From Gammaproteobacteria bacterium (GTDB lineage Bacteria; Pseudomonadota; Gammaproteobacteria; SZUA-152): a stretch of DNA of 64,000 nt. Under the pieces are notes generated by a model. That model saw only the letters and a program-made list of their open reading frames with translations. It made no database searches and was not told the origin of the DNA. The position numbers and the translations under genes are program-made. Where the stretch lies: contig JAKIUN010000008.1 of the NCBI GenBank assembly GCA_021647505.1, forward strand, positions 1 through 64,000, in the 5' to 3' direction. How positions within the stretch are numbered: the first letter of the stretch is position 1; each line of letters starts with the position of its first letter. This document shows, one piece after another, positions 1 through 64,000 of the stretch.

Positions 1-1140
1 ATGATCAACGAGATTGAGGCCCAGGTTACGAATCTCGCGTAGCCCAGGGTCATCATTGCTGAATAGCCGCTTGAACGCGCCCATGGCGTCCAGCATCAGT
101 AGATTGTCACCGCGCCTTGCCCGCTCGTAACGGCGCAGGGTCTTGAAACTGCCGATGGGGCGTTGGGCGCGATGCGCTTCCAGTACCACCGCGACCAATT
201 CCTCCACATCGGCAAGGCCGAGGTTCACGCCCTGCCCGGCCAGCGGGTGGATGGTGTGCGCGGCGTCGCCCACCAGCGCCAGGTGTGGTTTGACGTATTC
301 CTTCGCATGCCGGCCCTTGAGTGGAAAGGCGCCGCGTGGGCCAACATCAGTGACGGTGCCCAAACGGTGCATGAAGGCTTCACCCAGCTCGCTCATGAAA
401 TCGGCATTGTCCAGCGCCAGCAGGCGCTCGGCCTCCTCTGCGCTAGTGCTCCAGACGATGGAACTGCGGCCCTCGGGCAGAGGCAGGAAGGCCAGCGGGC
501 CGCTGGGCAGGAAACACTGCCAGGCGGTGTCTTCGTGATAGCGTTCGGTCTGCACCGTAGTAACCACGGCGGTCTGTTGGTAGTGGCGTTCCTGCACCTC
601 GATACCGGCCTGCTGGCGCAGCCAGGAATGGGCACCGTCGGCACCGATGATCAGCGTGGCCTGCAACAGACCGCCATCATCCAGTTGCAGTTGGGCGTGA
701 TTGCTGCGCAGTGTCAGCCGTTTGGGTTTGACGGGGCAACGATAGTCGATGTTGTCGTGCTGGCGCAGGCGTTGTAACAAAGCCAGGGTGATGACCCGGT
801 TCTCGATGATATGGCCGAGATTCGGTTCGCCCAGCTCGGCGGCATCGAAGTGGATATGGCCAGAGCCAGTAGCGTCCCACACGTCCATGGCCTCGTAGGG
901 CTGTACGCGCATGGCCGCCATCGCCTGCCACGCACCGAGGCGGCGGAACAGATTTTCCGAGGCGCGGGTGATGGCGCTGACGCGGATATCGAAGCTGTCG
1001 GCGGGCCAGTCGCCGGATGGATCAAGACCTTCGATAACAGCGATGGACAGAGTGCTGTCGGCCAGCGCGCAGGCCAGGCTGGCACCGACCATGCCGCCGC
1101 CGATGATGACGATGTCGTACTTATTTCTGCTGATGGACAT
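1..1140 (-). CDS. ubiI: UbiI/VisC-like FAD-dependent ubiquinone hydroxylase (3' end outside window)
   Basis: This is a class A flavin monooxygenase of the UbiH/UbiI/UbiF family, which hydroxylates the ring of ubiquinone precursors on the cytoplasmic membrane. The reading frame runs open from the ATG at 1138-1140 to the left edge, so about 380 residues are seen and the C-terminus is missing. The N-terminus has the Rossmann motif IGGGMVGASLA. The family FAD motif GDAAHTIHPLAGQGVNLGL lies near the end of the visible part. The gene follows ubiH in the same direction, as visC/ubiI does in Escherichia coli, and I assign the paralogue from that order. The visible sequence alone does not separate UbiI from UbiF. 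A 51-base hairpin separates it from ubiH. Confidence 0.85.
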   Translation of the reverse strand, partial: MSISRNKYDIVIIGGGMVGASLACALADSTLSIAVIEGLDPSGDWPADSFDIRVSAITRASENLFRRLGAWQAMAAMRVQPYEAMDVWDATGSGHIHFDAAELGEPNLGHIIENRVITLALLQRLRQHDNIDYRCPVKPKRLTLRSNHAQLQLDDGGLLQATLIIGADGAHSWLRQQAGIEVQERHYQQTAVVTTVQTERYHEDTAWQCFLPSGPLAFLPLPEGRSSIVWSTSAEEAERLLALDNADFMSELGEAFMHRLGTVTDVGPRGAFPLKGRHAKEYVKPHLALVGDAAHTIHPLAGQGVNLGLADVEELVAVVLEAHRAQRPIGSFKTLRRYERARRGDNLLMLDAMGAFKRLFSNDDPGLREIRNLGLNLVDH

Positions 1141-1156
1141 CGAACTGCTCCTCTCG

Positions 1157-1207
1157 GTAGGGTGGGCATTGCCCACCATGGGCGCCGGTGGGCAATGCCC
1201 ACCCTAC
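1157..1207. repeat. 51-base perfect hairpin of the GTAGGGTGGGC family
   Basis: Two 21-base arms, GTAGGGTGGGCATTGCCCACC and its exact complement, surround a 9-base loop. The element lies between ubiH and the ubiI-like gene. The same outer GTAGGGTGGGC/GCCCACCCTAC ends occur elsewhere in the window, at 46034-46109 and 63870-63945. It could act as an attenuator or RNA processing site within the operon, but it has no T-tract. I read it as a dispersed palindromic repeat. Confidence 0.85.
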
Positions 1208-1230
1208 GAAGGTATGTTTCATTGCGGGTT

Positions 1231-2466
1231 TCATAGCGGCAACCCCCGCGCCAGTCGCGGTAGCCGGCCGCTGATGCCCATAGCATTGCGCGCCAGGGCG
1301 TGCTTCAGCGGCGGTAGCAGGTCGGTGGCCAGCAGGCCGAGATTGCGCGCCAGGCTCAGCGGCGGGAAGTCGTTGGAGAAGGCCTGCACCAGGGCGTTGG
1401 TGAAGCCGATGACCTTGCGGTGATCGCGCTCGCGCCAACGGGTGTAGTCTTCCAGTACCATCAGTTCGCCCAGGTCACGATCTGCGGCGCGAGCCTTGCA
1501 GATCACCTCTGCCAATACCGCCACATCACGCAGGCCGAGGTTGAAGCCCTGGCCGGCGATGGGATGCAGGGTGTGGGCGGCATTGCCGATCAGGGCCAGG
1601 CGCGGGCGGATCTGCTCGCGGGCCTGGATCAGGCGCAGCGGGTAGCTGGCGCGCTGCCCAACCTTGAGGAATCGGCCCAGACGCCAGCCGAAGGCGTCCT
1701 GTAATTCGCGCAGGAATGCGTCGTCGTCCAGAGTCAGCAGGTGTTCGGCCTGTTCCGGGCCGTGAGTCCATACCAGTGAACAACGCGGCTCGCCGTCTTG
1801 CATATCGAGGGGCAGCAGGGCCAGCGGGCCATGCGCGGTGAAACGCTCGTAGGCGACGTTTTGGTGTGGCCGCTGCGGGGTGATGTTGGCGATGATGGCA
1901 GTCTGGTGGTAGTCCTTTTCTGTCACCGCGATATCCAGCAGGCGGCGCACCGAGGAATTGCCACCGTCGGCGGCAATCACCAGCGTGCTGGTGATCGTCT
2001 CACATTGGCCTTCACGCTCGATGACGATGGTGGCGTGATCCTCTCCCAGCGTGAGTTCGCTGAGAGTGGCGGGGCTGATGAGGTCGAGGTTATCCAGTTC
2101 GCCGACACTCGCCACCAGGCCTTTCCCCAGTGCACGCCCGGTGATCACGTAGCCCAGCGCTTTGACACCTTCTTCGCGGGCATCCAACCGGGTAATACCG
2201 AAGTGACCCTGGTCGGAGACGTGGATATGTCCGATGGGAGTGGCGGCGGGAGCCAGCGTATCCCACACGCCCATGGCCGCGAAGATGCGGCGACTGCCTT
2301 GAGAGAGGGCGATGGCACGGTCGTCGTAGCTGGGCTGGCTGGCGGCGCGGAAGGGTGCGGTCTCGATCATGGCAATGCGCAGCGGCTGGTCACGCAGGGC
2401 GATAGCCAGACTGGCGCCGACCATGCCGCCACCGATGATAAGGATGTCATAGTCGGCTGCTTTCAT
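1231..2466 (-). CDS. ubiH: 2-octaprenyl-6-methoxyphenol hydroxylase UbiH
   Basis: This FAD-dependent aromatic hydroxylase of ubiquinone biosynthesis has 411 residues when started at the ATG at 2464-2466. The start gives the expected short N-terminus MKAADYDILIIGGGMVGASL, and a longer upstream frame only reads into a palindromic repeat. Motifs seen are the N-terminal dinucleotide-binding GGGMVGAS, the central GADG-equivalent AADGGNS, and GNAAHTLHPIAGQGFNLGL near residue 290, which binds FAD. It lies between pepP and the ubiI-like paralogue, the classical pepP-ubiH-visC order. The three genes probably form one transcript with small repeat insertions between them. Confidence 0.92.
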   Translation of the reverse strand: MKAADYDILIIGGGMVGASLAIALRDQPLRIAMIETAPFRAASQPSYDDRAIALSQGSRRIFAAMGVWDTLAPAATPIGHIHVSDQGHFGITRLDAREEGVKALGYVITGRALGKGLVASVGELDNLDLISPATLSELTLGEDHATIVIEREGQCETITSTLVIAADGGNSSVRRLLDIAVTEKDYHQTAIIANITPQRPHQNVAYERFTAHGPLALLPLDMQDGEPRCSLVWTHGPEQAEHLLTLDDDAFLRELQDAFGWRLGRFLKVGQRASYPLRLIQAREQIRPRLALIGNAAHTLHPIAGQGFNLGLRDVAVLAEVICKARAADRDLGELMVLEDYTRWRERDHRKVIGFTNALVQAFSNDFPPLSLARNLGLLATDLLPPLKHALARNAMGISGRLPRLARGLPL

Positions 2467-2482
2467 GCGGCAGTTTTGCTGG

Positions 2483-2565
2483 TTGCCACAGAGGCACGGA
2501 GGGCACAGAGAAATTGCGCTCTTCCAACACAAAAAAACGCTGTGTTCTCCGTGCCTCTGTGGCAA
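2483..2565. repeat. 83-base palindromic element (CCACAGAGGCACGGAG family)
   Basis: The arms begin TTGCCACAGAGGCACGGAG on the left and end with the complement on the right. They match at 24 of the outer 26 positions and enclose an A-rich centre. The element sits between pepP and ubiH. A related copy with the same outer sequence is at 38811-38880. Just downstream, 2578-2620 holds another degenerate palindrome with GGGTAGGCATTACCC-like arms, probably a worn member of the GTAGGGTGGGC family. Confidence 0.8.
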
Positions 2566-2632
2566 AAGTCAGGCATAGGGTAGGCATTACCCAGCATTGT
2601 CACTGTGGGCGATGCCCATACGGGAAAATTCA

Positions 2633-3955
2633 TCATCTTGTCCCCGCCATCAGCTCCTCAATGTCGGCAATCTCCTTCGGCACGTCGCGGCTCAGCACTT
2701 CGCAGCCACCCTTGGTGACCAGCACATCATCTTCGATGCGGATACCGATACCCTGCCATTTCTTTGCCACGGCGCGCTTGCCTATTTTCGCACCAGGGGC
2801 GATATACAGGCCCGGTTCGATGGTCAGCACCATGCCCGGTTCCAGTTCGCGCCAAACGTCGCCCACCTTGTACTCACCCACGTCGTGCACATCCATGCCC
2901 AGCCAGTGACCGGTGCGGTGCATGTAGAAGGCGCGGTAGGCTTCCTTTTTGATCAATGTGCGCAGCTGGCCCTTGAGCAGACCGAGCTTAAGCAGGCCGC
3001 GGGTGAGCGCCTTGACAGCAGCCTCGTGGGGTTCGTTCCAGTGGACACCGGGGCGCACTTTGGCGATAGCGGCGTACTGGGCATCGAGGACAATCTGGTA
3101 CAGGGCAGCCTGTTCGCTGCTAAAGCGGCCGTTGACCGGGAAGGTGCGGGTGATGTCGGCGGCATAGTGGTCGTTTTCCGCACCGGCATCGATGAGCAGC
3201 AGGTCACCATCACGCAGTTCGGCGGCGTTTTCCGTGTAGTGCAGGGTGCAGCCGTTGTCGCCACCGCCAACGATGCTGGTGTAGGCGGGCACGCAGTTGT
3301 GGCGCTTGAAGTGGTAGAGGAACCCGGCCTCGATCTCGTATTCCATCATGCCGGGGCGGCACACCCGCATGGCGTGTATGTGGGCCTGGGCAGAAATTTT
3401 CGCTGCACGGCGCATGGCGCTGATCTCGCTGCGGCTCTTGTACAGGCGCATGTCGTGCAGCAGGTGGTCGAGGGCAACGAATTCGCCCGGCGTGTGCATA
3501 CCGGCGCGGGCCTGTCCCTTGAGGCGTTTGACCCAGCCGGTGACCTGGGCGTCGAAGGCGTCGTCAACGCCCATGGCATAGTAAACGCGCTCACAGCTCT
3601 CCAGCAAACCGGGTAGGATGTCGTCGATATCACCGATGGGAAAGGCGTCATCGGCGCCGTAGTGTTCGCACGCTCCCTCCAGCCCGACCCGGCGACCGTG
3701 CCAAGTCTCCATCAACGGGTCACGCTCGCGGCAGAAGAGGATGTACTCGCCGTGTTTGCGGCCGGGGATCAGCACTGTCACCGCCTCGGGCTCGGGGAAG
3801 CCGGTGAGGTAGTGGAAGTCACTGTCCTGCCGGTAGGGGTAGTCAGCGTCGCGGTTGCGCATAGCCACCCTGGCGGCGGGCAGCACGGCGACTGAGGCCT
3901 TGCCCATCATCTGCATCAGGTGTTTGCGGCGGCGGGAGAATTCGGTCTGTTTCAT
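2633..3955 (-). CDS. pepP: Xaa-Pro aminopeptidase PepP
   Basis: This cytoplasmic metallopeptidase removes N-terminal residues that precede proline. It has 440 residues from the ATG at 3953-3955, the usual length for PepP. The N-terminal creatinase-like domain is followed by the pita-bread catalytic domain. The dimetal ligands are visible as DAGAENDHYAADITRTFP, HRTGHWLGMDVHD, EPGMVLTIEPGLY and GIRIEDDVLVT, in the expected order. The frame continues upstream to 4108, but that extension is not family-like. The gene is followed by ubiH and the ubiI-like gene, a conserved gammaproteobacterial neighbourhood. YgfB, normally directly upstream, is here separated by about 2.2 kb of accessory sequence. 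Confidence 0.95.
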   Translation of the reverse strand: MKQTEFSRRRKHLMQMMGKASVAVLPAARVAMRNRDADYPYRQDSDFHYLTGFPEPEAVTVLIPGRKHGEYILFCRERDPLMETWHGRRVGLEGACEHYGADDAFPIGDIDDILPGLLESCERVYYAMGVDDAFDAQVTGWVKRLKGQARAGMHTPGEFVALDHLLHDMRLYKSRSEISAMRRAAKISAQAHIHAMRVCRPGMMEYEIEAGFLYHFKRHNCVPAYTSIVGGGDNGCTLHYTENAAELRDGDLLLIDAGAENDHYAADITRTFPVNGRFSSEQAALYQIVLDAQYAAIAKVRPGVHWNEPHEAAVKALTRGLLKLGLLKGQLRTLIKKEAYRAFYMHRTGHWLGMDVHDVGEYKVGDVWRELEPGMVLTIEPGLYIAPGAKIGKRAVAKKWQGIGIRIEDDVLVTKGGCEVLSRDVPKEIADIEELMAGTR

Positions 3956-4162
3956 GGAATATATGTACGGTATGGGAATGATCGCAACATAGCGCAAGGC
4001 TTGTGGCGCCGTAAAGCCTGCTCTGAGACCAAAGGCATGCGCCAGGCCTGGAGAAGGAAGGAATTGTGAGTCATAGTGCCAAGAAACGCGCACCCACAGA
4101 TCTAGCACTCAACAAATTTTTGAAGTCCGCACCGACAGCTTGCTGCAGGGGAACAAAAAATT

Positions 4163-4537
4163 ATGACAACTTTGCTCTACACCGCCGCTTTCCTTACCTT
4201 CGCTATCGGAATTGTACATTCTGTTCTGGGGGAGCGTTACATACTCACCAGGCTATTCCGTCGTAAAAATCTGCCGAAACTCTTTGGCGGTACAGAGTTT
4301 ACGATTCTTACACTGAGGTTTGCATGGCATATTACAACCATAGCTTGGTGGGGCTTTGCTGCAATTCTGGTTTTGCTTGCGGAGCGGTCTCTCTCTTTCC
4401 ATAGTATCTCTATGATTGTGGCCGTTACTTTCTTGGTCACTGGAATTATTGCACTGGTCGCCTCGAAGGGGCGGCATTATTCTTGGCTGGTGTTTTTGTT
4501 TATTGGTGGGGTCAGCCTATATGCGGCTGTCACCTGA
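4163..4537 (+). CDS. small four-helix membrane protein of unknown function
   Basis: The 124-residue product is mostly hydrophobic. About four membrane segments are visible near residues 1-20, 45-68, 80-100 and 105-123. A good ribosome binding site (AGGGGAAC) lies eight bases before the ATG. A basic loop with RLFRRKNLPKLFGG follows the first segment. I do not recognise the family. It is inserted between pepP and ygfB, which are usually adjacent, so it belongs to an accessory insertion of about 1.7 kb. No operon partner is evident. Confidence 0.7.
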   Translation: MTTLLYTAAFLTFAIGIVHSVLGERYILTRLFRRKNLPKLFGGTEFTILTLRFAWHITTIAWWGFAAILVLLAERSLSFHSISMIVAVTFLVTGIIALVASKGRHYSWLVFLFIGGVSLYAAVT

Positions 4538-4541
4538 CCGC

Positions 4542-4556
4542 TCAGGAACGTGCACG
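4542..4556. repeat. half copy of the TCAGGAACGTGCACG palindrome
   Basis: The 15 bases here equal the left part of the perfect 22-base palindrome at 61109-61130. They lie just after the stop codon of the small membrane protein gene. This looks like a remnant of the same dispersed element. Confidence 0.5.
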
Positions 4557-4663
4557 AAATAACGTCTTGCTCGCATAGCAAGCAAATCAAGGGAATTATG
4601 CGAACTCATTCCGGTTTATTCAGATAACCGCGTGGGCACATAAGACATGCCCACCCTACAAGG

Positions 4664-4786
4664 CTGAGCGCGGATGGCGACACCCTGGCGGTAGGGGCCA
4701 CGCGCGAGGATAGCAACGCCACCGGCATCAATGGTGACCAGAGCGATAATTCGGCGTGGCACTCCGGTGCAGTATATTTATATTAA
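4664..4786 (+). pseudogene. orphan FG-GAP repeat fragment
   Basis: Forty codons ending in TAA translate to one unit of the bacterial FG-GAP (integrin-alpha-like) repeat. It contains [20 protein letters not shown] followed by GDQSDNS and SGAVYLY. Complete proteins of this kind carry many such units and are usually secreted. There is no start codon or signal sequence, and the upstream side is a degraded GTAGGGTGGGC-type palindrome (4629-4659). I therefore read it as the last surviving piece of a lost gene. The rest of 4538-5162 holds the repeat at 4921-5066. It also has a stretch at 4795-4915 with GGGGACAAG/GACAG motifs like those often seen beside REP-type transposase remnants. Confidence 0.65.
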
Positions 4787-4920
4787 AAGAGCCAGCGACA
4801 ATAGAGGACAGACCACGGTTTCCATAGCAAATAGGGGGCAAGCTGAGTAATAGGGGACAAGCCGTGGCCTGCCCCTATATATTGGTGGCCTGTCCGCCTA
4901 TTATCCGGTGATGAAGCAAA

Positions 4921-5066
4921 TAGCCTGGGTTGAGCCTGCAAAACCCAGGAAAACGCACGCTTCAAACTTCCTTCTCTCTCATTGACTATCTCCCGCCCAA
5001 TGCTGCGGATACTTGCTCCAATCCACATCCCGAATCCCCCGGGTTTCGCAGGCTCAACCCAGGCTA
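4921..5066. repeat. 146-base MITE-like element, copy A
   Basis: The ends are inverted repeats: TAGCCTGGGTTGAGCCTGCA on the left and the near-complement ending CTCAACCCAGGCTA on the right. The interior closely resembles copy B at 15370-15522, including the CTCTCTC and CATCCCGAAT blocks. No coding capacity is seen. The size, terminal inverted repeats and dispersal fit a non-autonomous miniature element. Confidence 0.75.
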
Positions 5067-5162
5067 CTGGTTCTACTGGTTTCCCTCTGGCAGGGGAGCC
5101 GTTAATCTGTGGGAACGGCAAGTCCATCGCGGGCATGGCCCGCTCCAGGCTATAGGATCAAA

Positions 5163-5678
5163 GTGCTCATACGATACGCCACCAGGAAGGATGCTCAGGA
5201 TATTGCAAGGATTCATGTAGAAGCATGGCGCTCTGGTTATAAGGGGATCATGCCCGATGAGTATTTGAAATCACTATCCGTTAAAGAAAAAACACGGCAA
5301 TGGGATGAGGCGCTGGCAACAAAAGGCCCAGGCATTAACCTGGTTGTCGTAATCAATGGCGTTATATCAGGTTTCTGTGTTTATGGCCCGGCGAGAGACG
5401 ATGATCTGCCCAACGACAATGCCGGTGAGTTGGTTGCTCTGAATATTTCCCCCGATTGCTGGGGCAAAGGCTTAGGTACAGAGCTGGCAAAACAAACCAT
5501 AAAATCTGCCCATAATCATCAATGGCGTTCTCTTTATTTATGGGTTCTTAAAGAGAATATTCGCGCAAGGAGATTGTATGAGCAGATGGGGTTTTCACGT
5601 CAAGGCCGCGAGAAAATTGATACACAACTAACCGGCCATGAATTACATGAAATGCGATATGTCAAAGAACTCGACTAG
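5163..5678 (+). CDS. GNAT family N-acetyltransferase
   Basis: The product of about 171 residues is an acetyl-CoA-dependent N-acetyltransferase of unknown substrate. I start it at the GTG at 5163, which has an AGGA five bases upstream and opens with the typical IRYATRKDAQDIARIHVEAW. The acetyl-CoA-binding motif A is seen as ISPDCWGKGLGTELAKQ. The C-terminal part carries LWVLKENIRARRLYEQMGF, the standard beta-strand and helix that end the GNAT fold. Base composition is lower in GC than in pepP, in keeping with an accessory gene. It stands alone on the plus strand in the pepP-ygfB insertion. Confidence 0.88.
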   Translation: MLIRYATRKDAQDIARIHVEAWRSGYKGIMPDEYLKSLSVKEKTRQWDEALATKGPGINLVVVINGVISGFCVYGPARDDDLPNDNAGELVALNISPDCWGKGLGTELAKQTIKSAHNHQWRSLYLWVLKENIRARRLYEQMGFSRQGREKIDTQLTGHELHEMRYVKELD

Positions 5679-5778
5679 CCCGGCAGGCAGGCTTTATCTG
5701 CCATCGGGCTGTGAGACAGCGCAGGAACGCTGAACCTGTCGATACAATGTGACGGAGCATTGATTCTGTCACAAAGAG

Positions 5779-6153
5779 TCAGGCAAATACCCACGGATTC
5801 TTGGTGATGGCCACGCCGACCATATAGGCGAAGGTCAGCAGAGCGCCCAGCCAGGCGCCGATACGCACCGGCTTGCTGCGGCCCGGGCGGATGGCGACAA
5901 CACCGAAGAGGATATACACCAACAGTGCACCGATCTTGGCCTGTAGCCAGGGCATACCCAGGGAGGCAAGCCCCCATTGAGAGGCAAGGATGATGGCGCT
6001 CAGCAACAGGACGGTGTCGACGGCATGGGGAGCGGTCTTGACCCAGCGTTGTTGCAGCAGGGCGGAATCACGGATCATCAGCACGCCGCGGGCAAAAAAA
6101 CCCGCGATGCTCAGCAGGGCAAAGCTCATATGAATGATTTTGATGAGGGTCAT
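5779..6153 (-). CDS. SirB2 family membrane protein
   Basis: The 124-residue product has four hydrophobic helices and begins MTLIKIIHMSFALLSIAGFF, typical of the SirB2/YchQ family. The ATG at 6151-6153 has GGAAAG upstream and is followed directly by the first membrane helix. A longer frame upstream is an antisense shadow of the YgfB gene. The biochemical role of SirB2 proteins is not known. It lies downstream of ygfB in the same direction and could be co-transcribed. Confidence 0.85.
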   Translation of the reverse strand: MTLIKIIHMSFALLSIAGFFARGVLMIRDSALLQQRWVKTAPHAVDTVLLLSAIILASQWGLASLGMPWLQAKIGALLVYILFGVVAIRPGRSKPVRIGAWLGALLTFAYMVGVAITKNPWVFA

Positions 6154-6199
6154 GGGTGGTCTTTCCGGATTAGGGTGGTCTATGGGTTGAGATACGAAC

Positions 6200-6775
6200 T
6201 TAGTGCAGGGTGGTATCGCTAACCACTGGCGCACGACTGGGCTGTAGCTCTTCGTTGATGAGCAGCACACCGACACGCAGGTATTCCACCAGCTCGGCGT
6301 AGGCATGTTCGTCTTCTTCACTGCCGTCAAAGCTGTAGGAGCTGTCGGCGCGGGCGATCTCGACGATATCTTCGGCAATCTCGCGGGCATCCTCGGGCAG
6401 CGCTTTGAAGTCGCTGATGCCACCCAGGCTGAGGCCGACCAGGAAACCCTGACACCACTCACCGAGGGCATGCACGCGCTGATCGAGATCACTATCATCA
6501 TCGGGCAACAGCAGCCGGAATTCACAGTCGATGGCATTGAGCCCTTCACGGCTGGTCTCGTGCAGTTTTTTCAGCTCACCGAAGGCTTCGTCGCCCAACA
6601 GATCGCCACTGGGCACCTTGGGGAACAGGTTTTGCAGCCAGATATCGGCCTCGGCATTGCCGTTGGCACACAGCAGGCCGGTAAGGGTGCCGTGCAGTTC
6701 GGCGGGCTCCTGCTGGGCGCCCAGTTTGTGGATGACGAGCGCAAGCGCGTCGTAATTCATGGTGTCGTATTGCAT
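6200..6775 (-). CDS. ygfB: UPF0149 protein YgfB
   Basis: This acidic, mostly helical cytoplasmic protein of 191 residues belongs to the YgfB/YecA (UPF0149) family. Family features are LHGTLTGLLCANG near residue 28, WCQGFLVGLSLGG near residue 107 and the acidic C-terminal segment GSEEDEHAYAELVEYLRVGV. It is transcribed away from the ZapB-like gene, the same divergent arrangement as ygfB and zapA in E. coli. The family is conserved in gammaproteobacteria, but its molecular function here cannot be read from sequence. Confidence 0.92.
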   Translation of the reverse strand: MQYDTMNYDALALVIHKLGAQQEPAELHGTLTGLLCANGNAEADIWLQNLFPKVPSGDLLGDEAFGELKKLHETSREGLNAIDCEFRLLLPDDDSDLDQRVHALGEWCQGFLVGLSLGGISDFKALPEDAREIAEDIVEIARADSSYSFDGSEEDEHAYAELVEYLRVGVLLINEELQPSRAPVVSDTTLH

Positions 6776-6824
6776 GGGGGGTCATTATCAATCGCAAAGA
6801 AAGGCTGGCAATTCTACCACTTCG

Positions 6825-6853
6825 TTGACCCCTTTTGCGCCCCGAACTATAGT
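6825..6853 (+). promoter_or_regulatory. sigma-70-type promoter before the ZapB-like gene
   Basis: A TTGACC -35 box (6825-6830) and a TATAGT -10 box (6848-6853) are separated by exactly 17 bases. The initiation region falls about 28 bases before the ATG of the ZapB-like gene at 6888. It would drive that gene and the overlapping zapA. Confidence 0.65.
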
Positions 6854-6887
6854 GCACCCATCAAGTTTGCAACTCTGTAGCGAATCC

Positions 6888-7097
6888 ATGGCCGAGTCTG
6901 AAATCAGCAAGCTGGAGAAGTGTGTCGATGACCTGATCGACTTCTGCGACCAGCTCAGTACCGAAAACACCCTGTTGCGTGAGCGGCAGAATGTGCTGGT
7001 CGAGGAGCGTGCGCGGCTGATCGAAAAGGCCGAGCTGGCACGTTCGCGGGTGGAAGCCATGCTGGTGCGACTCAAAACCATGGAGGTGGAAGTATGA
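6888..7097 (+). CDS. ZapB-like coiled-coil protein (TIGR02449 type)
   Basis: The 69-residue product is almost entirely coiled coil: it opens MAESEISKLEKCVDDLIDFC and continues with heptads to LVRLKTMEVEV. Small coiled-coil proteins of this type sit immediately before zapA in many gammaproteobacteria and are presumed partners in Z-ring assembly. The ATG at 6888 starts the coiled coil. An upstream in-frame extension overlaps the promoter and is not used. The stop overlaps the zapA start as ATGA, which indicates translational coupling. Confidence 0.8.
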   Translation: MAESEISKLEKCVDDLIDFCDQLSTENTLLRERQNVLVEERARLIEKAELARSRVEAMLVRLKTMEVEV

Positions 7098-7405
7098 GCG
7101 AAAAGACCACCACGGTGACCATTCGCGTACTGGATAAGGAATATCAGGTGGCCTGCCCCACCGAGGAACGGGTGGCATTGCTGGAATCGGCACGTTATCT
7201 CGATGAGAAAATGCGCGAAATCCGTGACAGCCGCAAGATGATCGGTAGTGAGCGGGTGGCGGTAATGGCGGCGCTGAATATTGCCCACGACCTGCTTCAA
7301 TGCCGCGCGGACAATGGCAATTCGGCGGGAATGGACAACAAGCTCCGCCAGCTGCAAAATAAGGTTGAAGCCGCGATAAGCCGTGGCCGCCAGTTAAAGT
7401 TGTAA
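7094..7405 (+). CDS. zapA: cell division protein ZapA
   Basis: ZapA is a small cytoplasmic FtsZ-binding protein that cross-links FtsZ protofilaments at the division ring. The 103-residue length is typical. The N-terminal globular part contains VTIRVLDKEYQVACPTEERV and DEKMREIRDSRKMIGSERVA. The C-terminal half is a coiled coil that forms the ZapA dimer and tetramer. Its ATG overlaps the stop of the ZapB-like gene. The 6S RNA gene begins just downstream, as in E. coli where zapA, ssrS and ygfA are consecutive. Confidence 0.95.
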   Translation: MSEKTTTVTIRVLDKEYQVACPTEERVALLESARYLDEKMREIRDSRKMIGSERVAVMAALNIAHDLLQCRADNGNSAGMDNKLRQLQNKVEAAISRGRQLKL

Positions 7406-7420
7406 ATTTTTCCTGTTTTG

Positions 7421-7601
7421 GCGTCTCCTGCAGTGTTCGCTACTGCACTGAAGTCCCCTGGCCCATAATTCTGCAGTCGGGGGCATGACGTTGGAGCCGT
7501 GTGCATGTCCGCTTGACGGAAAGCCTGACGCACCAATCGTTGTCCCCACTTATCGCTCTGGTTCCAGGGGCGATGGTGCAAACGGCACAGGTGGGGGACG
7601 C
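7421..7601 (+). ncRNA. ssrS: 6S RNA
   Basis: The interval between zapA and ygfA is the known genomic position of ssrS in gammaproteobacteria. The sequence shows the expected elements. A closing stem pairs GCGTCTCC at 7421 with GGGGGACGC ending at 7601. The conserved 5' part has TGTTCGC and AGTCCCCTGGCCC, like E. coli 6S. An open central bubble and a long irregular hairpin complete the roughly 181 bases. 6S RNA binds sigma-70 RNA polymerase and lowers transcription in stationary phase. Exact ends are set by the closing stem and may differ by a few bases. Confidence 0.88.
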
Positions 7602-7635
7602 CTCTTAATTTCCATACCTTGCTTTTCAATGCCCC

Positions 7636-8229
7636 ATGAACTCACGAGCTAATCTTCGCCGGGAAATGCGCACACGCCGTCGTGGTCTCACCGATGCGCA
7701 GCGTACACGGCTCAGTGAATATGCCGCCGCCTGTTTCCGCCGTCATCGACTGTTTCATCATGCACGGCGCGTGGCCGCTTATCTGCCCAACGACGGTGAA
7801 CTGGATCCCATGCCGCTGATGGCCCTGGCCTGGGCCATGGGCAAACAGGTGTATCTGCCGGTGCTGAGCCACCTGCGCAGCGATCACCTGCTATTCGCCC
7901 CCTATGCGCCGGGCGATGCACTGCGTGAAAATCGCTTCGGCATTCCCGAACCGGTGGTTTCACTACGCCACATGATCGACCTGAAGGCCCTGGATCTGGT
8001 GCTGACACCGCTGGTGGCCTTTGATGGGCAAGGCAACCGGTTGGGCATGGGCGGCGGTTTTTATGATCGCAGCTTTGCCTTCCTGCGCCGCCGCCGGCAC
8101 TGGTTCAAGCCGCATCTGGTGGGCATGGCCTATGACTTTCAGCGCGTAGACTGCCTGCAACACAAGCCGTGGGACGTGCCGCTACAAGGAGTGGTGACCG
8201 AAAAGGGCTTTGTGGTGGCCCGCCGCTAA
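7636..8229 (+). CDS. ygfA: 5-formyltetrahydrofolate cyclo-ligase
   Basis: The enzyme uses ATP to convert 5-formyltetrahydrofolate to 5,10-methenyltetrahydrofolate in the cytoplasm. The 197-residue product has the family landmarks: an N-terminal basic helix beginning NLRREMRTRRRGLT, YLPNDGELDPMPLM, and the ATP-binding signature GMGGGFYDRSF near residue 137. It starts 35 bases after the 6S RNA closing stem, as ygfA follows ssrS in E. coli. The 6S primary transcript probably reads into it. It converges with the transglutaminase gene, whose stop lies 16 bases away. Confidence 0.93.
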   Translation: MNSRANLRREMRTRRRGLTDAQRTRLSEYAAACFRRHRLFHHARRVAAYLPNDGELDPMPLMALAWAMGKQVYLPVLSHLRSDHLLFAPYAPGDALRENRFGIPEPVVSLRHMIDLKALDLVLTPLVAFDGQGNRLGMGGGFYDRSFAFLRRRRHWFKPHLVGMAYDFQRVDCLQHKPWDVPLQGVVTEKGFVVARR

Positions 8230-8244
8230 ATGGGCAAGAAAACA

Positions 8245-10239
8245 CTACGGCCGAAAACGCCGCACTGCCTGTCGCAGGTGGCGCAAGCCGTCACGGGGCG
8301 TCGTGCGGGCATAGCGCAGACGCTGATAGAGAAGCGTAATGTGCTGGATCTGCGCAGCCAGTTCAGGGCGCCGGGGAATGACCCGTTGTGAATAGTCCTG
8401 TGCACCTTCGGCAGGCTTGCGCGGCAGGCCACGGCGGGCCAACTTGCGACAAAAGCGGGCATAGGCCTCTCCCACGGCATCCCGCCGCACCGGGCGACGG
8501 CGAAACAGCTGCAAGGCAATAACCGCAACCACCAGCGCAAGACCACCGAACAACAAGCCCACCATGCGCTGCCAGTCGACATTCTCCAGTCCCAGCCTGC
8601 TCAGAAAGGTTCTCTGTGCCCCTTGGTCGTAGCCAATGATCCATTGGTTCCAGGTATTATTGACGCGATCCCAGCCAAAACCCACCTTGCGCCACAGCCG
8701 CTTCGCCCAGTCCGGCGCCTCTCGGGTACGGGCGGCATAGGCAGGATCAATACGCGCAAGGTCAGCCGGATTTTCGATCCGCCCGGGCGGAATCACCGCC
8801 GTCGGATCGACACGCACCCAGCCACGCCCGCGCAGCCACACCTCACTCCAGGCATGGGCATCGGACTGACGCACGATGAAGTAATCGCCCAGCGGGTTGT
8901 CCTCGCCGCCCTGATAACCCGTCATCACCCGCGCCGGTAGGCCTGCGGCACGCATCAGCACAGTGAACGCGGAGGCGTAGTGTTCACAAAAACCCCGCCG
9001 GCTGTCGAAGAGAAATCCATCCACCGGGTCATCCAGCAGCAAGGGCGGCCGGCGGGTGTAATAGAAAGGCTGCTGACGGATGAAGTCCAACACGCGTTGT
9101 AGATAGTCGGCATCGTCACTGGCCTCGGCGCGCAGCTGTTGGGCGAGGATACGCGCCCGTGGCGCGGTGTCCGGCGGCAGGCGCAGATAGGCGAAATCAC
9201 GTGGCGCGCTGACGGCATCCAGGCGGTAATCGGTATAGGATCGCAGGGTGTACCGGCGCAGGGTCTTGACGCTATTGCGGGCGATGATCTCGCCGTCCGC
9301 CGAAACAATGCTGCCCAGCGGCGCGCTGGCCGGCATGTCCAGCGCGAACAGCCAGTGACGCTGGTGGGGTTCGAGGGTCAGGGTGTAGCTTACCGGCTCG
9401 CCGATAGCGCTGTAATCGACGCTGTGCGACACACCGTGCCCACGCCGTGCCTCATTGGGGTTGTGCCAGGTACGACCATCGAAATGAGTGAGCGCCAGAC
9501 CGCGCCAGTAAAGCTTGTCCTGCGGCGGTATTTCACCCGCAAAGCGCACACGAAAGGCCACCGCATCATTGTCGCTGAGGCGACTGATGTTACCAGGCGA
9601 CATTGTGTCGGAAAGGCCGGTGCCGGCACTGCCAGCGTCGCTCGGCAGGTGCCACAGCGGCCCGGGAATGCGCGGGAACAACATAAACAACAGCAGGGCC
9701 AGCGGCACGGCCTGCGCCAGCAGCGTGGCAGTGAGACGCAGGTTGGCCGATTCCGGCACCGTGGCGCTGACACGCGAAAAGGCCGTCAGCGCGGTGGTCA
9801 ACAGGGTGACAACCAATAGCATGTAGCCACCCATAAGCAGGGACTGGTCGAACAAAAATACCGTAATGACGACGAAATAGCTGAGACCGATGACGATGGC
9901 CACGTCACGTGGCTTGTCCATTTCCATCAGCTTCAGGCACAGCATAATCACCAGCAGGGCCACCCCGGCCTGCCGACCGATGAAGGTGTGGTAACTGGCC
10001 CAGGTGGCAGCCAGGGCCAGACCCACCAACAGCCAGCGCAGCGTCTGCGGCGGCAGGCGCAGCAGCTTCAGCTCGAAGCCCAGGCGCCAGCCCAGTAGTA
10101 GCACGGCGGGCAGGATCAGCAGCCATGGCAGACGGCCGACATGTGGCAGCAAGGCCAGGGCGAGGCCGGCCAACAGCCACAGCTGCGGTCGTTCTACCTG
10201 CCGCCAGCGCCACGCCAGGGCCTGTCGCAGATGCTCCAT
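8245..10239 (-). CDS. tgpA: transglutaminase-like membrane protein TgpA (DUF3488 plus transglutaminase core)
   Basis: The 664-residue product has an N-terminal block of about six membrane helices (residues 15-200, DUF3488). It is followed by a periplasmic transglutaminase-like domain and a further helix near residue 560. The catalytic triad region is visible: Cys in DSRRGFCEHYASAFTVLMRA, His in IVRQSDAHAWSEVWLRGRGW, and Asp in VRVDPTA. TgpA was first characterised in Pseudomonas aeruginosa; its physiological substrate is unclear. The ATG at 10237-10239 overlaps the stop of the DUF58 gene, so it is the last gene of a moxR-DUF58-tgpA operon. A GTG one codon earlier is also possible. Confidence 0.9.
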   Translation of the reverse strand: MEHLRQALAWRWRQVERPQLWLLAGLALALLPHVGRLPWLLILPAVLLLGWRLGFELKLLRLPPQTLRWLLVGLALAATWASYHTFIGRQAGVALLVIMLCLKLMEMDKPRDVAIVIGLSYFVVITVFLFDQSLLMGGYMLLVVTLLTTALTAFSRVSATVPESANLRLTATLLAQAVPLALLLFMLFPRIPGPLWHLPSDAGSAGTGLSDTMSPGNISRLSDNDAVAFRVRFAGEIPPQDKLYWRGLALTHFDGRTWHNPNEARRGHGVSHSVDYSAIGEPVSYTLTLEPHQRHWLFALDMPASAPLGSIVSADGEIIARNSVKTLRRYTLRSYTDYRLDAVSAPRDFAYLRLPPDTAPRARILAQQLRAEASDDADYLQRVLDFIRQQPFYYTRRPPLLLDDPVDGFLFDSRRGFCEHYASAFTVLMRAAGLPARVMTGYQGGEDNPLGDYFIVRQSDAHAWSEVWLRGRGWVRVDPTAVIPPGRIENPADLARIDPAYAARTREAPDWAKRLWRKVGFGWDRVNNTWNQWIIGYDQGAQRTFLSRLGLENVDWQRMVGLLFGGLALVVAVIALQLFRRRPVRRDAVGEAYARFCRKLARRGLPRKPAEGAQDYSQRVIPRRPELAAQIQHITLLYQRLRYARTTPRDGLRHLRQAVRRFRP

Positions 10240-11213
10240 CACGGCGACGCTGCGCCGTTGAACAGGGCCAGGGCCTTGAGGCAGCGGCGGCGCTGCTGAG
10301 GTTCATGGGCGAGGGGCAGGGTCTGATCCGGCAGGCGTAGGCCATAGCGGTAATGCGCCATGTCGGCATCCAGAACCCAGCGGGTAAGGAGGGACAGGCG
10401 CGCCTCGATGCCGCCGGCAGTGGCCTGCCAGTCCAGCCACAGCTCCTCGGCACGGTCGCCACCAAACTGTTTGGTGTACAGACCCTGGCCGCGCGCCAGG
10501 GTCTTCCAGTGCACATGGCCGGGTGCATCACCGGGCTGGTAATTACGCAGGCCGGCAAAGTCATCAGCGCCCTGACCAAGGTCACCACTGAGGTCGGCCT
10601 GCCAGGCGCTGTCCCTGGGCAGCGGCGTGGCCCGCGCGGGACGCGGATAGATCAGCACGCGGGCATCGAATTCGACATAGGCCCAGGCGCGGAACAGCCC
10701 CAGCGGAAATACCGTAGCCAGGGTGATGCGCGGCAGGGCATGGCGGCCGCGGCGCTTGGCCGGCAGGGGCAGCCCGACGCCTACCCAGCCATTAGCGGGT
10801 ACGTCACAGAGCACCTTCGCCGGTTCCGCTTTCGGTTCAACGAAATGCAGCGAAACGGCGAAACGGGTCTGCCCGGCAGGGTTTTCCAGGGTCACTGGCA
10901 CGCGCAGGGTCTCACCGCAGAACACGGGTTCGGTGGGGCCGATGTCGACCCGCAGGCCCAGCAGATTACGGTAGGTATGCAGCATCGCCACCACCGACAG
11001 GGCGGCAAGCAGAAAAGTGAGGGCGTAGCCGAGGCTGGCGTCGTAATTGATACTGCTGATGAGCATCAATAGCAGGATAACGGCAAACAGCAGCCCCTGA
11101 CAGGTGGGCAGGATGAACACGCGCCGCTGGCGCAGTTCCACCGGCCCCACCTCGGGGCCTTCGCCGCGCAGGAAGCGGACGGGACTCAGGCGCTGGCGCA
11201 GGGTGAGCGGCAT
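10239..11213 (-). CDS. DUF58 domain protein (vWA-like, MoxR partner)
   Basis: The 324-residue product has two adjacent membrane helices near residues 35-75, then a cytoplasmic region with the DUF58 signature YQPGDAPGHVHWKTLARG. Such proteins accompany MoxR ATPases and often transglutaminases, and they are thought to act as substrate or adaptor proteins for the AAA ATPase. I start it at the ATG at 11211-11213 (MPLTLRQRLSPVRFLRGEG). That is two bases after the moxR stop codon, and a longer frame reads back into moxR. It overlaps tgpA at the other end, giving a compact three-gene operon. Confidence 0.88.
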   Translation of the reverse strand: MPLTLRQRLSPVRFLRGEGPEVGPVELRQRRVFILPTCQGLLFAVILLLMLISSINYDASLGYALTFLLAALSVVAMLHTYRNLLGLRVDIGPTEPVFCGETLRVPVTLENPAGQTRFAVSLHFVEPKAEPAKVLCDVPANGWVGVGLPLPAKRRGRHALPRITLATVFPLGLFRAWAYVEFDARVLIYPRPARATPLPRDSAWQADLSGDLGQGADDFAGLRNYQPGDAPGHVHWKTLARGQGLYTKQFGGDRAEELWLDWQATAGGIEARLSLLTRWVLDADMAHYRYGLRLPDQTLPLAHEPQQRRRCLKALALFNGAASP

Positions 11214-11214
11214 A

Positions 11215-12135
11215 TCAGGGAATGGGCACGGCCTGCAACAAAGCCACCAGCCGCTGCGTATCGCCGCCGGCTTCTGCGGCCTGCAGACGATGGCCTGCCA
11301 CATGGGGCAACACCGTTTGCAGGTCTTCCGGTAGTACATGGTCGCGCCCGGCCATCAACGCCCAGGCGCGTGCGCTGTTCAGCAGGGAGAGCCCGGCGCG
11401 CGGCGACAGGCCATGCGCAAAGTGTGGTGACTGGCGGCTGAACACCAGCAGCGACTGCAGGTAGTCGAGCAGGGCCCCGGCGGCATGTACACGGCCGGCC
11501 TCGGCCTGCAGAGCCTGCAATTGCGCACCATCGAGTACCGGCGACAACTCTTGCAACAGCTCGCGGCGATCCTCCCCGGCGAGCAGTTCACGTTCCGCGA
11601 GCAGATCCGGGTAGCCGAGGGAGATGCGCATGGTAAAGCGATCCAGCTGCGATTCCGGCAGCGCAAAGGTGCCGATCTGGCTGGCCGGGTTCTGCGTGGC
11701 GATGACGAAGAAGGGTATAGGTAGGGGACGGGTCTCGCCCTCCACCGACACCTGCTGTTCCTCCATCGCCTCCAGCAGTGCGCTCTGTGCCTTGGGTGTG
11801 GCGCGGTTGACTTCATCGGCGAGGATCAGCTGGGCGAAGATGGGGCCGGGCTGAAAGCGAAAATGCCCGCTTTTCTGATCAAACACGGCCACACCGAGGA
11901 TATCGGCCGGCAGCAGGTCACTGGTGAACTGGATGCGCTGATAGTGCAGGCCCAGTACCCGTGCCAGGGTGTGGGCGAGAGTGGTTTTACCGACACCCGG
12001 CAGGTCTTCGATGAGTAAATGACCGCGCGCCAGCAGGCAGGCAAGGGCCAGACGGATTTCATTTTCCTTGCCCAGCACGACCCGGCTGGCAGCCGCAACC
12101 AGCACATCGAGGGATTTTTTTGCATGATTCTTCAT
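11215..12135 (-). CDS. MoxR family AAA+ ATPase
   Basis: The 306-residue cytoplasmic ATPase has a Walker A motif in LIEDLPGVGKTTLAHTLARV near residue 42. Walker B is ADEVNRATPKAQSALLEAME near residue 110, and sensor 1 is IATQNP. MoxR proteins act as chaperone-like ATPases that help mature or assemble partner complexes. The genes for its likely partners, DUF58 and TgpA, follow at once. It is divergent from the DUF748 gene, whose start region it nearly touches, so the two promoters must overlap around 12136-12180. Confidence 0.92.
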   Translation of the reverse strand: MKNHAKKSLDVLVAAASRVVLGKENEIRLALACLLARGHLLIEDLPGVGKTTLAHTLARVLGLHYQRIQFTSDLLPADILGVAVFDQKSGHFRFQPGPIFAQLILADEVNRATPKAQSALLEAMEEQQVSVEGETRPLPIPFFVIATQNPASQIGTFALPESQLDRFTMRISLGYPDLLAERELLAGEDRRELLQELSPVLDGAQLQALQAEAGRVHAAGALLDYLQSLLVFSRQSPHFAHGLSPRAGLSLLNSARAWALMAGRDHVLPEDLQTVLPHVAGHRLQAAEAGGDTQRLVALLQAVPIP

Positions 12136-12179
12136 GGCGCCATTATCGGCATATCTGGGGTTATACTAAAAGCCCGGAT

Positions 12180-14804
12180 ATGCCAATGAATGGAACCGAC
12201 ATGAACGATACCGTCCCCGACACAAAACCCGGCGGCAAGCGACGCCGATGGATCATCATCACCGCCTTCGCGCTGGTGGTGATCAGCGTGCTGATACTGC
12301 TGCCGGTGGGCCTGCAAAGCGGCCTGCGCCAGTGGCTGCTGGAAAACGGTGGCGACCGGGTACAAATCGCCGATGTGGACTTGAATCTGTTCACCGGCAC
12401 CCTGCAGCTGGAAGGCGTCAGTATCTATGTGGATGAACACAACACCCTGAACGCCGCGCAGGTCAGATTGAAACTCGCCTGGCTGCCCTTGCTGCAAAGG
12501 CGCATTGTCATCGAAGCGCTGGCGGTCGCAGGCATTAACATGGAGATCCAGCAAAGCGAGGATGGACAACTGCGCACCGGCGGCATATTGATCCCGTCCG
12601 GTGAAAGTGCTGAAACCTTGCAGGAAAATACCCAAAATACCCACGAGACAAAAACCTTTGACTGGGAAGTCGGCATTGATCGCCTGACCTTTTCCGACAT
12701 CGACCTCCACTACAGCGACGCCAAGCTGGAAATGGATACCCGCATTGTGCAGTTCAGCCTGCGGGATCTGGCGGCCTGGCGGCCGGAGCAGGACGCACAG
12801 ATATCATTACAGGCCACCGTCAATGGTGCGGCACTGGACTATACGGGCAGCATCGCGCTTTTTGCCGACAGCCTGCGAGTCAACGGCCACATCAGCCTTC
12901 TTGGCCTGCCGCTGGCGAGTTTCCAGCAGCTCACCGGCATCGCCGGGGAGTTGGCCGGTAAACTGACACTGGAGACGGAAATTTCGCTCGACCTGTCGGC
13001 GACAGACATGAAGCTACAACTGAAGACCGATACACTCCGGCTGGATCAGTTGCGCCTGATCACACCGCAAATCCATCTGCAACAGGAGTCCCTGCGCTGG
13101 AGCGGCAATGTCGAACTAAAGCAGACAGGCGAGACACCGCAACAAACCACCCTGCATGTGAGCGGCAGCGGTGATATCAGCGGCGAACAGCTCAACACCA
13201 CCCTCCCGCAACAGCCGTTGAATATCACCCAACAGGATTTGAAGCTGGCGATCCAATTCACGTTTGAGTCTGACGGCTCCGACAATGACCCACAGATTTC
13301 CGCCCAACTGGAAAACCTTCAAACCCGCGAGCTGCACGTTCGTAGCGATGATTTTCCCTTGGCCGGCATGGGCAGTTTCACGCTGGAAAAATTCCGCCTG
13401 CACAACCCCCGCTCACTGGAAGTCGAAAAAATTCGTATCGAACAGGGTTACGTGGCAAAGGCCGTGGACGACAACTCGCCGCCCCCCTTATTCAGCAACA
13501 AGCGCCTGACCATCGACACCCTGGTGTTGAACGAGGGTAACCAGCTGCGCATTGATAACATCCTGTTAAGCCAGGCAAAAATCTATCTCACCCGCGCGGC
13601 TGATGGCGGCAGTAATCTTGACGAGTTGACGACGGCGGTCGAGCGAATGACGGGCGCCGAAACGGCACAGGAAAACCGTTCGGAAACACCACCTGCTAAC
13701 GAAAATCGGGCGGCCTCAAGCCCCGTCACTTTCCACATTGGTCATTTTCAGATGACCGATGACAGCACCCTCGTCTTTGACGATGCCGGCGTCACCCCAA
13801 AAACCCGCATCGATATCGACATCGACAATCTCGAACTCGACAATATCGACAACCGTTCGGCGGATCAGGTCACGCAGCTAAAGGGCAAGGGCAAGCTCGG
13901 CCGCTTTGGGCACTACCAATTCTCCGGTGAACTGCAACCCTTCGCCGACACGCTCACAGCGAAGATCATCGCCACCATCAAGGGCCTCGATCTCCCCCCG
14001 CTGTCACCGTACACTGCGGGTGACCTGGGCTTCCGCCTACGTAGCGGCACCCTGTCCAGTGATATCGATATTAGCATCGAGCAGGATCAACTTGCCGGAG
14101 AGACACAGCTGACCCTGCAACAACTGGAGCTGATACCGGTGAAAGACGTGGAAGGAAAAGACCAGCAGGGTGGTATGTCGGCCGTCTCTCTCGATACGTC
14201 ACTCAACATGCTGCGTGACAGCAACAACACCATATCCCTGACCATTCCACTCAGCGGCGATATCAACGCCCCCGATTTCAGCATCAACGACGCTATCAAC
14301 CAGGCCTTGATATCCGGCACCAAGAATGCCGCTATGACCTATTTCATGTTCGCCTTGCAGCCTTACGGCACCATGCTGGCAGTAGCAAAATTTGCTGGCG
14401 AACAGATCGCCAAGGTGCGCCTGGATCCGGTGGCATTCAGCGCCGATTCCAGCGAAATCGACGACACGGGCAGGGACTACCTGAAAAAAGTGGCCGGGAT
14501 TCTCCGCGAGCGGCCCAAGGTGGCGATCAAGGTCTGCGGCATTGCCGTGGACGGTGACGCTGCGGCGCTCATGGCGGTGACGGAAAAGTTGGAAAAAACA
14601 GAAAAAAGACCGCCCGCGGAAGAGCCGATGGATGAAGAAGCGCTGCACAAACGACTTGAACAGCTGGCGCAACAGCGCGCTATCGCGGTACGGGAATTCA
14701 TCATTTCGCAGGCCGATAAAGCGAATCATCAGCTCGTCAGCTGCCTGCCAGAAGTGGAAAGCGGTGAGAACAATGCCGTGCCACGGGTGGAGCTGCTCAT
14801 CTGA
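12180..14804 (+). CDS. DUF748 (AsmA-like) envelope protein
   Basis: The protein of about 874 residues has a basic N-terminus, one membrane helix (IITAFALVVISVLILLPVGL) and a very long periplasmic region. That region carries the AsmA/DUF748 pattern VDLNLFTGTLQLEGVSIYV and repeated beta-rich segments. The C-terminal 150 residues include SAQLEN-like and QALISGTKNAAMTYFMFALQ motifs and an OmpA-like tail. AsmA-like proteins are linked to outer-membrane lipid homeostasis; the role of DUF748 members is not settled. Start choice is uncertain among ATG codons at 12180, 12186 and 12201; the last has a GGAA six bases upstream. A TATACT at 12162-12167 may be its -10 box. Confidence 0.85.
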   Translation: MPMNGTDMNDTVPDTKPGGKRRRWIIITAFALVVISVLILLPVGLQSGLRQWLLENGGDRVQIADVDLNLFTGTLQLEGVSIYVDEHNTLNAAQVRLKLAWLPLLQRRIVIEALAVAGINMEIQQSEDGQLRTGGILIPSGESAETLQENTQNTHETKTFDWEVGIDRLTFSDIDLHYSDAKLEMDTRIVQFSLRDLAAWRPEQDAQISLQATVNGAALDYTGSIALFADSLRVNGHISLLGLPLASFQQLTGIAGELAGKLTLETEISLDLSATDMKLQLKTDTLRLDQLRLITPQIHLQQESLRWSGNVELKQTGETPQQTTLHVSGSGDISGEQLNTTLPQQPLNITQQDLKLAIQFTFESDGSDNDPQISAQLENLQTRELHVRSDDFPLAGMGSFTLEKFRLHNPRSLEVEKIRIEQGYVAKAVDDNSPPPLFSNKRLTIDTLVLNEGNQLRIDNILLSQAKIYLTRAADGGSNLDELTTAVERMTGAETAQENRSETPPANENRAASSPVTFHIGHFQMTDDSTLVFDDAGVTPKTRIDIDIDNLELDNIDNRSADQVTQLKGKGKLGRFGHYQFSGELQPFADTLTAKIIATIKGLDLPPLSPYTAGDLGFRLRSGTLSSDIDISIEQDQLAGETQLTLQQLELIPVKDVEGKDQQGGMSAVSLDTSLNMLRDSNNTISLTIPLSGDINAPDFSINDAINQALISGTKNAAMTYFMFALQPYGTMLAVAKFAGEQIAKVRLDPVAFSADSSEIDDTGRDYLKKVAGILRERPKVAIKVCGIAVDGDAAALMAVTEKLEKTEKRPPAEEPMDEEALHKRLEQLAQQRAIAVREFIISQADKANHQLVSCLPEVESGENNAVPRVELLI

Positions 14805-14810
14805 TGGCGT

Positions 14811-15372
14811 GGATGTGGAAAATCTACCCGCATCACAAGCTATTACTTTGTCAATCAATGATGCCTACAAACTGAAAGCGGAAACAAATAACAATCTCCT
14901 TTTAGGCGGCGTCACAATCCCCGAACGGCACCAGAGCAAAGGCGATGAACATATCAGAGTATTCAATAAAATCTCCCAAGGCTGCACTTTTTTTGTTTCA
15001 CAAGGGGTCTATAATGTCAACGCATCAAAAGATTTTTTATCTGAATATTATTATTATGGGCAAGAACATAGCATTCCGCTCGTGCCAATATTGTTCACGC
15101 TAACGCCTTGCGGATCCCTTAAAACACTTCAGTTTATGAAATGGTTGGGTATCAGCATTCCAAAATGGCTGGAGAATGAACTGACACACTCAAACGATAT
15201 TCTGCAAAAATCGCTTGATTTTTCCGAGCAAAACTGGCTGGAGCTAAAGAGATTTGCAAATGAAAAAGGAATTCCTATTGGATGTAACATTGAAAGTGTC
15301 GCCATCAGAAAAATTGAAGTCGATGCTTCGATTGAATTGCTGCAAAGAATCAATCGCCAGTGTAACAAGTAG
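14811..15372 (+). pseudogene. 5'-truncated methylenetetrahydrofolate-reductase-like gene
   Basis: About 185 codons match the C-terminal two thirds of a MetF-like (MTHFR) protein. Seen are LLLGGVTIPERH, DEHIRVFNKISQGCTFFVSQ, LTPCGSLKTLQFMKWLGISI and IPIGCNIESVAIRKIEVDAS. No start codon precedes the family-like region, and the expected first 110 or so residues are absent, with the frame running into the DUF748 gene. The last codons end at a TAG supplied by the MITE-like element that begins at 15370. A second, shorter and more decayed copy of the same gene lies at about 23185-23300. I regard it as a remnant and not a functional reductase. Confidence 0.75.
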
Positions 15373-15522
15373 CCTGGGTTGAGCCTGCGAAACCCGGGGA
15401 GAAAGAAAGACTTACTCTTTAAATCCTCTCTCTCACATCGACCATTTCCTGCTCAATATTGTCGATGCTTGCGCCAATTTTCATCCCGAATTCCCCGGGT
15501 TTCGCAGGCCCAGGCCAGGCTA
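15370..15522. repeat. 153-base MITE-like element, copy B
   Basis: The terminal inverted repeats TAGCCTGGGTTGAGCCTGCG and its near-complement ending CAGGCTA enclose an interior similar to copy A (4921-5066). The shared interior includes CTCTCTCACAT and TTTTCATCCCGAAT. The first three bases form the stop codon of the truncated MTHFR-like frame. At 15537-15566 another GTAGGGTGGGC-type palindrome follows. The rest of 15523-15608 shows no gene. Confidence 0.75.
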
Positions 15523-15608
15523 TGGATGGTAGCCAAGTAGGGTGGGCAGATTTTTCATGCCCACAGAAAACCAGCCCCTCAGCACAGAAATATCGCGCAG
15601 CAAGAGAC

Positions 15609-16511
15609 TTAAGCTTCAGACCCAGGGTCATTTTCTTCTATTATAAGATTGGGCACACCCATACCTTGTAACCAAACGCTCCCTTCAGGCCGGCCTTTGA
15701 GCATCGTGATAGTGCTCAGAGTACCGGCAATCAGACATTGATCAGCTTGCACGGTGACACTCGCCAATCCTCTCACCGGCCAGCCAGTGAGAGGATTGAG
15801 GACATGGCCGTAACGGCGCCCATCGACGATCATACAGCGCTCATAGCTGCCGCTTGTTGCAACCCCTCCCCCAGTGCTGTCAATATGCGCCACTGCTTTC
15901 TCCGGGTCATCAGGATTACGAATACCTATTTTCCACGGCTTTCCATTCAGATGCGGGCCAATAACACGGATATCACCACCAAGGTCAACTAATCCATGCC
16001 TGACACCTTTCTCTATACAAAACGAAGCCAGGGTATCCGCAGCATACTCTTTTACATAACCGCCAAAATCAAGTTCCATACCTTTAGGAAGTTCAATATA
16101 TGGCTTACGCCATCGTACTTTTTGCCAACCGATCATATCGAGGGTTTGGGTAATTTTTTCCTGGGGAGGTAAAACACCACTTTTAAAGTCCCAGATGCGT
16201 CTCAATACACCTGATGTAATATCAAACAGTCCGTCACTTTGTTCAAAGGCCTCACCTGCATAGTCCAATAATGCTGCGGTTTCCGAATCAACACGCAGAC
16301 CCTGCCCGCTTCCCGCACCACGATTAATTGTGGTCGTAATACTGTCACTTTGATAACGGGAATATTTTTTCTCCAAGGCGCGAATGCAGCTTAAAGCAGC
16401 TTGAGGCACTGTTTTCGCTTGTTTCTGTGTGAGGTACAAATGTAGCTTGCAGGGGCTACCCATAGCTTTAAAGGAAAGCACAGAAATGATTGGCTTGCGG
16501 GAAATTTTCAT
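15609..16511 (-). CDS. apbE: ApbE family FAD:protein FMN transferase
   Basis: ApbE enzymes attach FMN from FAD through a phosphoester bond to Thr or Ser in target proteins, usually outside the cytoplasm. The 300-residue product has the family motifs ELDFGGYVKEYAADTL, LVDLGGDIRVIG, GGVATSGSYERCMIVDGRRY and GHVLNPLTGWPV. Many ApbE proteins are lipoproteins, but no signal peptide or lipobox is evident after the start MKISRKPIISVLSF. It may therefore act inside the cell or the start may be annotated too short. It is the last gene of the DUF1501-TlpA-DUF4266-DUF3570 operon. Its substrate is probably the DUF3570 protein, by inference. Confidence 0.9.
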   Translation of the reverse strand: MKISRKPIISVLSFKAMGSPCKLHLYLTQKQAKTVPQAALSCIRALEKKYSRYQSDSITTTINRGAGSGQGLRVDSETAALLDYAGEAFEQSDGLFDITSGVLRRIWDFKSGVLPPQEKITQTLDMIGWQKVRWRKPYIELPKGMELDFGGYVKEYAADTLASFCIEKGVRHGLVDLGGDIRVIGPHLNGKPWKIGIRNPDDPEKAVAHIDSTGGGVATSGSYERCMIVDGRRYGHVLNPLTGWPVRGLASVTVQADQCLIAGTLSTITMLKGRPEGSVWLQGMGVPNLIIEENDPGSEA

Positions 16512-16596
16512 AAGACTGAGTCAATCTAGATCAAGAAATTTCTTATGCACCACCCAAATTTCAAATTCAAGCTATATTACAAGCTATCAAACGCTA

Positions 16597-17760
16597 CTAA
16601 ATTTTTATATCAAATCCTACTGTCCAACGGGTAAAGCTCACGAGACCTGGGTTTTCAATCTCGTCCAAACTACCTCCAGCTTGCGAACCCGCGCTTTCAT
16701 AACGTTCCCCCGCCACAGTAAACGACCAAGTGTCAAAATATTTTATATATTTAAGCTTATAACTCATTGCTTGATAAGAAGATAGTCGATAATCACTCGA
16801 AAAATATTCAGTGGCACTATTTTCATCATAGTAAACACCATAGAATTTTGCTTTTTGCTGGTTATACAGACGTATTGATGGGGCAATGACATGTCGATCG
16901 CCAAAATTTTGATACCAGGCAATATTTACAGTATGTGAGCTTACTTCCCAATCATCCGTATAAGATCGATAATCCAGATGTAGAGCGCTATCGGTAGGTT
17001 TAATAAATTGCCGATAGCCAAAACTGACTACAGTTTGCTTACGAACATCCGGGCGTGAGTCCTGTAACTTATAGGGATCTGTCAGATAACCGGACAACTG
17101 AACATACTCCAGACCAGCCTGAATGATAGCGGTTTGGCTCAACACCTGAGTAACACCAAGATTATAAGAGGCACTATTTTTTTCTTCTTCGCTGACACGG
17201 CTTTGGCCTTCTTGCTGCGTCGGGTTAATCGTATCCAAAGAAAATCTCAAGCCTAATTTGACAGTCGTATTTTTTTGATTGAAATGCAGTTCATTATCAA
17301 GCCCCCCATAGGTAGCTTTGTAGTCATTTTCACGCGAATACCCCCCCATAAAACTAATGCTACTCTCTTGGTCATAAATCTTCAGCCTAGCGCCAATATC
17401 CTGACGATTCTCCTCAATGCTTGCCCCACTCATAATCAGTTCTGGCTGGTTATCGGCACCCTGCTTAACTCCCCAGGGTGAGGCGCCACTCATGGTTTCT
17501 GACAAATAATCAAGAGTAATCGCTGCACGTTCACCAATGGGTTGTATCAGCTGGATTTGATTGGCCTGAATTTCATACCTTTCAAGATCTCCCTCTACGG
17601 TGTATTTTTCTGGCGCCTTATCTTCTGCATACGATGTGTAGCGATATTTTACTGATGTGTAATCTGGTGCCCCCTCAGCCTTTACGTTTATTCCTGGCAG
17701 GGCGAGGGCACTGGTCGTAAGCGCAATTAAAGCGGCATTTTGACGGCATTTTTTAGCCAT
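16597..17760 (-). CDS. DUF3570 family envelope protein with two SGAS motifs
   Basis: The 387-residue product has a signal peptide (LIALTTSALALPGINVKAEG). The rest is rich in alternating beta strands with aromatic belts and ends in FTRWTVGFDIKI, as outer-membrane beta barrels do. Two SGAS motifs occur at residues 91-94 (ETMSGASPWG) and 111-114 (LIMSGASIEENR). I recall similar paired motifs as a feature of DUF3570. They resemble the D-G-x-S/T-G-A-T/S target site of ApbE flavin transferases, though with Glu or Ile in place of the Asp. With apbE directly downstream, covalent flavin attachment is a reasonable but unproven idea. An AGAGG ribosome site precedes the ATG. Confidence 0.85.
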   Translation of the reverse strand: MAKKCRQNAALIALTTSALALPGINVKAEGAPDYTSVKYRYTSYAEDKAPEKYTVEGDLERYEIQANQIQLIQPIGERAAITLDYLSETMSGASPWGVKQGADNQPELIMSGASIEENRQDIGARLKIYDQESSISFMGGYSRENDYKATYGGLDNELHFNQKNTTVKLGLRFSLDTINPTQQEGQSRVSEEEKNSASYNLGVTQVLSQTAIIQAGLEYVQLSGYLTDPYKLQDSRPDVRKQTVVSFGYRQFIKPTDSALHLDYRSYTDDWEVSSHTVNIAWYQNFGDRHVIAPSIRLYNQQKAKFYGVYYDENSATEYFSSDYRLSSYQAMSYKLKYIKYFDTWSFTVAGERYESAGSQAGGSLDEIENPGLVSFTRWTVGFDIKI

Positions 17761-17789
17761 CAGTAATGACCTCTTCCATTATTTTCATA

Positions 17790-18035
17790 TTAGTTACAAC
17801 CACACCCACCTCCACTTCCTCCTGAAATATTACCGCCTGAAGAGCCTTCTTTGCTGAAAAAAATATGGCTTTCCAGCGCCGACTCGACAGGGTCAAGCGT
17901 CCAACCCATCTCAGGCTTGGCCAGTATTCCTTTTTCCCATGGCTCAACCGTTGCACAGGCTGTCAGCCCGGAAAAGCTCAACAAGGCGATCAATAATCCG
18001 TAAAACCTAATGGTAGAAAGGCGCTTTAAACTCAT
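17790..18035 (-). CDS. DUF4266 lipoprotein with Gly-rich CGCN tail
   Basis: The 81-residue product has a signal helix ending in the lipobox LTAC, so the mature protein is a lipid-anchored peptide of about 54 residues. Just after the Cys comes the family block TVEPWEKGILAKPEMGWTLD. The C-terminus is a glycine and cysteine tail, GGNISGGSGGGCGCN. The two cysteines could bind metal or react with the adjacent thioredoxin. The ATG at 18033-18035 lies one base past the tlpA stop codon, which indicates tight coupling. I recall DUF4266 being found beside DUF3570 and thioredoxin genes in other genomes, but no function is established. Confidence 0.85.
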   Translation of the reverse strand: MSLKRLSTIRFYGLLIALLSFSGLTACATVEPWEKGILAKPEMGWTLDPVESALESHIFFSKEGSSGGNISGGSGGGCGCN

Positions 18036-18036
18036 A

Positions 18037-18543
18037 TCAAGGCAACATTTCATGAACCAATGCCTCAATCTTTTTGATATCACTATTTTTGAATCCACTG
18101 TGTACATATTGAATTCTCCCTTGTGGATCCAAAATATAAGAAGTTGGCATACCTCTGACACCATAGAGCTTTGGATATTTTCCTGTTGCATCATAAACAA
18201 CCGGATAATTAACCGGGTATTTATTTAAGAATTCCAGAGCCTCACTCGGTTTGCCATCCAAGTTTACGGCTAGGACTTCAAAACCTTTACCATTACTTGT
18301 CAAGCGTTTTCTAAGCTCATTCAGTTGTGGCAATGATTTTCTGCACGGAAGGCACCACGAGGCCCAAAAATCTACATAGAGAACCTTTCCTTTGAACTGA
18401 TTTGATGAAATCATTTTCTTATTATCGAACAAGGATGGCAATGTTATGGGCAGTGAGTCACCGATTTTTGCCGAATTTGCCGGGGCAGGCAGAGTAACGA
18501 AAATGATTAAAGTCAGAACGAAGATTGGAAAAGCATTATTCAT
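18037..18543 (-). CDS. TlpA-like exported thioredoxin
   Basis: The 168-residue product has an N-terminal signal helix (FPIFVLTLIIFVTLPAPANS) and a thioredoxin fold with the redox motif WASWCLPCRKSLPQL. The cis-proline region follows as VRGMPTSYILDPQGRI. Such proteins act as periplasmic thiol reductases, for example in cytochrome c maturation or for a dedicated partner. Candidate partners are the two CXXCH motifs of the operon's cytochrome and the CGC tail of the DUF4266 lipoprotein. I start at the ATG at 18541-18543. A TTG three codons earlier overlaps the DUF1501 stop codon. Confidence 0.9.
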   Translation of the reverse strand: MNNAFPIFVLTLIIFVTLPAPANSAKIGDSLPITLPSLFDNKKMISSNQFKGKVLYVDFWASWCLPCRKSLPQLNELRKRLTSNGKGFEVLAVNLDGKPSEALEFLNKYPVNYPVVYDATGKYPKLYGVRGMPTSYILDPQGRIQYVHSGFKNSDIKKIEALVHEMLP

Positions 18544-18548
18544 GGTGA

Positions 18549-19853
18549 TCAAGCTCTAAAATTGACACTGTATCCCGTTTTCTTGTCAGGATTAAAAAAA
18601 TCGACATCTTCAGCATTTAGTGGAAAATTCTGCGCCAAGGGTTCTTGGTCAACACCAGCCAATTGTCGAACTGCCTGGATCAGATGTTTTGATTTAAGAG
18701 CTATTCCATTTTCATCAATCTCCAAGGTCTGAGGGTTTATTTTCAAAGCAGTATGTTGCTCACCACTTGCACCCACCACACGATTTCCCCACGCCGCATT
18801 TCTTTTCATAAACATGGCGCTACCAATCGTGTGATGGTCTTTGCCTGAATTAGCATTGTAGTGAGGAGTTCTGCCCAATTCCGTATTTATAAAAACGACC
18901 AGTCTATCCGCCAAGCCGAGTTCTTGTGATTTTTCCCATAAATAATCAAGGGCGCCTGTCAACTGGGGCATCTTGATATCAGACTGGGCATCAAAATCTC
19001 TATGAAGATCAAAGTCGATGCCACTGGCTAAATTAATACAGGTTGTCAAGCCCGCTTGTGCACTAATCAATGAAAGATGAATATTTCTGACAAAGCTTGT
19101 TGTATTGCCCTGGGTGTCTACGGTATCAAGGCCTGCAGCAGGGATATAGTCCGCCAATCGATCCAGGGAATCTCTGCCTTGATAGGCAGTATTCATCTCA
19201 CTGAAGGCGCGAGTTAACGTAGGCAGATAAGTGTTTGTGCTGCTCAGTGTGTCGATACGGGCCTGTTTATAGCGCTGCAAAATATCAAGATCAGATTGTT
19301 TAATGTAGTTTGCTGTGGCGCTGGCCTGGTTAGGCTGGGCAACGGCTTTCATCATATTTAAATCAAGCAACCGTGTAAGTGGCACAATACCGACATTCTC
19401 TTCATAGCCTCCTTTCGACAAATAAGGCAATGCTAGGCCTTGGCCGTAGGTAGCCGCTATAAGCTCGCATGTATTCGGATAGCCACGCGCCAATCGGCCG
19501 CTCCAGCGGGAAATGGTACCTATAGCATGTCCATTGGTTTCTCCATCAATACCATTTATGACAAGCATATCCTTGTAGTACTTTTCAAAGAATTCCTGAT
19601 TTCCAGGAACTGGAGCATAACGTATATTTCCTGCGACACCGGCATCTTTACTGTCTGCCCATGTATTGATAAGCGGATCTTCACGGGGGTCAGTAAACGA
19701 ACTTTGGTCTAATCCTCCGCTGACATGGATATTGAAATAAATTGGCCCTTCATAAGGAGAGTATGTTGAGGCAAATGCTTTATCCAGTGGGAATGGTATG
19801 GCCGCATAAAGCCCCGCTGAACCAGCAAATTTTAAAAAGTCCCGACGTTTCAT
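18549..19853 (-). CDS. DUF1501 family exported protein
   Basis: The 434-residue product begins MKRRDFLKFAGSAGLYAAIP, a Tat-like signal with RRDFLK. DUF1501 proteins resemble the alkaline-phosphatase/sulfatase superfamily. The signature ELGRTPHYNANSGKDHHTIG is present near residue 320. The catalytic activity of the family is unknown. Proteins of this family are often encoded beside a large DUF1800- or DUF1592/DUF1588-type protein, here the diheme lipoprotein just upstream. AGGAG lies six bases before this ATG; an ATG one codon earlier is too close to the ribosome site. The gene is second in the six-gene operon. Confidence 0.88.
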   Translation of the reverse strand: MKRRDFLKFAGSAGLYAAIPFPLDKAFASTYSPYEGPIYFNIHVSGGLDQSSFTDPREDPLINTWADSKDAGVAGNIRYAPVPGNQEFFEKYYKDMLVINGIDGETNGHAIGTISRWSGRLARGYPNTCELIAATYGQGLALPYLSKGGYEENVGIVPLTRLLDLNMMKAVAQPNQASATANYIKQSDLDILQRYKQARIDTLSSTNTYLPTLTRAFSEMNTAYQGRDSLDRLADYIPAAGLDTVDTQGNTTSFVRNIHLSLISAQAGLTTCINLASGIDFDLHRDFDAQSDIKMPQLTGALDYLWEKSQELGLADRLVVFINTELGRTPHYNANSGKDHHTIGSAMFMKRNAAWGNRVVGASGEQHTALKINPQTLEIDENGIALKSKHLIQAVRQLAGVDQEPLAQNFPLNAEDVDFFNPDKKTGYSVNFRA

Positions 19854-19882
19854 CATAGTCTCCTGATTAAGTTGAAGGACAC

Positions 19883-22165
19883 TTAATAGCTGTATATGTA
19901 TCGTGGATCACTCATAAAATACAACAGAACAATCATCCAGGATCGGCCACTATACTCGGAGTCAGTTGTGTTATTCAGACTGCATCTTAATGTATTTTCT
20001 GGCGCGCTATTCCGCTCATTCCAAACTTCCTGATAAAGATTGTAAGTTTGCAGTAGTTCAGCGCTTTCCAAAGGCAGAAACTCTTCCAGCATGTGGTTAT
20101 GTAAATATTGGATATTTAACATGATATTTCCCTTGGCATTATCTGGCGTATGATCTAGATCAACAAGGGGAAACAATAGTCGCTGGTCGGTTGGCCTCAA
20201 AAAATCGTTTCTTACAATATTGCAGGCAACTTCATTACTCATGCGATCCAATACTGCATTGAGAGCTGTATTTATTGAAGTATTTCTGTCTATCAAAGTT
20301 CTCGCATCAAATCCGCCGTAGAGCAAACCATAGTTTCTTGTAATTGGCCTCATCTTGCTCCAGGACTCACCCACTGTAGCTTCCATTTTTCTCGAAAGCT
20401 GCTCAGGTGTCAGCAAGTGATATGACCCAACTGTTTTCAGTTCGGCAGCCCGTTCTGCCGTGACTTCGCTGGTCATACCAGAAGCCCTAAACCATTTGCT
20501 CGTAATTAAATTAACCAAGAGATCTTTAACATTATAGGCACCATAACCATGATCTTCCGAAAAATCGTCCGCAATTTTTCGGAAGAGTTCATCTTGTGCA
20601 TTAAACATATTCAAGCGTGCTTGATAATCTCTAGTGGTAGTATCAGTGGGAGGGGTTAATACTTTTTCACCGAATAATCCCTGGTACCAGAAATGCACGG
20701 TACCCATAGAAAAGCGGCTGTCTTTCACCATTTCTTTCCCCAACCACTGCAATGCGGCTTCATCCCCCTCGTGCCCTCCCGGAGCCAGCACGCCATTAAA
20801 CCCTGGTGGAAGCACATCACGAAACCAATTATCCCCCGGTTGATAGTAAGCGTTGCCATTTGCATCTTTAGGATAATTTTTACCCCTGTAACTAGAGGGA
20901 AGCGACGTCGTATTATCCGCGAACTGCAGGTATCTATTCTGACGTGACCAATTCTGGAAGAGCCCAGCCACTGGATCCATAATAATATGGCAAGAGGTGC
21001 ATTCAGGATCCTCCAGCGTCGGCACAAGGAACTGGCTGTCGTTTACCTGCGGACGTTGCGCTAAAACTTCCAGGTCAATGCCTAAAAATTGGCGCAGCAC
21101 GATTTTCGAGCGATGGCGATTACGGTTTGAGTCTGTCGTCGGGAAACGGTGCAACCAAGCATGGGTGGACAATACACCAGCATGAGGGAATGTCCTTCCA
21201 AAACGAAACATGTTAGGAATCGTTGCTTTCCGCCATTCCGAATTATCTGCTATGTCATCGAATTCCCCTGTGACATCAGCCTCATAAATGGACGCCAGGA
21301 TGGGATTTACGACCGTATAATTCGCCGTCAGTATTTCAGAATACGGCCGTTCATTGATGACTATATATCGAAGTAGTTGCAGTGGCTCTTGTCGCAAGGC
21401 CTGGTAAAAAATTAATCTTTCGGTGTAGTTTTTGATTTCACCTACTCTGAGATAGTCTTTGGCGACGGGAAAATTAGACGGGCCACCCGTGATGCCTGTA
21501 CTTAAAAAGTGGTTGTTGGCGGTTTCCAGCAAAAAATCTTCAAAATTTTCACCCTGCATCATGTTGCGTATCGTCACTCGCAGGCTGTCCTCCCCTCCTG
21601 CCGCTACAGCATTAAGCTCACTGACCGTGGGGCGCCTTCCAGCTAATACAATCGCCGCCTTTTTCAAAGTTTCTTGTTCGCTGTAGAATTTAATGCCATC
21701 AAAAAATGAAACCTTGGATGTGGCCCCACAATCTTTTACCATTACTGAAACCAGGCTTTCTAAGTTCTGATATTCCTGCTGGGACTGATCAACATACGGG
21801 GTGCCACCACCATGAACAGGCAAGCCAATCGTCTTATTTAACAGCATCACAGCGTTGCTTAGAGAAAAATTTCGTAAAATATTATAGTTTTCGGCTTGCG
21901 CATCAGAATTTTTTGTAAAAACTAATCGGGTATTATTAGCCACCCCTCCAGAGTGATGGCAATCAAGACAAGACTCCTGGATAGACGGCCATACAGTTTC
22001 TGTAAATAAAGCAGGTGCTGTTGCACAATCCTTATCATTAATTACATTATCTTTTTTTTCATCCTCACTGCTAGGGGCAGGCATACAAGCAAACAGTGTT
22101 AACGTACTTGAAATCACTAACAATGGTAACCATGATGTGGAACCAAGGTTCAATGGGAGCAACAT
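19883..22165 (-). CDS. diheme c-type cytochrome lipoprotein, DUF1592/DUF1588-like
   Basis: The 760-residue product has a signal sequence with lipobox TLFACMP. Two haem-binding motifs are seen: CLDCHH near residue 65, and CTSCH near residue 395 in DPECTSCHIIMDPVAGLF. The second resembles the CXXCH-xxxDP signature of DUF1588 in planctomycete-type cytochromes. Between them is a long helical region (VLAGRRPTVSELNAVAAGGE) like DUF1592. The arrangement suggests a lipid-anchored periplasmic or surface redox protein working with the DUF1501 partner. It is the first gene of the operon, with GAGG upstream of the ATG. The upstream intergenic region of 1.17 kb should hold the promoter. Confidence 0.82.
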   Translation of the reverse strand: MLLPLNLGSTSWLPLLVISSTLTLFACMPAPSSEDEKKDNVINDKDCATAPALFTETVWPSIQESCLDCHHSGGVANNTRLVFTKNSDAQAENYNILRNFSLSNAVMLLNKTIGLPVHGGGTPYVDQSQQEYQNLESLVSVMVKDCGATSKVSFFDGIKFYSEQETLKKAAIVLAGRRPTVSELNAVAAGGEDSLRVTIRNMMQGENFEDFLLETANNHFLSTGITGGPSNFPVAKDYLRVGEIKNYTERLIFYQALRQEPLQLLRYIVINERPYSEILTANYTVVNPILASIYEADVTGEFDDIADNSEWRKATIPNMFRFGRTFPHAGVLSTHAWLHRFPTTDSNRNRHRSKIVLRQFLGIDLEVLAQRPQVNDSQFLVPTLEDPECTSCHIIMDPVAGLFQNWSRQNRYLQFADNTTSLPSSYRGKNYPKDANGNAYYQPGDNWFRDVLPPGFNGVLAPGGHEGDEAALQWLGKEMVKDSRFSMGTVHFWYQGLFGEKVLTPPTDTTTRDYQARLNMFNAQDELFRKIADDFSEDHGYGAYNVKDLLVNLITSKWFRASGMTSEVTAERAAELKTVGSYHLLTPEQLSRKMEATVGESWSKMRPITRNYGLLYGGFDARTLIDRNTSINTALNAVLDRMSNEVACNIVRNDFLRPTDQRLLFPLVDLDHTPDNAKGNIMLNIQYLHNHMLEEFLPLESAELLQTYNLYQEVWNERNSAPENTLRCSLNNTTDSEYSGRSWMIVLLYFMSDPRYIYSY

Positions 22166-23339
22166 AAGCTTACTTACCTCAAATGTACTTCTATAACCAA
22201 ATTGCTGAGAGATTATCTAAAATAATTCTAACAATGATTTTTGTTGTCGATTAAATAATCATAAATAAGATGCCGGGTTTCCAGGGCGGTATTAGCAATC
22301 ATTTTGACACTAGTGATCCTGATCAATTTGGCCCTGAAACAGATGTAAAAATTAACCACTCCACAGCAAGCTGCAGGAGATTAAAACCGTTTAGAAGCAT
22401 CATGGTATTCATGTTAGCGGCAGTTCATCTAAAATAGTTACGTAAATTAAACACCGTAAATGAGAGGCGCATCACAGAATGATAAAATGTGAAACGGTAG
22501 CCACAACGGTTAAATTTATTCATAACGTAGGCTTGGTTTTATTGGATATTTATTTAAAGAAAAAGTTATTGATTTTCAAATTAAATGATTGAAAAAAAGA
22601 TGCAAGCGAAGCGAGAATCTCTGACTTGTTTATCATGCAAAACACAAAGCAAACAGCGGCAAGGTCTATTCAGCCTAGAATCCGCAATTGACCGTTCTAT
22701 ACTAAGACTACGCTATTGTTATGCAGGCTATTAGCCACGACTATCCTATTACCCGCTGAGCGAACCACGCTAGGGGACGAGTTGCATGTTTGTGGCGGCA
22801 CAGGGCGGATTCCATTGCAGTGTCTCACTCTAGCGTCTTCATCTTCTAAGTCCAGCTCGATCAATGCGGTTCACAAACTCAACAGTATCCTACGTGCTAG
22901 GAGGTAAAATTTCCATAAAGATAACTTGGTTGAAATATGAGAAAAATCGGAAAACCGTCGTCCATTTGGCGATCATATCTACCATGGGCATAGGGCTTAT
23001 CCTTAAAGTAGCCAAGGATATTCATTGGCCCCTCAAAGGTCAGGGACGCTGTTAATCTCATTCGCAGTCATACTTGTGGCAGCTGATATCCAGTTCACTT
23101 TTAGTTGCTGGCTGGCGTCAGACTGCTATACGGATCAAAAGCTCGCCTCAAGCGCCTACTTTTGGCGAAGAAAATAAGTGCGGGCACTTGCAGGATCTAG
23201 TCTGGATTAAAACTTCTCGGCTTATAAAGCTTCCGGAGAATGAGCTGGCACATTCAAATAACATCCCCAAAAAATCAGTTGATTTTCCAAGCAAAGCTAG
23301 GTGCAATCGGGAATGGATGAGCGTGAGCATGCCCTACTC
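22166..23339. other. 1.17-kb AT-rich intergenic region, promoter side of the redox operon
   Basis: No intact gene is visible on either strand. The left 400 bases are AT-rich and precede the diheme lipoprotein gene, so its promoter should lie there, but I see no clear hexamer pair. The right end contains the decayed MTHFR-like fragment (23185-23300). Short open frames between 22716 and 23055 show no family resemblance. Confidence 0.6.
23185..23300 (+). pseudogene. second, decayed copy of the MTHFR-like fragment
   Basis: The translation KLPENELAHSNNIPKKSVDF aligns with KWLENELTHSNDILQKSLDF in the fragment at 14811-15372. The DNA over this stretch (GGAGAATGAGCTGGCACATTC) is also clearly related. 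Flanking bases such as the CTTGCAGGATC and TTAAAAC blocks look homologous but contain stops and indels. It has the same orientation as the left copy and lies just past the end of dinB. It is non-functional. Confidence 0.65.
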
Positions 23340-24503
23340 CTACCGGCCTTTGTGGTAACTGCGCGCACGCTGCAACATCTTGCCACCGAAACGGGTATTG
23401 ATGTCATCGGCAATACGATCCACGGCCTCGCCCTCCGTCGCCGCGCTGGCGAATAAGTCACTCTGCCGACTATCCGCGCCTTCATCGAAGCCACTCACAC
23501 CCATTCCCAGCAGGCGTAGCGGCGGGATACCCTGCGCCAGTTCGCGATCCAGCAGCCGTGATGCCGTGTGCCAGATGATCTGGGTGGCATCGGTGGCATC
23601 GCGCAGGCTGCGGGCGCGGGTCACGGTGCGGAAATCATCGAATCGCAGTTTCAGCTGCACGGTACGGCCGCATTTGCCGTGGCGGCGTAGACGCCAGGCT
23701 ACCTGTTCAGTGAGACCGAGTAACACGGCGCGCAGGGTCTCCGGGTCGGCAATATCACGGGCAAAGGTGGTTTCGTGGGAAATGGACTTGGCTTCGTGTT
23801 CGGCCACCACCGGACGCTTGTCAATGCCGTGGGCCAGATGCCACAGCTGCTGGCCATGCTTACCAAACCACCGACGTAGTGCCGCTTGCGGCTGCCGGCG
23901 CAGGTCGGCGATGGTATGGATGCCCTGTTTCTGTAGCGTCGCGCCGGTGACTCGACCCACACCCCACAGACGCGATACTGGCAGTGGATCGAGAAATGCC
24001 TGTACACGGTCGACAGCCACCTCGACAAAGCCATCTGGCTTATCGAGATCCGAGGCGATCTTGGCCAGAAACTTGTTTGGCGCCACGCCCATGGAGACCA
24101 CCAGTTCCAGCTCTTCGTGTACCTCCTGTTTGATGCGCCGGGCGATTATCACCGCCGAACCGAACAAGCGCTCGCTGGCGCCCACATCGAGAAAGGCCTC
24201 GTCCAGCGACAGGGGTTCGATGAGGGGCGTGTAGCGGGCGAAGATGGCATGGATCTGCCGCGATGCTTCGGCGTACAACGACATGTGCACCGGCAACAGC
24301 ACCAGATCCGGGCAGCGCTTCAACGCCGTGCTGGTGGGCATGGCGCTGCGCACGCCGAATTTACGTGCCGTATAGCTGGCAGCGGCGATCACGCCACGGC
24401 CCTCGGCTGAACCGCCCACCGCCACCGGCCGATTGCGCAGCTCGGGACGTTCGCGGATCTCTACCGAGGCGTAGAAGGCGTCCATGTCAGCGTGAATGAT
24501 CAT
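23340..24503 (-). CDS. dinB: DNA polymerase IV
   Basis: This Y-family translesion polymerase bypasses damaged template bases in the cytoplasm, usually as part of the SOS response. The 387-residue protein has the expected motifs: IIHADMDAFYASVEIRERPE at the N-terminus with the catalytic Asp, and SLDEAFLDVGASERLFGS near residue 102. SMGVAPNKFLAKIASDLDKP follows, then a helix-hairpin-helix region VSRLWGVGRVTGATLQKQGI. The length is slightly more than E. coli DinB (351). No obvious LexA box is seen in the short gap to hemW. The gene is outside the accessory island and marks its right border. Confidence 0.95.
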   Translation of the reverse strand: MIIHADMDAFYASVEIRERPELRNRPVAVGGSAEGRGVIAAASYTARKFGVRSAMPTSTALKRCPDLVLLPVHMSLYAEASRQIHAIFARYTPLIEPLSLDEAFLDVGASERLFGSAVIIARRIKQEVHEELELVVSMGVAPNKFLAKIASDLDKPDGFVEVAVDRVQAFLDPLPVSRLWGVGRVTGATLQKQGIHTIADLRRQPQAALRRWFGKHGQQLWHLAHGIDKRPVVAEHEAKSISHETTFARDIADPETLRAVLLGLTEQVAWRLRRHGKCGRTVQLKLRFDDFRTVTRARSLRDATDATQIIWHTASRLLDRELAQGIPPLRLLGMGVSGFDEGADSRQSDLFASAATEGEAVDRIADDINTRFGGKMLQRARSYHKGR

Positions 24504-24617
24504 GAGGAGATATTACCGCAGTGGTGATACAGAGCCTGGGATATTTTCCATGCTCGTTACAATTTCCACGCTGTAGCCGCTTGGCAGGTAAAATACTGTA
24601 CTCCCTGTCGATACCGA

Positions 24618-25802
24618 GTGACGCCCCGCATGTTCCAGTTCACTGAATTGCCCCCCCTGTCGCTGTACATCCACTTTCCTTGGTGCGAGCGCAAGTGCCC
24701 CTATTGTGATTTCAATTCCCACCAACCCCGCGGTGCGGTGCCGGAACGGGCCTACGTCGACGCCCTGCTGCGCGATCTGGCCGATGACCTGCCGCGCGTG
24801 TGGGGCCGTGCGGTACAGACGGTGTTCATCGGCGGTGGCACCCCCAGCCTGCTGTCGGTGGAGGCCATTGACCAACTGTTGTCCGGCCTGCGTGCACTGC
24901 TGGCGCTGCGCCCCGATGCGGAGATGACTCTGGAGGCCAACCCCGGCAGCGCGGAGCAGGCACGCTTTGCTGAATACCGTGCTGCCGGGATCAACCGCTT
25001 GTCCGTTGGTGTGCAGAGTTTCAGCGATGACAGCCTGCAACGCCTGGGCCGCATCCACGGCCGCCGTGAGGCCATTGCGGCCGCCGAAATGGCGCATGCC
25101 GCTGGCTTCGACAATTTCAATCTCGACTTGATGTTCGCCCTGCCGGCGCAAGATCCGGCGCAGGCCGTAGAGGATGTGGCTACCGCCATCGCCCTGGAAC
25201 CCACGCACATCTCCTATTATCAGCTGACTCTGGAGCCCAATACACGCTTTTTTGCCCAGCCGCCCCGGCTTCCCGACGACGACAGCGCTTGGCACATCCA
25301 GCAGCAGGGGCAGGCTCTGCTGGCCGAGGCCGGCTATGGGCAATACGAGGTCTCCGCCTATGCCCGCGAGGGCCGGCGCTGCGCGCACAACATCAACTAC
25401 TGGCAGTTCGGCGACTATCTCGGTATCGGTGCCGGCGCCCATGCCAAGCTCAGCGACGCTGCACAACAGAATATCACCCGCCTCGCCAAGCGGCGTGGGC
25501 CGCAGGATTATCTGGATGCAGATCGTGTGACGCAGCGGATACAGAGCGAACACACCATTACGCGCAGCGAAGTGGGCTTGGAATTCATGATGAACGCTCT
25601 GCGGCTGACAGAGGGCTTTGCGCCGCCGCTGTTCGCTGCCCATACCGGCCAGCCGTTGACGCTGGTCGAGACACCTCTACGGATGGCTGAAGAAAAGGGC
25701 CTGCTGGATTGGTCTGTGGACAACATCCGTGCCAGCAAAAAAGGGCGGCTGTTCCTCGATGACCTGCTGGGTATTTTTACCGACACGGCAAAAGGACGGT
25801 AG
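24618..25802 (+). CDS. hemW: HemW-like radical SAM haem chaperone
   Basis: HemW proteins are radical-SAM relatives of HemN that bind haem and are thought to deliver it to respiratory proteins. Many are mis-annotated as oxygen-independent coproporphyrinogen oxidase. The 394-residue product has the cluster motif SLYIHFPWCERKCPYCDFNS. It carries CXXXCXXC followed by F rather than the extra Cys of true HemN. FIGGGTPSLL and GVQSFSDDSLQRLGRIHGR follow. The frame opens with GTG at 24618; the ATG at 24630 is an equally good start, and neither has a clear ribosome site. It is divergent from dinB. Confidence 0.9.
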   Translation: MTPRMFQFTELPPLSLYIHFPWCERKCPYCDFNSHQPRGAVPERAYVDALLRDLADDLPRVWGRAVQTVFIGGGTPSLLSVEAIDQLLSGLRALLALRPDAEMTLEANPGSAEQARFAEYRAAGINRLSVGVQSFSDDSLQRLGRIHGRREAIAAAEMAHAAGFDNFNLDLMFALPAQDPAQAVEDVATAIALEPTHISYYQLTLEPNTRFFAQPPRLPDDDSAWHIQQQGQALLAEAGYGQYEVSAYAREGRRCAHNINYWQFGDYLGIGAGAHAKLSDAAQQNITRLAKRRGPQDYLDADRVTQRIQSEHTITRSEVGLEFMMNALRLTEGFAPPLFAAHTGQPLTLVETPLRMAEEKGLLDWSVDNIRASKKGRLFLDDLLGIFTDTAKGR

Positions 25803-25854
25803 CGCGTACTCCTGATATGCTCAGGGAAGGAACCACATTCTGGGAGGGAGCACC

Positions 25855-26418
25855 ATGTGTCGCCAACTGCAAATCGCCAGCCTGATCCTGCTTTTTCTGG
25901 GCAGCGCGTCCGCACAGGCCTTCGATAATCAGCGCCAAGCCTTTATTGCCGGCCTGGGCATCGGTTATCACGGCACCGATCTCGATTTCAGCCACGCAGG
26001 CAGTGCCACCGAGACCGACAATGTCGCCGGCATCGCCACCTCCGTACGCCTCGGCTTCGGCCTCAGCAACCAGTTCACGCTGTATTATCTCAGCGAAGGC
26101 AACTGGTTTAACCACGATGGCGGCACCTGGTCCCTGGGCCTCAACGGTATCGGCGCGGCCTATTACTTCTCGCCGCGGGCGCGCTCGGCCTATCTACATT
26201 ACGGCTATGGCTACAGCTACAGTTCGTTGTCCCGCGAGAGCGGCACCGACAGCAGCAAATTCGGCAATGGCTACATCCTCGGTGCCGGCTATGAATTCAT
26301 GCCCCACGTCAACCTCGAAGCCAGCTATCTACGCACCAATCTGGCAGATGCCATCGACAGCCCGTACCCCGTGCGTTCCGCCAACTGGCGACTGATGCTG
26401 AACTATCTGTTCTACTGA
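25855..26418 (+). CDS. small outer-membrane beta-barrel protein
   Basis: The 187-residue product starts after a strong ribosome site (GGGAGGGAG). It has a signal peptide of about 22 residues ending ASAQA. The mature part consists of alternating amphipathic strands, such as FIAGLGIGYHGTDLDFSH, FTLYYLSEGNWFNHDGGTW and YLHYGYGYSYSSLSRESG, and ends in LMLNYLFY with a terminal aromatic. This is the pattern of OmpA/OmpW-like eight-stranded barrels. No specific function can be read. Its 3' end overlaps the convergent Sel1 lipoprotein gene by seven bases. Confidence 0.8.
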   Translation: MCRQLQIASLILLFLGSASAQAFDNQRQAFIAGLGIGYHGTDLDFSHAGSATETDNVAGIATSVRLGFGLSNQFTLYYLSEGNWFNHDGGTWSLGLNGIGAAYYFSPRARSAYLHYGYGYSYSSLSRESGTDSSKFGNGYILGAGYEFMPHVNLEASYLRTNLADAIDSPYPVRSANWRLMLNYLFY

Positions 26419-26810
26419 GTCAGATGTGGCATGGACTCACCCTTGTCCAGCAAATCCAGGGCCTGCTTGGCCTTGGCGTGGCCGCGCGCGGCAGCCGTGG
26501 TGATCCAGCGAATCGCCTCCTTTTCGTTACGCGGCACGCCCAGACCGTAGTAGTACATATACCCCAGCACGTACTGCGCCTGCAGATGGCCGTGTTCGGC
26601 CAGGGTGTACATCAGACCCGCCGAACCGGCATAGTCTTCCGACAGATAGAGACCCTTGGCACGCTCAAACAGTGCCGCAGAGACCTCCTCCGGAGACTCC
26701 TTTTTCGCGTTTGGCTCGACCGGCACCGTGGTGCAGGCGGGCAGTCCCAGAACGCTAATCAGCAATACCGGGATCAGCAGGCGGAGACGGGGTGGCCAGG
26801 AAGGTGACAT
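26412..26810 (-). CDS. Sel1-repeat lipoprotein
   Basis: The 132-residue product has a signal helix (LRLLIPVLLISVLGLPAC) with a lipobox-like LPAC, so it is probably lipid-anchored. The mature part carries about two Sel1-type repeats, including HLQAQYVLGYMYYYGLGVPR and EAIRWITTAAARGHAKAKQA. Such repeats form helical scaffolds for protein contacts. The ATG at 26808-26810 is chosen because it directly precedes the signal sequence. The frame extends upstream, but that region has no family character. It converges with the outer-membrane protein gene. Confidence 0.8.
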   Translation of the reverse strand: MSPSWPPRLRLLIPVLLISVLGLPACTTVPVEPNAKKESPEEVSAALFERAKGLYLSEDYAGSAGLMYTLAEHGHLQAQYVLGYMYYYGLGVPRNEKEAIRWITTAAARGHAKAKQALDLLDKGESMPHLTQ

Positions 26811-27073
26811 GCGTCCATAATAACGCCACTTTCCCACTGGCCGATAGTTATTCTCCAGACGGATCTTCTCAATAAATCCTGCCAACTGCCGCAAAGACCC
26901 ATCATCAGTCGGGAAATTGATGCTCACCCTCTTTGGCATAAACCACTGACGCGCACCGGGACTCTAGGGGGGGCTCAATCATTTTGAGCGGGCATCTTGA
27001 CCACCCAGGATTCGGCAAGAAATCATCACTATCCATCCGGGCGGCTTATACCGCTGTAGAAAAGGAGCATGAA

Positions 27074-27442
27074 ATGGCATCGCGCACAGAACAGATCAAC
27101 GGGATATTACAGACACTGAAAAGCGACATGTCTGATGTCGTCGCCAGCGTATTGGTATCGGTGGACGGCCTGGTGCTAGCCAGTCAGTTGCCACCGGACA
27201 TCAGCCAGGAAAATATTGGCGGCGTGGTCGCCACCCTGTTGCAGCTCACCCAGCGCGCTGCCAATGAACTTCGCCAGGGCAGCATGGAGCAGGTTATCAT
27301 CCAGAGTGAGGAAGGCTTCTCCTTCATCGTCGGTGCATCAGAATCCACCTTCCTTGTCGTGCTGTCGAAGAAAGGCAGCACCCTGGGCCTGCTGATGGCC
27401 AACGCCAAAAACGCCGCACAAGACATCGCGGTAATCATGTAA
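27074..27442 (+). CDS. roadblock/LC7 domain protein
   Basis: The 122-residue cytoplasmic product is a single roadblock/LC7 domain. It includes VVASVLVSVDGLVLASQLPP, ATLLQLTQRAANELRQGS and LVVLSKKGSTLGLLMANAKN. In bacteria such proteins act as small regulatory subunits, often with GTPases such as MglA or with signalling proteins. AAAGGAG six bases before the ATG at 27074 fixes the start; the frame extends further upstream without merit. The diiron MBL-fold gene follows only four bases after its stop, so the pair is an operon. No MglA-type GTPase is encoded nearby. Confidence 0.88.
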   Translation: MASRTEQINGILQTLKSDMSDVVASVLVSVDGLVLASQLPPDISQENIGGVVATLLQLTQRAANELRQGSMEQVIIQSEEGFSFIVGASESTFLVVLSKKGSTLGLLMANAKNAAQDIAVIM

Positions 27443-27446
27443 GGGG

Positions 27447-28208
27447 ATGACGATGGGTTCAACAGTGCTTTTCGACAACGGCGATCACAAGAACATCCTG
27501 ATCGAAGACTTCAACTCCGGCCTGGCCGTGCAGGCCAATCAACACCTCATTATCCACAACGGCGAAGGCATGATCCTCGATCCCGGTGGACACAAGGTAT
27601 TCAACAAGGTCGCCAGCGCCACCAGCAGCCTGCTGGGAGACGGCACGCTGCGCTACCTGTTTCTCTCCCACCAGGATCCGGATATCGTCGCCGCCACCAA
27701 CGGCTGGCTGATGACCACCGATGCCGACGCCTACATCTCCGCCCTGTGGCAGCGTTTCCTACCACACTTCGGCATTGATACCTTTGTCGAGGATCGCCTC
27801 AACCCCATCCCTGACGAAGGCATGATACTCGACCTCAACGGCGTCGGATTGAGCATCATTCCCGCTCATTTCATGCATTCCTGCGGCAATTTTCAGGTCT
27901 ACGATCCGATCTCCAAGATCCTCTACAGCGGCGATCTGGGTGCCTCGCTGGGCATGGATTACATCGAAGTCAACGACTTCGATGACCACCTTCAATACAT
28001 GGCGGGCTTTCACCAGCGCTATATCGTCAGCAATAAGGTTCTGCGACTGTGGGCGAAGATGATCCGCGACCTGGATATCGAAATCATTGCCCCACAGCAC
28101 GGCGCCCTGTTCAAGGGTAAGGAAATGGTCACGCGCTTCATCGATTGGTGCGAAACCCTCGAATGTGGTATCGACCTGATGGATGATAAATACAAACTGC
28201 CCGGCTAG
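27447..28208 (+). CDS. diiron metallo-beta-lactamase-fold (ODP-type) protein
   Basis: The 253-residue product resembles the diiron domain of flavodiiron proteins without the flavodoxin part, as in oxygen-binding ODP sensors. Likely ligands are HQDPD near residue 72, a His in PAHFMHSCGNFQVYDPI, Asp in LYSGDLGASLG, and His in IIAPQHGALFKGK. Loss of the flavodoxin domain suggests sensing rather than O2 or NO reduction, by analogy. It is coupled to the roadblock gene, and a phosphorelay follows on the same strand. The stop codon TAG abuts a 216-base inverted-repeat element. An ATG two codons later is an alternative start. Confidence 0.85.
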   Translation: MTMGSTVLFDNGDHKNILIEDFNSGLAVQANQHLIIHNGEGMILDPGGHKVFNKVASATSSLLGDGTLRYLFLSHQDPDIVAATNGWLMTTDADAYISALWQRFLPHFGIDTFVEDRLNPIPDEGMILDLNGVGLSIIPAHFMHSCGNFQVYDPISKILYSGDLGASLGMDYIEVNDFDDHLQYMAGFHQRYIVSNKVLRLWAKMIRDLDIEIIAPQHGALFKGKEMVTRFIDWCETLECGIDLMDDKYKLPG

Positions 28209-28424
28209 TGTAGTGTCCTGAACTGTATGCACATTAAGAAAACCAGTAAATACGCGAGTGCACCAACAGCAGGCGCTCTAGGCGAGGCGCAGACCGCAGG
28301 GAATGGCTGCTCCTTTTACCAAGGTCTGCACCAAAAAGTAGGCGCATTAGGCGACGCCGCAATCGCGTAATTAATGGGCTTCCCTTCGTCTCGTCTCAAT
28401 ATGTATACAGTTCAGGACACTACA
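28209..28424. repeat. 216-base element with 27-base terminal inverted repeats
   Basis: The left end TGTAGTGTCCTGAACTGTAT and the right end ATACAGTTCAGGACACTACA are inverted copies. Over 27 bases there are only two or three mismatches. The interior is non-coding and has AGGCG blocks. The element begins directly after the TAG of the diiron protein gene. It looks like a miniature inverted-repeat transposable element; no copy of a matching transposase is in the window. No clear target duplication is seen. Confidence 0.8.
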
Positions 28425-28442
28425 ACCAGGTATGAGGCCTTC

Positions 28443-28898
28443 TCAGCGGCCGCGCTGTTGTATTTCAAACCAAGTGTCATATACCTGCTGCGACCACAGG
28501 GACTGGAACCAGACAATCACCGCCGTGATCTCCTGCTCCGAAAGCTTGCCCGCCCAGGCTGGCATACGGCCTTTGCCGCCCGGGCTGCCGTTGCGGATGA
28601 AGTCTGCCAGCACCTCGGTGGAATGATGCCAGGCATGACCGGAACCATTCAGTGGCGGCGGCGGAAAAAACCCCTCGGTATCGCGCTTGCGCCAGTTGGG
28701 GTCACCGCTGGCATCGGCGGCGTGGCAGCCCGCACAATGCCGTCGGTAGACCCGTTCCCCCTGGGCTAACAAGGCTGGATCGGCACTGCGCTTCATGCCC
28801 TCGGGTACCGGCAGCGGCAGCCTGCCAGCGTCGCCCTCTTCTCCCTGGCAACCCGTCAGGGCCAGGAGTAACAACAGCACTAAAATCATCCTGCACAT
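28443..28898 (-). CDS. c-type cytochrome lipoprotein, single haem
   Basis: The 151-residue product has a signal helix ILVLLLLLALTGC with a lipobox. A single haem motif, RHCAGCHAADASGDP, lies near residue 53. A distal Met is likely in GGKGRMPAWAGKLSEQEITA, the usual end of cytochrome c domains that recognise a haem axial ligand. It would be a membrane-anchored electron carrier, plausibly feeding the cbb3 oxidase encoded further along. The ATG at 28896-28898 follows a GAGGAG sequence. It is divergent from the phosphorelay genes and converges on the diiron protein gene. Confidence 0.85.
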   Translation of the reverse strand: MCRMILVLLLLLALTGCQGEEGDAGRLPLPVPEGMKRSADPALLAQGERVYRRHCAGCHAADASGDPNWRKRDTEGFFPPPPLNGSGHAWHHSTEVLADFIRNGSPGGKGRMPAWAGKLSEQEITAVIVWFQSLWSQQVYDTWFEIQQRGR

Positions 28899-28996
28899 TT
28901 TCTTTGCTTTCTCCTCAAGAAATCCGGCTAAAGCCAACAGAAAACAAGACCGATAGGTTTTTGCCCCATCTACATCCAGTCGGTGACTCAGCAAGA

Positions 28997-29776
28997 ATGA
29001 ATAAAAACACCAGCCTCGACAAGACACAACAGATTCTTCGGCAACTGCGGGATAATTTTCTCGAAGAGCTGCCGGAGCGCTGCGACACCATCGAAGACAG
29101 CATTTTGTCTCTGGGCAATGGTGCCGATGATGAACATTTCCAGCGGCTCTACCGCGAAGTACATAGCCTTAAAGGCAGCGCCGGTACCCATGGCATCCCG
29201 GCGATCAGCACCATCTGTCACCAGTTGGAAGATAGCCTGACCACCGCCCAGGAAACTATCACGCACAAACCCGAACGCATCGATCTCTACCTGCGCTATC
29301 TGGATCTGATCCATCATTGCATCGAGATCGCCCATGACAAGCGGCCCAATTATGCCGAGATCGACCAGGCTCTGGAAGCCATCCGGCGCCACAGCTCACC
29401 CCACCCACTGAATGGGCTGATCGTGGAGAATTCCCCTGCCATGACAGCCCTCTATCAAGGGGCGTTGGCGGATCAACCGGTGCAGCTCGCCGTCGAACAA
29501 GACGGCATGGTGGCGCTGAACCGCCTGCTACACGAGCGTTTCGACCTGCTCATCATGGGCGCCGAGATACGCACTCTGAATGGCCCCGGTGTGCTCTATG
29601 CCTTGCGCGCGGCCAATGGTATCAATCGCGACATCAAAGTCATTCTGGTGAGCTCCAGTCAGCGGCAGAGCTTTGTCCCTTCACTAGCACCGGATGTGCT
29701 GGTGCCGCGTGGCCCGGAGATGATCCCCAGCCTGACCGGGGCCGTGGCCGAGATTGCCCGGCAGGCCAGGGACTGA
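28997..29776 (+). CDS. Hpt domain protein with degenerate receiver-like domain
   Basis: The 259-residue cytoplasmic protein has an N-terminal Hpt domain with the phosphorylatable His in YREVHSLKGSAGTHG near residue 50. The C-terminal 120 residues look like a receiver fold (LNGLIVENSPAMTALYQGAL). The usual Asp-containing strand reads LLIMGAEIRTLNGPG, and no acceptor Asp is present, so this domain probably binds without being phosphorylated. It is the first of four signalling genes in one direction. The ATG at 28997 is used because the frame upstream is antisense to the cytochrome gene. Confidence 0.85.
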   Translation: MNKNTSLDKTQQILRQLRDNFLEELPERCDTIEDSILSLGNGADDEHFQRLYREVHSLKGSAGTHGIPAISTICHQLEDSLTTAQETITHKPERIDLYLRYLDLIHHCIEIAHDKRPNYAEIDQALEAIRRHSSPHPLNGLIVENSPAMTALYQGALADQPVQLAVEQDGMVALNRLLHERFDLLIMGAEIRTLNGPGVLYALRAANGINRDIKVILVSSSQRQSFVPSLAPDVLVPRGPEMIPSLTGAVAEIARQARD

Positions 29777-29786
29777 GCCACACCCC

Positions 29787-31073
29787 ATGAACACAAACCG
29801 CCATTATCCCGCTACCCGCACCACGCGGCTCCTGCTCTTTGTCCCGTGGGCTTCAGAGGCCGGTGCCACCAGTCTGTCCAGCGCCCAGAGCAGTACCACC
29901 ATCGCACTGGTGATCTGTGCCATCGTGGTACTGGCGTTGGGGCTGGCCCTGCATCGTGAACAGCGCCGGCGCAAAGTTATCGAGGAAGCGCTGGATGCCA
30001 GCAAGATCCAGCAACAGGCGCTGATCAATACCATGGTGGACGCCGTGATCATCATCGATGATCACGGCACAATACAAAACTTCAACCCGGCGGCGGAGAG
30101 CCTGTTCGGCTATGCCGCCAGTGAAGTGATCGGCGAGAACATCCGCATGCTGATGCCGGAACCTCATCATAGCGCACATGACGGCTATCTTGCCCAGTAT
30201 AGAAAAACTGGTGTACGTCGTGTGCTGGGCAGGCGCAGCGAGGTCGAGGCGCGGCGCCATGATGGCAGTATTTTTCCTATCGAGCTGGCCGTCACCGACA
30301 TGAAGATCCACGGCCAACACCTGTTCAGCGGCCTGCTGCGCGATATCACGGAGCGCCGCAAGGTAGACCGACTCAAGGACGAGTTCATCGCCACCGTCAG
30401 CCATGAACTGCGTACCCCGTTGACCGCCATTCGTGGCTCTCTCGGCCTGATCAACGGAGGGGCCGCTGGTGAGCTGCCGGTGCAATCCGCCGCGCTGATC
30501 CGGCTTGCTCACGACAACAGTGAACGTTTGCTGATGCTGGTGGATGACCTGCTGGACATGGAGCAACTCGGCTCGGGACGCATGGAATTCCGCTTCGACG
30601 AACTGGCGCTAATGCCGGTTATCGAAGAGGCCGTCACCGAGAATGCCGCCATCGCCAAAAAACACGCCGTGCAATGCATCATTACCCGGCATCCTGACGA
30701 AGTCTGGGTACGCGCCGATTACCAACGCCTGCTTCAGGTACTGGGCAACCTGCTCTCCAATGCCTGCAAGTTCTCGCCTCGTGACAGCACAGTGGAAATT
30801 AGCATCGCGCGTCGCGAAGACCGGATTCGTATCAACATCCGCGACCAAGGCCCCGGCATTGCCGAGGAACTCCGACTCCGGCTGTTCATGAAATTTGTCC
30901 AGGGCGACACTGGCAATACCCGCCAGACCGGTGGCACCGGTCTCGGCCTGTGCATCAGCAAGGCCATCATGGAACGGCACGGAGGTGAGATCGGCTTCAC
31001 CCCCGCTGCCGATACCGGCACGATTTTTTATCTTGAAATCGCGGAAGTGGGTGCCACATCGGGCAACAAATAA
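29787..31073 (+). CDS. PAS-domain sensor histidine kinase
   Basis: The 428-residue membrane kinase has one clear membrane helix (TTIALVICAIVVLALGLALH, about residues 35-55). A coiled linker and a PAS domain of the FixL/NifL kind follow (AVIIIDDHGTIQNFNPAAES and GYAASEVIGENIRMLMPEPH). The HisKA domain carries FIATVSHELRTPLTAIRGS. The ATPase domain has N-box LLSNACKFSPRD, DQGPGIAEE and GGTGLGLCISKAIMERHGG. The PAS resembles haem-type sensors, but I cannot confirm a haem ligand. The ATG at 29787 overlaps nothing and lies 11 bases after the Hpt gene stop. Confidence 0.92.
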   Translation: MNTNRHYPATRTTRLLLFVPWASEAGATSLSSAQSSTTIALVICAIVVLALGLALHREQRRRKVIEEALDASKIQQQALINTMVDAVIIIDDHGTIQNFNPAAESLFGYAASEVIGENIRMLMPEPHHSAHDGYLAQYRKTGVRRVLGRRSEVEARRHDGSIFPIELAVTDMKIHGQHLFSGLLRDITERRKVDRLKDEFIATVSHELRTPLTAIRGSLGLINGGAAGELPVQSAALIRLAHDNSERLLMLVDDLLDMEQLGSGRMEFRFDELALMPVIEEAVTENAAIAKKHAVQCIITRHPDEVWVRADYQRLLQVLGNLLSNACKFSPRDSTVEISIARREDRIRINIRDQGPGIAEELRLRLFMKFVQGDTGNTRQTGGTGLGLCISKAIMERHGGEIGFTPAADTGTIFYLEIAEVGATSGNK

Positions 31074-31128
31074 GGCTCACAGGCCCACATCGCCATTCAC
31101 TAAAGAAGGAAGCACATAAGGAAGCAAC

Positions 31129-31521
31129 ATGAGTAACAATGAACTCCAACGCATTCTCTTCATCGAAGACGAAGCCGACATTCAGGCCGTTGCCCAGGTC
31201 GCCCTCGAGGCAGTGGGTGGGTTTACCGTAAAAATCTGCAGCTCCGGCGAAGAGGCCCTACAGGCCGGCGAGGCATTTGCCCCCCAATTGATCCTCTCCG
31301 ACGTGATGATGCCCGGCATGGATGGCCCCGCAACCCTGCTCGCCCTGCGCCAACTGCCGACACTGGCGGATACCCCTGCCATCTTCATGACCGCCAAGGT
31401 TCAGCCACAGGAGGTGGCGCAACTACGTACGGCCGGCGCCATGGCGGTCATCGCCAAGCCCTTCGACCCCATGACCCTGGCCCAGCAGATCAAAGACGTC
31501 TGGCGGCAACACCATGCCTGA
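31129..31521 (+). CDS. single-domain response regulator
   Basis: The 130-residue CheY-like receiver has the acidic pair in LFIEDEADIQAVA and the phosphoacceptor Asp in LILSDVMMPGMDGPA. The conserved Thr/Ser region is AIFMTAKVQPQE, and the Lys is in VIAKPFDPMTLAQQI. It has no output domain. AAGGAAGC lies before the ATG. It probably carries phosphate between the adjacent kinase and Hpt proteins. Its 3' end overlaps the start of the next gene by eight bases. Confidence 0.93.
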   Translation: MSNNELQRILFIEDEADIQAVAQVALEAVGGFTVKICSSGEEALQAGEAFAPQLILSDVMMPGMDGPATLLALRQLPTLADTPAIFMTAKVQPQEVAQLRTAGAMAVIAKPFDPMTLAQQIKDVWRQHHA

Positions 31522-33184
31522 TGAGCACGACATCCAGGCCCGTCTCAAGGCCCTGCGCGAGACCTACGCCAAACAGCTGCCGGACAAATTGATCGACATT
31601 GCACGGCAATGGGCCGCAATGCAGCGCCAACCCTGGGATTTCGCTCAGGCCAAGAGCCTGCATCGCCAGGTACATACCCTGGCTGGCTCCGCACCAACCT
31701 TCGGCTTCGACACTGTCGGCCAACAGGCACGCCATGCCGAGAATCTGCTGAAGGCCTGGAACAACGAGCAACGCACACCCGGCGAAGATGAAATCGCCGG
31801 GCTGACTGGATATATCCATAGCCTCTGCAACAGCCTCGACAGCAACCCGATCCCGCCATCGGCACCCTCCCCGGTTGACGTGGTGTCCACCTGTCCGCCG
31901 GAACGGCGGCTGATCTTCCTCATCGACAACGACGAGGCATTGATCGGCGGGCTCCCACAGCTGCTCAGCCACTTCGATTATCAGGTTCGGGTATTCCGCA
32001 ACGCTGGAGGCATCGACGAAGCCTTCGCCAAGGAACGCCCGGCAGCGTTGATCGTCAATCCCGGGCTGGATGACACCCAACAGGGCGGCACGGCACTGGT
32101 GCATGGACTCAAGGCGCGCTACGGGCAGGATCTGCCGGTGATCTTCGTTTCCACTCGCGGCGATTTCAACTCACGTCTGCAGGCGGTGCGTTCCGGTGGC
32201 GATACCTATTTCGTCAAGCCCATCGACATCGCCCCCCTGGTGGATCATCTCGACCGGGTTACCCAGAGCCACACGAGCGAGGCCTACCGTGTATTGGTGG
32301 TGGAAGACGATCCGGATCTGGCTGCACACTATGCGCTGACCTTGCGGCAGGCCGGCATGGACACCACCATCCTGACCCGTCTGGAAGATATCCTCACCAC
32401 CCTCGCCGAGGTGCGTCCGGAGCTGATCCTGATGGACGTTTACATGCCCCGGTGCTCGGGCCTGGAGCTGGCGCAGCTGATCCGCCAGCAAGATGACTGG
32501 CTGAGCATACCCATTGTTTTTCTCTCCTCAGAGGCGGACATGGAAAAGCAATTTAACGCCATGCGCATCGGTGGCGACGACTTCCTCACCAAGCCCATTG
32601 ACGACCGCCACCTGGTCGCTTCGGTAAGTATCCGTGCCGAGCGCGCACGTACCCTTAACATATTAATGGTGAAAGACAGTCTCACCGGCCTGCTCAAGCA
32701 CACCAAAATCAAGGAAAAACTGGCCGCAGATGCCTCGCGCGCCAGCCGTGCCGGTGAGCCGCTGGTGTTCGGCATGCTCGACATTGACCACTTCAAGCGC
32801 ATCAACGACCGGTATGGCCACCTCTGTGGCGACCGCGTCATCAAGAGTCTGGCGCGCCTGTTACAGCAGCGTCTGCGGCAAAGCGACGGCATCGGTCGTT
32901 ACGGTGGCGAGGAATTCGCCGTGGTCTTACCCGGTTGCAGTTTGGCGGCAGGCGAACAGGTACTGAACCAGATCCGCGCAGGCTTCGCCAAACTGCGTTT
33001 TCGCCACGGCGACGAGGAATTCTCCGTCACCCTCAGTGCCGGCATCGCCAGCGTCGAACAATTCCGTGATGCCGAAGGCATCAACCGCGCCGCCGATGAG
33101 GCCCTTTATACGGCCAAGCGCAGTGGACGCAATCGTGTAAAGCTCTGTCAGGCGCCGGCGGCAACATTTCCCGAAAACGGCTGA
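31514..33184 (+). CDS. Hpt-REC-REC-GGDEF diguanylate cyclase
   Basis: The 556-residue protein would make cyclic di-GMP under phosphorelay control. Domains in order are an Hpt (His in LHRQVHTLAGSAPTFGF), a receiver-like domain (about residues 128-250), a second receiver (about 258-375) and GGDEF (about 385-545). In the first receiver the Asp strand reads ALIVNPGLDDT, with Asn at the acceptor position, so it is probably inactive. The second has LILMDVYMPRCSG and is intact. The active site is GGEEF, preceded by an I-site RQSD five residues upstream, which suggests product inhibition. There is no EAL domain. The unusual Hpt at the N-terminus fits the local phosphorelay. Confidence 0.92.
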   Translation: MPDEHDIQARLKALRETYAKQLPDKLIDIARQWAAMQRQPWDFAQAKSLHRQVHTLAGSAPTFGFDTVGQQARHAENLLKAWNNEQRTPGEDEIAGLTGYIHSLCNSLDSNPIPPSAPSPVDVVSTCPPERRLIFLIDNDEALIGGLPQLLSHFDYQVRVFRNAGGIDEAFAKERPAALIVNPGLDDTQQGGTALVHGLKARYGQDLPVIFVSTRGDFNSRLQAVRSGGDTYFVKPIDIAPLVDHLDRVTQSHTSEAYRVLVVEDDPDLAAHYALTLRQAGMDTTILTRLEDILTTLAEVRPELILMDVYMPRCSGLELAQLIRQQDDWLSIPIVFLSSEADMEKQFNAMRIGGDDFLTKPIDDRHLVASVSIRAERARTLNILMVKDSLTGLLKHTKIKEKLAADASRASRAGEPLVFGMLDIDHFKRINDRYGHLCGDRVIKSLARLLQQRLRQSDGIGRYGGEEFAVVLPGCSLAAGEQVLNQIRAGFAKLRFRHGDEEFSVTLSAGIASVEQFRDAEGINRAADEALYTAKRSGRNRVKLCQAPAATFPENG

Positions 33185-33264
33185 GTATGGGTTTTTGCCA
33201 GGAGAGCACAACGCTGTTTATTACCGCCAAAAACCACCCGTGAACTAAAAGTAATGTCGTTTTT

Positions 33265-33329
33265 GTAGGGTAGCTTCCTTCCATCAGGAATGATGCAGGG
33301 AGTATTACGGTAGGCGGAGTCCACCCTAC
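33265..33329. repeat. worn GTAGGGT...CCACCCTAC palindrome
   Basis: The ends GTAGGGTAGC and GTCCACCCTAC recall the GTAGGGTGGGC family, but the interior is divergent. The right end supplies the TAG stop codon of the histidine phosphatase gene. Confidence 0.45.
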
Positions 33330-33934
33330 AACGCAGGACAATTGTGGAATTCCAGCAGCAGACCACGTTCACCCAGGCGACAGCGGGTAAAACAGGCATT
33401 ATTCACCACCACACGATAGGCACAGGCCAGGTCGGCCTGTAGTACATGCGCCATCAGGGCGCGAACCACCCCCGCGTGGGCCACGACCAGTACCTGCTTT
33501 CCTGCGTATTCCTGCAAACAATCATCGAAGGCGCGGGCGACTCGGGCGACGAAGTCTGTCAACGGTTCCGCACCGGGCGGCCGGTTATGCACCGGATCAT
33601 GGAAGAAAGCGGCGTATTCGTCCGGATTGTCGTGTTGAATCTGCTCCGGTGTACGCCCCTCCCAGCTACCGAAACCCACCTCGCGGAAGCGCGCATCCAC
33701 CGTTACCGGTAGACCATGACGCGTTCCCAATGCCTCGGCAAAGTTGCGGCAACGAATCAGCGGCGAACTGACGATGTGCGTCCACGGCACGCTCTCGGCC
33801 GCCTCACCACCCACCGCCGCCCACATTTGTGCCCATCCCTTCTCGCTCAGTGGATCGTCGATATTGTGGCCACGATAGGCGCGGCCGCCCTCGGGTGTGC
33901 CGTGACGCAACAGGTCGATGAGAGTGTCGCTCAT
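33326..33934 (-). CDS. histidine phosphatase (phosphoglycerate mutase-like)
   Basis: The 202-residue cytoplasmic enzyme belongs to the histidine phosphatase superfamily. The catalytic RHG is seen in LIDLLRHGTPEGGRAYRGHN. Further residues are SSPLIRCRNFAEALG and the second histidine in VLVVAHAGVVRALM. The closest functional relatives are alpha-ribazole phosphatases (CobC) and related broad phosphatases. No cobalamin gene is nearby, so the substrate is open. The stop codon is formed inside a palindromic repeat. The gap 33935-34167 shows no feature. Confidence 0.88.
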   Translation of the reverse strand: MSDTLIDLLRHGTPEGGRAYRGHNIDDPLSEKGWAQMWAAVGGEAAESVPWTHIVSSPLIRCRNFAEALGTRHGLPVTVDARFREVGFGSWEGRTPEQIQHDNPDEYAAFFHDPVHNRPPGAEPLTDFVARVARAFDDCLQEYAGKQVLVVAHAGVVRALMAHVLQADLACAYRVVVNNACFTRCRLGERGLLLEFHNCPAL

Positions 33935-34167
33935 GGGGTCTCCGTTGTTTTGAAAGGGATTTTGAATAAGGTTTCGAGTCTAGACCTGGCACTCCCCTCC
34001 CTACCGCGGATCATCTGTCGATTGCTGAATATCGATCTCCATCGATCCATGTGTCTGCACCACATTGCCGCCAGGGCAATGGGATATTACAGGCTTGAAG
34101 ATTCGCCGGACACCATGATTCTTTAAACCCGGTAATACTCGAAAACTAGATTTCCAATAAAGCGCAA

Positions 34168-35091
34168 TCACTTCACATCCACCAGGCGCGGCTCGCGGGC
34201 GCCGTCATAGTGCAGGGCGGCAAAATCACGGCTGGCGATCATATGCTGTACTTCGCGGACATAGTCTTCGCCACGCTGTGAATAACGTTGCAGATGGGCG
34301 GCCAGTTGTCGTGGGCCCGGCTGTTGACCATCGGTGCGCAGGCGGGCACGGGCGTTGCGCAAATCATCGTAGGCATGACCGATGTTGAGGTTGTGCATAT
34401 AGGCGCGCACCGAGGCTTGTAGGCTGGGGAAGGCCTTGACCGAATGGGTGGCGTCCTCGGCGCGGTTTGCCGGGGTCAGGCCGCCGGTCTTTTGGTAGGT
34501 CCACTGGCCGAACAGGCTGTTACCCTCCAGGGCAAAACGAGAGGAGCCCCAGCCGGATTCAATGGCGGCCTGAGCCAGGGTTAGTGCAGTGGGGATCTCG
34601 TCCAGCCTTTTCAACAGTTCAATACGGTTCTCAGCCGTGTGCAGATCGCTGCGGATGCGGTAATTGCGAGCTGTTTCGGCTAACCATTTTTCCATTTTTC
34701 CATCCACCAGTGGCGGATTCTTCAGTAGCAGTAACACGAGCTGGCGCTGTTCGCGCAGGCGACGGTTTTCCGCCAGTACGATGGGCAGCAGGGTGCGCAG
34801 GAACAGGTGTTTGCGGGCGGTGCTGCTGCGGATGTCGGCGAAGTCCGGCGGCAGGTGTTGCAGGGCGATGGCGGGAACCTGGTCGCCCGGCGGCCAATGG
34901 TAGCCCTGCCGGGCGAAGAGTTCTTCCAGTTCGGCAGCGCTGGCGACGGTGAAGGGGTGCAGGCTTTCACTTTCAGTGTAAAACAACGATCCAGCCTGAA
35001 CCGGCAGGCTATGCGTGGCCATGCCGGTGGCGAACAGCAGGGTGAGGATTAGCTGGCCGAAGCTGGCCAGAAAACCAGGGTAAATACGCAT
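34168..35091 (-). CDS. Bax-like exported glucosaminidase
   Basis: The 307-residue product has an N-terminal signal or anchor (FGQLILTLLFATGMATHSLP) and a C-terminal mannosyl-glycoprotein endo-beta-N-acetylglucosaminidase-type domain. The catalytic Glu is likely in LAQAAIESGWGSSRFALEGN. The downstream segments SLFGQWTY and AFPSLQASVRAYMHNLN match the Bax family of gammaproteobacteria. Such enzymes cleave glycan strands of peptidoglycan in the periplasm. It is monocistronic. The upstream 279 bases to 35370 hold no gene that I can support. Confidence 0.9.
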   Translation of the reverse strand: MRIYPGFLASFGQLILTLLFATGMATHSLPVQAGSLFYTESESLHPFTVASAAELEELFARQGYHWPPGDQVPAIALQHLPPDFADIRSSTARKHLFLRTLLPIVLAENRRLREQRQLVLLLLKNPPLVDGKMEKWLAETARNYRIRSDLHTAENRIELLKRLDEIPTALTLAQAAIESGWGSSRFALEGNSLFGQWTYQKTGGLTPANRAEDATHSVKAFPSLQASVRAYMHNLNIGHAYDDLRNARARLRTDGQQPGPRQLAAHLQRYSQRGEDYVREVQHMIASRDFAALHYDGAREPRLVDVK

Positions 35092-35370
35092 GTTACTCTT
35101 CGTTTATTTCGGGGTAAGCAGGTAGTTTACCCTGTTTTCAAGCGGTCACAGCAACAGGCTGAACCACAGAGGCAGGCTGAGGCTGCTTGCCGGGGGTGAT
35201 TAGGTTACAAGCCTTCAGCATGACGCGTATCACACTTTCTTTGCTGGTTATCGCCCGCACCATGAAAACACCGCTTTCGCAAACTATGCTTAATCGAAAG
35301 ACAGATTGCTGTTATATATGGATAAGCAACTATGATGGCAGAGATGTGATGGCAAAAACTGAATATTGGC

Positions 35371-36303
35371 GTGAATCCGTTTAGCTGGCTTGGCAGGAAG
35401 ACTATCGACTGGCTCATCCACGAGGGTGGGCCGTCAGGCGTGCCGCAATGTGATTTTGAGCGCCTGGGTTTTGAGATCCGCCCCTGCGATGTGCTGCTGG
35501 TAGAGGGCCGGGCGCGAGTCAGCGAGGTCATCAAAACCATTACCCAGAGTCAGTGGACGCACTCGGCATTGTACCTGGGCCGCCTGCACGACATCGAAGA
35601 CGAGGGTGTGCGTGAGCATGTGAGCTGGCTGTACGATGGCGATCCCTCAGACCAGCTCATCATCGAGCCACTGCTGGGCAAAGGCACGGTCATCTCCCCA
35701 CTGAAAAAGTATGCGGGTGAACATGTGCGAATCTGCCGCCCGACAGGCCTGTCACGCACGGATGCGGGGCGGGTGCTGGCCTTTGCGGCAAAGCATCTGG
35801 GGCATGCATACGACGTGCGTCAGCTGCTGGATCTGGCGCGCTTCCTGTTTCCCTATGGTGTTATCCCGCGCCGCTGGCGATCCAGCCTGTTTGAACACAA
35901 CATCGGCCAACCGACTCGCACCGTATGTTCGACCCTGATCGCCTCGGCCTTTTCTTCGGTGCAATTCCCCATTCTGCCAGTGATTCACCGCGAGGAAAAT
36001 GGCGCCATCAAGCTCTACAAACGTAACACCCGCCTCTATGTGCCACGCGATTTCGACACCTCACCCTATTTCGACATTATTAAATACCCACTACTGGGAC
36101 TGAATGATCTGGCCGTTTACCGCCAGTTGCCCTGGGATACTGAGGGTGTAATCTGCAATGGTGAAAATGAATGCTTTATTCCCGGTGAGGATGGCATGAT
36201 TCCCGTGCTGGTCGGAGAGGCGGCCGTGGACAAGGAACAGGCGGAGGCTGATACCCCGCTGGCGGCAGTGGATACAGTAAAAGGGTCATCAGCAACGAGA
36301 TAG
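35371..36303 (+). CDS. YiiX-like NlpC/P60 superfamily protein
   Basis: The 310-residue protein resembles the YiiX/YebB group of papain-like NlpC/P60 relatives. The catalytic His is probably in SQWTHSALYLGRL near residue 63. The permuted Cys is in TRTVCSTLIASAF near residue 190. The start is a GTG at 35371, since an in-frame TGA lies eight codons upstream and no ATG is suitable. There is no signal peptide. The substrate is unknown; members may cleave lipids or amides at the membrane. The stop codon lies 12 bases before fadE, so both may share a transcript. Confidence 0.82.
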   Translation: MNPFSWLGRKTIDWLIHEGGPSGVPQCDFERLGFEIRPCDVLLVEGRARVSEVIKTITQSQWTHSALYLGRLHDIEDEGVREHVSWLYDGDPSDQLIIEPLLGKGTVISPLKKYAGEHVRICRPTGLSRTDAGRVLAFAAKHLGHAYDVRQLLDLARFLFPYGVIPRRWRSSLFEHNIGQPTRTVCSTLIASAFSSVQFPILPVIHREENGAIKLYKRNTRLYVPRDFDTSPYFDIIKYPLLGLNDLAVYRQLPWDTEGVICNGENECFIPGEDGMIPVLVGEAAVDKEQAEADTPLAAVDTVKGSSATR

Positions 36304-36315
36304 TCAGGAGAAAAC

Positions 36316-38772
36316 ATGTGTATTGTCTGGATTGGTCTGTTTGTTATCACCGTGGGTCTGGTGTTTTACCGGCGCTGGTCGTTGTTGTCCGGTTCGCTGC
36401 TACTGGCAGGATTGCTGATTGCCTGGGGTCTGTGGGGTGGCGCAGGCGCTGGGCCACAGGCGCTGGCCTGGCTGGTGTTTCTCGCCATCACGGTGCCGCT
36501 CAATGTCCCGTCCCTGCGCCGTGCCTGGCTGACAGATCGTCTGTTTAAACGTTTTAGTAAAATCATGCCCACGATGTCGGATACCGAGCGCGAAGCGCTG
36601 GAGGCCGGCAGTGTCTGGTGGGATGGCGACCTGTTTTCCGGCATGCCGAAATGGTCGCGGCTGATGGAGACCCCGCCACCGAAGCTGACGCCCGACGAAC
36701 GTGCCTTTCTTGATGGCCCGGTGGAAACCCTGTGCGGCATGATTGACGACTGGCATATCACCCAGGTCGACCGTGACTTGCCACCGGAGGTCTGGGACTA
36801 TCTCAAGACCGAGGGGTTTTTCGGCATGATCATTCCACGCCACTTCGGCGGCCTCGAGTTTTCCGCCCTAGCCCATTCCGCAGTGGTGATGAAAGTGGCC
36901 AGCCGTTCGATTACCGCAGCAGTGACGGTGATGGTTCCCAACTCCCTCGGCCCCGCTGAGCTATTGTTACGTTACGGTACCGACGAGCAAAAAAATCACT
37001 ATCTGCCGCGCCTGGCGACGGGTGAGGAGATCCCCTGTTTTGCTCTTACCTCGCCTGAAGCCGGTTCCGACGCGGCCGCCATGACCGACAGCGGTGTAGT
37101 TTGCCGCGCCGATTTCAACGGTGAGTCCGACGTGTTGGGCATTCGCCTCAACTGGGATAAGCGTTATATCACCCTCGGCCCGGTGGCCACGGTGCTGGGC
37201 CTGGCCTTTAAGCTGTTCGATCCCGATGGGCTGCTGGGTGATGAATTTGGCGGAAAGAAAAGTCTCGGTATCACCTGTGCCCTGATCCCCACCGATGTGC
37301 CAGGGGTGGAGATTGGCCTCCGTCATTTCCCCCTCAATCAGGCCTTCATGAACGGGCCGACCCGTGGCCACGATGTGTTTATCCCCATGGACTGGATCAT
37401 CGGTGGACAGTCACGCGCCGGGCAGGGCTGGCGTATGTTGATGGAATGTCTGGCCGCCGGACGCGCTATCTCGCTACCCGCCCTGTCCACCGGCGCCGGC
37501 AAACTCATGAGCCGCGCAACCGGCGCCTACGCCCGCGTGCGCAAGCAGTTCAAGACCCCCATTGGCCGCTTTGAGGGCGTGGAAGAGGCGCTGGCGCGCA
37601 TCGCTGGGCTGACCTACATGATGGACGCTGCGCGCACCCTCACCGCCGCTGCCGTAGATCAGGGTGAGAGCCCGTCGGTCATCTCGGCGGTGGTGAAATA
37701 TCAGCTTACCGAGGCCATGCGTACAGTGGTCAATGACGCCATGGACGTGCAGGGCGGCAAGGGTATCTGCATGGGGCCGCGAAACTTTGCCGGGCGGGTC
37801 TACCAGGCCATCCCCATCAGCATCACCGTGGAGGGGGCGAACATCCTCACCCGCAGCCTGATTATCTTTGGTCAGGGTGCGGTGCGCTGTCACCCCTTCG
37901 TGCTGCGCGAAATGCAGGCCATCGCGGCCAAGGATGCCGAAGCCTTCGATTCGGCCTTTACCGGCCACGTCGGTTTCGCCATCTCCAACGCCGTGCGCAG
38001 TTTGTTCCTCGGCCTCAGCGGTGCACACCTCGCCTGCACGCCGCTGCATGGTGCTCTAAGTAGCCCGTCACGGCGTTACTTCCAGCAACTGACGCGCATG
38101 AGCGCCGCCTTCGCCTTTGTCGCGGATGTCTCCATGCTGGTGCTGGGCGGTAGCCTCAAACGCCGCGAAAAACTCTCCGGTCGTCTTGCTGACGTATTGA
38201 GCTGGCTATATCTCGCCTCCGCCGCCCTCAAGCGTTACGAGGATCAGGGCCGCCCGGCGGAGGATTTGCCGTTATTGCAATGGGTGTGTGAACACGCCCT
38301 GTACGAAATTCAGCGGGGTCTCAGTGACCTGTGCAAAAACTTCCCAAATCGCCCGGCAGCCTGGTTGATGCGGCTCGTGGTATTCCCCCTCGGCCGCCCC
38401 TTTCATGGCCCCTCGGATCGCCTTGGACACCAGTGCGCCGACCTGTTGATGGCCCCTTCAGAGGCGCGTGACCGCCTCACCCGCGGCCTGTTTTCCCCGC
38501 AGGATACGCAGCATGCCATTGGTGTCCTGGAGCATGCACTGGTGGCCATAGTGGCCGTGGCGCCACTGGAAAAGCGTGTCCGCACGGCAGTGCGTAATGG
38601 TGAACTGGCGAGCGCGCCGGAGGCCGAACTGATGGCCGATGCGCATCGCTTGCGGGTCATCAATGACACGGAGTACGAACAATGGCAGGCTGCCGATTAT
38701 GCGCGTCGTGAGGCCATCGCCGTGGACGAATTCGAGAAAGAGTCGCTGGTATGCCGTGCGGAGAAATCGTAG
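36316..38772 (+). CDS. fadE: acyl-CoA dehydrogenase FadE
   Basis: FadE introduces the first double bond of beta-oxidation, passing electrons to an electron-transfer flavoprotein. The 818-residue length matches E. coli FadE (814). Two N-terminal hydrophobic segments (residues 3-20 and 28-60) are followed by the dehydrogenase core with CFALTSPEAGSDAAAMTDSG. ALARIAGLTYMMDAARTLTA and VQGGKGICMGPRNFAGR follow, then the long C-terminal DUF1974 domain. CAGGAG precedes the ATG. It heads a plus-strand fatty-acid degradation cluster that runs to the thioesterase gene. Confidence 0.95.
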   Translation: MCIVWIGLFVITVGLVFYRRWSLLSGSLLLAGLLIAWGLWGGAGAGPQALAWLVFLAITVPLNVPSLRRAWLTDRLFKRFSKIMPTMSDTEREALEAGSVWWDGDLFSGMPKWSRLMETPPPKLTPDERAFLDGPVETLCGMIDDWHITQVDRDLPPEVWDYLKTEGFFGMIIPRHFGGLEFSALAHSAVVMKVASRSITAAVTVMVPNSLGPAELLLRYGTDEQKNHYLPRLATGEEIPCFALTSPEAGSDAAAMTDSGVVCRADFNGESDVLGIRLNWDKRYITLGPVATVLGLAFKLFDPDGLLGDEFGGKKSLGITCALIPTDVPGVEIGLRHFPLNQAFMNGPTRGHDVFIPMDWIIGGQSRAGQGWRMLMECLAAGRAISLPALSTGAGKLMSRATGAYARVRKQFKTPIGRFEGVEEALARIAGLTYMMDAARTLTAAAVDQGESPSVISAVVKYQLTEAMRTVVNDAMDVQGGKGICMGPRNFAGRVYQAIPISITVEGANILTRSLIIFGQGAVRCHPFVLREMQAIAAKDAEAFDSAFTGHVGFAISNAVRSLFLGLSGAHLACTPLHGALSSPSRRYFQQLTRMSAAFAFVADVSMLVLGGSLKRREKLSGRLADVLSWLYLASAALKRYEDQGRPAEDLPLLQWVCEHALYEIQRGLSDLCKNFPNRPAAWLMRLVVFPLGRPFHGPSDRLGHQCADLLMAPSEARDRLTRGLFSPQDTQHAIGVLEHALVAIVAVAPLEKRVRTAVRNGELASAPEAELMADAHRLRVINDTEYEQWQAADYARREAIAVDEFEKESLVCRAEKS

Positions 38773-38810
38773 AGGGGGCCATGCCCGCGATGGTGTGCAG
38801 GGAAAAGCGT

Positions 38811-38880
38811 TTCGCCACAGAGGTACGGAGAACACAGAGTAGAGCATATTTTCATGGATCTCTGTGGCCCCTGTGGTGAA
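38811..38880. repeat. 70-base palindromic element (CCACAGAGG family), second copy
   Basis: The left end TTCGCCACAGAGGTACGGAG and the right end CTCTGTGGCCCCTGTGGTGAA form an imperfect inverted repeat. They resemble the element at 2483-2565. It lies between fadE and the thiolase gene. Confidence 0.65.
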
Positions 38881-38940
38881 TCACTGTTTCGGGCGCAGAC
38901 CATTTGGAACTGTATTGTAGAGAAGAGAGAGGAAGCAGGC

Positions 38941-40269
38941 ATGACGGACGATGAGAAAAAAAGCACACCTCCCCCCCAGTCACGCCGGGTGGTACATACG
39001 GTGTATGTGGTGGATGGTGCACGCACGCCCTTTCTCAAGGCGCGTGGCAAGCCCGGCCCGTTCAGTGCCGCCAATCTGGCGGTGGGTGCGGGACGCCATC
39101 TGCTGGCGCGACAGTCTTTTGAGCCGGGCGATATTGATGAGGTAATCCTTGGCTGCGTGATGCCGGGGCCGGATGAGGCCAATATCGCCCGGGTCGCCGC
39201 CCTGCGCCTCGGCATCCGCAAAGAAACACCGGCCTGGACGGTACAGCGCAACTGCGCCTCCGGCATGCAGGCGCTGGATAGCGCTGCGCAGAGCATCGCC
39301 CATGGCCGCGCCAACCTGGTACTGGCGGGCGGCGTGGAGGCCATGAGCCATGCCCCGGTGTTGCTGGCGGAGCCGATGGTGGCTTGGTTGGCGGCGTGGT
39401 ACAAGGCGAAGGGCCTGGGAGCCCGGGCCAAGGTACTGCGCAGCCTGCGCCCGGCCTACCTGAAACCGGTCATTGCCCTGCTGCGAGGCCTCACTGACCC
39501 GGTGGTGGGCCTGTCCATGGGGCAGACGGCGGAGATCATCGCCCATCGCTTTGGTATTGAGCGTGAGCAGATGAACGCCTATGCCATGCGTTCCCATCAG
39601 CGTCTCGCGGCGGCACAGGATGCCGGCTACTTCAATGAAATCGAAACTCTTTACGACACCAGCGGACATTATTTCGACGCCGACGATGGCCTGCGCCACG
39701 ACACCAGCATGGCCAGTCTCGACAAACTGAGGCCGGTTTTTGACCGTCCCTTCGGTAATGTCACTGCGGGAAACAGTGCACAGGTGACCGACGGCGCGGC
39801 GATGCTGCTGTTGGCCTCCGAACAGGCGGTAAAAAAATGGCAACTGCCAGTGCTGGGGCGCATTGTCGACAGTCACTGGGCGGGGTTAGATCCGGCACAG
39901 ATGGGACTGGGGCCGGTGCATGCCATGACGCCCCTGCTCAAACGCCACAAGCTGAAGCTCGACGATATCGACACCTGGGAGATCAATGAGGCCTTCGCCG
40001 CACAGGTGCTGGCCAATATCGAGGCGTGGAAGGATTACCACTACTGCCGTAACGAGTTGCACACGACCTTGGCCATGGGCGAGCTGGATCAGGAACGCCT
40101 CAATGTGGACGGCGGCGGTGTGAGCCTGGGGCATCCGGTGGGTGCCAGTGGAGCACGCATCGTGTTGCATCTGTTGCGTGTGCTGGAGCGTACGGGGGCG
40201 CGGCGCGGTATGGCCAGCCTGTGTATCGGCGGTGGCCAGGGCGGCGCCATGCTACTGGAACGGGAGTAA
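38941..40269 (+). CDS. fadI: acetyl-CoA C-acyltransferase (FadI-like thiolase)
   Basis: The enzyme cleaves 3-ketoacyl-CoA with CoA in beta-oxidation. The 442-residue product has the nucleophile Cys in RNCASGMQALDSAAQSIAHG near residue 103. Further motifs are WEINEAFAAQ, HPVGASGARIV and CIGGGQGGAMLLE with the second catalytic Cys. I start at the ATG at 38941 (MTDDEKK), which has GAGGAAG upstream; the frame extends back into the palindromic repeat. The length and pairing with a FadJ-like gene favour FadI over FadA. The fadJ-like gene starts four bases after its stop. Confidence 0.9.
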   Translation: MTDDEKKSTPPPQSRRVVHTVYVVDGARTPFLKARGKPGPFSAANLAVGAGRHLLARQSFEPGDIDEVILGCVMPGPDEANIARVAALRLGIRKETPAWTVQRNCASGMQALDSAAQSIAHGRANLVLAGGVEAMSHAPVLLAEPMVAWLAAWYKAKGLGARAKVLRSLRPAYLKPVIALLRGLTDPVVGLSMGQTAEIIAHRFGIEREQMNAYAMRSHQRLAAAQDAGYFNEIETLYDTSGHYFDADDGLRHDTSMASLDKLRPVFDRPFGNVTAGNSAQVTDGAAMLLLASEQAVKKWQLPVLGRIVDSHWAGLDPAQMGLGPVHAMTPLLKRHKLKLDDIDTWEINEAFAAQVLANIEAWKDYHYCRNELHTTLAMGELDQERLNVDGGGVSLGHPVGASGARIVLHLLRVLERTGARRGMASLCIGGGQGGAMLLERE

Positions 40270-40273
40270 GACA

Positions 40274-42316
40274 ATGACAGATAAAAGCAACAACTGGCAG
40301 CGGGAAACGGATGCCGAAGGCATCGTCTGGTTGACCATCGACCAGGCCGGGGCAAGTGCAAACACCCTCGGCCGGGAGCTTATGGAGGAGCTGAATGACA
40401 TTCTTGGCGAGTTGGAGGCTCAGCGGCCAAAGGGATTGGTGATTCAGTCAGCCAAGGCAAATTTTATCGTCGGTGCAGATATTCGCGAATTCACCCACGT
40501 TAAAACCCCGGATCAGGCACGCGAACTGATCCGTCGCGGGCAGGCGGTGGTCAATCGACTCGAAGGCCTGCGTTGCCCGACGGTGGTGCTGATTAACGGT
40601 TTCTGTCTCGGCGGTGGGCTGGAGCTGGCGCTGGGCTGTGACTACCGCGTCGCCGACGACGCCGACAGTACGCGCCTGGGCCTGCCCGAAGTCCGTCTCG
40701 GTATTCATCCCGGCTTTGGCGGCGCGGCGCGTCTGCCACGGCTGGTGGGCGCCACTGCCGCTATGGACATGATGCTCACCGGCCGCAGCCTCAGCGCCCG
40801 TGCGGCGAAGAAGATCGGCCTGGTAGATCATGCCGTGCCGCAGCGCCACCTGCAACGCGCCGCGCGTGAACTGATCCGTACCCGGCCGAAAATAAAGCAG
40901 GCCAGCGGGTTGGCGGCGCTGGGTAATCACGCCCTGGTGCGGCCGCTGCTGGCACGGGTGCTGCGTAAAAAGATCACCGCCAAGGCACACCCGGAACACT
41001 ATCCTGCACCCTATGCGCTGATCGACCTGTGGCGCAAACATGGCACAGATAAACTCGCCGTGCTGCGTGCCGAGGAGCTCTCCGTCGCCCGTCTGGTGAC
41101 CGGTGACACGGCGCGCAATCTGGTACGGGTATTTTTTCTGCAAGAACGGCTCAAGTCACAGGGTGACAAAAAGGCCTTCACGCCGCAGCATATTCACGTC
41201 ATCGGCGGTGGCGTGATGGGAGGTGATATTGCTGCCTGGTGTGCCCTGCGAGGCCTACAGGTGACGGTACAGGATCGCAATGATGGGCATCTGGCGCAGG
41301 TTGTGAAACGCGCTGCTAAACTGTATAAAAAGAAGCTCAAAAAGCCGCGCTTGGTTCAGCAGGCGCTGGATCGGCTGATGCCGGATAAGCAGGGTCAGGG
41401 GCTGGCGCAGGCCGATGTGGTGATCGAGGCCATTTTCGAGGACATTGAGGCGAAACAGAACCTTTATCGGGAAATAGAGCCCCACATGAAAGAAGGTGCG
41501 CTGTTGGCCACCAACACCTCCAGTATTCCATTACAGGTGCTGGGCGAGGTGCTGAGCGATCCAAACCGGCTGGTGGGCCTGCATTTCTTCAACCCGGTGG
41601 CGCAGATGCAGCTGGTGGAAATCGTCACGACGCCGGACACGCATCCCGATGCCGCAAAAAAGGCCGCAGCCTTCACCCGTCACATCGACCGTCTGCCGTT
41701 GCCGGTCAACTCCAGCCCCGGCTTCCTCGTCAATCGCGTGCTAATGCCCTATTTGCTGGAGGCGGTGACGCTGGAAGCCGAGGGGCTGGCGCCCAAGGTA
41801 ATCGATGCCGAGGCACTGAAGTTCGGTATGCCCATGGGGCCAATCCTGTTGGCGGACACGGTCGGACTGGATATCTGCCTGTCGGTGGCAGAGATTTTGT
41901 CGAAGGAATTGGGCGTGGAAGTACCGAGTCGCCTGCGTGAGCTGGTGAAAGCCGGCCGTCTGGGGAAAAAGAGCGGGCATGGTTTTTATCGTTACGACAA
42001 ACAGGGAAAACCCCTGGGCACGAAGGCCGGGCGCGGTGAATATTGTCCACCCGATACGCAGGATCGCCTGATTGCCCGCCTGCTGAACGAAGCCCTCGCT
42101 TGTTTGCGTGAAGGGGTGGTCAGCGATGCGAATCTGCTCGACGCGGGGATTATTTTCGGTACCGGTTTTGCGCCTTTCCGTGGTGGGCCACTGCATTATA
42201 TCGAACAGGCTGGCCGGGATAAGCTGGCGAAAAAAATGGACGATTTGTACAAGAACTACGGCGAACGTTTTCCGGTGGATGAAAGTTGGCTGACATCGGA
42301 AAGGCGAAGTGAATGA
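40274..42316 (+). CDS. fadJ: FadJ-like enoyl-CoA hydratase / 3-hydroxyacyl-CoA dehydrogenase
   Basis: This bifunctional enzyme catalyses the second and third steps of beta-oxidation. The 680-residue protein has an N-terminal crotonase domain with the oxyanion-hole region GADIREFTH and the catalytic region LGLPEVRLGIHPGFGGAARL. A NAD-binding domain follows with HVIGGGVMGGDIAAWCAL near residue 305. NTSSIPLQVL and GLHFFNPVAQMQLVEIV precede the C-terminal helical domain. The ATG at 40274 (MTDKSNNWQR) gives the family N-terminus. The frame opens earlier, but that part is antisense-like and overlaps the thiolase gene. It pairs with the FadI-like thiolase. Confidence 0.93.
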   Translation: MTDKSNNWQRETDAEGIVWLTIDQAGASANTLGRELMEELNDILGELEAQRPKGLVIQSAKANFIVGADIREFTHVKTPDQARELIRRGQAVVNRLEGLRCPTVVLINGFCLGGGLELALGCDYRVADDADSTRLGLPEVRLGIHPGFGGAARLPRLVGATAAMDMMLTGRSLSARAAKKIGLVDHAVPQRHLQRAARELIRTRPKIKQASGLAALGNHALVRPLLARVLRKKITAKAHPEHYPAPYALIDLWRKHGTDKLAVLRAEELSVARLVTGDTARNLVRVFFLQERLKSQGDKKAFTPQHIHVIGGGVMGGDIAAWCALRGLQVTVQDRNDGHLAQVVKRAAKLYKKKLKKPRLVQQALDRLMPDKQGQGLAQADVVIEAIFEDIEAKQNLYREIEPHMKEGALLATNTSSIPLQVLGEVLSDPNRLVGLHFFNPVAQMQLVEIVTTPDTHPDAAKKAAAFTRHIDRLPLPVNSSPGFLVNRVLMPYLLEAVTLEAEGLAPKVIDAEALKFGMPMGPILLADTVGLDICLSVAEILSKELGVEVPSRLRELVKAGRLGKKSGHGFYRYDKQGKPLGTKAGRGEYCPPDTQDRLIARLLNEALACLREGVVSDANLLDAGIIFGTGFAPFRGGPLHYIEQAGRDKLAKKMDDLYKNYGERFPVDESWLTSERRSE

Positions 42317-42386
42317 CTTTGTGTCGATAACCGACTGTAGAAGCAGCTGGCCTGGTTAATGTTATATAACTATAAATGGTGCCCTC

Positions 42387-44183
42387 ATGCAACAAGCAAC
42401 TCTGGATGTGATTTCACTCGATACGGTTGGCGATTTGCACGGCCTGTTTCGTGAGCGTGTCTCACGTACGCCCACAGCCATTGCCTACCGCTATTTTGAT
42501 CAAACAGCGCAGCAGTGGATGTCGTTGAGCTGGGAGCAGGTCTATGCCCATATCAAGAAAATACAAGCGGCCTTGCAAAGTGAAGAATTGGCTGCCGGAG
42601 ATCGCGTGGCGATCATGCTGCGCAACAGCCCGCAGTGGGTGATGTTCGAGCAGGCGGCGCTCAGCCTGGGTTTGGTGGTGGTGCCGCTGTATATCAATGA
42701 TCGGGCGGAGAATATTGCCTATGTACTGCAAAATGCCGGCGTAAAGATACTGCTCGTGGAAGGGCAGGAGGCGTTGGATCTACTCGAACCTATTGCGCCA
42801 CAGTTGCAGGGTCTGATCCGTCTGGTTACGGTACAGGCGTGTGAAGAGAATATTATTTATCCGCGCAAGGTATGTTTGCAGGAATGGGAGCAAGAGGAAA
42901 CAAATACCGACGGTGGTAATTTACAGTTGGCCGAGCCACAGCCTGGAGATCTCGCCACCATTGTCTACACCTCCGGTACCACCGGACGGCCCAAGGGCGT
43001 GATGCTCAGCCATCATAATATTCTCTCTAATGCCCATTCTGCATTGGCGTCCTTTCCGATATATCGCGAAGACCTGTTGCTGTCCTTCCTTCCGTTGTCG
43101 CATATGTTGGAACGGACATTGGGTTATTACATCCCGGTCATGTGTGGGTCAACGGTGGCCTATGCCCGTTCGGTGCAGGAGCTGGGTGAAGACCTGCTGA
43201 GCCAGAAACCGACCATTCTGATTTCTGTACCGCGCATCTACGAGCGGGTCTACAACAAAATACTCACCGGGCTGAAGGAAAAATCACCCTTTGCACAAAA
43301 ACTGTTTCATGCAACCGTGGAAGCGGGCTGGCGACGATTTAAGGGTGGCAGTGGCGGCTTGGCCTGGCCGCTGTTGAAGCGACTGGTTGCGAATAAGGTG
43401 ATGGCGAAGCTCGGCGGCCAGTTACGCTTGGCGATTTGTGGCGGCGCACCCTTGTCACCCAAGGTAGCGAAGACCTTTATCGGTCTGCAACTCAACCTTG
43501 TGCAGGGTTATGGCTTGACCGAGACCAGCCCGATGGTGTCCGGGAATCCCATCGATGACAATGAGCCGGCCAGCGTTGGCATTGCCTTCGAAGGTATCGA
43601 AGTCCGTATTGGCGAGAACGACGAACTGCTGGTGCGCGGCGAAGCGGTGATGCTCGGCTACTGGAACAACCCGGAGGCCACGCGTGAGATGATCGACGAT
43701 GAAGGCTGGCTGCACAGCGGTGACAAGGCGCGTATCGAAAACAAGCACATCTACATCACGGGCCGCCTCAAGGAAATTATTGTCCTATCTAACGGAGAAA
43801 AGGTGCCGCCGGCAGATATGGAAATGGCCATCGCACTGGATCCACTCATCGAACAAGTGCTGGTGGTGGGTGAAGGACGCCCCTACCTGACTGCACTGGT
43901 GGTGCTGGATGAGCACTGCTGGCAGGCCGAAGCAGAAAGGTTGGGCCTGAACCCTGCCGACCCCGAGTCACTGCAAAGCAAGGCTGCCAGAGAAATGGTT
44001 TGCGAGCACATCGTGCAGCGGCTGCACGATTTCCCCGGCTATGCAGTGATTCGTGATGTTTCTTTGCAGCTTGAGCCGTGGTCGATAGAAAACGAGACCA
44101 TGACGCCAACCCTGAAGCTGCGACGTACGGCTATTCTTGCCCGCAGTGCAGAGCGCATTGAGCAACTTTATTCGGGACACTGA
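42387..44183 (+). CDS. long-chain acyl-CoA synthetase (AMP-forming)
   Basis: The 598-residue enzyme activates fatty acids to acyl-CoA using ATP. The AMP-binding signature is IVYTSGTTGRPKGVMLSHHN near residue 195. Further motifs are LPLSHMLERT, GYGLTETSPMVSGN and the hinge segment GWLHSGDKARI with ITGRLKEIIVLSNGEKVPP. This is the eukaryote-like FAA1/LACS type (COG1022) and not the E. coli FadD type. It supplies substrate to the fadE-fadI-fadJ enzymes directly upstream and should be on the same transcript or follow its own promoter in the 70-base gap. Confidence 0.92.
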   Translation: MQQATLDVISLDTVGDLHGLFRERVSRTPTAIAYRYFDQTAQQWMSLSWEQVYAHIKKIQAALQSEELAAGDRVAIMLRNSPQWVMFEQAALSLGLVVVPLYINDRAENIAYVLQNAGVKILLVEGQEALDLLEPIAPQLQGLIRLVTVQACEENIIYPRKVCLQEWEQEETNTDGGNLQLAEPQPGDLATIVYTSGTTGRPKGVMLSHHNILSNAHSALASFPIYREDLLLSFLPLSHMLERTLGYYIPVMCGSTVAYARSVQELGEDLLSQKPTILISVPRIYERVYNKILTGLKEKSPFAQKLFHATVEAGWRRFKGGSGGLAWPLLKRLVANKVMAKLGGQLRLAICGGAPLSPKVAKTFIGLQLNLVQGYGLTETSPMVSGNPIDDNEPASVGIAFEGIEVRIGENDELLVRGEAVMLGYWNNPEATREMIDDEGWLHSGDKARIENKHIYITGRLKEIIVLSNGEKVPPADMEMAIALDPLIEQVLVVGEGRPYLTALVVLDEHCWQAEAERLGLNPADPESLQSKAAREMVCEHIVQRLHDFPGYAVIRDVSLQLEPWSIENETMTPTLKLRRTAILARSAERIEQLYSGH

Positions 44184-44184
44184 C

Positions 44185-44580
44185 ATGTCTACACCCTGCA
44201 AGCTACCCGACGGCGAACCCACTACAAGAGTACCCGCCATGCCCACCGACACCAATGCCGGTGGCGACATTTTCGGCGGCTGGATCATGTCGCAAGTGGA
44301 TATTGCCGGTTCCATTGCCGCGATACGCCACGCCGGCAAGCGAGTAGTGACTGTGGCAGTCAATGCACTGTATTTCAAAAAACCGGTCTATGTCGGTGAT
44401 CTGCTGAGTTGTTATGCACACGTCGAACGTGTCGGCCGCACCTCGATCACGATTTCCGTCGAAGTTTATGTCGAGCGCTACCGCGAAGGCATCGAAGTGG
44501 TAAAAGTGACCGAGGCCACGCTGACCTATGTGGCGTTGGATAAAAAGGGCCGGCCCGCAGTATGTGATAGGAAGTCATGA
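44185..44580 (+). CDS. YciA-like acyl-CoA thioesterase
   Basis: The 131-residue hotdog-fold enzyme hydrolyses acyl-CoA esters in the cytoplasm. The core motif TNAGGDIFGGWIMSQVDIAG contains the helix start and the catalytic Asp expected of YciA-type thioesterases. ALYFKKPVYVGDLLSCYAHV forms the substrate-side strand. I start at the ATG at 44185, one base after the ligase stop codon. It ends the fatty-acid cluster and probably relieves CoA trapping. Confidence 0.92.
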   Translation: MSTPCKLPDGEPTTRVPAMPTDTNAGGDIFGGWIMSQVDIAGSIAAIRHAGKRVVTVAVNALYFKKPVYVGDLLSCYAHVERVGRTSITISVEVYVERYREGIEVVKVTEATLTYVALDKKGRPAVCDRKS

Positions 44581-44631
44581 AACAAGCCTTAGTTTTTGAC
44601 AGTGTTTTTCGCCATTGTAAGGGAGGCGGCT

Positions 44632-45063
44632 TTGGATCTTGAATGGCAATATTCACCGAAAGGCATTTGTTGGCAAGAGGTTTCTGATCTGTATAAAAAG
44701 ACCCCGCTCGGAAACAAGCGGCCGGTAGATTTAGAGATGTCGTTTACAAACAGTATGTTTAGATGCTTTGTTTTTGAGCAAGGCAGGTTGATTGGCATCG
44801 GTCGAGCGCTGGCAGATGGCGTGGATTGCTCATATATCTGTGATGTCGCTGTGCTTCCAGAATACCAAGGTATCGGTATTGGCAAAAGCATCGTTTCCAG
44901 GCTTATAGCGTCATCCAAAGGCCACAAAAAAATCATCTTGTATGCATGTCCTGGCAAAGAACCCTTTTATAAAAGACTTGGTTTTAAACGTATGAGCACG
45001 GCCATGGCTATCTTCGAAAATCAAAATCAAGCCATTGAGAGTGGATTTCTTAATGAAACGTAA
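44632..45063 (+). CDS. GNAT family N-acetyltransferase
   Basis: The 143-residue product is a small GNAT acetyltransferase with motif A seen as VAVLPEYQGIGIGKSIVSRL. The C-terminal end is ACPGKEPFYKRLGFKRMSTA. The TTG at 44632 is chosen as the start because AGGGAGG lies five bases upstream; the frame opens earlier without a ribosome site. The substrate is unknown. The AT-rich composition contrasts with the fatty-acid cluster and suggests transfer. Its stop overlaps the next gene by 11 bases. Confidence 0.85.
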   Translation: MDLEWQYSPKGICWQEVSDLYKKTPLGNKRPVDLEMSFTNSMFRCFVFEQGRLIGIGRALADGVDCSYICDVAVLPEYQGIGIGKSIVSRLIASSKGHKKIILYACPGKEPFYKRLGFKRMSTAMAIFENQNQAIESGFLNET

Positions 45064-45994
45064 CGACGGTTCCAGGCTGGCCACCCTTTTTGCTGTTATC
45101 GTGTGCGTCTGTTTTTCTGCTTGGGTATCGGCGCAGGAAAAGAACGGTTTTGATCTTTCTGTCCTGTCCATTGATAAAGATGAAGTTCTTGCTGGTGGCC
45201 CGCCACGCGATGGTATCCCATCTATCGACCAGCCGAAATTCATCACCGCAAAGAAGGTGGATTATCTACACGATGACGACCTTGTCATCGGTCTGGTGCG
45301 CGGAGATGTGGCGCGTGCTTATCCGACACGAATTTTGGTGTGGCATGAAATCGTTAATGACGTAATCGATGGAGATGCCGTCGCCATCACTTATTGTCCG
45401 TTGTGCGGGACGGCGATGGTTTTCGCGCGCAAGATTAATGGCAAGGTTGTGAGCTTTGGCGTCTCGGGCCTTCTTTATCGCAGTGACGTGCTCATGTATG
45501 ACCGGGAAAGCGAATCGCTGTGGTCTCAGCTAGCGATGAAGGCCGTCAGTGGGTCTGCCGTTGATACGGAGCTGGTCTGGCTACCGAGTGAGCATATAAC
45601 CTGGAAGGCCTGGCGTGAAAAATATCCTCATGGAGAGGTACTTTCTACCGATACTGGCTACAAGCGAAATTACCAGGGTGAAGCATACGCTGCCTATTTT
45701 GCGTCTGAGGAGACGATGTTTCCGGTACCGCACACACGCAAGGAGTTATCGAATAAGACGTGGGTAGTTGGCATTCTCATTGATGGAAAGGCGAAGGCGT
45801 ATCCCGTCGATGACTTACCCCCGAATCTGGCCATTGAGGATCAGCTGGGAAATCAGCAGTTGATCATCCGTTATGACGTCGACAAACGCTATCCGCAAAT
45901 CACTGACCACAAAGGCAAACCGATTCCTTCGGTAATGGTGTTCTGGTTTGCATGGCAGGCCTTTTATCCCAATACGGATTTATGGCGGCCATAG
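45053..45994 (+). CDS. DUF3179 domain exported protein
   Basis: The 313-residue product has a signal peptide (LATLFAVIVCVCFSAWVSA) and a mature DUF3179 domain. Family landmarks are YPTRILVWHEIVNDVIDGD, VAITYCPLCGTAMVFARKIN with a CPLC pair, and SGLLYRSDVLMYDRESESLW. The CXXC may bind metal or form a disulfide. The function of DUF3179 is unknown. The ATG at 45053 overlaps the end of the acetyltransferase gene, so the two are coupled. About 955 bases without an intact gene follow. Confidence 0.88.
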   Translation: MKRNDGSRLATLFAVIVCVCFSAWVSAQEKNGFDLSVLSIDKDEVLAGGPPRDGIPSIDQPKFITAKKVDYLHDDDLVIGLVRGDVARAYPTRILVWHEIVNDVIDGDAVAITYCPLCGTAMVFARKINGKVVSFGVSGLLYRSDVLMYDRESESLWSQLAMKAVSGSAVDTELVWLPSEHITWKAWREKYPHGEVLSTDTGYKRNYQGEAYAAYFASEETMFPVPHTRKELSNKTWVVGILIDGKAKAYPVDDLPPNLAIEDQLGNQQLIIRYDVDKRYPQITDHKGKPIPSVMVFWFAWQAFYPNTDLWRP

Positions 45995-46015
45995 GTTGGT
46001 AATTTGGAGGGCTGG

Positions 46016-46033
46016 TAGCCTGGGTTGAGCTAT
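46016..46033. repeat. solo end of the TAGCCTGGGTTGAG element
   Basis: TAGCCTGGGTTGAGC is the terminal sequence of the MITE-like copies at 4921 and 15370. Here it is followed directly by a GTAGGGTGGGC element, so only one end remains. Confidence 0.5.
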
Positions 46034-46109
46034 GTAGGGTGGGCACGTTTTTTGTGCCCACGCCGTTGACGCATATTCCGCGTGGGCATGAAAAGCCTAC
46101 CCACCCTAC
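46034..46109. repeat. 76-base GTAGGGTGGGC palindromic repeat, copy 1
   Basis: The ends GTAGGGTGGGC and GCCTACCCACCCTAC are inverted, and an inner palindrome has GTGCCCACG and CGTGGGCATG. It is 72 of 76 bases identical to the copy at 63870-63945. The flank after it (TTTTGTTGGAAGTCCTCAG) is also similar in both copies and at 50862-50884. It shows no coding function. Confidence 0.85.
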
Positions 46110-46209
46110 CAGGGTTTTGTTGGAAGTCCTCAGAAATTGAAGTGACAGCGTAGAACTACTTACACCATGAAGAACATGGAGAGCATGAAGTATTGAAAGG
46201 GAATAATGA

Positions 46210-46290
46210 ATGAGCACATCGGGTCATTGGTGCTGCCATCGATGTTCACAAGGTGCTTGTTGTTGGAGTCCGCCTGTCAACGATGCCTGG
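46210..46290 (+). pseudogene. N-terminal fragment of an IS110-type transposase
   Basis: The frame translates as HRVIGAAIDVHKVLVVGV and ends at a stop after about 25 residues. IDVHK is the start of the DEDD catalytic domain in IS110-family transposases. Nothing further of the transposase is visible. The fragment appears to separate the HHEEH-type leader sequence from the body of the decayed GxxExxY gene that follows. Confidence 0.55.
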
Positions 46291-46334
46291 CACCTGAACG
46301 CTTATTGGGAAAAACTTGTTTTCAACTTGAGTAG

Positions 46335-46591
46335 CCACTATCTGTTGAATACAAAGCTGTTCACCTTGACTGTGGCTATCGTATATATTTATTGGCTGAA
46401 GGCCAGATTGTATTGGCGCTGAAAAGTGTAGAAATATTGCAAGGTGTCCATGAGATGCAATGGCTGACCTATCTAACAGCTCGCAAAAAAAGCATGGCTT
46501 CCTGATTAATTTTACTGTGAAGCCGCTGAAACAGGGTATCAAAAACTTTGCCTTTGAAACCTTTATGCGCTTCATGTCCTTCATGGTGTAA
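46335..46591 (+). pseudogene. decayed GxxExxY protein gene, copy 1
   Basis: The translation includes PLSVEYKAVHLDCGYRI, GQIVLALKSVEILQGVHEMQ and, after a frameshift at a run of A, GFLINFTVKPLKQGIKNFAF. These match the conserved C-terminal half of GxxExxY proteins, small proteins of unknown function that are common near mobile DNA. The N-terminal half is missing and one frame change is present, so it is not functional. A second, also decayed copy is at 50921-51149. The stretch 46592-46949 before the propeller gene holds no gene that I can support. Confidence 0.7.
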
Positions 46592-46949
46592 GTAGTTATA
46601 AAATAGGCCTTAAGACCATACAATAGCGCAACAATTATTCCATCAATGCTTACCTATGCGGTTGAGTATCCTAGAATAACCCATATACCAAGCCTCCTGG
46701 AGATTAATCACTAAATTCCAGCGGTCGCCACATCGCAATATAGCTAATAATAGTTATGGACTGGAGAAAGAAAAGTGTTTAGTCTTTCCTGGTTTCCTCG
46801 TAGCTCAAAAATCATTTTCGACCTATGAGGCAATGAAATTCCTGCGATAAGGGAAAAATAACTCAATAATTGATCTAATTGCCAAGGTGGCTGACGACAG
46901 GAAGCAAGGTAGAAATAATTATTAAAATAAATAACATTGGAGGTATATC

Positions 46950-48290
46950 ATGAGGCCAGAAATTATATATAAGACGCCGCTTGCAAGCATATCAGGAGGC
47001 ATATTTTTTGCTGGGATTGGATTGATTTTTTCATCCACGCAAGTTAGCGCAGCGACAATAGAACAGATCAGTATCGCCAATGATGGCACTCAAGTCACGG
47101 CAATTGCCACTGAACAAAAGGCTATCAGTACCGATGGCCGGTACGTCGTATTTTCTGCGCAGGGGCTTACCCCCGGCGACACTCATTACCATGCATACCT
47201 TCGTGACCGGGCAACCAATACCATAGAAATGGTCAGTATTGCCAGCGATGGCTCTCATAGTGTCAGTCTCTCTAATGGTTCTGTAGACGTCACTGCCAAT
47301 GGACGTTATGTCACGTTTGTTGCGAACTGGCCACAGGATGGAAGCACGAGTGGCACAGATGTTTATGTTCGTGATCGTATCACTAATACAACCGAACTTA
47401 TTTCTTCTCCGGGCGAGGCGGGTAAAAACTCCCAGGATACATCCATAAGTGACAATGGCCGCTATGTCGTATTTTCATCCAGTGCCACGAATCTGGTCAG
47501 CGATGATACCAATGGTTCTTCGGACATATTTGTCCGCGATCGGGTTACTGGTACAATGGAGCGCGTCAGTATTGCCAGTAATGGGACAGAAGCCCATGGA
47601 GGTGGCGCCAATGGGAGTCGTCGAACCGCCATCAGTGGTGATGGCCGTTATGTCGCCTTCATTTCTGCGGCGAACAATCTGGTAGCAAATGATACCAATG
47701 GCGTGGATGATCTGTTTCTACACGACCGTGCAACCGGTACTACCCAGCGGATCAACGTAGCCAATGATGGGACTCAAGCCAGTGTTCCGTTTCCAAATCT
47801 CACGGCTTTTGCACTAAGCGGTGATGGACGATACCTCGTATTTCCAAGCATTGAGCCACTGTCCGCCGAGGACACTAACAATCAAGTGGATATCTATGTT
47901 TACGATCAGGTCAGTAGTTCTGTTGAGCTGGTGAGCAAGGCCTATGATGGTTCTTCGGCAAATTCAGTCAGCTTTTTCCCTGGCATTAGCGGCAATGGGC
48001 GCTACGTAAGCTTTATATCCGTAGCCTCCAATATCATTGAAGGTGGTATCCCCCAAAGTATAGGGGCATTTGTCTATGATCGTGTTACCCAGACTACGGA
48101 GATGGTGGACGTGCCAGATGACGGAGTGTCGGTTGCGGACTCACTCAGTTTTGGGCATACCGGGCTCAGTGGAGATGGCCGCCATGTCATCTTTTCATCG
48201 GCTGCATCGAACCTTGTAACGGGCGTCTCAGACACCAACAATACCTGGGATGTTTTTGTCCGTGATCGCCTTGGCGGAATTTGTCCATAA
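46950..48290 (+). CDS. exported PD40/TolB-like beta-propeller protein
   Basis: The 446-residue product has a signal peptide with GGIFFAGIGLIFSSTQVSA. Tandem repeats of about 50-60 residues follow, each containing a variant of ISDNGRYVVFSSSATNLVSD and then DIFVRDRVTGTMERVSIASN. Six or more repeats are visible, as in PD40/WD40-like propellers related to TolB. A role in binding proteins or polysaccharide outside the cytoplasm is inferred. A GGAGG ribosome site precedes the ATG, and a strong terminator follows, so the gene is monocistronic. I do not recognise a specific name. Confidence 0.85.
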   Translation: MRPEIIYKTPLASISGGIFFAGIGLIFSSTQVSAATIEQISIANDGTQVTAIATEQKAISTDGRYVVFSAQGLTPGDTHYHAYLRDRATNTIEMVSIASDGSHSVSLSNGSVDVTANGRYVTFVANWPQDGSTSGTDVYVRDRITNTTELISSPGEAGKNSQDTSISDNGRYVVFSSSATNLVSDDTNGSSDIFVRDRVTGTMERVSIASNGTEAHGGGANGSRRTAISGDGRYVAFISAANNLVANDTNGVDDLFLHDRATGTTQRINVANDGTQASVPFPNLTAFALSGDGRYLVFPSIEPLSAEDTNNQVDIYVYDQVSSSVELVSKAYDGSSANSVSFFPGISGNGRYVSFISVASNIIEGGIPQSIGAFVYDRVTQTTEMVDVPDDGVSVADSLSFGHTGLSGDGRHVIFSSAASNLVTGVSDTNNTWDVFVRDRLGGICP

Positions 48291-48300
48291 CCGTTAAGCA

Positions 48301-48353
48301 AAGGAGGGGCCGCCATCCCAGACTTTCCGGGATGGCGGCCCCTCCTTTTTTTT
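48301..48353 (+). terminator. strong intrinsic terminator after the propeller gene
   Basis: A stem of 17 base pairs (GGAGGGGCCGCCATCCC and its complement, loop AGACTTTCC) is followed by a run of eight or more T. It lies eleven bases after the stop codon of the propeller gene. The near-perfect GC-rich stem is typical of a Rho-independent terminator. Confidence 0.9.
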
Positions 48354-48370
48354 ATTGTTCCCGACAACAA

Positions 48371-48450
48371 GTAGCCTGGATGAAGTAAAACGGAATCCGG
48401 GGCTGGCGTAGGGATATCTTCCGGATTGCGCCGGGCTTCATCCAGGCTAC
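48371..48450. repeat. 80-base inverted-repeat element (GTAGCCTGGATGAAG)
   Basis: Perfect 15-base ends, GTAGCCTGGATGAAG and CTTCATCCAGGCTAC, enclose an inner imperfect palindrome with CGGAATCCGG and CCGGATTGCG. The outer TAGCCTGG recalls the MITE copies A and B, but the interior differs. It sits between two convergent genes. Confidence 0.75.
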
Positions 48451-48456
48451 TTTGTT

Positions 48457-49089
48457 TTATCGCGCCGTCAATGTTCGCAACTGCTGGTCGTGATAACGCC
48501 CCAGCAGTATCAACGCAGCAATCGCCCCCAGCAATGCCATACCCATGTCCGATTGGGTGTCCCATACATAACCCTGTGTACCAAGGAATGCCTCGGCGGC
48601 TTCGTCACTGAGCAGGGCTACCCACCATTCGATGAGTTCGTAAAAGGCGCTGAAGCCCAGACAAAAGCTGACGATGAAAAAATTGCGCCAGGCGGCGCCA
48701 TTGATGACGCCCTTGCGAATAAGGATTTCGCGGGTGACGATGGCTGGGACGAAGCCTTGTGCGAGATGACCGAGTTTGTCGTAGTTGTTGCGCGTCATGT
48801 CGGTGACGTCACGCAACCAATCGAACAGAGGGACTTCGGCATAGGTGTAGTGGCCACCGACCATTAAAATGATGGCGTGAATGAGAATCAGGCTATAGAC
48901 AAGGGGAGTGAGAGGAAAGCGTTTGCGAGTAATGGCCAGTGCGATCAGTGCGGCAATGGCGGGGGCAACCTCCAAAAACCAGGTCAGGCCGTCCTTGGGG
49001 TTGATGCCGGACCAGATCAGGACGCTGAAAAAGACAGCCAGCCATGCGGCAGTCAGTCCCCGGCTTTTTGCAGTGTCAGTGGTGTGCAT
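48457..49089 (-). CDS. YjdF/DUF2238 membrane protein
   Basis: The 210-residue product has about six membrane helices and belongs to the DUF2238 (YjdF) family. Characteristic segments are VPLFDWLRDVTDMTRNNYDK, LGHLAQGFVPAIVTREILIR and FYELIEWWVALLSDEAAEAF. Its function is unknown. I start it at the ATG at 49087-49089 (MHTTDTAKSRG). Its 5' end overlaps the 3' end of the TauE/SafE gene by 14 bases, so the two are probably co-transcribed. Confidence 0.82.
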   Translation of the reverse strand: MHTTDTAKSRGLTAAWLAVFFSVLIWSGINPKDGLTWFLEVAPAIAALIALAITRKRFPLTPLVYSLILIHAIILMVGGHYTYAEVPLFDWLRDVTDMTRNNYDKLGHLAQGFVPAIVTREILIRKGVINGAAWRNFFIVSFCLGFSAFYELIEWWVALLSDEAAEAFLGTQGYVWDTQSDMGMALLGAIAALILLGRYHDQQLRTLTAR

Positions 49090-49831
49090 GTTCCTGCTCT
49101 GGTTCTGTGCCGTGCTGCATGGCGGGTGTGTGTGCCGCATGACCGGCCGTCATGTGACTCAGAGGCGAGGCGATGGTCCAGACGCCAAATCCGATCACCA
49201 GCATGCCGGCGGTGTTTCTCACCCGTTTGTTTTGAATCCAGCCTTTGAGCCGATGCGCAAACACGCCGCTGGCGAGCATTACCGGCAGGGTGCCGAGGCC
49301 AAAGCTGGCCATCACCAGGGCGGCCTGGTGCCAGCTGCCGGTGGAGGCTGCGAGGCTCAGGGTGCTGTAGGTCAGGCCGCAGGGCAGCCAGCCCCACAGG
49401 GTGCCGAGCAGCAGGGCCTGTGAGGGCCGGGTGACGGGCATCAGGCGCTTACCCAGGGGTTGCAGGTATTTCCACACATGGGCACCGAGCTTTTCAAGGT
49501 GTACCAGGCCGCGCCACCAGCCGGCCAGGTAGAGACCCATGGCAATCAACATCAGGCCGGCAAAGATACGCAGGCCGGGGCCGAGGATGCCACCCGACCC
49601 TTGCAGCAGCATACCCAGACCGCCCACCAGGGCGCCGGCGACGGCATAGCTGAAAATTCGCCCGGTGTTATAGAGCAGCAGGGTGGGCAGGGCGCTGCGC
49701 GGCTTGCGCTGCTGTTCCGGCAGGGCGAAGCTGAGGGCGTTCATGATGCCGCCGCACATACCAATGCAATGAGCGCCGCCGAGCAGGCCGATGATGAAGG
49801 CGGTGGTGAGGGTGATGATGGGATCATTCAT
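49076..49831 (-). CDS. TauE/SafE-type membrane protein with His-rich tail
   Basis: The 251-residue product has about six membrane helices. The family motif GLLGGAHCIGMCGGIMNALS lies in the first helix, and WGWLPCGLTYSTLSLAASTG is in the fourth. This COG2836 subgroup (sulfite exporter-like) frequently lies beside cbb3 oxidase assembly genes. It is thought to help copper handling, though that is unproven. The C-terminus ends HGTEPEQEHAHH, a potential metal-binding tail. Here it follows ccoS after about 1.4 kb containing an unrelated plus-strand gene, so the original linkage may have been interrupted. Confidence 0.88.
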   Translation of the reverse strand: MNDPIITLTTAFIIGLLGGAHCIGMCGGIMNALSFALPEQQRKPRSALPTLLLYNTGRIFSYAVAGALVGGLGMLLQGSGGILGPGLRIFAGLMLIAMGLYLAGWWRGLVHLEKLGAHVWKYLQPLGKRLMPVTRPSQALLLGTLWGWLPCGLTYSTLSLAASTGSWHQAALVMASFGLGTLPVMLASGVFAHRLKGWIQNKRVRNTAGMLVIGFGVWTIASPLSHMTAGHAAHTPAMQHGTEPEQEHAHH

Positions 49832-49906
49832 ATTTTTGGGAAGCTGGGTTTATTTTTGGGAATCCGCGACGGCGCGCCTGACTACCGGTAAAATGCAGGT
49901 CTGATT

Positions 49907-49946
49907 ATTAACCCGGCAACACTAGATTATGTTCAGCCGGGTTAAT
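49907..49946. repeat. 11-base perfect inverted repeat ATTAACCCGGC
   Basis: ATTAACCCGGC and GCCGGGTTAAT flank an 18-base loop. It lies between the divergent TauE/SafE gene and the hypothetical gene at 49990. A worn copy, TATTAACCCGACAACAATACAG and onward, is found at 61049-61081. It may be a regulatory site or a dispersed repeat. Confidence 0.6.
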
Positions 49947-49989
49947 ATGACACCTCATTTTACTCATCTTCTCGCGGTAATTGTTGAAA

Positions 49990-50673
49990 ATGAAGAATAA
50001 AGTCTTTCTGAGCGTCTTGCTGAGCGGTCTGTTGCTGATCCTGATCGCTATTATGTTGCCCGCGCCTGATACTGATCGCGGCCAGTTTCTGCCTTGGCAG
50101 ATCGAGCACACTGTCGGTGGGGGGACGCGTATTTTTGGTATTACCCTGGGCGAGACGACGCTGGATGAGGCGGAGCAACAGATGCACGGCGCTGCCGAGA
50201 TTACGCTGTTTGCCACCCCGGATGGTGACCACAAAGTGGAGGCCTATTTTGACAAGGTGGTGCTGGGTGGCTTCTCGGCCAAGATAGTGATGGTGATGCA
50301 GTTGACGCAGGATGAGACGGGGGCGATGTTTTCCCGCGGTGTGCGTATCAGCACCATGGGCAGCGGTACCAACAAGGTGACGCTCGCTTCGGAGGACGTG
50401 CGACGGGTCTACGCGACACCCATTATCAGCCTGGCCTATCTGACACGCACGACGCTGGATGACGAGCTGCTGTTGAAGCGTTTTGGCGAGCCGTCTGCCC
50501 GCGTTACCGAGCTGAAAAACGGCACGGTTCACTGGTTGTATCCCGAGCTGGGTCTGGATATTGCGCTGAGCAGCAAGGGGAAAGCGGTGTTGCAGTACGT
50601 GCTGCCTTCCGACTTCGGTGCTCTGGTCAAGCCGCTGCGAGAAATGGAGGAAAACAGCGAAGGAAATGTTTAA
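49990..50673 (+). CDS. hypothetical membrane-anchored protein
   Basis: The 227-residue product has an N-terminal membrane helix (FLSVLLSGLLLILIAIMLPA) and an extracytoplasmic domain of mixed beta structure. Features include GQFLPWQIEHTVGGGTRIFG and DELLLKRFGEPSARVTELKN. I do not recognise the family. It lies between the cco assembly genes on the opposite strand, so it is an insertion in that neighbourhood. I use the ATG at 49990; a TTG three codons earlier is possible. The composition matches the surrounding genes. Confidence 0.75.
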   Translation: MKNKVFLSVLLSGLLLILIAIMLPAPDTDRGQFLPWQIEHTVGGGTRIFGITLGETTLDEAEQQMHGAAEITLFATPDGDHKVEAYFDKVVLGGFSAKIVMVMQLTQDETGAMFSRGVRISTMGSGTNKVTLASEDVRRVYATPIISLAYLTRTTLDDELLLKRFGEPSARVTELKNGTVHWLYPELGLDIALSSKGKAVLQYVLPSDFGALVKPLREMEENSEGNV

Positions 50674-50765
50674 TTCTACTTTGTCACATTTAACGCATTG
50701 TTTTTAAACATAGCCAGGGTGAGGCCTTGGTATGATGTCATTTCCAGTTTCACCCTGCCTCGCCG

Positions 50766-50825
50766 AACCTGCTAACACTGTTCGTGCTGCCGGTGTTATA
50801 CGGGGTGTTTTCGCGGGAGAAGACG
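50766..50825 (+). pseudogene. C-terminal tail fragment of a heavy-metal RND transporter
   Basis: The frame reads NLLTLFVLPVLYGVFSREK, the typical last helix and tail of CzcA/CusA-type efflux pumps. There is no upstream coding frame that fits, so it is a tiny remnant. It is followed by a partial 76-base repeat end and the second decayed GxxExxY gene. Confidence 0.5.
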
Positions 50826-50835
50826 GAATGTTGCG

Positions 50836-50884
50836 GTATGAAAAACCTGCCCACCCCACCAGGTTTCCGTGGGGAGTCCTCAGC
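50836..50884. repeat. right end of the GTAGGGTGGGC repeat with flank
   Basis: TATGAAAAACCTGCCCACCCCAC matches the right half of the 76-base element. The following GGTTTCCGTGGGGAGTCCTC matches the flank seen after the copies at 46034 and 63870. The left half is absent. Confidence 0.55.
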
Positions 50885-50920
50885 GATTAAAGTTGGCTGC
50901 TTACACCATGAAGCCATGTA

Positions 50921-51149
50921 GTTGTTGAATACAAAGCCGTTCACCTCGATAGTGGCTAGCGTATGGATTGTATTGGCGCTGAAAAGTGTAGGAACATTGC
51001 CGGGTATCCATGAGGCACAATTGCTGACCCATCTAACGGCTTGCAAAAAAACAACAAGGCTTCCTGATTGATTTCAATGTAAAGCTGCTGAAGTAGGGTA
51101 TCGAAAGCTTTGCCCTGTGAACCTTTATGCGCTTTATGTTCTTCATGGT
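50921..51149 (+). pseudogene. decayed GxxExxY protein gene, copy 2
   Basis: The translation VVEYKAVHLDSG, then stop codons, and GFLIDFNVKLLK with RFMFFMV at the end match copy 1 (46335-46591) and the GxxExxY family. Several in-frame stops show it is dead. The leader TTACACCATGAAG before it also matches the leader of copy 1, but without the IS110 fragment seen there. Confidence 0.65.
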
Positions 51150-51235
51150 GAAAAAATCGTTACGAAATAGGCATTAAATCCGTAATGCCATGATTTTATT
51201 GAAATCTAATATGACAGAATGGACATAAAACTACC

Positions 51236-51468
51236 CTACTCAGCATCCGGCCAGTTCTTCCCCGGGTCTTTCTTTACTGCCTGACCGTCTGCCGGTTTGC
51301 GCTGTTGTTTGCCGCGTTTTTTCCTGTTGCCACCCTCTTCCATCAGCAGACGCTGGGCGTCACCTTCCAGGTCATCGTATTGGCCACTCTTTACGGCCCA
51401 GATCAGCACGCCGACCATGATCAGGCCAAGGAATATCATGCCGGGAATCAGGGCGTAGATGACGTCCA

Positions 51469-51469
<1 letters not shown>
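51236..51469 (-). CDS. ccoS: cbb3 oxidase maturation protein CcoS
   Basis: This small single-helix membrane protein is needed for cofactor insertion into cbb3 oxidase. The 77-residue product has a hydrophobic N-terminus (ALIPGMIFLGLIMVGVLIWA). The conserved VKSGQYDDLEGDAQRLLMEE follows, then a basic tail longer than in many CcoS proteins. The start is a GTG that shares one base with the ccoI stop codon. It is the last gene of the cco operon. Confidence 0.93.
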
Positions 51470-54012
<2,543 letters not shown>

Positions 54013-54059
54013 GGAAGGGTTGGGCAGTGAAAGCTATCGTTTGCGGTGAGCACTGACAG

Positions 54060-54539
54060 TTACCTGGTGATCTCTATGTGATTGATTGGTGTTATCTTTA
54101 CCAAGACTTTGGATTGAGTGTTTACAAGGGAGTTATTGTTTGCCATTGCTTCTTTCGTGTACTTATTCAAGGTGAATTCTATTTCTACATAGTCGTATTG
54201 GTTTTCTTGAATCCACTGTGTCCTGGATACATCGCCAACCATATTTAATTTAAATACATTTGTTTTCGGAAACTCATCAAAAGTTGAAACGCTGATGTAG
54301 TAACTATTTTGACAGATGCCATGGGTTTCTACAAAACATCTTTCACCCATTATTGGAACCTGGTACAGCCTGATAAGAAGATTTTTTTCCATGTTGGGGT
54401 CGATATTATTAAGCTCTTTCATGGAGCCATAAGCCATTGCAGCTCTTAAATCATTAATGTCAAGATTGTTTCTAATGGCGCTATGACTACACGCAGTGAG
54501 TGATATTACCACTAAAAAAAATAGTGCCTTCATCTTCAT
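54060..54539 (-). CDS. orphan lipoprotein inserted in the cco operon
   Basis: The 159-residue product has a short signal peptide with lipobox (FFLVVISLTACSHS) and a mature region that I do not recognise. Two cysteines occur in GERCFVETHGICQNSYY. The sequence is much more AT-rich than ccoI and ccoH on either side. It has no strong ribosome site, which suggests a recent acquisition between ccoH and ccoI. A link to oxidase assembly is not supported by sequence. It keeps the operon direction and may be co-transcribed. Confidence 0.75.
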   Translation of the reverse strand: MKMKALFFLVVISLTACSHSAIRNNLDINDLRAAMAYGSMKELNNIDPNMEKNLLIRLYQVPIMGERCFVETHGICQNSYYISVSTFDEFPKTNVFKLNMVGDVSRTQWIQENQYDYVEIEFTLNKYTKEAMANNNSLVNTQSKVLVKITPINHIEITR

Positions 54540-54654
54540 TGGAGCATCTAATTCACAGAAAAATGAATGAGAATTCCTTGTTGTTTAATCAACCTCGATT
54601 AAAGGTTAAAGCCACCAGCTCAGTTGGTGGGACGTTTGGCGTATTAGCGTACGC

Positions 54655-55197
54655 CTACGGCAACTGGGCAGAAACACGATGGCTCATGGTAAAGGTGTTC
54701 TCGCCGTCTTTGACGGCGATATTCAGATCCCAGATGCCGGGCAGTGGGAAGGCGATGCGCGCCTGATACTGCCCGGGGGCCGCCTGATCCAGGCGTACCT
54801 TAAAATCGGCATCGGCATCGGAGGGGCGGTAGGCCACCACGGAAACATCGGCATCCATGATGGGAATGCCGCGTGAGTCGACGGCGCTGAAACGGAAGGT
54901 GTCAGGTTGCTGAATGATGATTTGCGAGGGAATCGCCAGTTTGGTTTCCCAATTCAGGGCCTCCTGCGCGGCCATAATTTTCAATACATTTTCTTCGTAG
55001 TCGCGGCCTCGGTCGTAATAATCTTCCGTGACCAGTCCCGGGCTGGTGGTAATGGCAAAATAAACGAACACGGCATTGACGGTGAGGAACGTCGCGACAA
55101 GCCCCAGTCCGGCAAGGATCCAGGGATTGCGCATCGCCTCTGGATTGTCTTGTGAATAGCGCTTGCGAAGATTGGAAAAGGTATTTGAGATTGCCAT
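54655..55197 (-). CDS. ccoH: FixH/CcoH family cbb3 assembly protein
   Basis: The 180-residue membrane protein has an N-terminal cytoplasmic stretch and one helix (WILAGLGLVATFLTVNAVFV). The conserved ITTSPGLVTEDYYDRGRDYE follows, and then a periplasmic domain. FixH/CcoH is required for stable assembly of the cbb3 oxidase. It follows ccoG and precedes the orphan lipoprotein in the same direction. A weak inverted repeat lies in the 115 bases downstream. Confidence 0.92.
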   Translation of the reverse strand: MAISNTFSNLRKRYSQDNPEAMRNPWILAGLGLVATFLTVNAVFVYFAITTSPGLVTEDYYDRGRDYEENVLKIMAAQEALNWETKLAIPSQIIIQQPDTFRFSAVDSRGIPIMDADVSVVAYRPSDADADFKVRLDQAAPGQYQARIAFPLPGIWDLNIAVKDGENTFTMSHRVSAQLP

Positions 55198-55217
55198 ACG
55201 GTTTGCTCCTGTCTTGC

Positions 55218-56636
55218 CTATTTTTTCGGGCTGAAGAACATGCTCTTATATTCTACGGCATGTTCCGGTGTCGTGATGTCCTGCACATGGAAATAGACCG
55301 GTAGGGTGTCTTGCGCCAGTTTAGCATTCGGAATGCGCACATACACGGTGTGCGGTGAAACCCGCCCATTGGGCAGGCTGAGGGGCTCCTCGGCACCGAC
55401 CAGTTTGAGCTCAGGGTGCCCGGTGGCGCTGACATTGACCTGCATGACGGCATCGGTTTTGTTGAGAATTTTTAGTACATACTTGTTCTGGATGCTGCCG
55501 TCGCTCTGCAGGACAAACAGCGGTTGACGTTCGTGCAGTACCTTGAGCTCCAGCGCGCCCAGGGTGTTCAGGCCATAGATGATGCCGGCGATGGAGAACA
55601 GGATGATGCCTAAGTACATCAGCACCCGGGGCCGTTTGAATATTGTCGGCTGGGGCCTGCCTTCCATTTCATCCAGCGAGGCATAGCGAATCAGGCCGCG
55701 TGGGCGCTTGATCTTGTCCATGATGACATCGCAGGCATCAATACACAGGCCGCAGGTGATACAGCCTTCCTGCTGGCCATCGCGGATGTCGATGCCGGTG
55801 GGACAGACGGCGACGCACTGCTTGCACTCGATGCAGTCGCCAAGTTTCTTGTTGTTTTCGTCGACGTTCTTTTTCAGTTTGCCGCGAGGTTCGCCGCGAC
55901 TCTCATCGTAGGTCGGCAGGATAGTCTCACAGTCATACATGATGCCCTGTAAGCGGGCATAGGGACACAGCCAGAAACAGACCTGTTCGCGCATGAAACC
56001 AGCGAAGACATAGGTGAAGAAGGTAAAGGTGCCGACGGTGACCCAGGCGAACAGCGGCGCTTGCAGGGTCAGATATTCCTTCCACATCGTCGGCGCATCA
56101 CCGAACCAGAGGGTGAAACTGATACCGGTGAGCAGGCCGATAAGAATCCAGATGGCGTGCTTGATGACCTTGATGCGGATTTTTTTGGAGGTCCAGGGGG
56201 CCTGATCGAGTTTGCGACGCTGCAGGGGCGAGCCTTCGAGCTTTTCTTCCAGCCAGGTGAAGACATCGGTCCACGCGGTCTGAAAACAGAAATAGCCACA
56301 GAATACCCGGCCGGCAATGGAGGTGACGGCGGCCAGCAGCAAGGCAAAAAACAGTAGCACCAGGGCCAACATCCATACATCCTGCGGCAGGATGGTGATA
56401 TCGAAGATGTGAAACTGGCGGCCGGGAATGTCGAACATCACCGCCTGTTCGCCATCCCAGCGAAGATAGGGGCCGAGGAAGAGGATCAGCCAGATCGAGG
56501 CGCCGTACCACTTGAGGGTACGAAACAGCCCCGGGGCACGTTTGGCGTGGATGGTTTCGCCACCGGTATTGATCGGCACTTCATGGTAAAGCGCGTCCAT
56601 GTGGGTGTCTGGGAGGTCGTCTTTGGGGGTACTCAT
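55218..56636 (-). CDS. ccoG: CcoG polyferredoxin of cbb3 oxidase assembly
   Basis: CcoG is a membrane iron-sulfur protein that reduces Cu(II) for oxidase assembly. The 472-residue product has about five membrane helices. Two 4Fe-4S clusters are seen in CIECKQCVAVCPTGIDIRDG and GCITCGLCIDACDVI, and an Ig-like C-terminal domain follows. The FCGYFCFQTAWTDVFTWLEE segment is typical. It is followed closely by ccoH. Confidence 0.95.
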   Translation of the reverse strand: MSTPKDDLPDTHMDALYHEVPINTGGETIHAKRAPGLFRTLKWYGASIWLILFLGPYLRWDGEQAVMFDIPGRQFHIFDITILPQDVWMLALVLLFFALLLAAVTSIAGRVFCGYFCFQTAWTDVFTWLEEKLEGSPLQRRKLDQAPWTSKKIRIKVIKHAIWILIGLLTGISFTLWFGDAPTMWKEYLTLQAPLFAWVTVGTFTFFTYVFAGFMREQVCFWLCPYARLQGIMYDCETILPTYDESRGEPRGKLKKNVDENNKKLGDCIECKQCVAVCPTGIDIRDGQQEGCITCGLCIDACDVIMDKIKRPRGLIRYASLDEMEGRPQPTIFKRPRVLMYLGIILFSIAGIIYGLNTLGALELKVLHERQPLFVLQSDGSIQNKYVLKILNKTDAVMQVNVSATGHPELKLVGAEEPLSLPNGRVSPHTVYVRIPNAKLAQDTLPVYFHVQDITTPEHAVEYKSMFFSPKK

Positions 56637-56840
56637 GCGGGCTTCCGGTTCACCGGGTTCGGTGATTTCTGTGTGACCAGTGGATGCCGCGAAACTGTCT
56701 CGGGAAAACGGCAGAATGCGGTACGTCTTAACGGCTTGTTGAGCCGGTCATCAAAAAGGGTATTCCGCCTTTTTTATGATCTGCCTGGGGCGTTTTTAGT
56801 GGTTCAGCGCCGAATTGCGCTGAACCCGTAGAAACATCCT

Positions 56841-56960
56841 TTAGTCTTTATCTTCGGAGTGTGTGCTGTCCATCAAGTGCTTCAGGCGAATACTCAGGAC
56901 GACAAAAATAATGATGGTGACAACCACAGCGGCAATGGAGCCAAGGGCTACTGCGTCCAT
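56841..56960 (-). CDS. 39-residue single-helix membrane protein between ccoP and ccoG
   Basis: An ATG at 56958-56960 with AGAGGAAC upstream opens a 39-codon frame. It encodes a single membrane helix, VALGSIAAVVVTIIIFVVLS, and a polar tail LKHLMDSTHSEDKD. It lies within the cco operon in the operon direction. Small helical subunits such as CcoM are known to stabilise the cbb3 complex in Pseudomonas stutzeri. I infer that this is such a subunit, but the sequence identity cannot be judged. It is easily missed by gene callers because of its size. Confidence 0.7.
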   Translation of the reverse strand: MDAVALGSIAAVVVTIIIFVVLSIRLKHLMDSTHSEDKD

Positions 56961-57052
56961 GATAGTTCCTCTTGTAGCGTTTCGTGAAGGAAATACTGCG
57001 CAGCGGATGATTGCTGCGCAGCACCCGTACCTGTATGGCGGTTGGGATTGAC

Positions 57053-57910
57053 CTATTGGCCACCACCCAGTTGATGTACAAAGACGGCAAGCTTGGTGAT
57101 ATCACCTGCGCTCAGCTGATTTTCGAAGCTGGGCATCACGGCGTTGCGCGCCGTGTCCTCACCGGTGTTGACGCCATTGGCGATGGTGTATTTGACACTT
57201 TCCAGCTGATCCTGCGAACTAAAGCGCCAGATACCATCAGTCAAGTTGGCCGAGCCCATCATGTGCATGCCTGAGCCGTCGGCGCCGTGGCAACCGCTGC
57301 AACCTGAGCTGTCGAACAGGGCCTTGCCGGCGGGCTGGCTGTCGCCATTGCCCTGGCTCAGCGCCATGACGAAGTTGGTCAGATCATCGACCTCCTTGGC
57401 GGAAACCTGACTCGCGTAGCCGGGCATCATGCCCTGACGACCGGCGGTGATGGATTCCTGGATGGACTCCACACTACCGCCGAACAGCCAGTCATCGTCG
57501 GCCAGCACCGGAAAGCCCGGGTTGCCGGCGCCCCCGGTACCGTGGCAGGCGGCGCAGCGGTCACCAAACAACACCTTGGCAGAGCTGATGGTGTAGTTGG
57601 TCAGGTCACTGTCGGCGAGGATCGCGGCAGCGGACATGCCCTTGAGTTTGTTCTCCCAGGGCGCACGCACCTGCTCGATTTTTTCCAGGTCTTCCTTGTA
57701 CTCCTTGATCTGCGTCCAGCCCATGATCCCCTTGGTGTGGCTGTCGATCAGGGGGATCGAAGGGTAGAGGATGAAGTACACAAGTACCCAGGCGATGCTG
57801 GCATAAAAACTGATCATCCACCAACGTGGCGGTTCGTTGAGCAGCTCCCGCAGGTTGTCATCCCAGACGTGGCCGGTATCGCCGACCTGATTGGTTTTTT
57901 TATCACTCAT
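57053..57910 (-). CDS. ccoP: cbb3 oxidase diheme subunit CcoP
   Basis: CcoP is the membrane-bound diheme cytochrome c subunit that passes electrons to CcoO. The 285-residue product has an N-terminal helix (WWMISFYASIAWVLVYFILY). Two haem motifs follow, in GDRCAACHGTGGAGNPGFPV and SSGCSGCHGADGSGMHMMG. Axial Met candidates lie in GMMPGYASQ and NAVMPSFEN. The ATG at 57908-57910 overlaps the ccoQ stop codon. Confidence 0.97.
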   Translation of the reverse strand: MSDKKTNQVGDTGHVWDDNLRELLNEPPRWWMISFYASIAWVLVYFILYPSIPLIDSHTKGIMGWTQIKEYKEDLEKIEQVRAPWENKLKGMSAAAILADSDLTNYTISSAKVLFGDRCAACHGTGGAGNPGFPVLADDDWLFGGSVESIQESITAGRQGMMPGYASQVSAKEVDDLTNFVMALSQGNGDSQPAGKALFDSSGCSGCHGADGSGMHMMGSANLTDGIWRFSSQDQLESVKYTIANGVNTGEDTARNAVMPSFENQLSAGDITKLAVFVHQLGGGQ

Positions 57911-58113
57911 TTCCTGCCCTCCGTATCAAGGCGATCTTCGTCCAGTGGAATGAAACGCTGTGCTTCCAGTTTTTCCCGGTTGGACGGGTGCAAGGCGTAC
58001 ACATAGATGGCAATCATCAAGAAGAAGACGACAACGGTCATGATCAGGCCGACCCAGTCATTTGAGGTCAGTGCCGCCCAGTCGGTGTAAAAATACTCTT
58101 GTAGACTAGTCAC
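57907..58113 (-). CDS. ccoQ: cbb3 oxidase subunit CcoQ
   Basis: The 68-residue single-helix subunit has the pattern [20 protein letters not shown] followed by [20 protein letters not shown]. This is the standard CcoQ form and stabilises the complex. It overlaps ccoO by eight bases and ccoP by four. Confidence 0.93.
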
Positions 58114-58819
58114 GATAGCTCACCCCGTAGTCAAGCTTAGCCATGGTGCCAAGTACCTGCATATAGGCGACGATGGCGTCCATTTCACTCTTGCCGTTAA
58201 CGGCCGCAGTCGCAGCGGCGATGTCGGCGTCGGTGTAAGGAACGCCGATGGTCTTCAAGCCCTTCATGTTGCCGGTGATGGTGTCGCCATCGACCATGGC
58301 AGTGACCAGCCAGGGGTAGTTGGGCATCACGGACTCCGGTACCACGGAGCGTGGGGCGATCATGTGCCTGACATGCCACTCGTCGGAGTACTTGCCACCG
58401 ACGCGGGCCAGGTCAGGCCCGGTACGCTTGGAACCCCACTGGAAGGGGTGGTCGTAGATGGACTCTGACGCCAGTGAGTAGTGGCCATAGCGCTCCTTCT
58501 CATCACGGAACGGGCGGATCATCTGTGAGTGGCAGAGATAGCAACCTTCACGGATATAGATGTCACGACCCGCCAACTCCAGTGCGCGGTAGGGACGGAT
58601 GCCATCACCCGCCTTCCAGTCGTCCAGACTCTGGCCTTCCTTGCGATCCCACATGATCTCGGGACGCTCGTTGTGCTCCATCGTGCTCTTCAGGTAGAAC
58701 AGTGGCACGATTTCCACGATACCACCGATGGAGAGGACGAATGCGGACATCAGGATCAGCGCCCAGACATTGCGCTCCATCTTGTCTTGCAGCTTGGTTG
58801 AATAGATTTTGTCAGCCAT
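58106..58819 (-). CDS. ccoO: cbb3 oxidase monohaem subunit CcoO
   Basis: CcoO is the membrane-anchored monohaem cytochrome c subunit. The 237-residue product has an N-terminal helix ([20 protein letters not shown]). The haem motif is [20 protein letters not shown] near residue 74, and the axial Met is likely in [14 protein letters not shown]. It starts 12 bases after the ccoN stop codon. Confidence 0.97.
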
Positions 58820-58831
58820 GATTAGTCTCCC

Positions 58832-60250
58832 TTAAGCGCGAGCCGGTTCGGCACTGGTGGACGGATAGGTGCTCGCCTGGCGGATGGTCATCACCACGTT
58901 GTACAGCATCACGACGCCGCCCAGCATGTAGAGGAATCCACCGACTACACGCATGACGTAGTAGGGGTGCATGGCGGCAACGGACTCAGCAAAGGTGTAA
59001 GTCAGGGTGCCGAAGGCATCGTAGTCTCTCCACATCAGGCCCTGCATGATGCCGGAAATCCACAGTGCAATGATGTAGATCACGGTGCCGACCGTGGCCA
59101 GCCAGAAGTGGACATTGATCAGTTTGGTGGAGTACATCTCGGTGTTCCACAGCTTCATTACCATGTGATACAGCGCACCGGCTGCCACCATGCCAACCCA
59201 GCCCAGGGCGGCGGAGTGTACGTGACCGATGGTCCAGTCCGTGTAGTGAGACAAGGCGTTGACGGTCTTGATGGACATGATCGGACCTTCGAAGGTCGAC
59301 ATGGCGTAGAAGGCCAGCGAGGCGATGAGGAAACGCAGCACATAGTCGGTACGCAGTTTGTCCCAGGCGCCGGACAGGGTCATCAAGCCGTTGATCGCGC
59401 CACCCCAGGACGGGATGATCATGGCGATGGAGATGGCCGCACCCAGTGAGCCGGTCCAGTCAGGCAGGGCGGTGTACTGGAGGTGATGCGCGCCGAGCCA
59501 GACATAACCGAAGGTCAGGGCCCAGAAGTGAATCACCGACAGACGGTAGGAGAACATCGGTCGGTTGGCCTGCTTGGGCACGAAGTAGTACATGATGCCG
59601 AGGAAGCCGGCCGTCAGGTAAAAGCCCACGGCATTATGTCCCCACCACCACTGGATCATGGCGTCCTGCACCCCGGAGAAGATGGAGTAGGACTTGAACA
59701 TGCCGACCGGGATGGCGAGGCTGTTTACCACATGCAGATAGGTAATCATGATCATCATGCCGAGGAAGAACCAGTTCGACACGTAGATGTGCGAGCTCTT
59801 GCGGTTGGCGATGGTCATCACGAAGTTGACGGTGTAGGAGATCCAGACCACGGCGATGGCGATATCGATTGGCCACTCCAGCTCGGCGTACTCCTTACCG
59901 GAAGTCAGACCCAGCGGCAGGGTGACGACGGCGGAAACGATGATCAGGTTCCAGCCCCAGAAGGTGAACCAGGCCAACTTGTTGCTCCACAGCTTGACGC
60001 CACAGGTGCGCTGTACGCTGTAGAAGGCGGTCGCCATGAGCGCGCAGCCGCCGAAGGCGAAGATGACCGCGTTGGTGTGCAGGGGTCGCAAACGCCCAAA
60101 GGTCAAGTAAGGAATATCAAAATTTAATACTGGCCAGGCCAGCTGTGACGCAATAAGGACACCCACCAGGGTGCCGAAGACTAGGTAGATAACGGCGGCT
60201 ACACTGAACCACCTCACTACATCAAAATGGTACTTCTCGGTTGTTTCCAC
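58832..60250 (-). CDS. ccoN: cbb3 oxidase catalytic subunit CcoN
   Basis: CcoN holds the haem b and haem b3-CuB site that reduces O2 at low oxygen tension. The 472-residue product has twelve membrane helices. Conserved elements are [40 protein letters not shown] and [21 protein letters not shown] start it at the GTG at 60248-60250 because a near-ideal ribosome site, GGAGGTGA, is at the right distance. The earlier GTG at 60257 lies inside that site. It is the first gene of the operon, downstream of the putative FNR box. Confidence 0.97.
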
Positions 60251-60304
60251 GATTGTCACCTCCCGACTTTTCGCGTGGTTTTGATTTTATTAAAACGTAA
60301 AATC

Positions 60305-60345
60305 AGTATTGATGCATTATGGATGCATCTTTTGAATAGACTCAA
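60305..60345 (-). promoter_or_regulatory. putative FNR/ANR box and -10 element before ccoN
   Basis: Reading on the minus strand, TTGAGTCTATTCAA (60345 to 60332) keeps the TTGA-N6-TCAA core of FNR boxes, with two departures from TTGATNNNNATCAA. An AATACT at 60310-60305 lies about 31 bases further down, the spacing expected when FNR binds near -41.5. The oxidase is usually induced under low oxygen by FNR-type regulators, which makes the reading plausible. Confidence 0.45.
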
Positions 60346-61135
60346 GACTTTACCTGTTTCGGGGTCTTGTCAAGAAATTTTTGATCCTCCGAATACTTGG
60401 GCGGACGGCGCGCGCCGCAGGGTAAAATAGCGTGTTTTTGTATAGTTTGGCGAGGATAGAGGGGGCGGGGGGCGATCTGTGATCCGGCTATGGTGCATAA
60501 TAAAAAACACTCTCGGCAGTCGTGAAACCGGGTCTGACTCAGGGCCCCCTGAGTCATTATTACCCCAGCGAAAGACAGAGGTATCTGGCGTCCCAGTTGA
60601 TCAAGGCAGTTAAAAAACCGGGAATGCTCAACACATGCAGGGAAAATCGTGTGTCACCGACGACGCAAATATAAAGGCAGCGTCGGGTAATTTACGGCAA
60701 CGATTCCCTGCTAAATTTTCTCGCTGTTTGTTACATATTAATGACTTTGTGCGCGGAATATTGTATGCGGTTAGCTGAACGTCGGCTGAACGAGGAACTA
60801 TGGCGGGCTCTTATTGCCTGGCGCTTATCGGTCAGGCGGTGCTGGTTGTGTGCCTATAGCAGGGAGCTTCGCTGCCTATTTTTGTGCACGGCGCACACGA
60901 CACATGCCCGTAGCACGCGCTGTGCAGACGATGTCTCTGGATGGTGGCAACGGCCCGATGACGAGAAGACATGGAATCCCCGTACGCTCATTCCTGTCCT
61001 TTCCTCCGGCCTTTTTTTGTCCGTCGATATACCCCGGTGATTGCAATATTAACCCGACAACAATACAGATCATGTTTAGGACGCCAGGCGTACGCCAGAC
61101 CAAGGCGGTCAGGAACGTGCACGTTCCTGAGAAAT
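60346..61135. other. intergenic region between the cco operon and the YcgN-like gene
   Basis: No convincing gene is present. An imperfect palindrome GACTCAGGGCCCCCTGAGTC lies at 60536-60555. A sequence at 61049-61081 resembles one arm of the repeat at 49907-49946, and a perfect 22-base palindrome is at 61109-61130. Open frames at 60741-61040 are Cys-, Arg- and Trp-rich and lack family features, so I leave them out. Confidence 0.6.
61109..61130. repeat. 22-base perfect palindrome
   Basis: TCAGGAACGTGCACGTTCCTGA reads the same on both strands. It lies six bases from the stop codon of the YcgN-like gene. A 15-base half copy occurs at 4542-4556. It could be a binding site or a repeat end. Confidence 0.75.
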
Positions 61136-61576
61136 TTACAGATCCCAGTCGGTGATATGTAACTGCAGATCGGTGTCTTCGTTTTCGATGACCACGCGGT
61201 CACGTACAGAGTGGCCGCTGCGATAAACGGATTCCGGGTCGCCGCTGACCAGCGGGTGCCAGTCCGGCAGTGGTTTTCCTTCACTCAACAGGCGGTAGGC
61301 GCAGGTCTTGGGCATCCAGCCGAACTGGGGAATATTCTCTACCGTCAGTACCGCACACGCGGGCACCCGGGTAGCGCGATTGGGGTAGTCGCCGCAGGTG
61401 CCGTGCTGCATGTCGAACAGGTGGCAGACAACGTTGCAGTAATAAACCTCACCGGTCTCGTCGTCTTCCAACTTGTGCAGGCAGCACTTACCGCAGTTGT
61501 CACACAGGGATTCCCATTCCTGCTTGTTCATTTTGGCGAGAGTCTTGGTTTCCCAAAAGCACTTTTTATCGGACAT
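61136..61576 (-). CDS. ycgN: YcgN/UPF0260 Cys-cluster protein
   Basis: The 146-residue cytoplasmic product belongs to the YcgN (UPF0260) family, with a conserved set of cysteines. They are seen in WESLCDNCGKCCLHKLEDDE, YYCNVVCHLFDMQHGTCGDY and VPACAVLTVENIPQFGWMPK. The arrangement suggests metal or iron-sulfur binding, but the activity is unknown. It lies close to the TVP38/FAD fusion gene in the same direction. Confidence 0.92.
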   Translation of the reverse strand: MSDKKCFWETKTLAKMNKQEWESLCDNCGKCCLHKLEDDETGEVYYCNVVCHLFDMQHGTCGDYPNRATRVPACAVLTVENIPQFGWMPKTCAYRLLSEGKPLPDWHPLVSGDPESVYRSGHSVRDRVVIENEDTDLQLHITDWDL

Positions 61577-61613
61577 GACGGATATGCTAATGGGTACGGA
61601 GACCGCTATCCTA

Positions 61614-63746
61614 TCAGCCCCGGCGCCAGGTGTGAAAACGCCCTACCCAGTCGAGCAGCCTTTCCGGCTTGTGGTTTTTCTTCCACGCCCCGGCGACGAA
61701 CTTGTTGGCCTCGGCCATGGTTGGGTAGATGTGAATGGTGGCGAGTATTTTATTCAAGCCCAGGCCGTGTTTCATGGCCATGACGAACTCGGCGATCAGG
61801 TCGCCGGCGTGTGAGCCGACGATGGTGACACCGAGGATCTTGTCTTTGCCGGGCACCGTCAGCACTTTTACCAGGCCGTGATCTTCGCTGTCGGCAATGG
61901 CACGGTCGAGGTCATCGATACCATAGGTGGTGATCTCGAAGGCAATGCCTTTTTCGCGTGCCTCCTGTTCATTGAGGCCGACGCGAGCGACTTCCGGGTC
62001 GGTATAGGTGGCCCACGGAATCACTGAATAATCGACACGGAAGGACTTGAACGGGCTGAACAGGGCATTGACCGAGGCATACCAGGCCTGATGTGAAGCG
62101 GTGTGCGTGAACTGATAGGGGCCGGTGACGTCGCCGCAAACGTAAATGTTCGGGTAATTGGTGCGCAGGAAGGGATCGGCCTCGATGGTGCCGGTGCGGG
62201 CGATGCGCACATCCAGTGATTCGAGCCCGAAGCCCTGTGTGTTGGCGCGCCGGCCGAGGGCGATGAGCACGCGGTCAAAGGGGATGCTGACTTCCCCGCC
62301 CGCGTTTGCGCAGATCAGCGTGGTGTCGGCACCGCTGCCTTCAAAGCGGATGGCGGTATGCCCGGTGAGCACCTGCATGCCTTCGTCGACAAAACGCTGT
62401 TTGACCAGGGCAGAGATTTCGCTGTCTTCGCGTGGCATGATGTGTTCGCCGCGTTGCACCAGGGTGACCTGGCTGCCCAGCCGCTGAAAACTTTGCGCCA
62501 GCTCGCAACCGATGGGGCCGCCGCCGAGCACCAGCAGGCGCTGTGGTTGTTCACGTAAATCCCAGAGGGTATCCGAGGTCAGATAATCGACCGCATCGAT
62601 GCCGGGAATATCCGGCACTGCGGGCCGTGCACCGGTAGCGACAATGATCGTGCGCGTCGTCAGCGTCCTGCCATTGACCTCGACTTCGAAGGGTGAACGA
62701 ATCTGCGCATCACCCTGTACGACATCCACGCCCAAGCGGGTAAAACGCTCTACGGAGTCGTGTGGTTCGATTTTTTTGATGACCCGCTGAATACGCTCCA
62801 TCACCTCGGCGAAATCAAAACTTACCTCGGTCTTTTGCAGACCAAAATCCTTGGCCCGGTGGGCATAGCTGAGCATTTTCGCTGAGCGGATCAGCGCCTT
62901 GCTGGGGACGCAGCCGGTATTGAGACAATCGCCACCCATTTTGTGTTTTTCGATCAGTGCGACCTTTGCCTTTACGGTTGCCGCAATCAGCGCCGAGACC
63001 AGTCCCGCCGAGCCGCCGCCGATCACCACCAGATTGTAATCAAAGGTCTTCGGTTGCGGGTAGTGCTGCTGGATTTTGCGCTGTTTCAGCCATTCGACGA
63101 GCTTTTTGGCCAGCAGGGGGAACAGGCCCAGCAGGGCGAACGACAACAGCAGGCCCGGTGACAGAATGCCGGACAGGGAGTCCAGTTTCCCCAACTGGCT
63201 GCCGGCATTTACATAGATAATGGTGCCCGGCAGCATGCCGATCTGGCTGACGAGATAGAAGCGCCATACCTTCATGGAGGTCAGGCCCATCACCAGGTTG
63301 ATAATGAAGAAAGGAAAGATGGGAATCAGGCGCAGGGTGAACAGATAAAAATCGCCGTCACGCTCGATGCCGGCATTGACCGCCTTCAGTTTGTCGCCAA
63401 AACGGCTTTGTACGTAGTCACGCAACAGAAAGCGCGAGATGAGAAAGGCCAGCGTGGCGCCAATGGTGCTGGCGAAGGAAATGATCAGAACACCGTAGGC
63501 GAGACCAAAAATGGCGCCACCCGCCAGGGTCATGATAGCGGCCCCGGGCAGCGACAGGGCGGTGACCAGAATATATAACGAAAAATACAGGGCGATGGTC
63601 AGTGCCTGATGGGCGGCGTAATAATCGAGAAATGATTGATGTTGTGACTTGAGAAAATCGAGTGTCAGATACTGGCCGAGATCAAAAATAAAAAAGGCGG
63701 CAATCAGTACGGCGACAAGAAGTAGTACGGTACGGCGGGAATTCAT
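61614..63746 (-). CDS. TVP38/TMEM64 membrane domain fused to FAD-dependent disulfide oxidoreductase
   Basis: The 710-residue protein has an N-terminal TVP38 (SNARE-associated/DedA-like) domain of about 230 residues. It shows SLPGAAIMTLAGGAIFGLAY and LRLIPIFPFFIINLVMGLTS. A pyridine-nucleotide disulfide oxidoreductase follows with FAD motif LVVIGGGSAGLVSALIA and the redox Cys pair in GGDCLNTGCVPSKALIRSA. The end is HIYPTMAEANKFVAGAW. This two-part architecture is known in bacteria, but its substrate is not; it is often misnamed mercuric reductase. The ATG at 63744-63746 is used because the frame upstream is low-complexity and overlaps a repeat. Confidence 0.92.
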   Translation of the reverse strand: MNSRRTVLLLVAVLIAAFFIFDLGQYLTLDFLKSQHQSFLDYYAAHQALTIALYFSLYILVTALSLPGAAIMTLAGGAIFGLAYGVLIISFASTIGATLAFLISRFLLRDYVQSRFGDKLKAVNAGIERDGDFYLFTLRLIPIFPFFIINLVMGLTSMKVWRFYLVSQIGMLPGTIIYVNAGSQLGKLDSLSGILSPGLLLSFALLGLFPLLAKKLVEWLKQRKIQQHYPQPKTFDYNLVVIGGGSAGLVSALIAATVKAKVALIEKHKMGGDCLNTGCVPSKALIRSAKMLSYAHRAKDFGLQKTEVSFDFAEVMERIQRVIKKIEPHDSVERFTRLGVDVVQGDAQIRSPFEVEVNGRTLTTRTIIVATGARPAVPDIPGIDAVDYLTSDTLWDLREQPQRLLVLGGGPIGCELAQSFQRLGSQVTLVQRGEHIMPREDSEISALVKQRFVDEGMQVLTGHTAIRFEGSGADTTLICANAGGEVSIPFDRVLIALGRRANTQGFGLESLDVRIARTGTIEADPFLRTNYPNIYVCGDVTGPYQFTHTASHQAWYASVNALFSPFKSFRVDYSVIPWATYTDPEVARVGLNEQEAREKGIAFEITTYGIDDLDRAIADSEDHGLVKVLTVPGKDKILGVTIVGSHAGDLIAEFVMAMKHGLGLNKILATIHIYPTMAEANKFVAGAWKKNHKPERLLDWVGRFHTWRRG

Positions 63747-63869
63747 GCAATATTTCCTGAATGTGTTGCGGAATCTTCGCGTTAGTGACTCAAAATCTGT
63801 GTGGTAGTTACAGCAGGCCGGAAATATTTGCTGGCCCGTCAAGCCAGTGGAGTCGTGGTCGTCAGCCAT

Positions 63870-63945
63870 GTAGGGTGGGCACGTTTTTTGTGCCCACGCG
63901 GTTGGCGCATATTCCACGTGGGCATGAAAAGCCTGCCCACCCTAC
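63870..63945. repeat. 76-base GTAGGGTGGGC palindromic repeat, copy 2
   Basis: This is 72 of 76 bases identical to the copy at 46034-46109, with the same inverted ends and a similar right flank (TTTTTGTGGGGAGCCGTCAG). It lies upstream of the TVP38 fusion gene. The remainder of 63747-64000 shows no gene. Confidence 0.85.
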
Positions 63946-64000
63946 CAAGTTTTTGTGGGGAGCCGTCAGGGTCGGAAATATTTGCCGACCCGCCAAGCCG

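Follow-up and report, generated by a model that had tools for sequence, protein, structure and literature searches.

A Putative Envelope Redox Operon Joining a Diheme Lipoprotein and a DUF1501 Protein to a Flavinylation Gene Core in a Gammaproteobacterium

It is known that genes encoding the flavin transferase ApbE, a DUF3570 protein, a thioredoxin-like protein and a DUF4266 protein form clusters, with or without DsbD (Méheust et al. 2021, PMC8238504). In Chlorobium luteolum, both SGA[ST] serines of the DUF3570 protein are flavinylated by the cognate ApbE, and 316 published clusters of the DUF3570 type are devoid of DsbD (PMC8238504). Neither DUF1501 nor DUF1592 appears in the main text of that work (PMC8238504). 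DUF1501 and PSCyt/PSD proteins have been reported with no assigned function (PMC5615132, PMC5122149). As for ApbE itself, the catalytic triad is Asp-Ser-His, and cytosolic ApbEs are documented for cytosolic targets (PMC12052999).

Organization of the six-gene operon

The window, i.e., the whole stretch of 64,000 nucleotides analysed, harbors six open reading frames on the minus strand, from position 22165 down to 15609, all of which proved real and co-directional in the ORF check; the intergenic regions, in the order of transcription, are 26, 5, 1, 29 and 85 nt long. The first gene (19883..22165) encodes a PSCyt/PSD-like diheme lipoprotein of 760 aa, with the lipobox Cys27 and CXXCH motifs at residues 66-70 and 389-393. 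It is followed by the genes for a DUF1501 protein of 435 aa (18549..19856), with the Tat signal MKRRDFLK and conserved FDxH, GRT and GKDH motifs; a TlpA/ResA-like periplasmic thioredoxin of 168 aa (18037..18543), with the active site CLPC; a DUF4266 lipoprotein of 81 aa (17790..18035), ending in GGGCGCN; a DUF3570 protein of 387 aa (16597..17760), a probable outer-membrane barrel with a Sec signal and SGAS at residues 91-94 and 111-114; and an ApbE flavin transferase of 300 aa (15609..16511), which has Gly263 in place of the triad Asp and keeps Ser220 and His236. Five of the six assignments are confirmed by Pfam (DUF1501, 47.1 bits against a cut-off of 27; TlpA/Redoxin, 76.7; DUF4266, 72.3; DUF3570, 205.4; ApbE, 235), the exception being the diheme protein, which lies below the cut-offs for PSCyt3/DUF1588 (22.6, cut-off 27) and PSD4/DUF1592 (22.8, cut-off 23.3). 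The original prediction of a six-gene minus-strand operon is thus borne out, every gene being found at its place and strand, and so are the motifs that it listed, namely the two CXXCH, the CLPC, the ApbE and the CGC-tailed lipoprotein. Its count of exported products was also reproduced by eye: five of the six carry a signal (in gene order, lipobox, Tat RR, Sec, lipobox and Sec), and ApbE carries none.

All the evidence is comparative and drawn from sequences, the majority of the genomes being metagenome-assembled; neighbor genes were annotated by mechanical ORF calling, from which small genes may escape. As for the flanks of the operon, the C-terminal part of a MTHFR-like gene lies at 14833-15357 of the window, its full 309-aa form being located at the equivalent place in L059 (1828-2757), and a weak match of 52 residues is found on the other flank (23146-23298). 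Directly downstream of apbE, at 15370-15522, there is an inverted repeat of 31 nt, 90% complementary, whose arms are 91 nt apart.

The same six genes, in the same order, were found in a genome of the same family (L015, in G013). The order is also maintained in a genome of another family (L056, in G254), where the contig ends within ApbE and the cytochrome gene contains a single in-frame TAA. In a further family (L017, in G033), the six genes are present with ApbE located upstream of the cytochrome. In a genome of the window's genus (G002), the set is divided over two contigs (L018 and L059).

The comparison with the "DsbD-type" flavinylation clusters (PMC8238504) reveals the same four core genes, the double [S/T]GA[S/T] motif, the CXC-tailed DUF4266 and a DsbD outside the cluster, which is encoded elsewhere in four of four genomes tested. 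Unlike those clusters, the window adds the upstream diheme lipoprotein and the Tat-exported DUF1501 protein, and its thioredoxin is Redoxin/TlpA-like, closest to ResA/DsbE-type models, and is not matched by PF13899. The original prediction held that the whole combination is without a defined function; this does not apply to TlpA-DUF4266-DUF3570-ApbE, a published flavinylation cluster (PMC8238504), and stands for the added diheme and DUF1501 proteins. The new part is therefore the link of these two proteins to a core that was already known. As in the planctomycete-specific PSCyt/PSD cytochromes (PMC5615132), a haem protein of the PSCyt3/PSD4 type lies beside a family without assigned function, here always DUF1501; unlike them, the window's protein is a gammaproteobacterial lipoprotein with a weak Pfam match, embedded in a flavinylation operon that is unreported there. 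Lastly, the multihaem, MtrCAB-like porin-cytochrome conduits differ in that the window has two haem motifs only and a barrel predicted from sequence.

The flavin-thiol core and its ApbE

All 62 DUF4266 homologues carry a CXC motif at the extreme C-terminus, whether or not their loci contain cytochromes, and this lipoprotein therefore belongs to the flavin core. In DUF3570, the SGAS motifs at residues 91 and 111 are both kept in position in the other three members of the window's clade (L015, L017 and L056); the first of them reads E-x-M-[ST]-G-A-S in this clade, whereas the general motif starts with D. The covalent attachment of FMN has been shown for the C. luteolum homologue (PMC8238504), while the window's DUF3570 is known from its sequence. 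A terminal F, Y or W in 45 of 65 DUF3570 proteins and a strand alternation above that of shuffled sequences suggest that DUF3570 is probably an outer-membrane barrel. A PDB sequence search with this protein yielded no informative relative, and the pLDDT of its single-sequence AlphaFold model (29.4) is too low for the fold to be read.

The DUF3570 genes of L107, L115 and L125 encode proteins of about 900 aa, twice the normal length, forming their own clade (support 100) near that of the window. The window's genome harbors a second TlpA-DUF4266-DUF3570 set (G000:C76, L005 909-7180), with no nearby ApbE and no SGA[ST] motifs, preceded by a diheme lipoprotein of the PD40/HZS_alpha-like kind and by two barrel-like proteins; L141-L147 show this arrangement again, with a Pfam match confirming HZS_alpha in L141, and in most cases the opposite strand carries a PSD-like mono-CXXCH protein. 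In other cases, multihaem cytochromes adjoin the DUF3570 clusters, with 19 CXXCH in L090 (2004-4016) and nine in L139 (3553-5988).

The window's ApbE resembles the canonical enzyme (PMC12052999) in its family match, in the equivalents of Ser241 and His257, and in the lack of a signal peptide, as in the cytosolic ApbE of Klebsiella; unlike the ApbEs described there, it has Gly for the triad Asp285, and its apparent target is exported rather than a cytosolic fumarate reductase. These features extend to most of the ApbEs of the loci under investigation. According to the residue mapping obtained from the 6nxi alignment, Gly occupies the position of Vibrio cholerae Asp285 in 38 of 41 ApbEs, and the same 38 (the window's and 37 linked ones) have no hydrophobic N-terminal stretch. 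The three that possess a signal keep the Asp; two belong to the divergent DUF3570 group (L142 and L145) and one is a long-branch outlier (L106). The equivalents of Ser241 and His257 are maintained in all 41, and further marks of the subfamily are a Cys in AM[GA]SPC (37/41) and KE replacing KG (37/41). Since each ApbE reading frame was opened at the first ATG, GTG or TTG past a stop, an overlooked upstream start is unlikely; in the window, an in-frame TGA lies 12 nt upstream of the ATG. The absent export signal, together with the Gly replacing the triad Asp, sets the linked ApbEs apart as a subfamily, as judged from these alignments. FMN is probably attached to DUF3570 in the cytosol, prior to export; no cytosolic ApbE acting on an exported target was reported in the literature searched.

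The diheme-DUF1501 pair and its association with DUF3570

The diheme cytochrome family is rare, being found in six of the 369 genomes sampled in the class, one of them with a weak match; in the phylum sample (399 genomes) it was found only in the window's own genome, and a search of the relatives of G033 and G254 revealed no additional loci. In five relatives, the lipobox Cys27 and both CXXCH are invariant, and the L017 orthologue exceeds the cut-offs for PSCyt3, PSD4, Cytochrome_CBB3 and Cytochrom_C. The identification of the 760-aa protein as a RoxA/RoxC rubber oxygenase was discarded, the match to RoxC being weak (21 bits, cut-off 900) and confined to the first 130 residues, and the remainder matching PSCyt/PSD. 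A PDB sequence search with the cytochrome gave no informative relative.

DUF1501 is located directly downstream of the cytochrome in eight of eight loci, five of which also contain the flavin core. Since the core is absent nearby in the other three, the diheme/DUF1501 pair appears to be a separable module. Two loci without the core show larger proteins: in L055 (2550-6056), a PSCyt-like cytochrome fused behind HYR domains (1168 aa) precedes DUF1501, and in L057 (9194-18829) such a cytochrome lies within an ORF of 3211 aa, again followed by DUF1501.

As regards the DUF1501 protein itself, it keeps the FDxH, GR and DH residues, which would belong to the metal site of a putative alkaline-phosphatase-like fold. 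The PDB sequence search revealed no informative relative, and its single-sequence AlphaFold model (pLDDT 31.0) is too poor for the fold to be read. The other DUF1501 gene of the window's genome (G000:C79, L019 6998-12503) lies behind the gene for a DUF1800 protein of 1411 aa that bears macroglobulin/Ig-like domains, and there is no flavin core in the vicinity. In the DUF1501-DUF1800 pairs previously described (PMC5122149), a Tat-exported DUF1501 likewise lies beside a partner gene; unlike in those pairs, the partners here are a cytochrome or a haem-free lipoprotein plus the flavin core, and not a chitin synthase.

In order to assess the association between DUF1501 and DUF3570, PF07394 and PF12094 were searched in the same 369 gammaproteobacterial genomes. 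Among the matches listed, 16 of 102 DUF1501 loci, belonging to 13 families, have a DUF3570 gene at a distance of no more than 7 kb, where random placement on 3.5 Mb would give 0.41. When the DUF3570 matches listed are divided into score classes, which were defined after the data were seen, the linked ones amount to 13/20 and 3/13 in two classes, 0/32 in the canonical one and 0/61 in the divergent one.

The tree of 65 DUF3570 proteins, a quick tree whose supports are not bootstrap values, places the linked proteins in two groups: one of four members, including the window, with cytochrome and DUF1501 (support 95), and one of 12 members, with DUF1501 and a lipoprotein (support 87), split from the former by branches at 99. 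Cytochrome and DUF1501 are both present in four of four members of the window's clade. The two clades use different DUF1501 subfamilies (cross-profile E values from 7e-9 to 5e-4), and the lipoprotein of the second clade is haem-free, without CXXCH. The homology of this lipoprotein to the diheme protein is unsupported, the profile comparison having revealed no similarity between the two; one weak match to DUF1800 was found for it (E 0.026). L099, a member of the second clade, exhibits the window's order on one strand (lipoprotein, DUF1501, TlpA, DUF4266, DUF3570), and across this clade DUF1501 and DUF3570 adjoin in several arrangements (same strand, convergent and divergent). In the wider clade, L089, L090 and L091 adjoin RoxA-like or multihaem cytochromes. 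These data indicate that DUF1501 joined DUF3570 independently in two clades and, since the second clade's lipoprotein has no CXXCH, that haem is dispensable for the partnership between DUF1501 and the core.

A functional link is supported above all by this two-fold joining in different backgrounds, and the chance that the operon specifies a single envelope electron-transfer system built from two joined modules is somewhat better than even. The original interpretation is partly supported: the adjacency test that it had posed favors a single system, through the 16 linked loci and the window's clade, and the six genes probably work together. The separate occurrence of each module speaks against a single system: three of the eight cytochrome-DUF1501 pairs have no nearby core, and most flavin cores lack both genes, DUF1501 being absent at 110 of the 126 DUF3570 loci listed. 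The same counts suit the possibility that two independent envelope functions share one promoter, the flavin core being placed behind the diheme-DUF1501 pair by chance or by shared regulation. This appears unlikely in view of the excess over random placement and of the repeated joining with different DUF1501 subfamilies and lipoproteins; moreover, shared regulation alone leaves unexplained the varied orientations of the adjacent genes in the second clade. The original prediction had also singled out a promoter of its own for apbE, together with unrelated targets, as evidence against a single system; nothing promoter-like was seen in the 85-nt gap upstream of this gene, with a promoter scan that was overall at chance (15 found versus 15.2 expected), and ApbE stays with the set even when located at its opposite end (L017).

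A possible envelope electron-transfer system

If the six products do form a single electron-transfer system, its first module would be the flavin-thiol core, in which the cytosolic ApbE would place FMN on both SGAS serines of DUF3570, either prior to Sec export or in the course of it. The flavinylated DUF3570 would then insert into the outer membrane as a barrel, and the TlpA dithiol, reducible by the DsbD encoded elsewhere, and the CGC tail of DUF4266 would exchange electrons with its flavins. The second module would be the substrate-facing pair, made up of the diheme PSCyt/PSD-like lipoprotein and the Tat-exported DUF1501, the latter being the candidate catalytic partner; electrons would move between flavins and haems, and the pair might perform a redox reaction on the outer membrane or close to it. 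Gene content, motifs, their conservation, the co-evolution of the modules and the signal-less ApbE can be read from the sequences compared, and from them we infer the flavin loading, the barrel, the electron path, the compartment of each step and the catalysis by DUF1501. The cooperation of cytochrome, DUF1501 and barrel in electron transfer, as originally predicted, belongs to the latter group.

The presence of the iron transporter VIT1 in 25 published DUF3570 clusters (PMC8238504) and the absolute conservation of the C-terminal CGC of DUF4266 might be read in a different way, i.e., as signs of a system that reduces iron or copper or assists in its uptake, in which flavins, haem and the CGC tail would reduce or bind metal at the surface and DUF1501 would be a metal-dependent ligand hydrolase; this is quite improbable, given that neither transporter genes nor genes for metal sensing were observed next to the clusters of the window's clade. 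That TlpA, whose nearest models are of the ResA/DsbE type, and DUF4266 chiefly mature the c-type cytochrome of the operon, keeping its CXXCH thiols reduced as ResA/CcmG do, with DUF3570 and ApbE as accessories, is very improbable, since TlpA-DUF4266-DUF3570-ApbE is found at dozens of loci where neither the cluster nor the adjacent DNA includes a c-type cytochrome, and the second-clade partners of DUF1501 lack CXXCH.

Under the preferred reading of one electron-transfer system, the two independent joinings tie DUF1501 and PSCyt/PSD proteins to a defined flavin-thiol redox core, and this would provide a concrete, single-operon lead on their function. A broader and more speculative proposal, which we consider possible but distinctly short of even odds, is that in DUF3570 clusters a distinct cytosolic ApbE subfamily without the triad Asp attaches FMN to an outer-membrane barrel ahead of its Sec export, and that this flavin barrel serves as an outer-membrane electron conduit whose working end is formed by repeatedly recruited DUF1501 enzymes, some of them accompanied by haem partners and others not. 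If cytosolic flavin loading by an ApbE devoid of part of the triad were true, both the accepted picture of periplasmic loading and the mechanism of ApbE would need to be extended.
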